This document shows positions 1 to 64,000 of a stretch of DNA of 64,000 nucleotides, in pieces (position 1 is the first letter of the stretch; the number at the start of each line of letters is the position of its first letter). Where the stretch lies: the NCBI RefSeq assembly GCF_964355755.1, contig NC_092678.1, forward strand, positions 17,890,922 to 17,954,921. The letters are read 5' to 3'. A program made the position numbers and the translations under genes. This DNA is from Antedon mediterranea (lineage: Eukaryota > Echinodermata > Crinoidea > Comatulida > Antedonidae). Under the pieces are notes generated by a model that had not been told where the DNA came from, searched no databases, and was given only the letters and a program-made list of their open reading frames with translations.

Positions 1-909
1 GACGATGCGCATGCGCTATGTTACGTTTAGACAATGTGTACTTGGGGTACATTGATGAAAGTTTCTGAAGGCTAAAAATGATTTTATATGCCTAGTAGTC
101 TGGTAAACATTTGATGAGATTTTTCCCAAGAACATGAAAACTCGTCGTGATATGATAGGCTAGCTTCTCCGCCAAATCAAACATTGAATGGATCATTTAT
201 TATGCGGAGAAAATTTGATTTAATTCCCACCCAGACCCTGTCCTGTTCTGTGTGGTGGTGTAGCCCTGTTGTGTGCCGGTCGGTGGTGGTATGTACCTTA
301 TTGGCGTTTTATTTGGAAGTACGTACGAGTTGAGTAGCCCTACGAACCCGCCTACGATCGAAGGAGGACTAGGCCAGAACAATTAATAAACAAAACAACT
401 TGGCAACACGATTTTATATTTCAACAGTTGTTCGGTCTCGATCGTACATTCAGCACACTGTACGTACGTACTCGATCTTTTTCATTTTGAAACAAAATGA
501 TCATTGGTTGATTCGAAATCCATATTTACATACCGCCCGCCCCATATAGCCAAATACGGTATGATAACCTACGTCATTCTTATCGGATGTTTGCGGTTTG
601 CAAATCGATTTCTATACGTGTTTCACAAGTCTGTATTTTCAGACTAAAATTGCGGTCGAAATAAAAACAAATACATAAAAAAAAGACAATAAATACAGAC
701 TTGGGGCAAGTCTAACAGGAGCTTTGCGTTAAAATAAAGGTTTAGGGATCAATCATAATCAAACAAAAACCGGCCTGTTATATTATTTTATTTTTAGATA
801 AATATTCTATCTTTGCAAAGAGTAAAACATGATGTGACAATAAGTGTGATTATATTACAACGAAAATATACTATTTTCAAAAGTATGATAAACAAGAGAA
901 AGCACTCAC
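1..909. other. AT-rich sequence 3' of last visible LRR exon, no gene seen
   Basis: No exon with convincing splice sites or family similarity was found. By position it is probably intron of the minus-strand CUB-LRR gene, whose 3' exons must lie to the left of the window because the exon at 910-981 ends in a good GTGAGT donor. Confidence 0.4.
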
Positions 910-3900
910 AGTTCTGTCAATGATGTCAAGCCATGAAACACATTTGCTGGTAATGTAGTTATTTGGTTACTGTACAAATACCTGAAAACCGTGAAAAAAT
1001 GCAATCAATAATTATATATACAGTACCAAAGGATAGTACGATAAAAAAATATCTATTGTATTAATTTTTAAATACAAACAAAAAATAACAACATATATCA
1101 GCTATATTGTGCCAACAGAGGCCAAATAGGTTTCTGTCCGGTTAGGCGTGTCACTCTAGCAGTAAAACAATTACTTGTTTAATGTTACTTTAGCACGTAT
1201 TATCTTTATTTGCATGTTTTACATGTTTTTCATTAACTGATTCCCATGATATAACTATGTTTTTTTTCTGAATTTACTAATCATGTTGTAATTGCCATAT
1301 CGTATGATTTCTGGATTTAGATCAATATCTACGATACAATACAACCCTTAAATGACGTTAAATCCATGTAATCTTCTATATTTTTATTATTTTTCATTAT
1401 GGTCGCCGGTGGTGCTACATTAACTGAATTAAAGAGTCTTGTTCGCAAACATTACCAAAATAGAGAAACTCAAAAAGAGCAAAGAGAAAGATATTACATT
1501 TGAACGTATACACATGAAATATTCTGTAGAAGTATTAATTCCTAAAACAAAATGATTTTTTTATGAGGCATAGAGTTAAACTGAGAAGAAGCTATATAAT
1601 ATTTGTTCCACGTGCACAGTAAGCTTATTACAACACTATTGCAGATTATACGTGAATCAGTGCCGAGTCGGTGACAAACCAAACGGATCATCCAGGATTT
1701 CTGAAAAAATCTGACCAATTGCGCATCCTTTGCGCAGCATTGTACGGAGGCGTGTCTATTTTTGTTTTCGTATCTAATTTTGGCTTTAAAAACATGTCAG
1801 CCCAATGCAATCGCTACCCCTGGATCCGCTCCGTCGGAATATTGTCGATATAAAATGATAGAGGTTCAGACGTTCTGTGGTACATTTAAATTGTATTATT
1901 TGTATGTTCCCTCTTTAAACTTCATCTTAATTTCAAATAGAATAACATCAATAAATTAATATTGTTTACTTAGAAGTGTGCCAGTTATTCAGCACTAAAG
2001 AAAACAAAATCAGAAAAAAATTTAAACACATGCGACCACGTTTTTTGAACATTATTAAAGCTAAATGTGTTAATTAATGAGATTAATTAGTTAATTAATG
2101 CTGATTTTAGCATGAGGAAGTGAAAATATGGAGGGAGGGGAAAATATAAAATGTAGAGACACAGATATCAGCTAACAAGCAAGCTATTACTGACCCAATG
2201 TGAAGCAGAAATCAAGAATTGTTTGACGGGATGTTCCTGCTCCCAAATTATTGTGGCAAAAATAGAAAAACTAATAGAAGAGCAAAAAGGAAGATAGTAC
2301 GCCTGAACGTAGTATACATGGAACAGACAGACACCGTACAAGTGTTCATTTATAAAGGGTCAAACTGTGCCTGGAAATAAACATAATTACTGAACCATGG
2401 CCGGTTGAATGACAACATTATTTCCACCATATACAATTTTTATACGGAACAAACAAATTTGACAAAAACAAATATGACGAATATAAACACGAACAAAGGA
2501 AAACAAAATACATCAGATTTATGAATAACGACGTTAATTTCCGATAATTATAATTAATTAAATCTCAATTTTATAGAAATCAAACAAGGCCATATAGATG
2601 CCTGCAGTCGCGTGCTCAAGTTAGTGTTTACCAACCGACCGCCCAACCGACCGACCGACCGACCAACCGACCAAAATTGCTGAACATGTTTAAAAATGTT
2701 GAAAATGTTTAAAAACATTTATTTTTTTTAATTTACACGTGCGTTGCCTGTCACTTTTGACGTGCTCGTATAACGTAATTTCGAGTTAAAAAGTGAATAA
2801 AATATGATGATATTATTAAAAGAAAGGTTGTTGATGAACAACTCTAAAATGTATATAGGAAATGTTTTTTTTTTATTTTGTATCTATTATGTTGTGTTTA
2901 TTGTTTTATGTAAAAGGGTCCTGCAAAAACAGAAGTGTAAACTTCTCTATGCAGGATACTTGCCATCATTTATGCTATGAAACTGTATTTATAAACGATG
3001 AGTAAATAAATGTGAATGTGAAAACAGAAATCGGACAAAAAGAGTGCATATTAACATTTAACGCGCAATGCGTGTGCAAAAATCTGCGCACTCATGGCAA
3101 TTTTTTAAACGCTTAAAATTGCCTGAACGTACTCTTATATAATCGAAAATCAATTTTGACAATTTTGAACATGTTAAGCACGCGTACGCATGCGTTACAT
3201 GCGCTACGCACGTAATTGTATTGCCATGATGATTTATGCCCTGAAATTTATGAGTACCAACTTTTATTTAATTGTGATTCATGCTTGTAAAGGTATGATG
3301 ACAAACGTGATTTCATTAAATCGTGCGTAGACCGCGTAATTTTTGATTACGCACCGTGAAAACATAAAAACAAAGATTCCTGGCCATAAGGAAAATACTG
3401 TGAAAACTTGACTGTGTAAATAGGTTAACTGCACACTACAAAGTTGTGGATGAGAGTTTGGTGTAATGGATATGTATCCAGCCTCTCACAGTTGAAATCG
3501 CAGATTCAATTCCCGCATTGGATCTTACTTTTTTCATCATCCTTATTATAATTTTTTTAAATATTTTACTATTATTATTCATTATTATAATTAATAATAT
3601 TTTATTTTAAATTTTACTTTTTTACTATGACGCTAACATTACGTTAAGTCTGCTCAGTACCAGATCGCCGGCGTTTGGAAATTGTCTCCTTTCTTTTAAG
3701 CCAGTATAATTCTTCTACATAATTTTATATGATTTATTTGTGTGTGTTAGTGCTGTATTTGATTTGGCTAATTGCACTACAACTTTGTGAATGTGAGCAT
3801 TATTTTACCCTGACCATTCAAAATGTAAACACAATTTTATGATGAGTCATTGATTTTGGTTAGAATATGATAAAAACTGTGGTCTCTAGGCAGTAAAATA

Positions 3901-6900
3901 GTTTTTTGTCAGATGTGACCTTGACCTACGACCTTTTCCCCTCAAAATCGAACTCGTCCGAGCTTTTGGGGAATATGTCATTGTGGCCAAATTTGGCCAT
4001 ATACGGATGAAAAATGTGGCCTCCAGGCTGTTCACATGATTTTCTCATTCATGCCGATGAAATAGATACGTCATAAGTTCACCTTACTACGGAAGGATAC
4101 GTACCACACTACACTAGATAACAGGTTCTTCTCATAATAAGGTGTTCATAAGAGGAAGATATGAACAAAATATTTAATAATATTGTTCCGCGTGCGTACA
4201 ATAAGCTTTTTACAACATTATTGCAGATTATACGTGAATGTCGAGCATTTCTTTCCGCGTAGACAAGTATGTAGAGAAACTTGAACATTCTTGAACATCG
4301 GATTGGATAATTGTAAGGATGAGTTTCCAGAATCTGGTTAAAATCGCATTTTACAAAATGCAACGTTAGGCAAACGTTTTTACCTTCGGATTGAGGAAAG
4401 AAAGCGAAATCAGTGTCTACAAGAAATATCAGGGTCCAAAACAATATCAACACGGAAGCGACAGCAGTATTCATCGTATTCAAGCTAAGTACAGTACAAC
4501 AAATAATCACTATAGGTCAGCAGTCACATTTGACAATTTCGGAAAACCTGACCACAAACAACATACACTGCAGAACAATATCGAGTACGAGTACCCGACC
4601 CAGTAGATATTCTATATATAATACATTGTTAATTTCCGGGTGAAATTGTTTCTTTTTTTTGTGTTTTTGTATGATTTGTATATAGATGTACTATCCGAAA
4701 TAAAGAAAATGAATGAATGGGTGAATAGTGTACCGTAATTTTACAAGTTATATTATTGGCCTAATACAACATCATGGTATTTAGACACAGTTAAACAATT
4801 AACAATGATTTACTTACAATTGTAAAGCTTTTAAATGTTTACAAGTAAGGACAAAAATGAGAATAAACACTTACAGTGTAACCAATGACGTCAAACCAAC
4901 AAATGCATTTTCATGCAATGTAGTAATTTTGTTACTTCTTAAATCCCTTAAAAATAAAAACATGAATACTTGGTAAAATAAGAGTTCACGAGTTGAGGTT
5001 TTCTTTTTTGGGAAAAAATAGGTACAGTTTGGTGTGTATGTCAGCGGACAAAATAGTGACCGTAAAATAATGTATCTGTATTGTAACTGTTAGTGTGTAT
5101 TACGTGTCAGTGAAAATTAAAGAGGGTCGATAACGGTACAAACGTTAAAAATTAATATTATTAAAATTAATATACAAAGTTTATCGATCAAGTACGTATC
5201 AAGTTCAAACTATCAAACACGTCACAGGAAGCGTGGACAAATATCGAAGACGTGTGAAACTTCGAAGGAAAAAAAATTAAACCTTCCTATGTCATCTGTT
5301 ATTTTTGGTAATGCTCACTCACTCAAAAACAAGTTTAGTGAATTTGCTGCAAATGCCAGTATTCGAATACAGAGACAGTTGCCTTATGGCGCTCATTGAA
5401 ATTTGGCTAAATGAATCTGTTTCATATCATGGATCAAAAAATTGTTCTTGTAATCTGGAATTATTATCAGTTGCTCGTCGTCCCTTTTACTTGAAAAGGG
5501 AATTCTAGCAGGTTCTAGTCATCATTATCTATATACACCCGAAAGCAGACTTCAAAGTAGCTTGCGCTAAAGTCGTTGAGATAGATAGACAACTAAGCTG
5601 CAAATCACCAGATTCAATAAAGCTGTTACTTTGTGACTTTAACAAAGGATCCTATGAAGAGCTTGCAAACGTAATTCCACACCTTCATCATGTAAATGTC
5701 GCTACGAGAGAAGGCACTATACTTGGTATGCGCTATGGAAATGTTAAAAATGCTTATACAGCAAAGATATGTCTAAGCACTGGGTGGTCAGATCACAACA
5801 TGATCCCAAGCTATAATTTACGAACATAGGAAGCCTCAAAATTAATATGATACGCACATATCTTAGTGCCGTTAATTGTGATATTCATTAGGCCTACATT
5901 AGGCCTGGGTTAACCCACTGTGCAACTGTAGTGCTGTTTTTTTTTGTTTATTCTTTAGTTCGATTCTTCCAGCATAGTATTGTTTTATTTATTTAATCTA
6001 TAGAAGGTTCATTACAATACGAACGTTAGATTATTGTAAAAAAAAAATGTTCGATAAAACTAAGTCATTGGATTTTTGTCTAGATTTGGTAGTTTTTTTT
6101 AGGTTTACGAATTAATTTTTCCTTTGGTTAAGGGGGATTGGTCGGCTGAATGTTAATAATTTGTATGATTTAGCTTTGTAATTTATTTGTCATAGGTATA
6201 ATCTCTGGTCTATGAGCAAGTGCAAATATTCTACAATTCAGACTCGACTCAATGAAATTAAGCAAATTTTGTTTAGGAATTAATGTTAGATGGTGTGAGA
6301 TAAAACGAGAAAATGTCAAGTTTATAACATGAAATGAAATTGAAGATGAGTACCACTTTTTGTTAATAATTATGTTAATACAACTTAAATTTATCGTTTG
6401 ATTTCTTTTGCAAAATACACTAAATTAGGAAAAACATATTTTATGTTGTATCCGCTTTAATAATAAAGAATAAATCAAAGAATTTGTTATTGTTCGCAGT
6501 CATACCACCATTATAACGCTTTAACAAATATTTTAACCTTTCCACGTATTAATGCTTTAGTGTACTAATATTACAAAATATTGTAAGACTTCAGCACGTT
6601 ACCCTGAACGTCATGGTATTTGGAAACAGTTAAACCTACCCTAAATGTATAATCACAATTAACATGATTTACTGACAATTGTAAACAGCAACCTGAAATC
6701 AAATCAAATCAAATCTATATTCGTTTCATATATAAAAACGTAGCAAGTAAGTACTTGTCAACTGGTTTAACCAAAAATTTAACATTTATTTATTAAATAA
6801 AAAATGTACATTGTTTTCCTCGACAGAAAAATATGGTAAAACATTCACAATTACATCATACATAGAACACATTTACACTTTAAAAACATTAATTAAAACA

Positions 6901-7250
6901 TCCATCAACTGTAAAACTTTGAAATATATATATTGCATGTGCGTTATTATGATCTAACAATCTTTGAGTTAAAATATGCGTTGAATATGGTACAAAGGAC
7001 AGTCGGTTTCTTGACGTATCAGCTCTGAGAGCCTTTACATTTTTATAAGATGTATTTGCCGTCTAGCACGTGAAAGTATTCTTCCTTCTCTGTGCCTAAG
7101 GCAGAATTGGAAGGAAAACATCAGTATACATTTGCCAAAAAGTGACATAAAAGTATAAAGAATACTCGATAAAAATACTTTATAATAATCTCATATAGCG
7201 CCGCTACATACTCGCACATTATTTGTTTAATAATTTAAGCAGATTCTGAA

Positions 7251-7312
<62 letters not shown>

Positions 7313-10300
7313 TTCAGAATCTGACTTTTTCTCATTCTCACAGATTTCTTCATCTTTATCGTTTCAAATTAATTAATTAAATTTCAGTATATCACCGGGC
7401 GGTTTAGAATTAATGTTCTTTGCCTCTTGTGTTTATATATATATATATATATATCAAAATACTACGTATGTAAAGATCAACGACTGTAACAATAACATCG
7501 GTGGATTTGAGGACAACCCTGAATACCTGTAATATAATAAATTACAAACAGTAATATAACTTAAAACTTAAAATCATCAGCTAACATACCATTTTATCCG
7601 CTTTGACAATACAGAATAAATCAAAGAAGTTGTTATTGTTCACAGTCATACCACCATAATGCTTCACTTTGAATGTACCGTAATTTTACAAGTAATATTT
7701 AACAGTTAAACCTACCGTTAAATGTATAATTTCAGAAATAACATGATTTATTTGAATTTTTATAAGTAAGAAAACAAAATGAGAATAAACACTTACAGTA
7801 TAACCAATGATGTCAAACCACCAAATGCATTTTCATACAATGTAGTAATGCCGTTACTGCTTAAATCCCTTCAAAATAAAAACAGTTGGTAAATAACAGT
7901 TCACGAGTTGAGGTTTTCTTCTTTGGGGAAAATAGGTACAGTTTGGTGTGTATGTCAGTGGATAAAATAGTGACCCGTAAAATAATTTATCTGTATTGTA
8001 CTATTATTGTGTATTACTGTACGTGTTAGTGAAAATTAAAGAGAATCGATAACGGTATAACAAACGTTAAAATATTATTCAAATTATAAATACAAAATAA
8101 ATTGATTTAGTACGTACTGTAGTACGTCAGGAATAGGTTGTTCGTTTATATAATTACTAATCTAAGACGGAGAGATAACATTTTAATACATCTTAAAGGC
8201 AATTGAAAAATAATCAATCCCTTACTAAAAGCCGAAAAGTAGCAAGAGTGTGCAACTTATTTGTTATAGAATAGAGAAAAATAGTGCATGTTTAGACACA
8301 AACCAGCACAGCTGATGTAATCTGAGGGTAGCCTACAATAATTAAAGTACACGTATAACTAAACGATAAAGAAAGAAATGTATACATATATCAATGTCAA
8401 ATAACTACTGTAGCTCGATGATATCAAACGGCGCATCTACACACTCACACATTGATTCAATCCGAAAAGTTTACACTGACAAGAAAAGTCAGCATTTTTT
8501 TAAAGTTATGTATTATCAACTACCAAAATAATAATAAAATTGTTTAAAATACCGTTCGTTATCTAATTTACGGACATTGGAAGTCTAAAAATCAATATAT
8601 ATGTACATAATTATTTGTTATTTATTGCCTTTGATAACATTAACATACGTTACTCTATTGTGTTAACCCACTGTGTAATAATAGTGCCTGTTTCTGTGGT
8701 TAATTGCGCGGTGCAATGCTGGTTTTTCAATTGAGGATTTTTCAATTCTGTTCTCGCACGATTGTGTTATTCTTTTTTATGAAAAGATGAGGGGCATTTT
8801 GGAAACACATTTTTTATACAATTCGAATGAGTGTACGATGTATTAACCAATTTACAGAACTTACGTATCGAAAAAAAACACCATGTACTGAAATCGTGGT
8901 TTTGTGTGGATGTGCTAATTGGAATGATTCGTTTATGCTAGTCCAGTACTTTTACAATTAACTAATATTAATTTTACGTTGTATCATTTTCATTTCTATA
9001 TTTTGTAATAAAAATAATATAATCATAATAACATTATTTGTTTTAATATAAGCTTTAGAATTAACGTAACTGCGATCAACGTTTCAATGTTACATTAACT
9101 AATTTAAATTGTCTGTAATAAAAATAGTATAAATTATAATTATTTGTTTAATAACATAGACTTTGGGAATAACGTAACTGCGATTGACGTTTCAATGTTA
9201 CTACGCTTGTCTTATGAAAGCTTACAGTTTGCACAAAACAGGTTATTTTTATGATACTTACAAGAATGTTATTGGTTGATGATTATTGTAGTTCCTGACG
9301 GATTCTGCTGTTGTATATTTCCGACAGCTTAAGTAGTTAAATATGCAATCGCATCCAGTTGGACATATTTGTGTTAGGAATATTAATTGTTCTGTAAAAA
9401 AAAAATGTTTGTGAAATTAGCTACTAGTTTCGAATTTACCTAAATGGACAGTAAAACAATAGCTATAAAAATGTAATAACTATGTTTGTCATTTAACTAT
9501 TAATTGTATAGGACTTGGCTCTTGAGTAGGACTAGACGTTGTGAAAAGGTAGATGTATCTTAAGTTTAGGTCATTCTTCAAAGATATCATAATCTAATAT
9601 CATTTTGATACATTACTGTTGTACATGTGCAATTTTGGATTTGTGGATTTGACGCACACTGGATAAATATTGAAGTTTTTTTCTTCAAATGTCTCTCAAT
9701 TTCGTGTCCAATTACGTCTGCCGGTGGAATTTGTATAGTCTCTAACAATGCACCATCACCGAGTTGGCCGCATTGGCCGCCTTCTCCAGAGTAGGGTCAA
9801 AGAGCCAGTGTTGTGGTGGAATAATGTTTTATAATTCAGGTGATTCATTATTGTCTCGTTTCTAACAATATCGGATTTTTTACCGGGATGAAGTCTCTTT
9901 TGCAAAAAGAAGCTTTGTGTTATGTTTGTTTAGAAACCTCTTACCATTACGTTTGTGAATTTCTTCCAATTGATCAATTGTTTTTGCAGAGGTTTTTTAA
10001 AGATTTTAGGTTGTTCAGGGAGCGTTTTTTTTGCCTAATTCTCTGCAATCTAAGGTTGTGTCTAATTATCAATCAAGTAAAGAGCTTAAACTATTCATTA
10101 TGATTAATTACTGTAATTGAATATTTAATTAATGGCAGTAACATAGCCTAGATTATAGAGTATAGACAGTGATTCCGATTAATATTTCTTATAAAATCAA
10201 ACAACAAACGTAAAAGACTTTAGTATATAATAGCTATCTTCCTTGTATTTAGCTACAGTGTTTTATTTTAGAATTTTTGCAAGGAGTGTTTCTCTGTTTT

Positions 10301-11545
10301 AAAAGTATCTTCTATCAAATCGCCTAAAAAAGCCTAATCAGGTTAATACATTACACTTTTTCAGTAACTTAGGGGTTATTAGTTTACAATACGTCGCGAA
10401 ACGCGTTACACTTAGCGACTGACGCGTTTATTTTTTTTCAATATTTATAATACAATTATGTATTATTAATTTTTAAAAAACATTAAAACCTAAATAACCT
10501 ACTGAATACAAAATATATTCATTGTATCCTAATTTCAAAATTAATATTAAACGGACCCATTTTTTCGAATTAGCATACTCAGGGATGTATGATCCCACAA
10601 AAGCATGAAAAAAATACAGATTTTTTATTATTCTTCATTTATCAGACTTATAATAGGCCTTTTTTTAGTTTTAATAAAGTTAATAAATTCCATAGAAAAG
10701 ACCGAAATAATAATGTTTCTACTTATAAAAAGACAAAATAAACAGATTAATTTCAACACAACCTCATTGAACTGGCAGCGCAGCTAATTTGATTATTTCC
10801 TTTTTCAAGTAAATATATTTCTTAAAATCCAATTGGTCTATGTGAACTCTTATGTGACATTAAAATGGCATATTCAACAAAAAATTCCAAAAAAATTATT
10901 TTTTCAAGGGATAAAAAATCTTCAATTCTCATTTTACTTATATTTTCAGGTTATAGCCTAAAATGTGAATAATTTCTTGCACCAATTAAATTTAAAAATA
11001 ACTCAATTACCCGGTGGAACAATTAATGCTGTAACTGTTGCATTAAATCCTCTCTTTGTTTGATCCTCATCAGTAGATAAAGCAATCCACATTGTGTTGA
11101 TGTTGGAAACTAGAGAATCAAATGTTAAACCTGTAAACATAACGTTATATTCATTTCCTGCAAATGCTATATTCAAAAAATCATATTCGTCCTCCAGTTG
11201 AAAGTCGTTGAACTCAAGATGAATGAATAACCCTGGAGAGGTTGTAACCATCCATTCACAGTTTAAATTGTTGTCGCAGTTTTTCGGATAATTAGGAGAC
11301 CAAAATACATATGATGAGTTCTCAGATTCAAGATGAATATCCTTGTTACATTCTGCAAGAGAAATAAGATAATAATAATACACGGAATGTAGGCCTATTG
11401 TTACTATTGTATTGATAGAAAAATAGCGTGATTAGTAATTTAGGTAATCACAATATTTGATATTTTCAAAATAACTTTAAAGGTAATATATCCGGCTAAT
11501 CCTGTATATCTAATTGTTATTGATGGTATTAATATGATAGGCCTA

Positions 11546-11576
<31 letters not shown>

Positions 11577-12715
11577 CAATGATAATAACACTAATGATAA
11601 TAATAATAGTTCATTCTTATAATAGTGCATATATAATCAAGCTCTCAATGCGCTGCACATTATTACCGCGGAAATTGTTTTGGATCATACACGTATGGAA
11701 ACATACTCCCATATTACTAGTTATTTTTTACCTATCCATGTGTTTTTATAATATAGTTTTAACAACAATTATAGTCTTTCAATCAGCCCGTGCTATACAG
11801 TATAAAATAGGGTACACAAAATATATAAAATTACATTAGATTACAAATGTGCAAATAGTAATTAATCAGTAATTGCCACGGCCCAGTTATCCCATTTATA
11901 AAAGTGTGAATTTTATCAATTATTACCTATTGATGAAAAATATTTGATTTCCGTGTATACTTTGGTAAATAAATCGAGTAAGTTTACTACCAGGTGTCCA
12001 GTTTTAACTGTACAAGGAAAGTTAGCACCTACTCTTTCGCCAAAACCTAACTGCACATGCGCCAAAGCTTGGTGTACCAGGTCAATACAATTTACCAATA
12101 ACATAGCCTTCTTAACTTATGTAAAATTAAATAAACAACAATCGTCTGACTGAGTCCATGTTATTGTTTAAACTCATAGTCAGACAATTTTTAGTATGTT
12201 ATGTAGAAACAGAATCACGATTGATCAAGAGAGATAAACCATTTGTGCAAAATTGTAGCCAATTATAATTTCCAATGGATTCTCAAATGTTATTGATTTA
12301 AAAAGACAATTGGTCGGGCAATTGTTGTTTATAATTATGTTCTACAGAATTAACCAGTTTTCTGTAGAAAAGAAATGACGGTTGCTCAAGATAGAAATGA
12401 TTGTGTAAAATTTCGGAGAATTACATTTTTCAATCCACATTATAAGTTTAAAAAAAAAATCAGTTGGGCAATTGTTGTTTCTATGTTCTACAGTATTGAC
12501 CAGTTTTCTGTAGAAAGAGAATCACGGTTGGTAATTGCTCAATATAAAAACGATTATGTAAAATTGTGGAGAATTACGTCTTTCAATCAATTCTTATTTA
12601 TATTTTTTTGATTTAAAAAGTAAAACAAGTTGAAGTACTTGAAAGCATACTCACGACTAGAACAGCTTGAAAACGGTACAACAACCAACAACATGATAAC
12701 GCTAAAGATAAACAT
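910..12715 (-). CDS. CUB and leucine-rich-repeat secreted or surface protein (3' incomplete)
   Basis: Exons, read on the minus strand: 12715-12655 (20-residue signal peptide, start MFIFSVIMLLVVV), 11352-11011 (CUB domain), 9391-9262 (LRR N-terminal cap with the CPTGCDC cysteine cluster), 7868-7797, 4946-4875 and 981-910 (one LRR each, exactly 72 nt, phase 2 in and out). Every junction has GT/AG, and the frame runs through all six exons. The CUB exon shows the family pattern: an early Cys, SPNYPKNC, CEW, and the acidic EDEYDFLNI stretch. The LRRs read like LxSNxITTLxxNxFxGLTSLxxL. The protein is targeted to the secretory pathway and probably binds protein or glycan ligands. Phase-2, 72-nt LRR exons are also typical of LGR/RXFP receptors, so a downstream 7TM part is possible but not visible. 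The exon at 4946 and that at 7868 are recent duplicates together with their introns. Start chosen because it gives a clean signal peptide and a good donor. Confidence 0.75.
982..2594. other. Intron of CUB-LRR gene, no coding exon seen
   Basis: AT-rich. The stretch 1590-1660 resembles 4170-4235 (shared words such as caacactattgcagattata), so both are fragments of one dispersed repeat. No LRR-like exon was recognised. Confidence 0.4.
2595..3420. repeat. Dispersed repeat with CCGA tract, inverted copy at 53345-54165
   Basis: Begins with an acaaggccatatagatgcc-type end and a (CCGA)n tract, then runs through a body rich in CpG words (acgcatgcgttacatgcg, cgtgcgtagaccgcg). The body recurs in reverse orientation at 53510-54050, with clear similarity over several hundred bases. 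A short end fragment lies at 34820-34895, and related GTCGGTCT tracts at 15270-15400. No protein was found in it, so it is probably a non-autonomous element. Confidence 0.6.
3431..3535 (+). mobile_element. tRNA-derived SINE-like sequence
   Basis: Contains ggtgtaatggatatgtatcc followed about 30 bases later by gattcaattcccgc, spaced like the A and B boxes of a tRNA promoter. A related piece (cactacaacctt.., gtgtaatg.., tatccagcc) lies at 56140-56215. No intact tRNA cloverleaf was found. Confidence 0.4.
4640..4712 (+). mobile_element. LINE 3' tail
   Basis: The sequence gtactatccgaaataaag followed by a (GAAT)n-like tail looks like the end of a non-LTR retrotransposon. A second copy is at 45680-45720 (gtactatccgaaataaaaga, then gaatgaatt). 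No reading frame adjoins either tail. Confidence 0.4.
4730..5190. repeat. Segmental duplication copy 1, including one LRR exon
   Basis: The stretch is closely similar to 7660-8110, including the LRR exon 4875-4946, the intron words gttcacgagttgaggttttc and acagtttggtgtgtatgtca, and the flank with atcatggtatttagacacag. A partial third copy of the outer flank is at 6600-6690. The similarity covers intron as well as exon, so the duplication is recent relative to intron decay. Confidence 0.7.
5288..5830 (+). pseudogene. LINE endonuclease fragment
   Basis: Broken plus-strand frames read NAHSLKNKFSEF near 5310, then a TWL/IWLNESV block, then CDFNKGSYEELANVIPHLHHVN near 5635-5700 and GWSDHNMIPSY near 5785-5815. 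These are the N-SLRNK, E-W-L, D-F-N and S-D-H signatures of the apurinic-type endonuclease of CR1/L2/Rex-like LINEs. Several frame changes and stops separate the blocks, so it is dead. No reverse transcriptase follows. Confidence 0.65.
5831..7239. other. Intron of CUB-LRR gene, no gene seen
   Basis: AT-rich. It holds the 6600-6690 fragment of the 4730/7660 duplication and nothing else that I can name. Confidence 0.4.
7240..7323. repeat. Perfect 84-bp palindrome with (AT)n centre
   Basis: The arms cagattctgaaag (7240-7252) and ctttcagaatctg (7311-7323) are exact reverse complements around an uninterrupted AT tract of about 58 bp. The whole can form a cruciform or hairpin. It lies in an intron of the CUB-LRR gene. 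A shorter (AT)n is at 7436-7454. Confidence 0.9.
7660..8110. repeat. Segmental duplication copy 2, including one LRR exon
   Basis: Partner of 4730-5190; it contains LRR exon 7797-7868. Between the copies the exon differs at several codons (for example SSNGITTLYENAFGG versus RSNKITTLHENAFVG). Confidence 0.7.
8111..9261. other. Intron of CUB-LRR gene, no gene seen
   Basis: AT-rich. An internal local duplication shares the words taacgtaactgcgat and acgtttcaatgttac (9064-9095 and 9170-9202). No exon was recognised. Confidence 0.4.
9392..11010. other. Intron between LRR cap exon and CUB exon
   Basis: AT-rich, no exon seen. 10850-10930 (ttaaaatggcatattc, gggataaaaaatctt) resembles the interior of the TTAA MITE at 32028-32340 and is probably a decayed copy. 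Confidence 0.4.
12190..12620. repeat. Three degenerate tandem units of about 150-165 bp
   Basis: Words such as gtagaaa.agaat.acggttg (near 12204, 12364 and 12512) and gggcaattgttgttt recur in order. The array lies in intron 1 of the CUB-LRR gene. No coding role is apparent. Confidence 0.6.
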
Positions 12716-13438
12716 CTTGTTACGTATTTCAGTACTGATTCGTTGAAGATTTCCGCAATTCCGTAAGTTCACTCACTCGTATCCGCGAATGAAACTTACC
12801 TCCGTGATTCTTTCCAACTTATAACACTTGTTTTTGGTGGTCTTCATTAAATTATGATATTGCTGTTAGACAATTTACAACATTGATTAGATAAATTGTA
12901 TCACCAGGCCTATACTAAATAAAGTATGAGTTTGTTACTGATGTTGCATGCATTATGTTGTTCTACAATAATTTTAACCTTCATACGATTATACTAAGAT
13001 CTGGTTGCGTTGTTCTTCGATCGTGTTGTTAAGTTTGTAAACGTTTAATTGAATTATCAGATATATCCTTTGATTAATAATTTATTTGTTTACAAACCGT
13101 TGAGAGAAGATTGATACGAGTCCATCTGTTAAAGTCTTCATTTTGCCATTAGTTGTATACATAATGCATATAATATACATAAACGTATTTCATCGTAATA
13201 TTTATGTTTCAAAGAAGTAATAATTATTAAATCTTCTTATGTGCTTTAGATAAAATATCTATGTTTAGCCAAAAGTAGTAAATGTTTGTTTCATTATGTT
13301 CATGTCAAACGCACACATAGTTGTTATTCATATTAGTGGAGTTGATGAATCAAATTATTTCAATACTAAAAATTAACTCCTTTGCTAACGTACTGTTAGA
13401 TAAATTGTTGATAAATAAATCATGATAACAACCTCATT
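12716..13438. other. 5' region of the CUB-LRR gene, start of the divergent intergenic space
   Basis: The CUB-LRR gene and NCKIPSD are transcribed away from each other from this 1.9-kb interval (12716-14659). No core promoter motif could be fixed by eye. Confidence 0.35.
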
Positions 13439-13439
13439 G

Positions 13440-14025
13440 TTTCTCAATTGAACGCAACGTAAGAACGTAGACGCAACGCAAACGAGTTGACCAATGACAA
13501 GCGACAGTTCGAATAATCCATCGCTTGTGATTGGTCAAATCCCTCACGTTGCGCTAAGCTTAGTTCTCACTTGGACGCATCGTAAGAACGTAGACACAAC
13601 GCAAGCGAGCAGTGACCAATGACAAGCGAAAGTTCGAATAATCCATCGCTTGTGATTGGTCAAATCCCTTACGTTGTGTGTCTAGTGAGAACGAAGTACA
13701 AATAAATATAGCGTAAAGCTTGGTTCCAACTTCATCAACAGACAGTTTACATTGTTTATCTTCAAGATGCCAAAGAGGCTTGTCTTTGTAGTCTAAGCAT
13801 GAAACATAAAACATAGACAGACGCATTACAATTACAAAAAAATGACATTTTGAGACAGAAAAAGAAAAAATACAAAGTGAGATCAACGCAAGGACGTAAC
13901 GCAACGCAAAGTGATTTGACCAATCTCAAGCGATGGATAATTCCAACAGTCGAGTGTGATTGGTCAACTTGCTTGCCTTGCGTCTACGTCCTTGCGCTGC
14001 GTCCTAGTGGGAACCGAGCTGTGTT
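13440..14025. mobile_element. Cluster of three MITE copies (GTTCTCACTAG family)
   Basis: Three copies of a short inverted-repeat element: about 13450-13553, 13556-13695 and 13872-14025. They share words such as cgcaacg, gaccaatgacaagcga, ccatcgcttgtgattggtca and the end agttctcacttgg / gtgggaaccgagct. The best-preserved relative is at 57274-57450, where TTAA target duplications flank the ends. Confidence 0.65.
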
Positions 14026-14659
14026 TCCCCCGCAGCGTAACACAAATGATCATTCAACCAAACAGATGATTAAAGCAAAAATAAATTGCGCATGAACAGT
14101 CATTACCGGACACAAGTGTCCAATCACAACGCAACAATGTGTCTTTTATGTAAAAAAAGTATTGCATTTATCCGAAATATCTGATTTTTCAGGAACTTTA
14201 TCGGTTAAATTGTATCGATAAATATCTTATTTAATTTAATTATATCTTAATTATCTTATCTTATTTTTCCTATTTTGATATTTCAATGTAAATGTCATTG
14301 TATGCCTATTATTAACTGTAGTTTAGCGCGTCTCGCTGACCTGGTTTAATGTTTTTAATATCAAAGCGTCAACAATTGCAGGGAAGGACCATAGGTAAAC
14401 CCGATTGTTTACATTTTATTTTCTGAACTATTTATTCTGTATAAATATGTTTTAAATAAATGAAATAAAAACGTTTTAAAAGTTTATTCAATATTGCCGT
14501 TATGCACCGCCAACAACATTTTATTATTTATTTTTAAAGAAAGTTTATGCTTTCTTGTCGACAATAGAGGGCCTCCCATATAAACTGTGATGGCGACGCC
14601 CATGAAACTAATAAAGGTCTTTCAGTTCACCGAATGATTGTTGTAAATAAACAACAACA

Positions 14660-17600
14660 ATGTTTCGAGCTTTGTATGACTATCAAAGTAAAGATGGGAA
14701 GTCTATGAACTTTCAGAAAGGGCAACGGTTTACCTTGCTTGACAAAAGCAACGGTCATTGGTGGCAAGTTATGTCCGATCAGTCCGGTACGGTAGGATAC
14801 GTACCGGCGAATTATGTCACAAAAGATGAGGTAAGGACGGTCTGTTGTCGTGCAGTATGATGGATGGATGGAAGTGGGATGTGTTTGGCCTAGCTAGCTA
14901 GCCTAGCTACATGAAGATCTATAGGTCTAAAGAAATTGGCTATGAATCTAGACCAGGGAGAGAAGTGACTGCCCTGCTGCATCATAGCCTAGGCCTTCTT
15001 TCTCTATTTATCAAACATTTAATCACATGGATAGAAATTGAAACACAGCATGCGTGCGATGTAGGGGAGGGCCTATCTAGGCCTAGGCGGCCAGGCTAGG
15101 CCTACTGTAGGCGACCAGGCTAGGCTGTATCTACTAGGTCTAGGCCTAGAGACTAATAGGGCCTAGGCCTAGCTAGGTAGGCTCATGACACAAATGTATT
15201 GCTTTTGTCTACGATCATGTAAAAACCGTAAAATATAACGAAAATGATTAGGCCTAGATCAGTGGTAGGTTTTTAGTCGCGTGGACACTATGTCGGTCGG
15301 TCTGTCAGTTTGTCTGTCGGTCTGTCTGTCGGTCCGGTATCACTATGCATTGTATTGTAGCACGCGACTTAATGGCTGTTGGCCTTGTTTATAAAAAAAA
15401 AGGATCCAGCACATCTTCTATAATCTTAATGCACTTGTTTGTTTGTTTTATCTTTATACTGGGTGACCTCTTCAGTCAAAGACTGATCTCCCAGAGGGCC
15501 CAGTTGGTGATCAGTGGCTGTGATGTACTAATACACCGGGGTAACCCCCTACTCGTCTCGAAAGATGTACTAGGTTCTTTAAAGTGCACACGAGCAAGTT
15601 GTGTACACTGGACCTACGGTTTATAGTCCTTATCCGAGAAGACTCGTTCTACCACCAGAACCATGGAGTGAGTGAGCCTCGAACCCCTGCCGATGTTATG
15701 GCTACGTGATTACGGTTCCACTGTCTTAACCGCTCGGCCACTCACTCACTTGTCAATTGTATGACCCACTATACGACCTCCGGGCGAGGTGTGTCATTTG
15801 TCCAAAGTATGCACCCGTGTGTAAAAAAATATGTATTACCTTTAGGTGACCATGACGCACTGTGACCATGTTGTTTATTATATGGTGGGTGGTAGAGTGA
15901 CATTGACACACCATTGTCCATTGATATGATGTACCATCTAGGTTTTTTGATGCATTCTTGTGTCAATAATTATTTGTAAATGACGCACTTCTCCTGGGGG
16001 TCGTATAGTGGGTCATTTTGACAATGTGCATAATTGTCTGATGTGCGTCATTTAACATATTAAGAACATTACCTTGTTGGTTATAATATAGTGGGTGAGT
16101 GGTAGAGTGACATACATTGAAAATGCCATTGTTTATTGATGTAACCTACCATTTAGGTTTTTTGTTGCACCCCTGCGTCAATAATTATTTGTAAATGATG
16201 CACCCATAACGCACCTCTCCCGGGAGTCGTATTGTGAGTCATTCGATTGAAAAGGTGCATTACACAAAATGTAATGTTCGTAATTATGGTATACTGTAGG
16301 TGCACGCCTACTAAAAGCACATTTAGTATTAATAAATGTTATTATTTTATATTTAAATTTTATACCATTTTTTTAAACAACTAACATTGGAAGTTATCAA
16401 TTACACCAGTCACCTGTGTGATGTGCCCAAATATGGTAATGACATGCCCAAATATGGTAGTGATATGCCCAAATATGGTAATGACATGCCCAAATATGGT
16501 AGTGATATGCCCAAATATGGTAGTGATATGCCCAATATGGTAGTAATATGCCCAAATATGGAAGTGATATGCCCAAATATGGTAGTGATATGCCCAAATA
16601 TGGTAGTGATATGACATCGTCATGTCCATATATGGGCAACATTACATTTAATTACATAAACGTATTGCTATGTGTAATAATAAATAAAAAATAAGTGGCT
16701 TTTGTTATTTTGAATCTTTATTTTTAACGTTATTTTATATTTTTTGTTGTTGTAGGATGCATGCATGTAAGAACTTATCAGATTTTGTAAATCCATAGTG
16801 CGTGGTTTTGTTACATTTTTTGGAATAAAGTAACCTATATACATATATATGTGTAATAATACATCATTGATGGATGGACGTTTGAGATGATGTACAGTGA
16901 ACCATTCCAATGTTGTGTTGTAACATAAGTGATCATGTTCGTTGTGTGTGTTTAAATGCAGGTTTACATACTGTGTGTTAATTTATAATTACCAACTTTG
17001 TCCTTAAGCTCTGTCTACACTAGATGTGACAAAAAAAATGTGATGCGCCCAAATAAGGTATTCCCAAATGTGGTAGTGATATGACATCATCGTATCCATA
17101 TATGGGCACATCACACTTTTTTTGTCACATAAAGTTTGAACTTTATAATCTAATTTCATTATTAGGGATGTACATATGATTTCAGAACCATCGCGAGATT
17201 AAGGATATTGATGCATGCACTAATTTTATAGTAACCCTAACCCTTATTGTAATCGAAGCATGAGGCAGTATTAAAGCATTTCTTCTTAAAAGCAAAAGTT
17301 TATTAAAGCCTAGTTATGAACCAGCTCGATTTGTGTGCCATTTCAAAGTGATTTTTAATGAAACATGCATTTTGTACAAACACATGTGATGATCACACAT
17401 TTGTCATGCATTTATCAAGTCTATGCATGACTATTTTGTATACTATTTGAGAGGAAATTCATTCAAATTTATTAAAAATATAAAACTGTTAAAAAAATCT
17501 GGAATAAAATACAATGGCGCGGTGGTGTTGTTATCATCTATGGCCGCCACAACAGTTTACATGCAAATCCGACCAGCCCTCTTTCTTGCACACGCTTGTT

Positions 17601-20600
17601 GAAACAAAAATGAAGAAAAAATCTAAAAGTGCCATTGTCTAGACCCTACAGGCGGTTCTAGAATTCCCTGTCCTTCCCCATTAAAAAAATGTCACGCATT
17701 TCAAATCTCTCAGACTCTATGACCCAATTTACACTTACGATTTGAACTGGCCCTAAGTCGGCAATCGATAAGTGTAAAAACTTCATACAGTTAGGCCAGC
17801 CCTGGGCCGGATGCAGACCTGGACCACCTCTTGAGGTGGGTCCAGTAGCGGCTTTTATGTTTGGGCTGGCTTATAAAGTGAACCATGACCAATGGCTTAA
17901 GAAAATGTAAATTAATCCTCTCAGGTTTTGCGAACGCAAGTGTAAACACGCTAAGAACAGGGTTGAAAAACTTGTACCCGATCCTGGAGCGTCACAGGAC
18001 CCAATCATAATGTGAAATAGGGTCTATTTATGTTAAATCACAAATTAATTATTTTATGTGTTTTTAGTTACCATCAGATCAAGTTCTTGCGTCTATTGAT
18101 CGTGCAATGGAGTTCCTTCATATAGCAGCAACCAATAAGAATGGGGTTTACACAGCTGAACAAAGAAAAAGCTTACAGTTAAGTGTGTTAAGTTAACCAA
18201 GGCAATCCTAACAGCAGGATGCTGAGCTCTGGAGATCAAAGGGTTTATCTGTGGCTGCGACACAATCAGTTCCACACGTCTTAACAGACACAGCGCGCCG
18301 CAGACAATGTACATTGTTGGTATTTGTCGCAGCCAGACATAAGATCAAAGTTCCTATGTTGGCAAGGCAAGCTCAGTGTCCTGTTGTTAGATTGCCTTAG
18401 TTTAATAAGAATAATAATAGTGTTCAATTTATATAGCGCAAATTGCAGGGCGCCTCTACTAACCGCTGAACAATCAACAGAAAATGTGAAAAGCACTAAT
18501 TAATTAATAAGTTAATTAATTAGCCACACAGAGTAGTAACTATCATGTTGAACCAGTTACTGTTTCTGGATTGAATTAGGTCAGGGGTCATCAACAGTTT
18601 TCCATTGTAGGCCTATATTTAATTTACAAATAATCTTGCCAGCCACTTTTAGCAAACAGAGTGTCTTAGTGCTGCACTCGTCCATACTTAAGCTCTGTCT
18701 ACACTATCAAACTAATTTGACAAAAAAAGTGTGATTTGCCCAAATATGGTAGTAATATGACATCATCATGTCCATATTGGCACATCACATTTGTTTGTCG
18801 CATAAAGTTTGATAGTGTAGACAGAGCTTTGGTTGAATCTCTTTCAATGAAAATGTTGCTCCTTATTCAACATTAGCATAATATTTCTATATTAGTAATT
18901 AGTATACCCTGTACTTCATTATTACTTTTGTTAGTGTAACTTAGTAACCTATGTATACTTTACAAACTTGCATACATGCCAACATCTGAATTAAAAAAAT
19001 CGGGAAGTGGTGTTTTTTTTAGGTCAACAGCACCCTCTATCTATTATCGAGAGGTAAGGAGTGCAGTGTGTAACGTCACAAACAGTATTGCGTGGTGGCT
19101 ATGTGAGGGGAATCCCCTTTCCGTTGTGAAGAAAATAAAAAAATGATGACCGCAGATGGTCATACAATGGTTTAAATATCATAAATTTGCTTGTGTAAGC
19201 CTTTTTGTTATATTTTTACACAGAAAACCACACAAATACATCAAAATTCAGTTATCTTTGTAACCCAGAGAAAATGTGGAAAACCGGGAGCACAATATTA
19301 GGCCGGAAGACAAGTCTAAAATACGGGAGTCTCCCGGCCAAAACGGGAGTGTTAGCATGTATGAAGTTGTATGCAGAAGGGCCTTACTAATCAATTTTAA
19401 TCTTTTTGTAGGAAGCTTGTTGAACATCGTCAAACCATCATGCGTGAACAGCTAGGTGAAAATGTACCTCAACCAAAAAGAGTAGCACCAGCAGCGCCCC
19501 CTAGCCAACTATCATCCTCTCAACAAACTCGAAACTCATTTACAAAAGACAACACGCCTCCGACGTCACCACAAAACTCACCTGTCAAACGAGCATCTAG
19601 TACTAAATCAATTAAAGCGCCCTCACCTCCAGCGCAACAAGTGCAATCTGTAATCCCCGTTCCACCTCCAGACTCAACGTCGCAATCGTCAACATCGCAG
19701 CCTGTTGATGCTTCCACGAGTCCTATGCCATCACCCGCACGAAAATACCGAGCACCATTATCACCACGTGAACTTGCAAAGTCACCAACCATGGAGTCGT
19801 TGATTAGTCCAACACACAGAGCGCGCTCAGACAGTGCAATAGCTTCAAATCTTGGTCCTGAATTAGTTGAAATGGTGCGAGTTAACACAAACCTCAGTTT
19901 TAATAAATCTAAAGTGGCTGTTGCCATGGTGTTGAATCATGTTAAAGATTCCGTGCCAAGTGTTGCCATGGTAATGGAGAATATTATAAAAACATTGAAT
20001 ACAGTAAGTTAATCAAAATGTTTATTTTTCAATTATATCAGTTATATTTACTTATTGTTATATTTATTTACATAATTAATTTTGAGGGTAATGTCAGTAC
20101 AGTCAACTCTCCTAATACCGGACACCTTTGGGCTGGCCAAATATGTCTGGTTTTCCGGAAATTTTGGTATTCGGAATGTGTTTTTATTGGTAAAAATAAA
20201 TTTTGGACCTTTTGAACTTCAAGAAAAATCTGGTATTGGAAGAGTTTCTGGTGTTCAGAGAGTCGACATAGATTTTTCTCCTATCAAACCACTATTTAAA
20301 GATCAACCTCATAATAATAATAGCATATGATTGCTTGCAAAGCTAAATTATCAACTGTTGTATATTAATAATATATCATATTTCCCAAGAGAGTTCCTAT
20401 TTGTACAGTTAGTTAGTTTACAAAAACAGTTATTTCTCAAACAATATTTGATGAATGTCCTCATAATAATATTCAACATCCAACAATATTTTGCTTAGTG
20501 GTATGAATTACAGTATATTGGCATACTGTATCAAAAATTCATACCAAGTATACAAATTACCATGTTAATTATGATACCATAGATGATCTAGAAGGCACGC

Positions 20601-23600
20601 TGTTCAGCCCTCTTATCCCTAAAGATAGAATACAATGCAAAAGATAAAGGTTCAGCACTTTATTAAAGGACAACTTGACCGAGGACCATTTTTTAACAAC
20701 GTATTAGAGATGTACATATGATTTCAGAACCATCGCGAGATTAAGGATATCGATGCATGCACTTGCCATACAGCCGTCACCGTAATTTTCTGTGATGTCA
20801 CAGGTGCATCGCAAAATTTACGTCATGTGTTTTCTGGCAAAGTCTGGCAAATCGTGAACATTTCTAGTAAACACACTTCGTAAATAAATCATAAGAAATG
20901 TTTTTTTTATTGTTTCTTTTGCGTATCTGGACTCATTTAGTAAATTTTTCGATGCACCTGCGACGTCACAGTAGTTTACGACGACGGCTGTACGGCGAGC
21001 GCATGCGGAGATATCCTTAATCTCGCGATTGTTCTGAAATCATAATGTATGTACATCCCTAATACGTTGTAAAAATATGGTCCTCAGTCATGTTGTCCTT
21101 TAACAATTTGTAGGCCCTTTAGAAACCTCTTTAAAGAAACTATACATTTAGCAATGATTTGTTTCCATCTATTATGTAGTCAGGGGTATCTGTTGGAGGT
21201 GGACGGGATGAAGAGCGCCTCCAGGTGATTTTTTCTGAGCTGACAAGTTGTAAGGATGATGCGCAACAGAGAAGCTGGGCACTTCACGAGGATGAGTCTA
21301 TCATTACGGAGTATTTAGAAGAACTTCTTTCAATATTGGTAAAGAAATTATTTTTAAGGCCACCAAAACTAAAGATAAAATAGAATACAGCCCAGTACAG
21401 CCAACCTTCTTGTACCGGCCTAGTAACGTTGCTACTATAGCTGTTAGCCACCAACGTTACCTACATTAGGTTTTTTTTTCCGATATAAAAAGACTCAAAA
21501 TACAACTCATAGTTGAAATGAAGAGCTTACATAGGAAAATGATAATTAACATAAAACCAAGTTTAACGTAGAAAAAACACATTAAGGCCTATGATACAGT
21601 AATGAACAGTTTAATTTATTTAAACTTAAATTTACTATAAAAATTGCACAAAGATCAACAGATAACATTAATTATTACAAATTCTTATATATTTACAAAT
21701 GTTGGCTTGATAGGCCATTATTGTTAATTATATTAAAACTTAAAAGTCATTAAAAAATAATTACTTGTAAATAGTGGCATAACAGCTATGATGAATGCTC
21801 ACTGGCTAAACCCAGGAACCTCAGAGTTTAAAGACACCTTCCTTACAATTTGTGACGTTTTGTAAAAACAATGCATATATATTACTTTAAAAACATTAAA
21901 CCAGGTCATTCCTTGTCTTAAATGTACGTTTTATGGTAAATTATGATAAAAAGTGAGAAACAATGCACTACCTAAGTAGCTCACGGCGAATGACCTCTTG
22001 TGCACAGTCTTTAGGCCTACAGCCTAGCTAGGCTTTGTTTTGTAGGCCTAGCTGGTAAACATCGGTAACGTACGAACATTGTACGCTAGCTATACCTATT
22101 CACATTTTTAACCATTTAAAGACGAAAAAAGTTATCGCAATAGGACTAATAGTATTATTTTTACATTAAATATAGTTTATGATCTTAAATTGAATCTAAA
22201 AAACATAGGACAGGTGTCTTTAAGGCGCTCCAGAGCAGGAGAAGTCCAATGCAACTACCAGAGTTCTTCGCCACCTGCATTAGGCCACTGCTTGTAAGGG
22301 ATATCAAAGATCAACCGAGTTGTTAAAATGAATTTCTGACCTTTTGTTTCAATTGGTTATAAATTCATTTGGTTGATACTTTCTTTGTTTTAATTATTTT
22401 GTTGTTCATTCATTAATTTAATCCATTTAAACTATCTAAAGCTCTGTCGACACTATCAAACTTACAAACTTTTCTTACTCTGGTGCCCTTGAATTTCTTA
22501 AATTAGAGACTTTGGCTCAAAGAAGGGTGGAGCATTGTCGCAAGTTCGCTGAGTATCTCCCCAAAATTAAACAAACAGCTGATTTAATCCCACCGACCAG
22601 ACATAGCTGTCATGGTAGGAATTTAAGAAATAAAAACAAAATTACCCAGCTAGCGTCTAAAACATCCAGATTTACCAATAGCCCTATACCCTACTTCATC
22701 AAATTACTGAATTCTTAATTTTCTCCCCTGCTAGTTTGCGACTGCTCTCCCCTTCTTTGTTTTTTTTTTTTTTTTTTTTTTTTTTTTCTTTCATATTTTT
22801 TATATATATTTATATTTTTGATATGACATGTATTTTACACGCAATTTGGCTCTTAGCCACGAGTTGTAATTTTGGTCAATTTTTTGATATTTGAAATAAA
22901 AGTGAATAATAATAATAATAACAAACTGTATGTGATTGTGACAAAAAATGTGATGTGCCCATATATAGACATGATGATGTCATATCACTTCCATATTTGG
23001 GAATATTACTGCTATATTTGGGCACATCACACTTTTCTAAATCTAAACTGGAAGTATTCTTTAATGTCCTGACAGAATGATGCTGATAAATGTGTTAGTG
23101 TGGGAGTTATCCGACAAGAGGAATTTGAGCCGCTATCAACTCTTGTACAATACTATCAAATGGTAAGCAGAATATCAATTTGTTAAACTGTATGAATCAG
23201 TGTTATAATCATAGTCATTTATTTGTGTCACTTAGCAGCCATGTCCATACTGTGTTGAAGCATCGGTTCTCGGCAGATTACTAAAGTTAAACAACGTTGG
23301 GCCCGTTTGTGTACTGGATGGGAGGAAATGATAATAAATAATTTTTTAAGTTTTTACGAAAAGTTGAGAGAGAGGAAGAGTTAGCAATACTGGTATCTAA
23401 TTGATTCCATATTAAAAGTCCAGAAACATAAATAAAGTGGGAAGAACTAGTTAATCTTACAAAAGGAATAGTTAACTGAAACTGATCAACTAAAAAATAA
23501 TGTTTTTTTAGTATGATAATCATGTTAAAGTATTTAATTTAAAGGTTTCTCCAAGTATAACAATGATACAATTTCTATTTTTTTTAAAGTATAATATATT

Positions 23601-26600
23601 TACTAGTGACCTAAACATAACGTTCTTGGAATATTCATTCTATTCTTTTATCTGAAATAATTTCTAGACAATTCAATTTTTATTTTGTCCTTGACCAGCA
23701 CCTATTATCCATAATTGTCTCCCTTTGCCCAGGAGTATAAATGGCTACTAACATTCAGGATGTTGGTTTTATTTATTTGTATCTTTACATGATAGTTATT
23801 CCTTAGAGAAGAAATTAATTGTTTTATAATGTAATGTTTTGTTGAATGCAGGAAGTTAATACTATTATAATAAGTTGGTGTACTCACTGTTCTGTACTTG
23901 TGTCTGGTTTTGAGTACATAGTTTTAAAGATAAGAATTACTATATTGGTAATGTTTTATTTTCGGTTGCGATAAAATCAACTTCTGGTACTTTAAAGGAG
24001 CGCTACTATCTATACTGTTCTGTACTTGTGTCTGATTTTGAGACGTATATATAATAGTTTAAAGATAAGGATTACTATATTGGCTATGTTTTATTTTCGG
24101 TTGCAATAAAATCAACTTCTTGTATTTAAAAGGAGCGCTACTATCTATACTGTTCTGTACTTGTGTCTAATTTTGAGACGTATATATAATAGTTTAAAGA
24201 TAAGGATTACTATATTGGCTATGTTTTATTTTCGGTTGCAATAAAATCAACTTCTTGTATTTAAAAGGAGCGCTACTATCTATACTGTTCTGTACTTGTG
24301 TCTAATTTTGAGACGTATATATAATAGTTTAAAGATAAGGATTACTATATTGGCTATGTTTTATTTTCGGTTGCAATAAAATCAACTTCTTGTACTTTAA
24401 AGGAACGCTACTATCTATGCTGTTCTGTACTTGTGTCTGATTTTGAGACGTATAATATAATAGTTAAAAGATAAGGGTTACTATATTGAGCATGTTTTAT
24501 TTTGGTTGCGATAAAATCAACTTCTGGTACTTTAAAGGAGCGCTACTATATATACTGTTCTGTACTTGTGTCTGATTTTGAGATGTATATATAATAGTTT
24601 AAAGATAAGGATTACTATATTGATCATGTTTTATTTTGGTTGCGATAAAATCAACTTCTTGTACTTAAAAGGAACGCTACTATCTATACTGTTCTGTACT
24701 TGTGTCTAATTTTGAGACGTATAATATAATAGTTAAAAGATAAGCGGGTTACTATATTGGTCATGTTTTATTTTTGTTTGCGATAAAATTAACTTCTTGT
24801 ACTTAAAAGGAGCTCTATTCTCTATGCTTTTGATGATATAGGTGGTTTTTTATATCAAGCACATTATTTAGTAAATGAAATAAATGACTAAATCTAGAAA
24901 CAGCGAAGTAACTATATCTTTTTAAAGTTTACAGTAATTATTCTAATCCAAAAATATATAATATAATATCTATGGCAAAATTTTAGATGGATATAAACCA
25001 AAAAAAAAACAAAAAACAGTGCTAGCATTGAAACATCGATCCTTTTAAATACAGTAGAGATACACTGTTGTAGCTTCATTTCCTTATTCTTTAACCTTGA
25101 TAAAAATAATTCTTGGATATTAAATGTTTGCTCAATTCCTCTTCACTTTGTGGTTACTAACACTTGAGGATATACAGTAACTACTTAAAAATTCTTCCTT
25201 GCAATTTTCCAATAAAAAAAAAAACAAAATGTACTTCAAATAGTTATTGAAACTTCTTCTCTAACTTAATAAATAAAGAGGTTTACACCGGGCAAATGGG
25301 CCCGTATTCATTAAAGGTGATCAATTTTAATCCTGGACATATTTTATGATTTGAAATATCATTTTGAAATTTTAATTTTTCATTTTTATAATTTAAATAA
25401 ATACCTAATTAAAAGCTATAGTTACATTGTTGCCCACTAATATAAGTAACAAAAATATTACACCAAAACAATTCCCAGACCGGGAATCCTAAGGATCAAT
25501 TTTTGGAAATAAGGTTGTCACTCAGATATTAGGTAAATTTCTGAGATTTGTAGCTTATTCCATAATTATATAACTATATAAACAAAATAAGTTCAAAAAT
25601 TATGAAATTTAGCTAACAACTCATAAATATGCATGATATGGTAATGACTTCCACACAGAGAAGATCCTATCTGTCTCCAATATTAATAAAGCGCCAATTG
25701 CTCATTTTGTAAGTGGAGATATGATTTATTTATGTTTTCTATCTCTCCTCCATTTCCTCCTAGGAAACAAGGACAAGTATACGGCTTCTGTTACTAAAGG
25801 TTTTTGGCTGTATATGTTCGTTAGACATGTTCGCCCTCTCTTATCTGCTGACGTCGGTGCTACCGGTTGAGATTGCTCGTGATACGATGACTGACACAAA
25901 AAATATCCAAAAACTCTGCTTCTCTGCTCTAGTACTTACAATGTTATTTTCACAAGGGGAATCAATCCCATATACGCACTATGGTTAGATTTTTTCTGTG
26001 TTTTTTTGTGGTTTTTTTTAACTATATTTTAATGAGGGTAATCCATCTAGCAATTGCTTATCATTTGTGACCCTTACAGGTTCACAAGACAAACATATGC
26101 ACAAGATGCTCTACAAAAACAAAGTCTTATGACAAGTCTTTGGGAGTGGGGTTGTAATTTTGTCTGATATGTGACAGGACTTGAACCCAGGACCCTTAGT
26201 AGCCAAGCATCATAACTACCAAGCCACAATTCCACTTCTAATATCTTATTAACAAGTTATATTTGATGGGGTCTTTGTGATAAAAAACTTTTAGTTTTCT
26301 TTCATACAGTAACTTAATTATGGTATTGTATATATCACATACTTATGGACAAATTTATTTTGATGTACTATTACTAATAAATACTTGGTGGAAACTTTGA
26401 AATCCTGGATCTACCTCTGGAATGCAGTCTTTTATTCTACTTTTTGGTAAACTACTGATTTAATATAAATCAATTACAGTATTATCAAATCAATTATTGT
26501 CTTTTAGAATAATATTGATTTTTTTTTAAATGATTTCTCTTCTTTTTTTTTAGATCAGTTGAATGTGGAGTTTGTAAATTATTTATTGAATTCGATTGAG

Positions 26601-29600
26601 AATCCACCAGTCAATGATGAGGATGAGCAAACTCCTGATCTGTTTGTTAATGTCATTCTTGCTTTCAATCTACAGTTTCGAAGTAAGTCAACAAGTTTGT
26701 TGTTTTTTTGCTATAATGTTTTTTGTTTAGTTTTTTTTTTAATCATAAATAATCAATTTTCTTTTTATTTTGGTTCTGTTGTACAATCCCATCATCTTCC
26801 TATAAATGTGTTAAGCTCTGTCTACACTTTGTGACTAAAAAATGTGATTTGCTCATATATGGACACGATGACATCACCACTACCATATTTGATTATTTAA
26901 ACTATCAACGTAGTTTGGCATATTATCAGCAAATTTTAATGCAATTATTAGTCAGTTTCAAAACTGTAAAAATTCACTTTCAGTTTTTAAATATTACAGA
27001 AAAACAATGGATACAATAATGTTGCAGTTTTCAATTATCAATTTGTAATGTGTCAATCAGGCATATTTTTTTCATTGTTTTGTTGAAGGTTATTCAGCTA
27101 TGCTACACTGGTGAAAAGGTCTGTAGTCCAATGTTAATAATAATAATAATATTCGTTCTTATAGCGCTTATTGTACAATGCTTCTAAGCTCTTCACATTA
27201 TATAATACAGCTTTACCACGTTGAAACACCGGTTCTCGTCAGATCACCGAAGTTAAGCAACGTTCGGCCTGGTTAGAGCTTGGATGGGGGACCATCTGGG
27301 AATATTGGGTGCTGTATATGGAGCTGGGGTCCTGTTAGGCATTTGAAATCAGCACTGCTGACTCTTATGGCAGCCCCTGCATCTAGTATCTGCCTCAGAT
27401 ATATTGGCTTATGCCTTTCCTTTAGTCAAGGTGGGCACTGGATGAGAGAAGCCCTTATTTTTATTTTTTTATTTATTTCCAAACCCAACCAACAGCAAAA
27501 TAAATTCGCCAATAACAGGATCATCAATGATTTATCAATGTTAGGACCAATCAAGGTGCGTTAAACAGTCCTGGCTTTGTTTTTATCAAACCTGTTTTAG
27601 TGGCGGTAATTATCGCTGTTGGTTTCGATTGAATACTCCGGTGATTTTTTTTTTAATCAAAAACTTATGAAAACATACTCCCATAATGCAGATACAGTAG
27701 TATGTAAACAGCAAATAAGTTGTGTCTTAATCTAACATATACACCTGGGTGGAGAGACGGAAGCGCAAGTAATCTAAGCAATGCGACGAGAATTGGATTT
27801 GAAATCACGATCACTAATCCAACGTCCAACACACTGCGCCACGCGCCCTCACGTGTAGACGAAAACAACATTTTTCACTTGTAGTTGTACTGTGCTTTTT
27901 TGGGGTTTGAATAGCCTACTGGATAGAATCAACATATTTTGTTTTATGAAAAGAAATTTACTCCCAATAATATTTTAATTTATTGTACAAATCAGAGTAT
28001 AGTTAATTACTGCAGTAAGAGCCTATTATTTATTTAGCTAACTACAATTGATGTTGATAATGGAAACCACTGTGTTTAATCTGTAGTGTAATAAAAAAAA
28101 AACTGTAATATGAGGCATTTTTATTTTCAATAATTTTGTTTGTGTGTTTAGTTCCAGCTGAAAATCCAGTAGTGAAAGCTTTTAGTGACAACTCAAATGT
28201 GAAATATTTTACTGAGAAATTTATGCTACTAATCAATAGGGAAGGTGAGTTGATCAATTGATTGTTATTGATAATTACAAATTGTTGTTTACCTTCGGTA
28301 TTGATTGTGCGATCATTCAATAAATCGGGTCAAAAAGAGGTCACCATTTAAAACATTGCACTATGGCTCAGAGGTTATCTAGAGATTATGGGTTTAAGCT
28401 CTGGTTGGTCACGACAGTGTTGACTGCTTGAGCAAGATTTTTTATCCACATGGTTCCTCCTCTCCCACCCATGCGACATAAATGGCTGTGTATAAAAAAT
28501 CACTGGGAGGGAAATTGTTTTTACCATAATTAATGAGGGTGATCCATCCAGCAATTGCTGATCATTAGGGACCCTTAGAGGTTCACAAGACACTCATACA
28601 AGATGCACTACATAAACAAAGTCTTATTACAAGTCTTTGGGAGCGGAGTCCTGACATGTGACGGGACCCAGGACCCTTGGAGTGGTAGCCAAGCATCATA
28701 ACCACTAAGCCACAACTCCACTCAAAAATGCACTCCACTTTACTTATCACTTTAAATACAAATTATTTATCGAAGTTTAATTAAGTTTAATAATTTTATA
28801 ATTATTTTATTTTTATGAGTGCAAATTGGAACAGAAGTTTTTTTTTTTTAAATAGATGATCCTATATCCATGTTTGACTTTGAACCTAAGCCACAGAATT
28901 CTATGGTGAAGTTTTTAGCTGACATCTTCTCATCAACAGAAACATCAAATATTTTCTACACAAATGATATGAGGGTGCTGATAGATATTGTCATACGACA
29001 ACTGACGGACTTAAATCCTGGAGACAAGGTACAGTAAACTACCATACCATTGAAGTGTTATTAGGATGACTCTGCGATTGGCTAGAGCGTAGACTCTAAT
29101 CTTATAGTAGCAGTTCAAAAAGGGATTCTCCATAGCCCTTTTCACATCGAAATTGCAGCAATACCGCAGTAAGCAAGCCGGTATTGTTGCCGGTCTAGAC
29201 AGACACACAGCAGGTAAAATTGCGGTAATCTTACTGTGAAAAACACAACATATTGCCATCTTTAAAGGGTCTTACACAGCTGTTCCGGCACGGTTCCAGT
29301 CCGGCGCTGGCAAATCCAATCGAACGTCAATGTTTCGTTTTTACACGGCAACGCACATATCGATTGCCGCCGCGTGGAGTATTGTGAACGAAACATTGGC
29401 TTTCGATTCGCCGAACCGGAACCGTGCTGAAACAGGTTTGAAAGGCCCTTAAGAATAGAGACTCGCACTTTTTTGTAAAAAGAATGGCAGGCAACGGCAA
29501 CGAACATGCCATGCATGCATGTGGCCGCTGCTTTTGGGTCAATCGTTATTTTTTATTGCTGCATATAAACTATATTTAAATTGCTGTACATACACTAAAC

Positions 29601-30631
29601 TACATACACAGACACCACTCCACGCTAATAGTTTTCCTGACGTGGCCTAAGTAACAAAATCTACTACAAATCAATGCGAGTGTAACATGTGTATGCCTAG
29701 CTACAGTAGTACTAGACCCAGTGTATGGTACTTCACTTATAGAATTACTAAGTAGGCCTAGGACCCAGGCTTACGTTACAGCATCTTCCTCTTTGGACCA
29801 AAATCACTGTAATATTATTAGCCGTATTTCTTTTAATGTTATATTATTATTACAACATATACTAATCTACACCAATGTCGATATAATCTAGTAATAATAG
29901 TTAATAAAAATGTCCCGAATTCGATCTTCGTTTGTAATGCTTTACTGCGTAAGTGGGCCTTATATCGTGAACTCTTTCACACAGATCAGGCTTACGACCG
30001 TGATGGTAATATTACAGAAATTTTACTTGGTCCATAGGCGGTCTAACGGACGGAAGCCTGCATTCGGAGGTTTTTACTCTATCACACATAAGCCGGCATT
30101 CGCGAATTACTGTAATATTACCGTCTTGCAGCTTTGTATGAAAGGTGCTAACTCAGGGATATGACTACAGCAAATGACCATTCGATAAGCTACAGTAGTC
30201 ACACCCCTTACCAATGCGAGAACATGTATTGTATAATATTCCATACAATCCTTGTATGCAAAGACACTATAAATTTACCAAGAAACTAATTCATTTAATT
30301 GCGATGAACAATAGTTTTCAGACGTGGTCTTATTATTTTAAATGACTTCTGTCACTATCATTGCCATTATTAACATTTTAATTGACTATGAACTGTTTTA
30401 GAGGGAATAGTTATTCTTAATACAATTCATGTTTTTTTTTTCTAGAATCGAACCGATTACATTTCACTAGTGCATAGCATACTACAGTTCACGCCTTACA
30501 ATGACCACAGACATCGCAGGGACGATCTCCAAAAATGCCTTCGATCAATAGCAGAGGAAGAAGATCAGTCAAGTGGGATGGACAGACTCATTGTTCAGGA
30601 AATTTTCAAGCAGTTCCCTGGACTTTTCTGA
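14660..30631 (+). CDS. NCKIPSD: NCK-interacting protein with SH3 domain (SPIN90), complete
   Basis: Ten exons: 14660-14830, 18068-18177, 19412-20003, 21180-21338, 23076-23162, 25764-25983, 26554-26682, 28152-28244, 28856-29028, 30446-30631. All have GT/AG sites and matching phases, giving 1920 nt and 639 aa (human about 720). Residues 1-57 form an SH3 domain ([19 protein letters not shown]). Exon 3 (94-291) is a Pro/Ser-rich linker ending in a conserved helix ([15 protein letters not shown]). Residues 292-639 are the helical SPIN90/Ldb17 domain, with conserved blocks [47 protein letters not shown] and LNPGDK. In the known family this protein binds NCK, N-WASP and the Arp2/3 complex and seeds linear actin filaments in the cytosol and at the cell cortex. 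The start matches the vertebrate start (MYRALY versus MFRALY). The introns are large and full of repeats, but no exon is damaged. Identification is very secure. Confidence 0.95.
14880..15185. repeat. GGCCTA/CTAG-rich low-complexity stretch
   Basis: Dense self-complementary words (taggcctaggcctag, tagctagctagcctagc) occur at the start of NCKIPSD intron 1. The same hexamer is scattered through the window, but this is its densest cluster. Confidence 0.6.
15265..15400. repeat. GTCGGTCT tract with conserved flanks
   Basis: A (GTCTGTCGGTCT)n tract is flanked by gtcgcgtgga and by ggtccggtatcactatgca..gtagcacgcgacttaatgg. The same flanks recur at 53350-53460 and 54030-54160, so this is the end module of the 2595/53345 repeat family. 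Confidence 0.6.
15465..15752 (-). mobile_element. tRNA-derived SINE
   Basis: On the minus strand it begins at the right with gtggccgagcggttaag (A box at 15730-15740, tRNA-Ser/Leu type) and has ggggttcgaggc (B box at 15676-15686). A body of about 200 bp follows, including the words gggggttaccccgg and gtgcactttaaag. The spacing fits a tRNA-type internal promoter. It is in NCKIPSD intron 1. Confidence 0.65.
15762..16245. repeat. Tandem duplication of about 245 bp
   Basis: Two successive units share ggtagagtgaca, caataattatttgtaaatga and gtcgtat.gtg.gtcatt. Intronic and noncoding. Confidence 0.6.
16418..16615. repeat. Minisatellite of 21-bp units derived from a MITE interior
   Basis: About nine units of cccaaatatggtagtgatatg run head to tail, starting from gtgatgtgcccaaatatgg and ending in gacatcgtcatgtccatatatgggc. 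Start and end are the interior of the GCTCTGTCTACAC MITE family (compare 18740-18785), so an internal segment of such an element has expanded here. Reading frames through it on either strand are by-products of the 21-bp period. Confidence 0.8.
17008..17139. mobile_element. MITE, GCTCTGTCTACAC family, right end decayed
   Basis: Starts gctctgtctacact directly after TTAA. The interior has tgatatgacatcatcg and gggcacatcac, and it ends near cacataaagtttgaac, where the right terminal repeat is lost. Confidence 0.7.
17163..17222. mobile_element. Solo terminal fragment of the 20667-21099 MITE
   Basis: agggatgtacatatgattt to gatgcatgcacta matches the inner arm of the long inverted-repeat element at 20705-20763. 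Only one arm is present. Confidence 0.6.
18692..18827. mobile_element. Best-preserved copy of the GCTCTGTCTACAC MITE
   Basis: This 136-bp element starts gctctgtctacactatcaa and ends with its near-perfect reverse complement. The interior is tgcccaaatatggtagtaa / gacatcatcatgtccatat / cacatcacat. It is preceded by TTAA; the right flank is TTTG. The copies at 17008, 26815 and 52605-52732 also abut TTAA. Confidence 0.85.
20667..21099. mobile_element. Long inverted-repeat MITE with TTAA target duplication
   Basis: This 433-bp element starts aggacaacttgaccgagg and ends with the matching reverse complement, and TTAA flanks both ends (20663-20666, 21100-21103). The arms are over 100 bp and imperfect. 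They include cgcgagattaaggatatc and, about 125 bp in from each end, gtgaYgtcRcaggtgcatcg. No coding capacity. It lies in NCKIPSD intron 3. TTAA sites are used by Kolobok and piggyBac transposases. Confidence 0.85.
21339..22440. other. Intron 4 of NCKIPSD, left part
   Basis: AT-rich, with a few GGCCTA words near 22010-22050. No exon or recognisable element was seen. Confidence 0.4.
22441..23035. mobile_element. MITE interrupted by a LINE 3' end
   Basis: The left terminal piece gctctgtcgacactatcaa (22441-22459) and the right interior (gtgatgtgcccatatatag to gggcacatcacac, 22950-23033) belong to one GCTCTGTCTACAC element. A LINE tail at about 22466-22921 separates them, so the LINE inserted later. 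Confidence 0.65.
22466..22921 (+). pseudogene. 5'-truncated LINE: ORF2 C-terminus, 3' UTR and AAT tail
   Basis: Reads [21 protein letters not shown], then FAEYLPKIK, then [11 protein letters not shown] and a stop at 22716-22718. This is the usual C-terminal end of jockey/CR1-type reverse transcriptase proteins (L-RR-x-C-x-FA and SPIPYxxxLLN). A 3' UTR with a long T tract follows, then gaataaaag-like sequence and (AATA)n. Dead on arrival: no RT domain is present. Confidence 0.65.
23235..23327 (+). mobile_element. 5S rRNA-like fragment
   Basis: The sequence tgttgaagcatcggttctcg .. aagttaaacaacgttgggcc .. ggatgggagg follows 5S rRNA (internal A box and C box) but breaks off after the C box. A better copy is at 27203-27321. 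It is a 5S pseudogene or the head of a 5S-derived SINE. Confidence 0.6.
23883..24830. repeat. Intronic satellite, about eight units of 120-130 bp
   Basis: Units begin tactgttctgtacttgtgtc, then carry agtttaaagataaggattac, gcaataaaatcaacttcttg and aaaggagcgctactatctat. Inner units are nearly identical; outer ones diverge. It lies in NCKIPSD intron 5, and no coding sense is evident. Confidence 0.85.
24840..25763. other. Intron 5 of NCKIPSD, right part
   Basis: AT-rich; nothing recognised apart from the exon 6 acceptor (cctcctag, ending at 25763). Confidence 0.4.
26025..26237 (-). mobile_element. tRNA-derived SINE, copy 1
   Basis: On the minus strand it starts with a tggcttggtagtt-type A box and has a ggtcctgggttcaagtcctg-type B box, then the words aagacttgt and gtcttgtgaacc. 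It is clearly related to 28530-28727. It lies in NCKIPSD intron 6. Confidence 0.6.
26815..26915. mobile_element. MITE, GCTCTGTCTACAC family, partial
   Basis: TTAA then gctctgtctacactttgtg, then catatatggacacgatgaca; it fades out near aaactatcaac. In NCKIPSD intron 7. Confidence 0.6.
27203..27321 (+). mobile_element. 5S rRNA-like sequence, probable 5S-derived SINE head
   Basis: This 119-nt stretch follows animal 5S rRNA along its length: ttgaaacaccggttctcgtc, agatcaccgaagttaagcaa, gcttggatgggggaccatct, gggaatattgggtgctgta. Changes at the 5' end and in the stem bases make it unlikely to be a working 5S gene. Downstream, 27322-27480 looks like a body (cagcactgctgactc, tgggcactggatgagagaag) with a T/A-rich end, as in SINE3-type elements. 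It sits in NCKIPSD intron 7 on the gene's sense strand. Confidence 0.65.
28530..28727 (-). mobile_element. tRNA-derived SINE, copy 2
   Basis: Minus-strand start gagttgtggcttagtggtta (A box), then a B-box-like gggtcctgggtcc, then the same body as 26025-26237. In NCKIPSD intron 8. Confidence 0.6.
29266..29448. mobile_element. MITE with TTAA flanks, AGGGTCTTACACAG family
   Basis: This 183-bp element has imperfect inverted ends of about 40 bp (cagctgttccggcacggttc versus the complement of gaaccgtgctgaaacagg), with TTAA at 29262-29265 and 29449-29452. The interior is unusually GC-rich. In NCKIPSD intron 9. Confidence 0.65.
29449..30445. other. Intron 9 of NCKIPSD, right part
   Basis: A possible older inverted-repeat element spans about 29130-30160 (agcccttttcacat at the left; atgaaaggtgct at the right). 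The ends are weak. No exon before the acceptor at 30445. Confidence 0.3.
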
Positions 30632-30659
30632 TTGGTCAACTGTTTATTTTAGACAAAAT

Positions 30660-30665
30660 AATAAA
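30660..30665 (+). terminator. Polyadenylation signal of NCKIPSD
   Basis: AATAAA lies 29 bases past the stop codon, the first such hexamer downstream. A short 3' UTR is inferred; longer ones are possible because the next kilobase is AT-rich. Confidence 0.5.
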
Positions 30666-31192
30666 GTAATAACCAAAAATATATAATTAATATCAGGAAT
30701 GATAATAACAGTAATGATTAATCATTTTTATAATATTAATCATAATATTAGTAAAATACAACATAATTTTAATGCTATCTAATTCTATAATGCTGAATAT
30801 TTATATGGTATGGTATCAATATATTATTTATTTGCAATATTTATTCAAATGGTATACCAATTAATTTAAAAATATTTTAAAATAAAAATTCTTTACAATA
30901 ACTCATCATATTCAACAAGTTTATCTTGAAATTGTTTATGCTTAGAATAGAATGTGCTAGAACTGTACAGTTAAATGGTTATGGTTATTTTATGAGGCGG
31001 AAATTAAAAATATGGTATTATTATTTCAATAGTAATAATAATAATGGTCTTTTATGCAATATATGTTTTTATACCCAGTCATAACTAGTGTTATCTATCT
31101 TAAAACCTTAAAATGCTGCTAATGTTGTTTCTAAAAAACTGAAGAAGTCTTCTTAATACTGTACTACAGTATAACATAATTTACTATTAAAA

Positions 31193-31898
31193 GCTTGGTT
31201 CCCACTAGCGACTCAACCTCCGCAAGTGCCCTTCCGATAATTGTGTGTGCCTCCGCCTGCGTGAAATCAAACCTGCTTATTGCGCGTCAACGTTAGCATG
31301 CCGTAAACCTTGACCTGGTTCACCCCGCGTAGTTTTGGATACGGTCTGTACTATGTTTCAAGTGTTCTTTTGCCTTGCGTTGTTGTATGAAATCCAACTG
31401 ATTTTATTTGGCGATATTTGCGGCACAGTGTTACACACGTCGTCGGTTCCACCAATACGGCACTTTGCGTAATTACGTCGCTATGTTAAAACTTGGTTCC
31501 CACTAGCGACGCAACCTACGCAACGTATGGAAATGCCTTTCAAATAGTTGTGCTTATTCCCCCGCCTGCGTGAAATCAAACCTGCGATGTTTCCAGCACT
31601 GTTGCGTCGTCGGTTCCCACTTGTGATTATGCAATACTGCACTTTGCGTCAATACGTCGTAAGCTTGGTTCCCACTAGCGACGCAACCTACGCAATATAA
31701 GCAAATGCCCTTCCAATAATTGGGTTTGCCCCCGCCTGCGTGAAATCAAACCTGCGATGTTTGCAGCACTGTTGCGTTGTCAGTTCCCACTTGTGATTAC
31801 GCAATACGGCACTTTGCGTCAATACGTCGCTGCGTTGCGTTCTAGTGGGAACCACGCTTTAGAGTTGCGTTACGTTGTGTCGCTAGTAGGAACCACGC
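31193..31898. mobile_element. Composite of GCTTGGTTCCCACTAG MITEs
   Basis: Three similar units start gcttggttcccactagcgac (about 31193, 31489 and 31668) and share gcctgcgtgaaatcaaacct and cactttgcgt.aatacgtcg. Right ends read gtgggaaccacgctt. The outer ends lie near TTAA (31187-31190, 31899-31902). Related in its ends to the elements at 13440 and 57274, but with a different interior. Confidence 0.7.
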
Positions 31899-32027
31899 TT
31901 AACATAACACTTGCAAAACATAAGGGTCACATCATCCCCATACATTCACTGCACTAATAGCAGCTGGATACAGACTATTGTGGGAGATATGTTTGTCTTT
32001 GATACAAAACAGTTTTAAAGAATTTAA

Positions 32028-32340
32028 AGATGTATTGTCTCCCAAAAACAGACGTTAAATAGATGATTTTGTAGTTTTAATAAAGTTCACTTCCGTAGGA
32101 AAAAAACGGGGAAAAAAAATGTTCTCAGCATTAAAATGCCAAAATAAATGGTTAAATTCAACCAAAAACCAAATGGCTGGCAGCCAATTGAATATTGTTT
32201 GCTTTAAATTACAGTTTTTTAGGTAAATACATTTTTTTTTCGATCCCATTTTTTTTTCAAAGTGGATAACTATTAGGCATTAAAATGGCATATTAAAAAA
32301 ATAATTGTTTTAATAATTTGTTTAGGGGGACAATACATCT
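32028..32340. mobile_element. MITE with TTAA target duplication, AGATGTATTGTC family
   Basis: This 313-bp element starts agatgtattgtctccc, ends gggggacaatacatct, and is flanked by TTAA on both sides (32024-32027, 32341-32344). The interior is AT-rich (ggcattaaaatggcat). A left-end copy is at 60608 (after TTAA), and a decayed copy near 10850. Confidence 0.85.
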
Positions 32341-32344
32341 TTAA

Positions 32345-35300
32345 CAATTTTACTGAACTTTGGTTAGTAGTATTATATTAGTGTTATGAGATTGTTTTAT
32401 AATATTTCAAATATATTAATTTTTTTTTCTATGTTATGAAATTATAAACATAATTTATGATACAGTAGGAACCCGGCTTTTTTTCTTGCCAAATGTGTGG
32501 CTTGATTGTACCATTGGATAGCATTATAAAATTCAAATACTTTCTATAATAGTAACTTTTGAAACCTCCTTTTTATAATGCAATATACTGTAAAATGTAC
32601 CGTGTAGTGCAGTGCTTCTGATAATTTGTTTAATCAAACGCGGGAAATTATCTTGTTGACGTTAAGAAGAGATTACGTTGCCAATTTGCAGGTACGTAGT
32701 TAATCCCCAATCTAATGGAAAATTGGCCCATGGGCTTAATTGAAGCACTGCAAGGTTTTTTGTTAATCGGAAATATTGTATGATATCAATTATGTAACGT
32801 TATAGCGAGGAGACATATTTTTGTGCTGCTATGAACAACGGCTATGAATAATCGTAGTATCATCACTTGAGTTTTTTGTTTGTGTATTTATTGTTTTACC
32901 CACCGTTAGTGTTGTACAGTACATTTGTAAGGTAACTATTATGCAATTTCACATATCTTTTTTTTTATAGTGAAAATGTACTGTAGTAAAAAAACAGAAA
33001 TCTTGAAAAAGAGAAAAATGCTTTCCAACTGTTTATTTTAAGTTACATTCGTCAGCAGCAGGAAACCCGCCATTAACAGAATGGATTTAAAATATATAAA
33101 TAAAACGATTTAAAATATTTTTAAAATGTTATAAAACAAATAGGCCTACTCACAGATCGTATTACTGTACAAAAACATTGAGCTATCAAAAAATGTGTCA
33201 ATGAAAATATGTTTTTCAACACAATTGTTAAAAGTAAACAAATACGACCAATACATTCATTTTTGGTAGCTTTGACACGACACAAAAGAATAGATAAAGT
33301 AAAATATTAAAATTAGATTTACGAGTACGACATCCAAGCTTTAACACGAAAGGAGAACAACGAGATAAAATCACATGTACAGGGAATCCTCTGATCCCGA
33401 ATGTCCTATCTTTTGCATTGCGATTTTAGAAATTTAGGGCTGGCTATTTTCATTACACATTATAACATATCGTATTAAATAAGATATGTTATAAATGTAC
33501 AATGAAAATAGTAAATTTTATTCTAATAAACGCCCTAGAGTGTTTATTGTTTGTAATTCACAACGTGTTACTCGTCTTAGCTCTTCTTCAGTTGGTATTC
33601 TTTTTGATATTCGATCGTCGCTGCAGAACAGAATCTTATTTTTAATCGTATATCCCACATGTTACCAGAATTTGAAATAACTTACCTTATTTTGACATTT
33701 CTTTTAAAACCAAATTATTAAATTATCTCAATATTTATATATTTTTTTAATGATTTTGATGTTGAAAATGTGTGTAGTTGGTCGCTTTCTTGTAGATGCT
33801 TTAATTGTAGATTTTTTTTTCTGTGTGAATCAGTACCTTCTTTTCAATCAAATCCCACGTATTACTAGAATTGAACTTACCTGATAAAATTCGCAACTTT
33901 GACATTTCTGGTATTTCTTTTAAAACCAAATATTTTTTTTTTAAATAATTTTGATGTTGAAATTGTGTGCAGTTGGTCGCTTTCTTTTAGATGCTTTAAG
34001 CGTAGAATGTATTTATTTTTTTGTGTTTTTTTTTCTCTGTTCTCTGTTTCGGGTTGACCAACTAGCATAGGTGTTTAACACCTGTTTGGTCTTTCCTTGC
34101 CTTTTATATTTGTTTTGTCCTTTTCTTTATATTAAATATGAATATGACAGGACAGGAAATGAAAATAAATATTCAAAAAAAAGAAGAAATAAATACCCAT
34201 AGATATGAAAAAATACAACAAGGCCTAATTAGCATAATATCAAGAAGTAATACAATTTTGTATTAAAAATTCCTGTTAAATTGCAGATCCTTTCAATCAT
34301 TGAATTCTTCAACAAATAGAAATGTATTGTAATAACATTGTATATGCATGTGGCGTTTGTTAGAATAAATAAGGTAGGGAGTTGCATAGAAAACCATATA
34401 AAAGAGTATTAAAGATATATAATTGTATTACAAACTCTGTGTCAAATATCAGACACGCTGACAATATAATTTTATAAATAAAAAGCAGTTTTCAAAATGT
34501 TAATGACATTTATTAAACAATAATAAAACAATACATTTTAAAATAATGCGTCATTTGGACACCACTCAAGTAGTCATTAGTAAAAATAAATACTGTGAAG
34601 AAGAAGGTAAAGTTACGTCTACTAATTTATTTATAACTATTATATTGTTTTAACTTAATTATTATCATCCGGGTATTTTGTCGGTTCAAATGTCGTGGAA
34701 GTACCGGTCCATCTTAAATCTCTCCAATGGATATGATTGTTTTGCCTGAAGTTCAGCTGAAAAATAAGCTCCATTGAAAATATATTTTAAAAGATAGGCC
34801 TACTTTGTTGTACATTGTTAAACAAGGCCATATACATTGCTGCAGTCGCGTGCTCTAGTCAGTGTTAACCAACCGACCGACATAGTGAGCTGTTTAGTCG
34901 AGTTGCACGCACGCAACTGAACAGCGGCTGAAACGGTCAATAGTATACACTGGTCGTTATTTTGGCGTTATAGCTAATAGTTGCACATAAAAAGATAATG
35001 TAAACAGACGGATAACGGTAATAGAGATATAGAATGCCATTTCTTATGATCATGCACAAAGCGCGGAGCGCGGACTGTCGGTTCCGCTGAGGATAGATAC
35101 AGCAGATTCTTCTTGGAACAACCTACGCGATTTCTGGCTTATTACCACTCGTCTGTGTGTACTCCAACACTCGATTGAAGTGTTTTGTTGGGTTTTTTTT
35201 ATAGTACGAAAGAAATTTTAATTTTTTTATTTTAATTTCTCATGAAAAATGGAGCTAAATGTATTCATTACTATTAATTTTTTGGATATTTACTAAAATT

Positions 35301-35383
35301 ACTGTATACTTTACGTGGGCCTAACTTTCAACCCATAGTTTTGTTGATATGCTGAAAATAAAGCTACATATTATACTTTTACT
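32345..35383. other. Intergenic region between MITE block and homeobox gene
   Basis: AT-rich and without recognised genes. A local tandem duplication of about 200 bp spans roughly 33685-34030 (tttgacatttc, ttttgatgttgaaa, agttggtcgctttctt in both units). A (CCGA)-type repeat fragment lies at 34820-34895. Confidence 0.45.
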
Positions 35384-38300
35384 TCAAACATGTTGTATTT
35401 GTGTGAAATTGTTTAAACTGGATGAAAGATATTGGATGTAGTGTGGTGGTGGCGTAAACATTACTTTTGATTTGCCGTAAGCCTGACAATTATTTAGTCC
35501 TTGTGGTGGATAGACATTTGACACTGGCCAACATGGCATGCCATCCCGAATCAACACATGCACTGGAACTTTCCGAGGTAACATCGGTATTTTCTCAAAC
35601 GATTCTTCTCGTAGAGATTTCTTCAACTTGTAGCGACGATTCTGAAACCAGATTTTCACTTGTGTAGGAGTCAGACGAATGAGATGAGCCAGACGGTGAC
35701 GTTCCAGTGGTGATAAATATTGGTTTTGATGAAAGTGCCTCTCTAGTTCGTAAGTCTGTGCTTTTGTAAAAACTCTTCGTAGTTTTCGTTTTTTCAGTAA
35801 TCTTTCTAATGCTTCGAAATGAGATTTCTTTTCTAAAAAGCGAAACAAATTATTATTGAATTATTATAACATGCAAATTTAAGAATACCATAAATAAGAG
35901 TAAGATTATACTAACAACGAACGAACGATTATTTCTTTATATTTATGTTCGAAAAGAGGTAAAATATCATTTGTGTTGTTTAAAAAGTAAAAATCGAATT
36001 TTTTATTGATAAGGAAAAAAAGCAGAGAGATAATGGAGCGGAATCCCTGAAAATACAATATTGTAAACTTGATTTAGGCCTACTTGTTACATGTTAGGCA
36101 ATCTTGTAATACGGTTATTAATGTGTAGGCCTCTGTATGACTCGATGACTGTATGATTAGAGTAAATTGAGTGAATGAATGTCTGTAATAACGGGTTAGG
36201 TATTAAAGTAAGCAACTGAAGTTATACATAGTTTGATACGACGAAAAACGTTCCCTCATTTTATGAATATTGAAAGAACTACATTCAAAGTTGTAAATCT
36301 TGGTTTATTTCTATAATTTTTACTTGATGGTATATAAAGTTGGTTCCTACTTTCCGTACTGATTTTAACCATCTGATGTAACCCTGTTTACTAATTAAAT
36401 TGAGTTAGGTAATTAGTTATTGACGATTAAAGTGCTAGTGCCACACTTTCGACAAATACGACATTTACTATTATCAGTATCAAGAATAATATATGTAGAT
36501 ACTGTGTTAAATTGAGTTTCAATAATAAAGTGTTATATATATGAAAAAAAAAGCAATATGTGTGTCGTTATTTGGTCACGAAATGTTACCTTTCGACATT
36601 TGTATGTGACGTCACAGCCAGAACACCGACGATCGCGAGGAGGAACTAACCTGCATCTTGCGCCTTATAACACACCCCGCGGCGATCACAACAAGCTTAC
36701 TGAATATTTGTTATGGATTCCGAAAGCGATTTAGAAAGTGTTTCATCAGATAGACCAAGTAGTAGTAGTTCATCATCAAGTGATGAGGAAAATGGTACTG
36801 GCCTTATAATACCATATAATTTCGAACCACGTTTTGAGGAACATGAATTACAAGACATTGATGAAGAAGCCCAAGGTGAAGATGTTGACATGATGGCTGC
36901 ACGCCTGGATAATTTAGAATGGTAGGTGTTCCCCCGTTGTGGTTGTTGTAGTGAAGCGTCTGCTTGATTGGGCTAGGCCTAATTAATCAATCGAAGCTAG
37001 AGCTACCTCAGTGTTTCTAAATTCTAAATATACAATCGGTTTTTTTTTCAAATTTTGTGAGATGCCATACGTTAATATAAAGTCCCCATCGTAATTTGTT
37101 TGATGATTATTATTAGATGGGTCGGATTTGGGACGGTGGTTTAATAATAATAGGCTACTCCTTGCTTGGCTTGGGTTTGGTTATAATAATAGATGGACTA
37201 GGCCTAAAGTATTAATATTAATATTCTGGTCATAGTTCAAATGGGCATTTGAATTTCACTTGATTGAGTGACTGCTGATATGATCAACTAATTATAATCA
37301 TAATAATTAATTTTATAATGACTAAATACATGTTTTCATCTTGTTCAGGTGTTCCTGTGAACATTGCCAAATCATGGGCTCAGGGGAAGAGTGCATCTGC
37401 TGCAAGGAGTGCGAAAACACAAGTGCTAAACTTGAAGACAATGTCAATCTGTTCAACAATGATGCTCCATTCTCCTGCATCACAAATCATCCAGGTTTCA
37501 AGTCTGTTGCTCTTGACCCTTGGGTGCTGGAAGTAGCATGGCTTTCGTATAAGCAACACTATGATAAGAAAGTTATCTATAACGGACCAAAAAACAAAAA
37601 GTACCGTCACATATCGTACAGACAGTATGCCCGATGGATACATGGATATGTCGGAAAAAATATCCGTATAGTGCTTCCGTCTTGTGTTGTCTCTTGCATA
37701 AGAGCACATTTCCCACCACCTGGAGATGACCCAGTGTTTACAGGATTTAAATTACCCGACCTAAATTAAAACAGCCATAGCAGCATTTTAATTTTCTTAT
37801 ACTATTTAGTATTAGTTTAATAATTTTTTGAAATTAAATAAAGTACAGTAATAATTTATACAATTTGCAACTCATTTTGATTTTATTGCTTCTCTCACTC
37901 ATATACATCTCCAATACATTGTTATTGGGGAAAAAATGAAATAGTCTGAAAATACAGTACATTGTGGATATTTCAACAATTTTATTATGTCTACAATAAT
38001 ATGCTGTGTTCAATTCATTTATATGATTAATAAACATGGTGTCAAGTTATTACTGGTTTTTAAACCGGCTTGTATGTTGGGCAACTGCAGCACTTTTTTC
38101 AGGTCTTTCAAATGCTGCGCACAATGATGGTGGTATGGTCTCTGTAAATGCATCTAGATTTGGTTCCATAACAACCTCAAGAAGACTCTTGAACAACTCA
38201 TCAACATAATTATATGTACATTCTGTTAAAAGTTTTTTAACAATGTAACCCCCTTTCTTGTACTTGGGAAATGATATTACGTATTGCTTTTCTCCAGCCT

Positions 38301-41300
38301 TATTTACCATTTGTTCTCTGGTACTGTTCTCATTATAGTGAAGAGCAGCTATGAAAAGTCGACTCTTCATTCCACTATATGAAAAGTGGAACATTTTAGG
38401 AGCAAAATGATTAATAAGGCTATGGTACCCTTCCACTGATGACGTTTGCCCATGAGGTGAAGAATTGCGAATGTCCTTCACCAACATTTTGGTTTCAACA
38501 AATTTTTGTAAGGCATCACAAGCTTCAGTATCAGCAGTCAACCACTTTGTTAACCGTTGGTCTGAAGGAGACATTACCGGATGGGCACATTCCGTATATG
38601 GTTCAGGATGTCCAGTATGAAGATTTTGTACATGTCTTACCACAGACTTCCACTTTGCTTCAATGATATCTTTTTCATCAATGTTGGTGGACATTACACA
38701 CCAGTAATAATGGTTAGAAATAGATTTTTGCCAATTACCTAAAAGGTTACACGATTTTTTTGTTGATATGGCCTGGATCTTTTTCTTAATACTTTTTGCA
38801 ATGTGCCAGCAGTCAAAATAATGCTTAATGTCTGGAAAATTATCCCTTAAATATTTTTGTAGTTGTCTATGTCTATCGGAAACAATTGTACTTATATTTA
38901 CTTTGAAATCTTTAAAGACATCCAATGTTTTTTGTAGACCCTTAAGTTCCATATGATAAGATGATTTAACATCACTACTCTGAACTAATTCAACATTCAA
39001 AATCTTATTTTCGGTCAAGTCAACTGATGTGTATGAACCATATTTTGCACTGTGGCCCATACTGTCACAGCGTCCATCTACGCCAATAGAAATATCCTTG
39101 CCCTGTAATTCAGCAAAGTGCTTATCCCTTTTAGAAAACCAATTATTCCTTACAACTCTGTGCAAGAAATTTTGTTGGTGACGGAAAAAAGTACGTTTAC
39201 TAATGGCGCTCACATTTATACTTTTTAGCGCTCTTAAAAATTGTGTGGGTGTTGAGCCAGAAAAAAGAATAGCCCCACTTAGTAGAATGTTACCCATTGG
39301 GGTACCTCTAGCTTCTGGCTGACTTTTCCACTCGCGGTTAGTGTGGCAACATAAGCATCTTATGTTTGCAATAAGCATGCTTCCCTTGTTACGACAACAT
39401 ACTTGAACTTTACTGGAAAAACAGGAAAGGCATATAGAAAGTAGCATCAGTAGGTGATTGTGAAAAACAATGTATTTTGGCTGTCTATGTGCATCCCCAT
39501 TAAATCCTTTCATCTCATCATCTTCCATCTCTGTATCCTCACCATCTGAAACCGATACATCCTCTTCCGGTCGATAATCTGAATCGCTATCATCTTCTGT
39601 CGACTCATCAAAATCTTCATCATCTTCATCAGACGATTGTTCTTTGTATGTTGGTTTGGCTTTTTTGGGTGCCACGACTTTAGCTTTGCTCATTTTTCGT
39701 CGCCGAACACGTTTTCTTTGCTTTCGTGTCTGTGTGCCTCTGGACACCATAAGAGGCTTATCGCATACACTTGCCAGCTCCTGTTCATCCTCTTCCTCAT
39801 CCTCTGTTCCAGTAATAAGCTCCCTGATCACTCCCGCCTTTTCTCTTTTAACAAATGCTGACCTGTTGGAATGAATATTAATACTATTAATAAATAAATA
39901 TCAGACAAACCTAAACATTTTTTCTTTTATTTATTGAATCTATTACACTAACCTCTGTGCTGTACACTCTTTGGCCACCTGACCACCATCGTCGGATGTC
40001 TCCCTCACAACATGTATTGTTGGTACCGCTGTTTTGGCATTCAGTAAAAGCCTAAAAGTAGTGAGGAAACCGTTGTCTAGTTAATATTAAGGGCAAAATA
40101 ACGTAAGCAATATAATTATAATATAGTTGTTAGTTCCCACTTACACCGACAGGACATTCTCCTACTGAGCATAATAGTGTAGGCATTGACTAACCTCCAT
40201 CATGTTTGTACAGCATTCAGTAGTACTAATTAGGCCTGGCTAGGCTAGCCCTTATCCCATTATTATTAATGTAATAAGCCAAATACATAACAACTAGGTT
40301 AGGCCTAGTTGAGTTATCTGTGTGGTGTAGGCAAAACTGTTACTATTACTTATTAATTATGTTAAGTTTATTTAAAGATAAACCAACATAAAGTAAATAC
40401 TATACATATATATCAGGCGGAGCAACTGTACTCTGTATGTATGTACAGTAGTTTTAATGTTACTGCAAATTATGTGCCGGTGTAAGATTTAAATGTGTCC
40501 GGTGTTTGAAAGTGTCCACTGGACAATTTTCAGCATTGAATAGTGTAATACCAGCTGTTGAAAATGGCTGCAACCACCCGGGCAGCTTTCATCGATAAAA
40601 AAAGTAGGACCATCGACATCGACATCATAATATTAACCCCGTAAAAACTAGGGCACTGGACGGTCACCAACTCCCGTTAGGGTAATTATAATTCCTTAGA
40701 ATACCAACTTGAATCGCAAAATATCAAGTCGATTGAAATAAATATTACTATTATTATATCTGGAGACATATAGTCTAATCAAATTAAATTGTTTGTTTTT
40801 GATTGAGTATATACAACCTGTTGTCAATTTGAAGTAAATCGACAACTTGAAAAAATATATGGCCTACCGGTACTGTATTATTATTTCTAGGGAATGAATA
40901 TCACTAAATCATATAGGCATAGGGCCTACCTATTTTCGTTCTCTCGAAATATTATTTCATTGGAATTCGAATTACTAATTCGCGAGAGAACGAAATAATT
41001 TCCCTCGAAATTATTTCGTTCTCTCGATCATTCCTTGTCTCGAAGTAGTAATTCGTTTTTTATATTGTTCAGTTCTTGAAATCTTATTTTGTTCTCCCTA
41101 AATATATTTGTTCCCTCAAAATATTTTTCAGTTCTCAAAATATTATTTTGTAATATTCATAATACTGTTACTAATTTAATAATATTAACTGATAACAAAA
41201 GTGCTTTAAACAAGTAAGTTCGTCATTGTTAAAGTGAGTTCTTTTTCATTATATTTTTTTTCACAGATGCCTGATTTTTGGTTTTATTTAATAAAACATT

Positions 41301-44300
41301 GAATTGGTTAGTCACAATATTTTTTTTGTTTCTAGAGATTTTACATTATTTATTTATTTATCTAAAATACATTTGAAAAATATTGTTGATGCATATTACC
41401 AAAAAATATTTATTTTTTTATATTTTATATGGCAAAATAAACACCTTAATTGCGCATCATAATTATTCGTTCACTCAAGGGTATTTCGGTTTTTTGTATT
41501 TTTTGAATAATCTCTAAAAAAAAAACGTCCACCTCTCCTAAGGGACCACTTCTCATAATTCCGTAACGACCACCTTTCGCAAATTACCACCTCTATTGAG
41601 GTGGTCACTTACGGGAGGTGTAGTAGGTAAAAGAAGTGGTCGTCTACGAGCGGTGGTAGTTTATGAAAGCAGTCCGTTATGAGAGGTGGTTACCCCTTCA
41701 GGAGGTTGTCCATTGTGAGAAGCGGTCCTTTAACAGAGGTAGTCCCTTTTAAATATTAAAGGTGGTCGCTAACAAGGGTGGTTGCTTACGATCAGAGTGC
41801 TAAGTTTTGAAAGCCGATCACTTACGAGAGGTGGATAGACTGACGGCAAGTAGAGAAATACATTTGCACATGATTTAGACATTTAGGTTTGTAAAATATA
41901 TAATATTTTATTAGCTGGCGATATTAACTACATTAGCTGTGAGGCAATTTTCGTTACTACATTACCTGTTGAGTTGTACATGAGTATAATGTTGATTTTT
42001 ATTTGATAAATAAGCTGTTGGTGTTTCTACATCATTAGCTAGTTCTAGGTTTTATTATATGGGTGGATTTGACTTTTCTACACTAGCAGTTTTGAACAGG
42101 GCCTACTGTGTTTAAATGGAATGCTACAAGTTGTATTATATTTTTTTATTTATCGTTTTGTGTACTAAAGTGGCAGCATAATCAGTATTTATTTTTACCA
42201 GATGTCCAACAAGGGTAATGTCCCAATTGGTAATTGCCACAATTGTCAGGTCAACCTCAAAACAGCGGCTCTCGGGACCGGGAGAGTTGTATGATTTGTT
42301 TTTATTTTTTTTTTTTTTTGAATGCGCCTTGAGCACTCTGTGGTATGTGCGCTATAAAAATCCTGTTATTATTATTTGTTATTATTATTTCACCTTTTAG
42401 TCGTGTCTGTCTTACAGTAAAGTGATCTTTAATTGGAAGAGGACCAGTACAATTACTTGTTTTTAATCACATGATTATAAACTATTTATTCCTCTTGTCT
42501 GTGCTCGTACAAAATAATAAAACGGTCGCTAATTGGAAGTGTCTTAAAGTAAAGTGATCTTTAATTGGAAGAGGACCAGTACAATTACTTGTTTTTTATC
42601 ACATGATTATAAACTATTTATTCCTCTTGTCTGTACTCATACAAAATAATAAAACGGTCGCTAAATGGAAGTGTTTAAATTGAAGTGATCTTTAATTGGA
42701 AGAGGACCAGTACAATTACTTGTTTTTTATCACATGATTATAAACTATTTCTTCTTCTTGTCTTTATTCATACAAAATAATATAACGGTCGCTAATTAGA
42801 GGTGTCTTAAAGTAAAGTGACCTTTAATTGGAAGCGGACCAGTACATTTACTTAATTTTGTCACATAATTAAACTATTAATTATTCTTACCTTTACTCAT
42901 ACCAATTAATAAAAATGGTCGCTAATTAGAGGTGTCTTAAAGTAAAGTGATCTTTAATTGGAAGCGGACCAGTACAGTTACTTAATTTTGTCACATAATT
43001 AAAACTATTAATTATTATTGTCTTTACTCATACCAATTAATAAAATGGTCGCTAATTGGAGGTGTTTTAAGTAAAGTGGTCCTTTATTGAAAGAGGTCCA
43101 GTACAATTACTTGTTTTTTGTCACATAATTAATAACTATTATTATATTCTTCTTGCTTTATTAATACTAAATAATATAATGGTCGCTAATTGGAGGTGTT
43201 TTAGGTAAAGTGATTTTTAATTGGAAGAGGAACACTTCATTTACTTGTTTTTGTCACATACTTAACAATTATTTATTCTTCTTGTCTTTTCACATACCAT
43301 ATAATATAATGGTCCCTAATTGGAGGTGTTTAGGCAAAGCGATCTTTATTTAGAAAAAAAAAATTTGTTTGGCATCATTAAGTATTATTGGTTATTAAAA
43401 AAAGACAAGACAAGTGCAGGCGTGGTAAAAACAACCACCTATCATAAAACGTATGATACAGTATTTAATAGTGGACGCATTTCAATCCATGGGTCAGACA
43501 TTATTAAACGGGCCGGACAGCATTAAATTGTTGAAAAACGCCCACGAACCCGTTGAAACATGCAACTGGACACTATCCAATGCTGAAAAGTGTCCACCCG
43601 GACACTTTTGAATGCTGGACACAATTCAATCTTACACCGGCGCGCCTAGAAGCTAGGCTTGGCCCAGCGGGCCCAGCAGGCCTAACAATAGCGACGGCGA
43701 ACGTATTTTATGCAGTTTTTGTTGAAGGTAAAATATTAAAAGTAAATTCATCTAATTAACAAATACTTACTTTGTAGCTAGACCAGCTTTGAATTGACCC
43801 ATGTTTGTAAATGAATCGTCTGAAAAATGCTTAAAACAGAGCACTGATCGAGCTGTGGGTTTCCATTTATCGCGTTTTGTACGTACAAATCGCGTCCATT
43901 GCCTGGCGATGGAACTGTCCTTTGGCCACCGAAACAATAAGTTATTTTCATGATCACAATTCGCAGCAACACAGCGAGAAGGCATATTGATTTATTATAA
44001 TAGATAAATAAAAAAGTAGCTGACAATAATAATAGTTGAAAATAACAATTAGTACCAGTAGAAAGCAGTATACAGTATATATTATTAGTAGTAAACCAGC
44101 GTCTCATGCATGCACGTGTGTTGTTTTAAAAGGCGGAAGTAGAATGTCTTCTGCCTGTGACGTCACGCTTATAAAGTACGAGGGCATATTAACGTTCCTA
44201 ATTAAGAGGCGATTACGGCCATACCGTTAAAAGTAGGTCAATGCAAATTTCGGTCAAGATTTATAGACATTAAGTCTACCCAAAAAATCATTAATATCTT

Positions 44301-45843
44301 AATTTAAAGGCTGTGGCACTAGCACTTTAAAACGAATTTAGGTTCAACGATTTGCCCCAAATAGGGGTGTTTTCCGATCGTGGTATACACTGTCTAATGG
44401 ATGTCCATCTTGAAAAATACCCGCCACAAAAATACGAGGAGGCTTCGCATTTTCCTATCTCCTTCTACGATAATTGTTTTTAATAGCTGAAAACCGGTTG
44501 AACAGCTAGAGTACAGCATCATAATGTTGAAGACAGGCCTACTTTCTTCAAAAATACTATTTTGATATATTTAATATACGATTATACAAATGTATTGATT
44601 TGCGATGAATGGAACATTCCAATCTCTGTTTCACAAGTGTCTATTCCCTCAGGCGTCGTAAAGGCAAGTACAGTACTGTATACTCAAAATTCGATCCATT
44701 TTTGTTTTCAATCTGTGCTGCAGAGGTTGGATATAATTTTTTTTTAAACGGATAATGAGCTAGCGTTTTCACTCGCCGTATATTATGTACAAATCTTTAT
44801 TATTGCAGTTAAACCACCCACATCATCACCTTTCCCTCACTGGCATGAGTAGCGTTGTAAAACCAGTAGAGAATAGGCCTACGGTACATCACATGCCCTA
44901 AACGCAGAACAACTTTGGTGGGTAGGGTAGAAACCAACTTAAGTATGAATTGGCTCTAAGAAACAATTGAAAACCATTAGGCCTACTAATTAAGTTGAGT
45001 TAGATAATTTAATATTTATTGACGATTAAATCGAATTTATGGTTTTACATTGTATTATAAACATATACACGTCGTAGTGATGTATCGTTACATGTGCTGT
45101 ACTATTTCAATCGACTAGGACGGTGATAGCTTCAACAAAGTATTACATCGCAATGTTTTACTGTGTTTAGTGGTATATTATTTGTAAAACATGAAAGCAA
45201 TTAATATTTCGTTACTAAATGGATAAAGAATAATATTTTAACATTGTTCCTCTTTGCACCCATCCTCTTCCCCATCTCAACCCTAATGTTACATACAAAA
45301 CACAAATTAAGTTTGTTTAAATTTGACTTAAACAATTGGTCTTATAGGGTGCTAATTTTAGTTGAGTACATAAATCACAGTGTCTATTTATTCGTTCCTG
45401 TAAACGACATGTATTATTGTCCTGCGGTACGTACATTTGAAATCGCCAGTTTTTTAACGCTGAAATTATTATGTATTCGAGAACCATCTGTGGGCACGAC
45501 CTAGATGGTACGCGAGCGAAGCGAGCGTACCATCTAGTTTTAAAAATTCATGGCAGTTGTAATGGTTGAATTAAACCATAGTCAATATAGGCCTATACTT
45601 TCAAAATCTTCAGCGTTGGTGCAAAATTAATTAATTATGGATTATTTTTAATTTCCTAATTGAATTTTGTGCTTTAACGGATGTACTATCCGAAATAAAA
45701 GAAAGGAATGAATTAATTTATATAATTAGAAGTATCTTACCGTTAACCGGCGCACCAGCACTAACAACATTCGCCGCCGAAGCGCTCTCAGGTTCTCCGA
45801 TGATATCATTGATAGAAAAGCCGATTGACTGTTTCGTCATCAT
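35384..45843 (-). CDS. NK2-class homeobox transcription factor, Nkx2.2-like, complete
   Basis: Two exons: 45843-45741 and 35832-35384, phase 1, GTAAGA donor and TTTTTAG acceptor, total 183 aa. Exon 1 encodes the N-terminal TN (tinman/EH1-like, Groucho-binding) motif as [12 protein letters not shown]. Exon 2 encodes a homeodomain at about residues 48-107 with the NK2 hallmark Tyr54 (WFQNRRYK) and the Nkx2.2-like stretches [10 protein letters not shown] and [13 protein letters not shown]. The NK2-specific domain ([18 protein letters not shown]) follows at about 120-137. Family role: DNA-binding regulator in the nucleus, usually in neural, endodermal or mesodermal patterning. It is much shorter than vertebrate NK2 proteins (about 270 aa), with no poly-Ala or long linker. 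Residue 52 is Arg, as in Nkx2.5, not His as in Nkx2.1/2.2. The intron of 9.9 kb is four-fifths transposon (36427-44330). Start at 45843; a second ATG follows at once. Confidence 0.9.
36431..36445 (+). repeat. Left terminal inverted repeat of Kolobok-type element
   Basis: AGTGCTAGTGCCACA directly after TTAA; exact reverse complement of 44312-44326. Confidence 0.92.
36606..36623 (+). promoter_or_regulatory. Subterminal motif with CRE palindrome, left copy
   Basis: GTGACGTCACAGCCAGAA contains TGACGTCA, the full CREB/ATF site. It lies 90 bp upstream of the P2X7-ballast start codon, with a ttataa box at 36664-36669 between. The same 18-mer with one change occurs in inverse orientation at 44149-44166. 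It may be a promoter element, a transposase binding site, or both. Confidence 0.65.
36713..37769 (+). CDS. Stand-alone P2X7 C-terminal (ballast) domain protein, transposon cargo
   Basis: Two exons, 36713-36921 and 37349-37769, phase 2, total 209 aa. Residues 1-69 are acidic, with a poly-Ser run near 16-24. From residue 70 comes [18 protein letters not shown], then [38 protein letters not shown] and TGFKLPDLN. These are the cysteine cluster, Y-R-x-Y-A-x-W and LPSC-x4-IR-x2-FP signatures of the P2X7 intracellular C-terminal domain, which in the receptor binds zinc and guanine nucleotide. There is no P2X channel part: no transmembrane segment and no room for one. The gene lies fully inside the TTAA element and converges on the transposase gene. 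Function within the transposon is unknown; DNA, RNA or protein binding by the Zn-cysteine fold is only inference. Confidence 0.88.
37837..37842 (+). terminator. Polyadenylation signal of the P2X7-ballast gene
   Basis: AATAAA lies 68 bases past the stop. The opposite-strand hexamer for the transposase gene (TTTATT on plus) occurs at about 37879 and 37979, so the two 3' UTRs may overlap. Confidence 0.5.
38050..43985 (-). CDS. THAP-domain DDE transposase, Kolobok type, complete
   Basis: Three exons on minus: 43985-43771, 40051-39953 and 39862-38050; all phase 2, GT/AG, 708 aa. Exons 1-2 encode a C2CH THAP zinc finger ([29 protein letters not shown], and AVPTI just after the first junction), a sequence-specific DNA-binding domain. 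A basic then acidic linker follows (about 130-225). The catalytic part has GVDGRCDS (Asp about 365), IVSDRHRQL (Asp about 432), [11 protein letters not shown], and SSVEGYHSL (Glu about 580), consistent with an RNase H-like DDE core. Cysteine pairs (CLSCF, CCRNK, CLCC) near 250-275 suggest an extra zinc module. It would bind the element ends and cut at TTAA. No stop or frameshift was seen, so it is potentially active. Intron 1 (3.7 kb) contains the nested element 40477-43641. Superfamily assignment rests on THAP plus TTAA. Confidence 0.88.
40477..43641. mobile_element. Nested inverted-repeat element in transposase intron 1
   Basis: The ends are about 65-bp imperfect inverted repeats starting gccggtgtaagatt, with aaagtgtcc and cagcattg words (40477-40550 versus 43566-43641). 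No clear target duplication was found. The interior holds a hairpin-rich stretch of cgttctctcgaaat words (40930-41100), a decayed GGTGGTC repeat (41525-41850) and the satellite at 42411. There is no coding region, so it is non-autonomous. It is likely spliced out and so tolerated by the transposase gene. Confidence 0.65.
42411..43375. repeat. Satellite of about eight units of 120-125 bp
   Basis: Units read taaagtgatctttaattgga, agaggaccagtacaattact, tttttatcacatgattataa and aataaaacggtcgctaattg. Divergence grows toward the right end. It lies within the nested element, and its GGTCGCTAATTGGAGGTG words resemble the degraded repeat at 41525-41850, suggesting an older, longer array. Confidence 0.8.
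44149..44166 (-). promoter_or_regulatory. Subterminal motif with CRE palindrome, right copy
   Basis: Minus-strand GTGACGTCACAGGCAGAA, 17 of 18 identical to 36606-36623, lies 163 bp upstream of the transposase start codon and 160 bp from the right end. A ttataa box is adjacent (44169-44174). Confidence 0.65.
44312..44326 (-). repeat. Right terminal inverted repeat of Kolobok-type element
   Basis: TGTGGCACTAGCACT followed by TTAA; exact inverse of 36431-36445. Confidence 0.92.
44985..45050. other. Paralogous empty site of the Kolobok-type insertion
   Basis: actaattaagttgagttaga, then tattgacga, one TTAA, then tcgaatttat-ggtt matches the element's left flank (36390-36430) joined to its right flank (44331-44345) with a single TTAA. 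So the host carried this sequence twice, and one copy took the insertion. Confidence 0.7.
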
Positions 45844-46339
45844 TATTAGGCCTATACTCGATTTTCGTTTCTATCTTGCCAGAAGCTAAAACACAAACAG
45901 GTTTAATATAAAAAATATAATGGGCCTATTTGTGTTGATATTTTAAAAGCTTGACCAAATTTACGTAACATGAGATTAGAATGATGACCATATTCGCGAA
46001 GTACCTGTTGTATGCTGTACTGAAGTGTTAACAACAACATCTTCGCATTTAAAAAAAATTGTCTAGGTAGGTTGAGTATGCCGTATCTTGTAGGGTATAA
46101 TAGTATGTTGCCCATTTGAGTAGCATTACATGCAGTAATCATACCATTACTCTGGACATTTCTGTTAAATCACATTAATTTATATTTTACCTAACATCTT
46201 TTGCTAAAACACCTGTTTGCATTGTTTTCTGAAGTTACTGAACATCAAAACAAAGTATTTTTTTAAACATCTATTTACAATACCACTTTTTATATTAATT
46301 AAAATTACAAATTATTTTTGTGTACTGCAAAATCCACTC

Positions 46340-46570
46340 CACATCATTAAGTTAACTAAAGCAAGTTGGTATTCTGAATTTAGCCCAGATAGATACATAG
46401 ATGAATGTACCCCGTCCGGAACGTACTTGTAGACTATGTAACAGAGGAGAAGTAGAGAACGTCTTTCATCTTATTTTTAACTGTCCATTATCATTATAAT
46501 CAAGATATAAATCGTCTCATTTCAAATTATATTTCAAATATGTTCTACTTTGTTTTATTATTTAAGTATA
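46340..46570 (+). pseudogene. LINE reverse-transcriptase C-terminal fragment
   Basis: After a frame change near 46410 the plus strand reads RPERTCRLCNRGEVENVFHLIFNCPL. This is the C-x2-C-x-E-x-E-x2-H-x4-C finger found downstream of the RT domain in many LINEs. It is broken upstream and downstream. Confidence 0.6.
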
Positions 46571-47750
46571 GAAACCCAAATACGATTAAGTTATTGGCAA
46601 TGCTATTGTATCTGCTTTCAAGAAACGAACATTGTTATTATATCAGAATGGCAAAAAATATTGTTATGATTAATATAAATACGACAATTACAAAATCCCT
46701 CTTTCAATTCAATTCAATTCAAAATTCTTCAATCATCCCACAAATAAAAAGGTCTGGATTAAAATGATCTTACAAAATATACAAAATATCACAATACACA
46801 GTACAATATAACAAGAGTCAAAGTTCAAGAATTTAAGAGTCGGGTAGCCACTGGCAAAAACGAATTTCTTTTCCGATTTGTTCTACATGCCGGGCATCGA
46901 AAGCATGAGGCATGAGCTCGAAATCACTAAACAAGGCATGGTTAACATATTTTAGAATAGCTCTAGTTTTTCTAGAGTGTGCATGTCACAGAAAGAAGAT
47001 AAGCTACGAAGTTGACAACCTATTAATTTAGAACTTAAGTTAACAATTCTTTGTAGTGAGTTTTTCTCTCTCTCTATGACCCTAAGACTAAAAAAACAGC
47101 ATATAGGCCTAAAGGAAAAGGGTAAAACGTTCTCAATAAAGAATTACTTTATCGACACAAAAATGGTTCAGCTTCCTTAACAGATAAAGTATCTGGTGTC
47201 CTTTTGGGACAACCCTAAGGTACTTTTAGACTTTTTAGTGAAAACTAAATTATGTGAATAAATTGCTGAAACAAAAAGAGCACAGAAATAAAAGATACAC
47301 AATAACAAACACATAATGAATATTAATAGGATATAAATAATATAGAAGCAGGGGGTGTAATTCTAAACAAAACTCCCTGATAGAAGGTAGTGCCGACATT
47401 GTGTTTATCAACTTTAATTTTGTTATTTAGTAATCAAGGTTAAAAACAATTAAAACCTGCAGAAATAATATTTTTAACAAGTACAAAAAATCAGGCCTTG
47501 ATGACAAGGAATGCCATATAAAAGATATAAAAACTAATTTTCACTCCACCACTCTACAAAGAACTGAGAAAATATACATAAAAAATACGAAAGATTACGA
47601 AATTCAAAATTTAAATAATAAAATCTACTAGCAGTATATCCAAAAATACATTAAGTGATGAGTTAAAATGACAATTATCTTTCCATGCTAATCAAAACAT
47701 TATAATAATAGTCAGACTTGACACTTGACACTCCTCCTCCTTTATTATTC
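46571..47750. other. Gene-free AT-rich region
   Basis: (TTCAA)n at 46700-46722 is a probable LINE tail read on the minus strand. No other feature was recognised. Confidence 0.4.
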
Positions 47751-47756
47751 TAGTGT

Positions 47757-48110
47757 ATAAGTAGTAGGCGTATACAAAGTTTGTTTGTACCACCGAAATC
47801 TTTAAAAATAATTAATGATACATTAGTAACATGTGACACTGTATCAAGAATGTTTACTACTGTATTAGTATCATTTTTAAAGATGTCGGTTATACAAACA
47901 AACATAATTGTATACGCCTATACTACTTTATGTTTGTTTGTACAACCGACATCTTTAAAAATAATGAATGATACAGTAGTAACATGTTACGCTGTATCAA
48001 GAATGTTTACATTAAGATACAATAGGGGAATAATTTACATACTTACATATTTCTATGAAAGCTTTATTGATATAACGTCACATGTTGCTATACTGTATCA
48101 GTATAATTTT
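47757..48110. repeat. Inverted plus direct copies of a small foldback element
   Basis: The segment gtagtaggcgtatac..tttgtttgtacca..gaaatctttaaaaataat (47760-47815) recurs inverted at 47870-47930 and again directly at 47930-48010. The first two form a foldback of about 170 bp. Confidence 0.6.
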
Positions 48111-50993
48111 TAAGATACAATAATGGAATAATTTACATACTTACATATTTCTATGAAAGCCTTCTTTCAGTTAATGTTGCTTAAGTTACGCGACTTATAA
48201 ACTAAGACTGGTACAAACGTTGTCAAACCACGGAATATATACATCTACAAAAAAAGTCATTTTTATACATACCATTATATACTATTAATGACTATGTAAA
48301 TTTTATTATTAAAATGTTAACCCAAATAGTGCGTTTTTAATTGATTTATAGACCTCAATAACGCCATTAGGCTTATAGCTGTCATGATTAAACAACCAAT
48401 CTTGCTTTGTTCATTTAAAAACCTAACGAATATATCTTTTTATTGGAATTTATTCAGCAGGCGAATCTAATAATATTACTTTTATTGATCTTAATATTGG
48501 TTATTGATAACAATGTATTGATATTATTGGTTAGGCCTATTATAGTAAACAAAGAAAAATTTCTGAAAAATTACAATGTTAGAAATAAAAATTAAAATAA
48601 AAAAATAAACTTAAGTAAAAACAATAAAGGAAAACGACTAGAAAGAAAGTGGCAATATTTTTTTGTTTGCCTTATATGGGTTCGTCCCACTTTTATGTCA
48701 TCATCTTTTCAAATATTGAAATACATTATACGTTATAAATTAATAAATATTTTTGATAGTGCTATACAATAAAACTATCCTATTTTTCAACCTATATGGT
48801 ACTTTTTTGTAATTTATTTATTTTTTGTCTCTAAACTTTCCTTTTTTGAGACATCACCATCCTGATTGGTTGAAATTTTCATAAACTAAATTTCATTTAT
48901 CTATTTATTTATTTCATTTATTTATTCGACATCATGTCCTGGGACCCCAACAGCAACAGAGTTACCATAACATGTAATGTCTGGGGCCCCAGAAGAACTG
49001 AACAACATACCATTAAAAATCAATATACAGTTCAAAATACATTTAAAATATCACCAACATCAGTTTTGTACTTTTCCAAAAATGTTTAAGGTCCATCCTT
49101 CTTCGCTAATTAACAACGTGGCCATCTTTAACAGGCCCAACACTTCATTACATTTATTTTGCCATAGTATATTTTTTTTCTTTATTGTGACGCAAACACC
49201 ACTTTTATTCAAATTCTTATTATCTCATATCATTACATAAAATCATATTATTTAACACATTTTTGTTAATTCTAAATGTCGTCAGTAACATGTTATATTT
49301 TTTAGTTCCGTATTACCTTCTTTGCCAATATATTTAACAATAGGCCTATATAATTGTACATGAAAACATCATCAACAGTTAAAATAGAGAAAAGGAGATT
49401 AAACCTACTCTGCGCCATTAGGATTACAAAGGTTGGCATCATTACCAAAAGCGTAGACAAATAAACACTTCCTTTCCGCACATTTATTGGTGAGAGGCAT
49501 AGAGTAAAAAACAACAGAACTAATACCTTCTAGATAGATCCTTGTATAAAAAATGCAAACTTCTTAGAATAGATAGAACATCATCATATATAAAAATGTT
49601 AACTTATATCAACAAAAATATGATTTTAATTGATTTATTGATGCAACAAAGGAAAATTAGACTACTTGAAAAAAGACTGTGGGAATGGAAGTAGAAATAA
49701 CATATTAGCAGAAAGTTATACTTAAAAAAGGGGAGAAGGGGATAAAACTGAAACATCCAGAAATAATTAAGGTCCCAAGTTGTCGTAAAACAGTGTTCCT
49801 TACCCGGGCTATGAGAGTAAGAAGAGAAATATTATGACACTGGATAAATCTAGACGCAGTAGTACCAAGAATCGGTGTTTCGTCATGTCAACGCATTATT
49901 TAACACACTAGCTATAGTCTGTCATTTCTGTTGATCTTATTTGCAGGTCTGGTTGGTGAATCAAAACAGCACAGCTTGTGTTATGATCGATACCATTATA
50001 AATTGTTTTTACACTTTACGGTACGGCAAATCTCTCTGACGATATGATGTTATATAATGCATAAATAGTATACATATAATATAATGTAATGTATGTAATG
50101 TAAATGTAAGGATGATCTCTTGCATAGTTTTTTAAAATGTAAGGGGAAACTTAATATAATATAAATGAAAATATTTATACAGTATATTTAAAAAAGATAA
50201 TACACAAACATAATGAAATTGTTTATTTATCAAAATAATTATGTTTTGAAATGAAATAAAGGCTAGTGAATCTCATAAAAGAGAAAAAAAGACATTCAGT
50301 TATACATTTGCAAATTAATTTACAATAAAACAGAATCACATTCACAGACACCAATTAAAAGCGAAATAGAAGCGACGTGAGTGAGAATTTTTAAACGAAA
50401 TTCTCTTTAGATTAAAAAAATTAGTATTATTTAGTCTTACAAAAGTAGGCATTACTGAAAAAATATTTTTAGTTTACAGGGAAAAAACCCACTGATGTTT
50501 AAAAAAGGTTAGGCCTAAAGGTAATTAAACATTTGTTACAAAAAACGTATGATGCTGAACGCACGTGAATGGACCAATCACAATTAGCGACTTTGAACAT
50601 GATCGGTCAAATTACTTTTTACAAATTATTGGCGTTTACGAAAACTTGTAGTGGCTGACGGAAAGCAGACAATGGTCTTAAAATATTATTAACTTGTGAA
50701 CCGAACATGTTTCCGTGCTAGTGTAAACCAAGCTTAAAACAAATAGTTCTTTGAGGTCGTGATCCTATTTTATAGTCAATGTATATCAACTAGGTTAATG
50801 TTGATAGGGTCTACGCCCTTTAGACCAATCAATGCGTTAGTGGCTGGTACGCAAGAAAATGAAAACGGGGTACTATTAGGCCTAATAGAATACTGTTTTC
50901 TTTCGATTGGTTAGTTGGGTTAATTGTTAAAATAATGAACGTCTATAAAATATTATCGTCATTATAAACCATCAGTTGTAGACTAAGGTCTAA
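48111..50993. other. Gene-free AT-rich region
   Basis: 48880-49000 has an (ATTT)n tract and ccaacagcaacagagttacc, resembling a SINE or LINE 3' end on the minus strand. 50545-50735 has gaccaatcacaattagcg and a gtgtaaaccaagctta end, resembling the MITE families at 13440/57274. Nothing coding was recognised. Confidence 0.4.
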
Positions 50994-51577
50994 TTAAACT
51001 AAAACCTGCTGGTACTAAACGCTGCAATATAACCAGGTTCTTGTAAAACAGTGGCAAAAAAATGTATAGACTTTTGTTACATAAGTTTATTTTTTAGGAC
51101 AGCATGCCATCTAATAATAACTATTACCAGGGAAGGATTCCACACACTCCCGACTTACTATCGAAGCAGTTTGCGTCATGGAGAAAAGTGAATTGGCCGT
51201 AGAATTGCATGGCATGGGTATTTAGGACAAAAAGAACCGCTTCATAAGCATAGAACACATTATTACATAGATTGTGTCAACGGTTTTAAACTAAAACCTG
51301 CTGGTACTAAACGCTGCAAAATAACCAGGCTTCTTGTAAAACAGTAGCAAAAAAATGAATGGACTTTTGTTACATACGTTTTTTTTTTAGGACAGCATGC
51401 CATCTAATAATAACTATTCCCAGGGAAGGATTCCACACACTCCCGACTTACTATCGAAGCTGTTTGCGTCATGGAGAAAAGTGAATTGGCTGTAGAATTG
51501 CATGGCATGGGTATTTAGGATAAGGGACGCTTCATAAGCATAGATCACATTATTACATAGATTGTGTTAACGGTTTT
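50994..51577. repeat. Tandem duplication, 292-bp unit, two copies
   Basis: Both units contain ctggtactaaacgctgcaa, gacagcatgccatctaataa, cacactcccgacttactatc and cgtcatggagaaaagtgaat. They differ at few positions, so the duplication is recent. The most conserved part reads as a short minus-strand frame (about 35 codons: MPCNS..NSLFSMTQTASIVSR); its meaning is unknown. Confidence 0.8.
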
Positions 51578-51604
51578 CTAAAGAAAGTGGCTCAATGGTG
51601 TTAA

Positions 51605-52597
51605 ACGGGTTTGAATGTTAAGACCAAATATACAAAAGATACCGTAAATCTTCTAATAGTAACCCACACTCCAATAGTAACCCCCTTCTAATAGTAACCC
51701 ACCTTATAAGTCAATCTATAATAGTAACCCACACTCCAATAGTAACCCCCTTCTAATAGTAACCCACCTTATAAGTCAATCTATAATAGTAACCCACACT
51801 CCAATAGTAACCCCCTTCTAATAGTAACCCACCTAAGTCAATCTATAATAATAACCCACTATTCTAATAGTAACCCATGGGGGTTACTATTAGAGTCACA
51901 CAAACTTATGATGCATCCGTATTTTGAAAATAAGGAGATGCATGTTGATCTCGGGAATGGGGGAGGATTGAGTGTTATTGAGTTTATAAAATAAAGTTAG
52001 AGTTCAAACAAATTTGTTTGTTTTATTATGTTGCTATGAGTTGCTGACCGGAAAAGTTAGGGTTGGGTACTATTTTCAGGTGCCTAATTTAAGATTAGTA
52101 ATAGTAACCCACTCTCTAATAGAACCCTCCTTCTAATAGTAACCCACCCTAAACAAGAATATTTCTTACAAAAAACGCTGCTCGCTTATTGTTATTGCTA
52201 AGGTCAAGTCTGGGGGTCACTTCATCACGCCTAGATACTTCAAGTATCCTATTACAAACAAAAACTTCAATGGACTGTTTTGATAATAATTCAATGATTA
52301 TCTGACAGCGAATTATATCATGGGACTCATAAATACCAGAATGCTTTGAGATTTGTCGTTAGACTCTTTTCTCAGCCGTTTTTGGATTCAACAGGTGGTA
52401 CCAATAAATTATAGTGGAGTTTCCATTTTAACAAAAATGTCAAAGTGTAGTACTATAAAGCTGCTTGATTTCATCTAATGAATGAGTCATCTCGTGTGAC
52501 GTAGCGGGCTAGAGCAGCAGCGTGAAAACAATCAAAGAATAATAACCGAGGGTTACAATTAGAAGATTGACGGTATGCCGATAAGTTTCAAACCCGT
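51605..52597. mobile_element. TTAA-flanked element with AATAGTAACCC tandem repeats
   Basis: This 993-bp element starts acgggtttgaa and ends ttcaaacccgt, with TTAA on both sides (51601-51604, 52598-52601). Inner inverted motif ataccgtaaatcttctaat / attagaagattgacggtat. The left part holds three to four units of caatagtaacccccttctaa with ataagtcaatctat. No coding region. Confidence 0.75.
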
Positions 52598-52604
52598 TTA
52601 ACAG

Positions 52605-52732
52605 ACTATCAAACTAGTGCTCAAATGGTACCGGTAGTGATATACCCAAATATGGTAGTGATATGACATCATTGTGCCCATATGGAAACATCACATTTCT
52701 TGTCACATAAAGTTTTATAGTTTAGACAGAGC
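52605..52732. mobile_element. MITE, GCTCTGTCTACAC family
   Basis: agactatcaaact at the left; tagtttagacagagc then TTAA at the right; the usual cccaaatatggtagtgatat interior. The left terminus is truncated beside the 51605-52597 element. Confidence 0.7.
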
Positions 52733-53344
52733 TTAAGTTTATTGACGCTTGCTTCCTCCAACCCGCAACACAATAAAGGAGCACGGCAAGTGAGTTTCAG
52801 AGACATATTTTTTTTTCTCTCTTTTGTGGTTAAACACCACTTTTATTCATTCAATATTTCATACATATTTCGTTCACATTTCATTTCGTACATTAAATTT
52901 CCGTTTTCTATTTTTTTCGTTATTTTCCTTATAGTGTTTTAATGATATGCATACAAAAACCATAAAAATTTACACTTCATTTTGTACATGGTATAATACT
53001 GTACATTTTAAAATACAAATATGGATACCACTTATAAGTTACAACATGCCTAGTGTATTCATATCTTTTAAAATATATTTAAACTGAATCCAGGGATTCT
53101 GGCATACAGGTTTTTTAAGTTACGTTTTAATTTTAATTATGTATATGACGTACACAGCTATTGAATACAATTGATTTTTTAATTGATATTTACTTCCTAA
53201 CAGGAGTTCTTTGAACGAGCTACTGCAGTTATCTAGCTTTTTAAATATATTGTCAATTTTTTTTCCACAGTATTTGATTACGTCTACAATAATAAAACAT
53301 ATGTTTTTCGTCTTCAATGACTCCACAATTGTTACATATGTTAT

Positions 53345-54165
53345 TTTTAGTCGCGTGGAAGCGACTCTATAGTTCACTATGTCGGTCGGTCGGTCTGTCT
53401 GTCTGTCGGTCTGTCTGTCGGTCTGTCTGTCTGTCTGTCTGTCGGTCCGGTATCACTATGCGTTTTATCGCTTTCTGACCTTATCTTGATATCAGTTTAA
53501 TCTAGCTAGGTCAATTTTTCACAGTATATTCCTTATGGCCAGGAATCAATGTGGTTATGTTTTCACGGTGCGCAATAAAAAATTACGCGGTCTACGCACG
53601 ATTTAACGAAATCACGTTTGTAATCATATCTTCACAACCATGAATCACAATTAAATAAAATTTGGTACTCATAAATTTCAGGGCATAAATCATCATATGG
53701 CAATACAATTACGTGCGTAGCGCATGTAACGCATGCATACGCGCGCTTAACATTTTCAAAATTTATTTTCGATGAAATAAGAGTACATTTCAGGCAATTT
53801 TAAGCGTTTACAAAATTGCCATGAGTGCGCATATTTTTTGCGCGCGCACTGCGCGTTAAATGTTATTGCTCACTCTTTTTGCCCGATTTCTGTTTTCTTG
53901 ACTTACTTTTCAACTCCAAATTACGTTATACGAGCACGTCGAAAGTGACAGGCTACGCACGTGTAAATTAAAAAAAAATAAATGTTTTTAAACATTTCAA
54001 CATTTTTAAACATGTTCAGTAATTTCGGTCAGTATGGTTCACTATGTCGGTCGGTCGGTCTCTCTGTCTGTCTGTCTGTCGGTCTGTCTGTCGGTCTGTC
54101 GGTCTGTCTGTCGGTCCGGTATCACTATGCATTGTAGCACGCGACTTAATGGCTGTTGGCCTTGT
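53345..54165. repeat. Dispersed repeat, inverted relative to 2595-3420
   Basis: Two GTCGGTCT tracts with ggtccggtatcactatgc flanks bracket a body (53510-54010) that matches 2740-3420 in reverse complement. The right end reads gcacgcgacttaatggctgttggccttgtttt. Confidence 0.7.
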
Positions 54166-54169
54166 TTTT

Positions 54170-55870
54170 TTTCAGTTTCCAGTTATTCAGTTTTAGATTT
54201 GTAGGTACAATTCTATTTAGTAATTTGTAATTCAATTGGGCAAATTTCTTAGTTTTTTCGTTTTTCACTTTTCTTTTCCAGACATCACACCACTTGATAT
54301 CTTGATCTTGATATTCCATTTAAGTATGCTTTTCGGGGGAATAAAAACATTATTAACAAAGTTAGAATAAACATCTTTTGTTGTCATGTTAATTATATTG
54401 TTGATATTGTATTCCAGATTCACATTCATATATTGGTTCATATTTGGCATATTATGTTTAATTATACTTAACCACTCTTTTGGAATAGCTCTAGTTAAAG
54501 AAACATATTCAGCTATCCAGTTTTTCTTAATACGTAGTTGTTTAATTATTTCTATAGGTTTCATTAGACGATTGAAAATAATTATATCTCCAATTAATTT
54601 GATTAAAACCTGCATCTATCCAGTTCTTAAAGAATAGTGGGTTATTTCTATATTTAATATAATTATTACCCCATAAGTTTTGCTTTATCACTTCTTCATA
54701 CTTGTTAATTGTACCTTCATTATTCATATTATTAAATTCAACACAACACGTTAGAACATTATAATAAAAAGATGGTATATTATCTATAAGCCCATGTTAT
54801 TTTTTAAATTGATATTTGACATAGGCCCTACTTAAAATTAGTTGTTCGTTTCCAAATTTGCTAAAATAGTACCGTTAATTCGTTTTCTATGCCTCTTTTT
54901 GGCTCATGCCCCATAGCCTACGTATAGTGGTAAGATTTTCCATCTTACGTGTTTTCTACACAGTAATTTTCTTGCCCATATCATTTTCAGAGAGTTTATG
55001 TGTAATGCGAAATCAGGCATACCTATGCCCCCTTTAATCATTTTACCGATTAAAGTTTTTCTTTTTATTTTTTCTGTTTTTTCATTCCATAAAAAGTTAT
55101 GTATCAATTTATTTATTTTAAAAATAACATCACTGGTACATCAATTATACATGCATTGTATGTTAGTTTAGACAAAGCTAAACTTTTTAAAATGGTAACT
55201 TTGCCAAAAGAGGTTAGGTTTCTTCCTTTCCATCTATTGAGTAGCATTTCTAAGTTTGCCACCTTACTATCCCAATTTAATTTAGCCTACTGCATTTGTT
55301 CTCATTATATCCCACATAAATACCCAAAATCTTAATTGGTTCATTAACCCAATTTAGACTGCATGGTTTTTCAATTTTGTTTACATTTTTGCCAATACAT
55401 ATAGCGTTGGTTTTTTTAAAATTTAAAGTCATACCAGACACTTTACCAAACTTATTAACAATGTTTAAACCAATCTCTATACTTTTTTTCATTTCCCACA
55501 AAGAGTACAGTGTCATCTGCCAGATGCGCAATGCGAACTTCCTCACCATTATTATTGTTAGGTAAAGATATTCCTTTATAGCATTTATCTTTTCTTATAT
55601 TATACGCCATATTTTCTACTACTATTATAAAGAGTAACGCCGACAATGGGCAACCCTGTCTTATTCCGCATTCCATTTCAAAACTTTCTGAAATCCAACC
55701 ATTATTAACAATAACACATTCAGTTTTACTATAAATTATATTTACCCATTTTAAAAAGGAGTCTCCAAAATTAAATTGTGTTAGTACCTTAAACATAAAA
55801 TCTCTATTACAGAATCAAAGGCTTTTCTAGACATATTTTTAATTGTTGTCTGAGATACAAAAAAACTGTT
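54170..55870 (-). pseudogene. Truncated L1/Tx1-like LINE reverse transcriptase
   Basis: Minus-strand blocks in order: SRKAFDSV (near 55825), FNFGDSFLKWVNIIY, GIRQGCPLSALLF (near 55650), then HLADDTVLF (near 55510; the usual Y/F-ADD appears as L-ADD), VSGMTLNFKKTNAICIG, NWVNEPIKILGIYVG, then FLWNEKTEKIKRKTL..GGIGMPDF (55090-55000) and weak downstream blocks to about 54265. Stops and frame changes separate them. The endonuclease and ORF1 are missing, so it is a 5'-truncated dead copy. Confidence 0.8.
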
Positions 55871-57160
55871 TGGATGATCCATCATCATGATTGGTCGACT
55901 CAATTGAGTTGCGCTTAAGTCATTGCGTCGCGTCCAAGTTGGAACTATAACAGGATGGGCCAGTTATATAATAATAATAGGTCGAATACCTTATTCTTTA
56001 ACATTACAAATCCAGAAAGAAAACACTCCGAGAGTGCATATAATACTTACGCCTAAAGTAATTCCGCTACATAATTATGATTTCCACCGAATTGTTGTTA
56101 TTGTTGTGCCTTGTGCGATTAGGCACAACAATTGCACTACAACCTTGTGAATGTGAGTTTCGTGTAATGATATTATATCCAGCCTTATTACACAGTTGTT
56201 GAGGGTCTTGGTTCTGCTCAGGATCTTTTTTTCATCACCTTTTAATATTTTTGTTTTATATTTTATTATTATTTCTTATTCTTAATATTTTACAATTTTT
56301 TTAAAGATCTTGTAATTACAGTACAACATAAACCCAGTCAGTTGCATTTTGTGACCTTTGACCCTAAGTTGCAACAATTTTACTATCGACTACGTTTAAT
56401 TGAAATCAGCCCAGGATAAGAATATCATCTTTCTAATTATTAGGCTCATGATTATTAATTTACGGTTTTTGTCTCGGACATCAGGAAGGACTCTAAATCA
56501 CTAGCCTAAAGGTTTATACATCTAACTGGTCAGGTGGCTAGGTAGATTTGCGCCCGAGAATAGTAATCATCAAAAGAATTCGAAATAGGGTAAGATGTTC
56601 TGGGTCACATGGATGCATCACATACTGTTCATTCGATGTATTTCGTGATCTGCCTATACTATAAAACAACAAAGAATAACATATACATAGTGAACTAGAA
56701 CTCAACAATACAACTTTAACTTTACAAATTAATAATAGGCCTATATCCACATTTAGTGTCTCTAAATTCATTTATTAAAAACTCAGTAAGATTCAGATTA
56801 ACTTATTGATTTTACACATCAACATAATAATTGTACTACAGTATATACACTTACATGGAATGCTCATCTTATAAAAACCATTATAATCTATAAATCATAA
56901 TTTAGACACACAGTTGATCTATATTTTCTAATATAAAAAACACTAATAGTCTAATACAATAAAACTATACTGTTTATGTTTATAGTATAGAATTTAAAAT
57001 GAGAGAAAAAATACAGTATATTACAGTAGCATCCGGTAGTTGTGTGACATGGGTGTATATACCAATTTTATTTTGTTTATTTTGGTTAGTTGGGATTGGG
57101 AACCGCACAAAATGAATAACTCATTAGTAATATGGTATGGCGTACGAATTGTAGTTTGTT
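55871..57160. other. Gene-free region with repeat fragments
   Basis: 55890-55945 (gcgtcgcgtccaagttggaac) is an end fragment of the GTTCTCACTAG MITEs. 56140-56390 shares cactacaaccttgtgaatgtg and tgtgacct-tgacc words with 3430-3935. No exon was recognised. Confidence 0.4.
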
Positions 57161-57164
57161 TAGA

Positions 57165-57232
57165 GCCTACCGAATGGTTTAGACTATTTGCTAGTCGATG
57201 TATGGGGTTCGAATCCCATGAGCAACTCATTT
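57165..57232 (+). repeat. tRNA-like sequence, not a convincing tRNA gene
   Basis: cctaccgaatggtttagact and ggggttcgaatcccatg resemble the A and B boxes, and the T arm (tggggttcgaatccca) pairs well. No clean acceptor stem was found (gagc at the left does not pair with a CCA-side partner over 7 bp). Probably a SINE head or tRNA relic. Confidence 0.4.
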
Positions 57233-57273
57233 TACTTACTCCATAGTGAGAGATAGAGAGAGAGATCATTTAA

Positions 57274-57450
57274 GCGGGGTTCCGACTAGCGACGCAACAC
57301 AAGGACGTAACGCAACGCAAGTGAATTGACCAATTACAAGCGATGGCTTATTCGCTTGTGATTGCTAACTGTCTATAACTTCGCTTGTCATTGGTTAAAA
57401 CGCTTGCGTTGCGTTTACGTCCTTGCGTTACGTTCTAGTGAGAACCAAGC
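57274..57450. mobile_element. MITE with TTAA target duplication, GTTCTCACTAG family
   Basis: This 177-bp element starts gcggggttccgactagcgac and ends cgttctagtgagaaccaagc. TTAA lies at 57270-57273 and 57451-57454. The interior has gaccaattacaagcgatgg and its inverse, so the whole is a foldback. Confidence 0.85.
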
Positions 57451-57627
57451 TTAAGTGAAAGACTGAATAGAAATATATTGAATAAGGCTTTGCGTGTTTC
57501 CCCAGGACGGAGTATCCAAAATCAAGTAGTATACGTATGAAACGCCATATGTGCCAAAATATCTATCTTTTTACTAATATTAAGACAAAACTCCGTCTGG
57601 AACCCAGACTATCTTTCACCTTGCACA

Positions 57628-60361
57628 CTAAACTGGTTTTTCCAAGAGACCCTCTTTTGCTTCATCGTTCGCTTTTGCCTCATGCACACGTTTCATTTCG
57701 TTCCGTCTCACCACGGTGTAAACCAACGATCCGCCTAATACAAGTGCGTTACTTATCCACCACAACGCCGTTTTGATATCTTGAAAGTACATGATTGCAA
57801 GAATTGTCTGAGCGCACGCTTTCGCCGTGCCGCTTATATTGTGCGTCAGAGGACTCGTAACTTTAATCTGTAGTCCGCTTACAAAACCGATCGCAAATCC
57901 AAATATTCCAGTAATTGTCATCACTAACCAAAACACACCGCTATATAATTTGTTAAAGTTTGCAACTTCTTGAAGTTCACCTGAGAAAATTAGTAACGGT
58001 ATAAAGAGTATAACAGCGTTGATGTTATTGTTGTACATTAACCTCCAGATGTTGTTATCAACACACGGTAGTGTTTTCTTAGTGAAAATAGCATTAAGTG
58101 ATACACATAAACTTGCTAGAACACCATAAATTACACCTTTATAGTTGAGAACACCTAAAAGAATAAAGAAATTAGGACATTAATTCTATTAATTAATATA
58201 TGTTTTCATAGTGAAAATGGCATTAAGTGATACACATAAACTTGCTAGAACACCATGAATTACACCTTTATAGTTGAGAACACCTAAGAGAATAAAGAAA
58301 TTAGGACATTAATTCTATTAATTAATATATGTTTTCATAGTGAAAATGGCATTAAGTGATACACATAAACTTGCTAGAACACCATGAATTACACCTTTAT
58401 AGTTGAGAACACCTAAGAGAATAAAGAAATTAGGACATTAATTCTATTAATTAATATATGTTTTCATAGTGAAAATGGCATTAAGTGATACACATAAACT
58501 TGCTAGAACCCCATGAATTACACCTTTATAGTTGAGAACACCTAAAAGAATAAAGAAATTAGGACATTAATTCTATTAATTAATATATGTTTTCATAGTG
58601 AAAATGGCATTAAGTGATACACATAAACTTGCTAGAACACCATGAATTACACCTTTATAGTTGAGAACACCTAAAAGAATAAAGAAATTAGGACATTAAT
58701 TCTATAAATTAATCTATGTTTTCATAGTGAAAATAGCATTAAGTGATACACATAAACTTGCTAGAACACCATAAATTACTCCTTTATAGTTGAGAACACC
58801 TAAAAGAATAAAGAAATTAGGACATTAATTCTATTAATTAATCTATGTTTTCTTAGTGAAAATAGCATTAAGTGATACACATAAACTTGCTAGAACACCA
58901 TGAATTACTCCTTTATAGTTGAGAACACCTAAAAGAATAAAGAAATTAGGACATTAATTCTATTAATTAATCTATGTTTTCTTAGTGAAAATAGCATTAA
59001 GTGATACACATAAACTTGCTAGAACACCATAAATTACTCCTTTATAGTTGAGAACACCTAAAAGAATAAAGAAATTAGGACATTAATTCTATTAATTAAT
59101 CTATGTTTTCTTAGTGAAAATGGCATTTTAAGTGATACACATAAACTTGCTAGAACACCATAAATTACTCCTTTATAGTTGAGAACACCTAAAAGAATAA
59201 AGAAATTAGGACATTAATTCTATTAATTAATATATGTTTTCTTAGTGAAAATAGCATTAAGTGATACACATAAACTTGCTAGAACACCATAAATTACTCC
59301 TTTATAGTTGAGAACACCTAAAAGAATAAATGTGTACGCATGTGCATTTTGTGTGTAATGGATGTATAAATACGTACCAGTGATTCCTTCTTGATCAACA
59401 CCAAGTACAAAGCCACCAATGATTGTAATACAACACAATAGTGCTGACTTTGAGGTTGTCTGCTTTAATATAAGATATGACATCACCTAGATGAAAACAA
59501 TTAAAATTGTCAAGTAGGGGTTCTTTTTTTTTCACAAAAAGGGGCAAGAGCAAGCGTAAGCAACTAAAGATAGATTTCAAGGCTTAGTTTTTAGTAGATG
59601 CAAATAATTTGCCTGCTGGCTAGGTATGTAGAATTGGCCATAACATTGTAATAAGTTAGGCCTATTTTCTAGTACTTTGCTGCTAGTCTCAAGCTTGAAA
59701 AGGGAACTTTAACGCAGCCGGAGAGACCAATGAAGTGGTAACAAATGTGACGCACCTAATTCATTCATTAAAAAAACATTTATTTGTTCAACAATGGCAT
59801 ATTTTTTAACAGTATAATGAGGCACTATACCGATTATAAGAGACTCTGTATAATAGGCCTAATATTTTTCACCTCTTTTTAAGTAAATACTACTCAATAT
59901 AATGTCTTTAGTACATTAGGCGTGTTCATATCATGATTTAAAAACCATGATCTAATTATCATAAGAAAGTTCAGCCCACTATAAGACAAACCATTCACAT
60001 TGAAATAATTTCAAGATATATTTATGCTAATGAGGTGTTTTGTTGCATAAAATCGGGGCCAATACGTTTGCGCGCAACATTAAATCAAATGCCGATTAGT
60101 TGGTACTATCTTATGAATTAATTATGTTAAAGATAGGTTAATCATGTTTCTCCAGCGTTCACATAAATTACTTGTTTGATCATGATCAGTGATCATGATC
60201 AACGGTCAATGTGAACCTTCCTGTACGGTCAATTTTCCACTTACCACATTAAACACAGTTGTAAGAGATCTGCCAACATTGTAAAAAGCAACTCCAACAT
60301 ATTTTAAACAAAGATTATTAAATACAATCATACCAACAAATACAATGGAAAGAGGTAAAAC
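57628..60361 (-). CDS. SLC35C1: GDP-fucose transporter, 3' part (5' exons outside window)
   Basis: Three exons on minus: 60361-60245 (phase 0 end), 59486-59378 (phase 1 end), 58154-57628 with stop TAG. They encode [21 protein letters not shown] and [17 protein letters not shown]; then [14 protein letters not shown] and [11 protein letters not shown]; then [42 protein letters not shown] and [20 protein letters not shown]. The match to SLC35C1 is close throughout. The family is a ten-TM Golgi antiporter bringing in GDP-fucose for fucosylation in exchange for GMP. The N-terminal about 100 residues (TM1-3) are not in the window, and no such exon was seen up to 64000. Odd point: the first 90 nt of the last exon, with its acceptor, are repeated nine times in the preceding intron (58157-59334), so the true splice must jump 1.2 kb over nine decoy acceptors. 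Confidence 0.92.
58157..59334 (-). repeat. Nine tandem decoy copies of an SLC35C1 exon start, 129-bp period
   Basis: Acceptor-plus-exon copies start at 58283, 58412, 58541, 58670, 58799, 58928, 59057, 59188 and 59317; the genuine one is 58154. The period is 129 bp (43 codons), once 131. Each copy has the same ttctttattcttttag acceptor and encodes GVLNYKGVI(Y/H)GVLASL and so on through NAIFT(K/M)KTYIN, then a stop, without a donor. The copy starting at 59188 has a 2-bp insertion. The array makes up almost the whole intron. Confidence 0.92.
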
Positions 60362-61020
60362 CTGTAAAAAAAAACAATAATGGTAAAAATATTGAAATAG
60401 TATATTATTATTAGTATATTTACTATTTAAACTCTGGGCTCCCAATATTTATGTATGAACGAACATGAAAAGGTTTGGTCCCGATGGGCAACCAAGTAAA
60501 ATCCAGTTAAATACAACTGTTGTACGCGGCAATCTCAATAAGATGTTTGATCAGTAGTGTGTAGTAAATCATAAGATAAAATCTGGTGCAGCTTGTTACA
60601 AGTTAAAGATGTATTGTCCCTTGAAACACAAAAAAATGAAGGTCAAAATATTCTAAATTTAAACTGGCCATATCAAAGTAATATTAAAGTTATTCACTTT
60701 AAGTAGAAAATTCGAGCCAAAAACAACAAGTTTACGTAATTAACAGTTAAATTAATTTGATTACATTTTGTCTGGAAAATCGTAGAGAGCGAAAGTAAAC
60801 AAAGATTTTAAACCACGAGTATGCATTATGCATGATGATTGTTTACAACTCGTCACGGTTGAGAAGGTGTTCTCGCACAGTAGTAGAGCAGTTAACGCCA
60901 TAAAAATAGCCAAGTTGTGCACTTTATTACCAAAGCATGAAACTTGCCACAAAGTTTCTTTGATGTGTATAGATTCAAAATATCGGGGGGTGCCAAGTGT
61001 CCAACGTCCGGTATGGCGGC
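60362..61020. other. SLC35C1 upstream intron, left part
   Basis: A left-end copy of the AGATGTATTGTC MITE starts at 60608 after TTAA; its right end is not evident. No SLC35C1 exon was found. Confidence 0.4.
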
Positions 61021-61029
61021 CATCTTGAT

Positions 61030-61390
61030 TTCAAAATGGCCACCATAAAAACAAAAAGTGTTCATATCTTGGCAACTATAAACAGTAGAGACTTGATTCT
61101 GGTGTTAAATTGTTCACAAACCACATATTTCTATTTGCTCTAATGAAAAGTTTCGTAAAAAAATGACCGGAAATGACGTTTCTTCCAGCTTGACCTTTGA
61201 CCTCTTATCTGTATATCTCGGTAACTACTGATCATTTTCAATCGATTTTGGTGTCATTTTGTTCAGAATAGAGACATTTATATTTGTAGTAATGAAACAT
61301 TTTCACATAAAATGACTGGAAATACAATTTATAACCTTTGACATATATAATTATGTGAACATATTGTATGTGGTTTACATTGATATAATG
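61030..61390. repeat. Left inverted arm with internal degenerate tandem units
   Basis: 61190-61385 matches the reverse complement of 63795-64000 (tttcaatcgattttggtgtc, gtagtaatgaaacattttca, aatgac.ggaaatacaattt). The arm itself is made of two related units of about 130 bp (gaccggaaatgac and tgacctttgacctc recur). Confidence 0.7.
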
Positions 61391-61560
61391 CACTTAATTT
61401 TTTTTACCGAAATAAATGACACTTAATAAAAAAATGACCAGGAATTATTCTGAATTTTTTACTTTTGATGTGATAGGATAGGCGTAAAGTATGACAGATC
61501 ACTGAGAAACATCAATCACTGAGCTCATCTATGCCGACTTGTTTGCTAAACTGTGATGTG

Positions 61561-61953
61561 TCAATCGTTAGATAAAAGTTTTGGTCCTCTCTCCTCCTTC
61601 ATCTTTTCTTTTTTTTTTTGTAATGTATTATACCATATGGACAATTGTCTGAAATAAAAGTTGAATTGAATTGTTAGATGCCATTTGGAAATATTTTTTC
61701 GTTGGCCTCTTTGATGTTGCATATGAGACAAGTTCGGAAAGTTCTCATTTTCACGAGTTAAGAGAACACCGTCTTTCAAAGTACTTACTACAAACTTATC
61801 CTGCATTTGTGCAGTAGACCTACTTTCATTAGTCCGAAACTCAGATAATTCTTGTTCATTTTCGTTGCATCTAAAAAAATGTACTCCATTTTTATGGTAA
61901 TGGGCCTTTGCTGTAAACCATCTGAATCCTTTTCCTCGATTTTCTCTAGTCAT
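61561..61953 (-). other. Unrecognised open frame overlapping a LINE-type tail
   Basis: 130 codons on minus (starts MTRENRGKGFRWFTAKAHYH). The C-terminal third is the complement of a plus-strand LINE-like 3' end (61600-61675: long T tract, gaaataaaagttgaattgaa). The first 90 codons have no family signature that I recognise. It could be an exon remnant or chance. Confidence 0.25.
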
Positions 61954-62159
61954 TGATTTTTTAGCAAAATCCGAACCAAATCAATTCGTAAAAGACATCT
62001 CAATATAATTATTCAAGTAATCCTCAAATTAGTGACATGGACCTACAATATACTGTTCTGTACAAGACCTTTTTAGGCATCCACCTGTGGACTTTCACTT
62101 TGAAGGTCTTGGTCTCCTAATCATACAAGAAACAATGTCTGATTTAATCAATCATAGTA

Positions 62160-63356
62160 GTGGGTCCAGACAAAGAAGGGGGTGTAAGACCATCCACAGA
62201 CAAAGAAGGGGGTATAAGACCATCCACAGACAAAGAAGGGGGTATAAGACCATCCACAGACAAAGAAGGGGGTATAAGACCATCCACAGACAAAGAAGGG
62301 GGTGTAAGACCATCCACAGACAAAGAAGGGGGTGTACGACCATCCACACACAAAGAAGGGGGTATAAGACCATCCACAGACAAAGAAAGGGGTGTAAGGC
62401 CATCTACAGACAAAGAAGGGGGTGTAGGACCATCCACAGACAAAGAAGGGGGTGTAAGACCATCCACAGACAAAGAAGGGGGTGTAAGACCATCCACAGA
62501 CAAAGAAGGGTGTAGGACCATCCACAGACAAAGAAGGGGGTGTAGGACTATCCACAGACAAAGAAGAGGGTGTAAGACCATCCACTGACAAAGAAAGTGG
62601 TATAGGACCACTTACAGACAAAGAAGGGGATATAAGACCATCCACAGACAAAGAAGGGGGTATAAGACCATCCACAGACAAAGAAGGGGGTGTAGGACCA
62701 TCCACAGACAAAGAAGGGGGTGTAAGACCGTCCACAGACAAAGAAGGGGATGTAAGACCATCCACAGACAAAGAAGTGGGTATAAGACCATCCACAGACA
62801 AAGAAGGGGGTATAAGACCATCCACAGACAAATAAGGGGTATAAGACCATCCACAGACAAAGAAGGGGGTATAAGACCATCCACAGAGAAAGAAGGGGTG
62901 TAAGACCATCCACAGACAAAGAAAGGGTGTAAGACCATCCACACACAAAGAAAGGGGTGCAAGACCATCCACACACAAAAAAAAGGGTGTAATACCATCA
63001 ACAGACAAAGAAAGGGGGTATAAGACCATCCACAGACAAAGAAGGGGGTATAAGACCATCCACAGACAAAGAAGGGGTGTAAGACCATCTACAGACAAAG
63101 AAAGGGGTGTAAGACCATCCACACACAAATAAAGGGGTGTAAGACCGTCCACAGACAAAGAAGGGGATGTAAGACCATCCACAGACAAAGAAGTGGGTAT
63201 AAGACCATCCACAGACAAAGAAGTGGGTATAAGACCATCCACAGACAAAAAAGGGGGTGTAGGACCATCCACAGACAATTCAGGGGGTATAAGACCATCC
63301 ACAGACAAAGAAGGGGGTATAAGACTATCTATAGACAAAGAAGGAGGGGTAGGATC
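62160..63356. repeat. Minisatellite, about 40 units of 30 bp
   Basis: The unit is gacaaagaagggggtgtaag plus accatccaca, with few substitutions and occasional 1-bp deletions. Because 30 is a multiple of three, long frames are open on both strands (for example TDKEGGVRPS on plus, VDGLTPPSLS on minus). No start context, signal or splice evidence supports a protein. Confidence 0.9.
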
Positions 63357-63779
63357 ATATTAACCGAGGAAGCATACAAAAAGAAGATGCAATCAAAATA
63401 GGCCTACCACTTGGAAAACAATAAATTGTAGAATAACTGAGGCTTGATTGTTGAAATATAAAGGGTTCTTTGTAAGGTCATTAATAATATATTGATATAA
63501 ACACGATCATCATACTATTCATTTGACATTCAAATACAGTCTATCTCGAAAAGAAGCTCATGAATACTATCACCTTTTCGAGGTTTTACGGTATTCCATA
63601 ACATGTATCTTAATTCCTCTGTCAAACTATTAAAACTTTTAGCGAATCAGAAGGTGCCAACATCATTGAACTAATGGTACCACCCAGCACATTGTTTACC
63701 AATTTTATGTAACATATACAATTTAAGTCCATTAATTATTTAATATAATTACGCCTATCAGGTCAAAGTTCAAAATTAG

Positions 63780-64000
63780 ATGCATTTAAGACCAACACAA
63801 ACCCACATACAGTATATTCACATAATTAAAAATCAATAAATAAATGTCAAAGGTCATAAATTGTATTTCCGGTCATTTTATGTGAAAATGTTTCATTACT
63901 ACAAATATAAATGTATTTATTCTGAACAAAATGACACCAAAATCGATTGAAAATGACCAGTAGTTACAGAGATATACAAATACGAGGTCAAAGGTCAAAC
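63780..64000. repeat. Right inverted arm, cut by window end
   Basis: Partner of 61190-61385 in opposite orientation, running off the window. Together the arms enclose the minisatellite and may be the ends of one foldback element longer than 2.8 kb, or two independent copies. Confidence 0.65.

Follow-up and report, generated by a model that had tools for sequence, protein, structure and literature searches.

A young, probable Kol0-lineage Kolobok transposon with a KolX (P2X7-ballast) gene in the genome of Antedon mediterranea

In this study, we characterized a transposon at positions 36427-44330 of a 64,000-nucleotide stretch of the Antedon mediterranea genome (the window, whose numbering is used throughout for this locus). 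As an earlier note on this DNA had described, the element is delimited by TTAA target duplications and exact 15-bp inverted ends; the two arms agree exactly across 19 nt, made up of TTAA and the 15-bp AGTGCTAGTGCCACA, and the termini read AG...CT, the RR/YY form. Between the ends lie two open genes in convergent (tail-to-tail) orientation, a plus-strand gene for a P2X7-type ballast domain, termed KolX below, and a minus-strand gene for a transposase (Table 1). The splice structures of both are predicted from sequence; every intron has GT-AG borders and neither reading frame is interrupted, and the description of two intact, spliced genes stands, with splicing as a prediction. A homeodomain exon (Pfam 3.6e-20) is found at 35384-35860 on the minus strand, at a distance of approximately 0.6 kb from the transposon's left end.

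Table 1. Features of the transposon, in window coordinates.
Feature	Position	Strand	Basis or context
Left end: TTAA target duplication (36427-36430) and 15-bp terminal inverted repeat AGTGCTAGTGCCACA	36427..36445	+	end comparison
KolX (P2X7-ballast) exon 1, with GT donor; sequence shared at 100% identity with three other copies	36713..36921	+	predicted
KolX exon 2, with seven zinc-type cysteines and stop	37349..37769	+	predicted gene model, Pfam
Transposase exon 3: DDE core (C/DxxH motif, VEGYH) and zinc-finger-like H..H..CxH stretch	39862-38050	-	predicted
Transposase exon 2	40051-39953	-	predicted
Nested non-coding repeat (40481-43636) with CCGG duplications and ~131-bp internal tandem repeats	40477..43640	.	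transposase intron 1
Transposase exon 1: THAP zinc-finger domain	43985-43771	-	predicted; Pfam
Right terminal inverted repeat and TTAA target duplication (44327-44330)	44312..44330	-	end comparison

The predicted KolX protein is 209 aa long and matches Pfam P2RX7_C at 3.7e-16 (60 bits, cut-off 23.5) across most of the domain, while a P2X domain is absent from it by Pfam. Its zinc-type cysteines (C71, C73, C76, C87, C88, C113 and C182) align in order with the seven zinc cysteines of P2X7, together with an RH..YR..W..PSC..IR..FP..GF pattern, and the solved structures closest to it by sequence are P2X7 chains (rat 6u9v, phmmer E 6.4e-5). Equivalents of R546, H547 and R578, three of the five GDP-contact residues of the rat P2X7 ballast, are present. 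The AlphaFold2 model of KolX alone has a pLDDT of 36. The transposase, predicted at 708 aa from three exons with an open frame, has a THAP domain at its N-terminus (Pfam 5.4e-10) and carries the DDE motifs GVDGRCDS (from 365), SDRH (within 431-438) and VEGYH (from 581). The C/DxxH signature between the second D and the E is present as DCWH (455-458) and is conserved between families, and the zinc-finger-like H..H...CxH stretch that lies between C/DxxH and the E is conserved, as judged by eye, in families F1, FD, FE, FG and FH. A THAP domain is also encoded on the opposite strand in four other KolX families.

The earlier note had taken the full 7.9 kb as the element. Its coordinates and anatomy hold but the length does not: a CCGG-flanked repeat of 3,160 bp in the first transposase intron is a later insertion, outside the Kolobok element proper, since other copies that align with the window at 98-100% lack 40481-43636 and CCGG is duplicated at the junction. 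The native element is accordingly 4,744 bp long. Inverted ends of the TGTAAGATT... type and about seven internal tandem units characterize the nested repeat, and a search with its first 180 bp gave at least 40 genomic matches, at 92-98% identity.

A search of the whole genome (354 Mb in 18 contigs) found 20 occurrences of the 19-base end and none of its reversed control. Nine complete left-right pairs were recovered, namely the window copy and those at C7:14.30, C5:10.97, C11:18.68, C5:21.50, C4:17.42, C4:19.09, C4:19.35 and C1:31.17-31.19 Mb; all nine have TTAA duplications, with flanks that differ for most, and all nine contain both KolX and the transposase, full-length copies without the ballast gene being absent from the set. 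KolX is intact in eight of them, the transposase in six, and both genes in five (window, C7, C5:10.97, C11 and C1, the last with an 18-kb insertion between KolX and the transposase). Three copies keep an intact KolX beside a broken transposase (C4:17.4, 19.09 and 19.35 Mb), and in the C5:21.5 copy KolX is lost beside an intact transposase. Four copies (window, C7, C5:10.97 and C11) are almost identical to one another, which points to recent movement, and the nested insertion is missing from copies otherwise 99.9-100% identical to that of the window. The family further comprises a short, 427-bp deletion derivative (C5:884697-885123) and two older, degraded copies. Flanks are shared crosswise among the C4 copies at 17.42 (L058), 19.35 (L060) and 19.09 Mb (L061), the left flank of L058 being that of L061 and its right flank that of L060, an arrangement that fits segmental duplication together with an inversion caused by recombination between two copies in opposite orientation. 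On the strength of these shared flanks, the three probably descend from one insertion by duplication and are treated below as one event.

Across the genome, Pfam P2RX7_C gave 70 matches; this and the other ballast counts are lower bounds, drawn from the best-scoring candidates and the subset of loci that was read. Thirty-nine of the matches have a Kolobok transposase match, obtained with two transposase queries, no more than 8 kb away, against a random expectation of approximately 0.3% per match, and 37 of these 39 pairs are convergent. Another 14 belong, or probably belong, to FB, a Kolobok family whose exact TTAA ends are its own and span 3,118 bp; we regard it as non-autonomous because it has a transposase tail and a dead KolX. 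Early stops within KolX are common to every FB copy that can be read clearly, and selection on KolX was rejected for this family on that ground; KolX can therefore be dead weight in copies mobilized in trans. FB is a composite form with KolX exon-1-like sequence, inverted, at both ends, and one of its copies (L016/L067, C1:7266404-7273900) lies within the integrase region of a gypsy-like LTR retrotransposon. In each of families FD, FH and FY, distinct TTAA ends are present and the opposite strand encodes a THAP domain. Approximately 17 matches are neither near a transposase match nor in a family whose ends were seen; one of these, C6:14546611, an example of a further set that lacks a transposase match, proved on reading to have, like that set, a THAP domain on the opposite strand and imperfect TTAA ends. 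Most ballast matches in this genome thus occur in a Kolobok context, as the earlier note had anticipated, and not outside one.

Considered as a whole, the feature is best explained as a young, recently mobile member of the KolX-encoding Kol0 group of Kolobok DNA transposons, a reading to which we give a probability of roughly 0.93. That it belongs to the Kolobok superfamily and, within it, to the Kol0 lineage is close to certain: TTAA, RR/YY ends, a DDE transposase with C/DxxH, the zinc finger and KolX are all present, in agreement with the Kolobok identity proposed before. According to Kojima and Bao 2022 (PMC9587614), elements of the Kol0 lineage encode KolX in addition to a DDE transposase. 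From the same paper come the use of RR/YY termini to tell Kolobok from piggyBac and the placement of the Kolobok zinc finger between C/DxxH and E, with a C in third position and absence only from Kolobok1; THAP as a mark of Kol0 is taken from the earlier note and is not named there. Compared by published description, the element shares TTAA, RR/YY ends, a C/DxxH DDE core and a KolX with P2X7-ballast homology with the Kol0 lineage (type member Kolobok-1_XT; Kapitonov and Jurka), and the differences seen are those of sequence and host genome only. KolobokP, in contrast, has long terminal direct repeats and a His-Me nuclease, whereas the element has no terminal direct repeats and Pfam found no His-Me nuclease domain in it. 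The TTAA target site is shared with piggyBac, from which the element differs in its THAP-DDE transposase with DxxH and in ends that begin with AG; a few piggyBac families carry a KolX-like C-terminal part (PMC9587614).

In the earlier note, stand-alone ballast proteins were proposed to be transposon cargo. The data from this genome agree with their being transposon-encoded, but 'cargo' is a misnomer: KolX belongs to the standard make-up of Kol0 as an accessory gene and accompanies the transposase in many families. That the stand-alone ballast proteins described by Rump et al. 2020 (PMC7016195) are parts of Kolobok elements had previously gone unrecognized, and nanor is likely a domesticated KolX (PMC9587614). 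Like KolX here, nanor and other stand-alone ballast proteins (ZCD, PTHR36981) consist of the domain alone with a short variable N-terminus; unlike nanor, the gene described here still lies within a mobile element. Our data, from a single animal genome assembled to chromosome scale, independently confirm the ballast domain as a standard partner gene of Kolobok transposons.

Two other origins for the ballast gene have to be weighed. KolX might resemble P2X7 through convergence on zinc-binding cysteines rather than through homology, and its identity to rat P2X7 is indeed low, with a phmmer E-value that is modest. A Pfam match that spans most of the domain and an extended motif pattern in matching order along with the seven cysteines are difficult to reconcile with convergence, and Kojima and Bao had arrived at the same homology (PMC9587614); we consider this explanation scarcely credible, and the identification of the gene with the C-terminal cysteine-rich domain of P2X7 in the earlier note was sound. 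Alternatively, the gene could be an ordinary host gene captured once, recently, as a passenger. Stand-alone ballast proteins have been described across animals with no mention of transposons, and ancestral synteny has been reported for them (PMC7016195). Yet KolX has the same convergent placement in several diverged families of this single genome and is encoded by the Kol0 lineage in other phyla as well (PMC9587614), and KolX divergence tracks that of the transposase. In a rough test with alignments anchored on the window proteins, KolX and transposase identities between families were correlated at a Mantel r of 0.69 for five families (p 2/120 permutations) and 0.87 after the addition of FB; with seven families, including two represented by short transposase fragments, r was 0.34 (p 0.025, 125 of 5,040), the KolX proteins of these families being 23-51% identical. 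This congruence, for which the earlier note had asked, supports long co-inheritance of KolX and the transposase, as judged from their sequences, and argues against a single recent capture, which we regard as very improbable.

For a Kol0 element of this kind, the THAP-DDE transposase would recognize the inverted ends, excise the element and insert it at TTAA; both the cut-and-paste chemistry and THAP binding to the ends are assumed here by analogy with known families. KolX, as a stand-alone zinc-binding ballast, would most likely be an accessory factor in the same reaction. We found no experiment on KolX function in the literature, and we infer, at about even odds, that it may be a positive cofactor of transposition. 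The THAP-containing P-element transposase uses GTP. Given this, the binding of GDP by the rat P2X7 ballast and the retention of three of five contact residues, one guess is that KolX could exert guanine nucleotide-dependent control over transpososome assembly. A different possibility is that KolX regulates or represses transposition, or protects the element or the host. The three C4 copies in which KolX has outlived the transposase would suit such a role, but they count as a single event, and KolX has equally been lost beside an intact transposase at C5:21.5 and in FB; we therefore think a regulatory or protective role unlikely. With several nearly identical copies in which both genes are intact, the window family is a good candidate for testing the role of KolX.

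Kojima and Bao showed that KolX is homologous to the cytoplasmic ballast of P2X7, and they concluded that P2X7 originated when a P2X4-like gene was fused with KolX (PMC9587614). The link between KolX and P2X7, the central inference of the earlier note, was thus already published in 2022 and is not new; among the papers searched, none besides that of Kojima and Bao 2022 addressed a Kolobok-P2X7 link. The vertebrate P2X7 C-terminal ballast (P2RX7_C, PF20478; PDB 6u9v) shares the zinc cysteines and the RH/Y/W/PSC/IR/FP pattern with KolX, but it is fused to a P2X channel, whereas the KolX described here is stand-alone and transposon-encoded. No P2X7-type gene was found in this genome, its two P2X loci (C3:4.20 and 6.68-6.72 Mb) being far from any ballast match. 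At the level of sequence, our data agree with a transposon origin of the P2X7 tail, and they support the published proposal that a mobile element supplied the tail of this important immune receptor. In a tree of eleven KolX families and two P2X7 sequences, which with its 141 columns, long branches and lack of a root is to be read as a lead only, P2X7 joins FH, FA and FI (85/83 support), with FA, FI and P2X7 grouped at 81/77, and the window family is placed elsewhere. It is possible, though we hold this tentatively and on balance doubt it, that the P2X7 tail derives from one KolX sub-lineage with a PSCCxWxIR motif, kept by FA, FI and FH, and not from the KolX of the window. The motif, otherwise typical of vertebrate P2X7, is carried by the KolX of FA, FI and FH at loci L001, L009 and L012, respectively.
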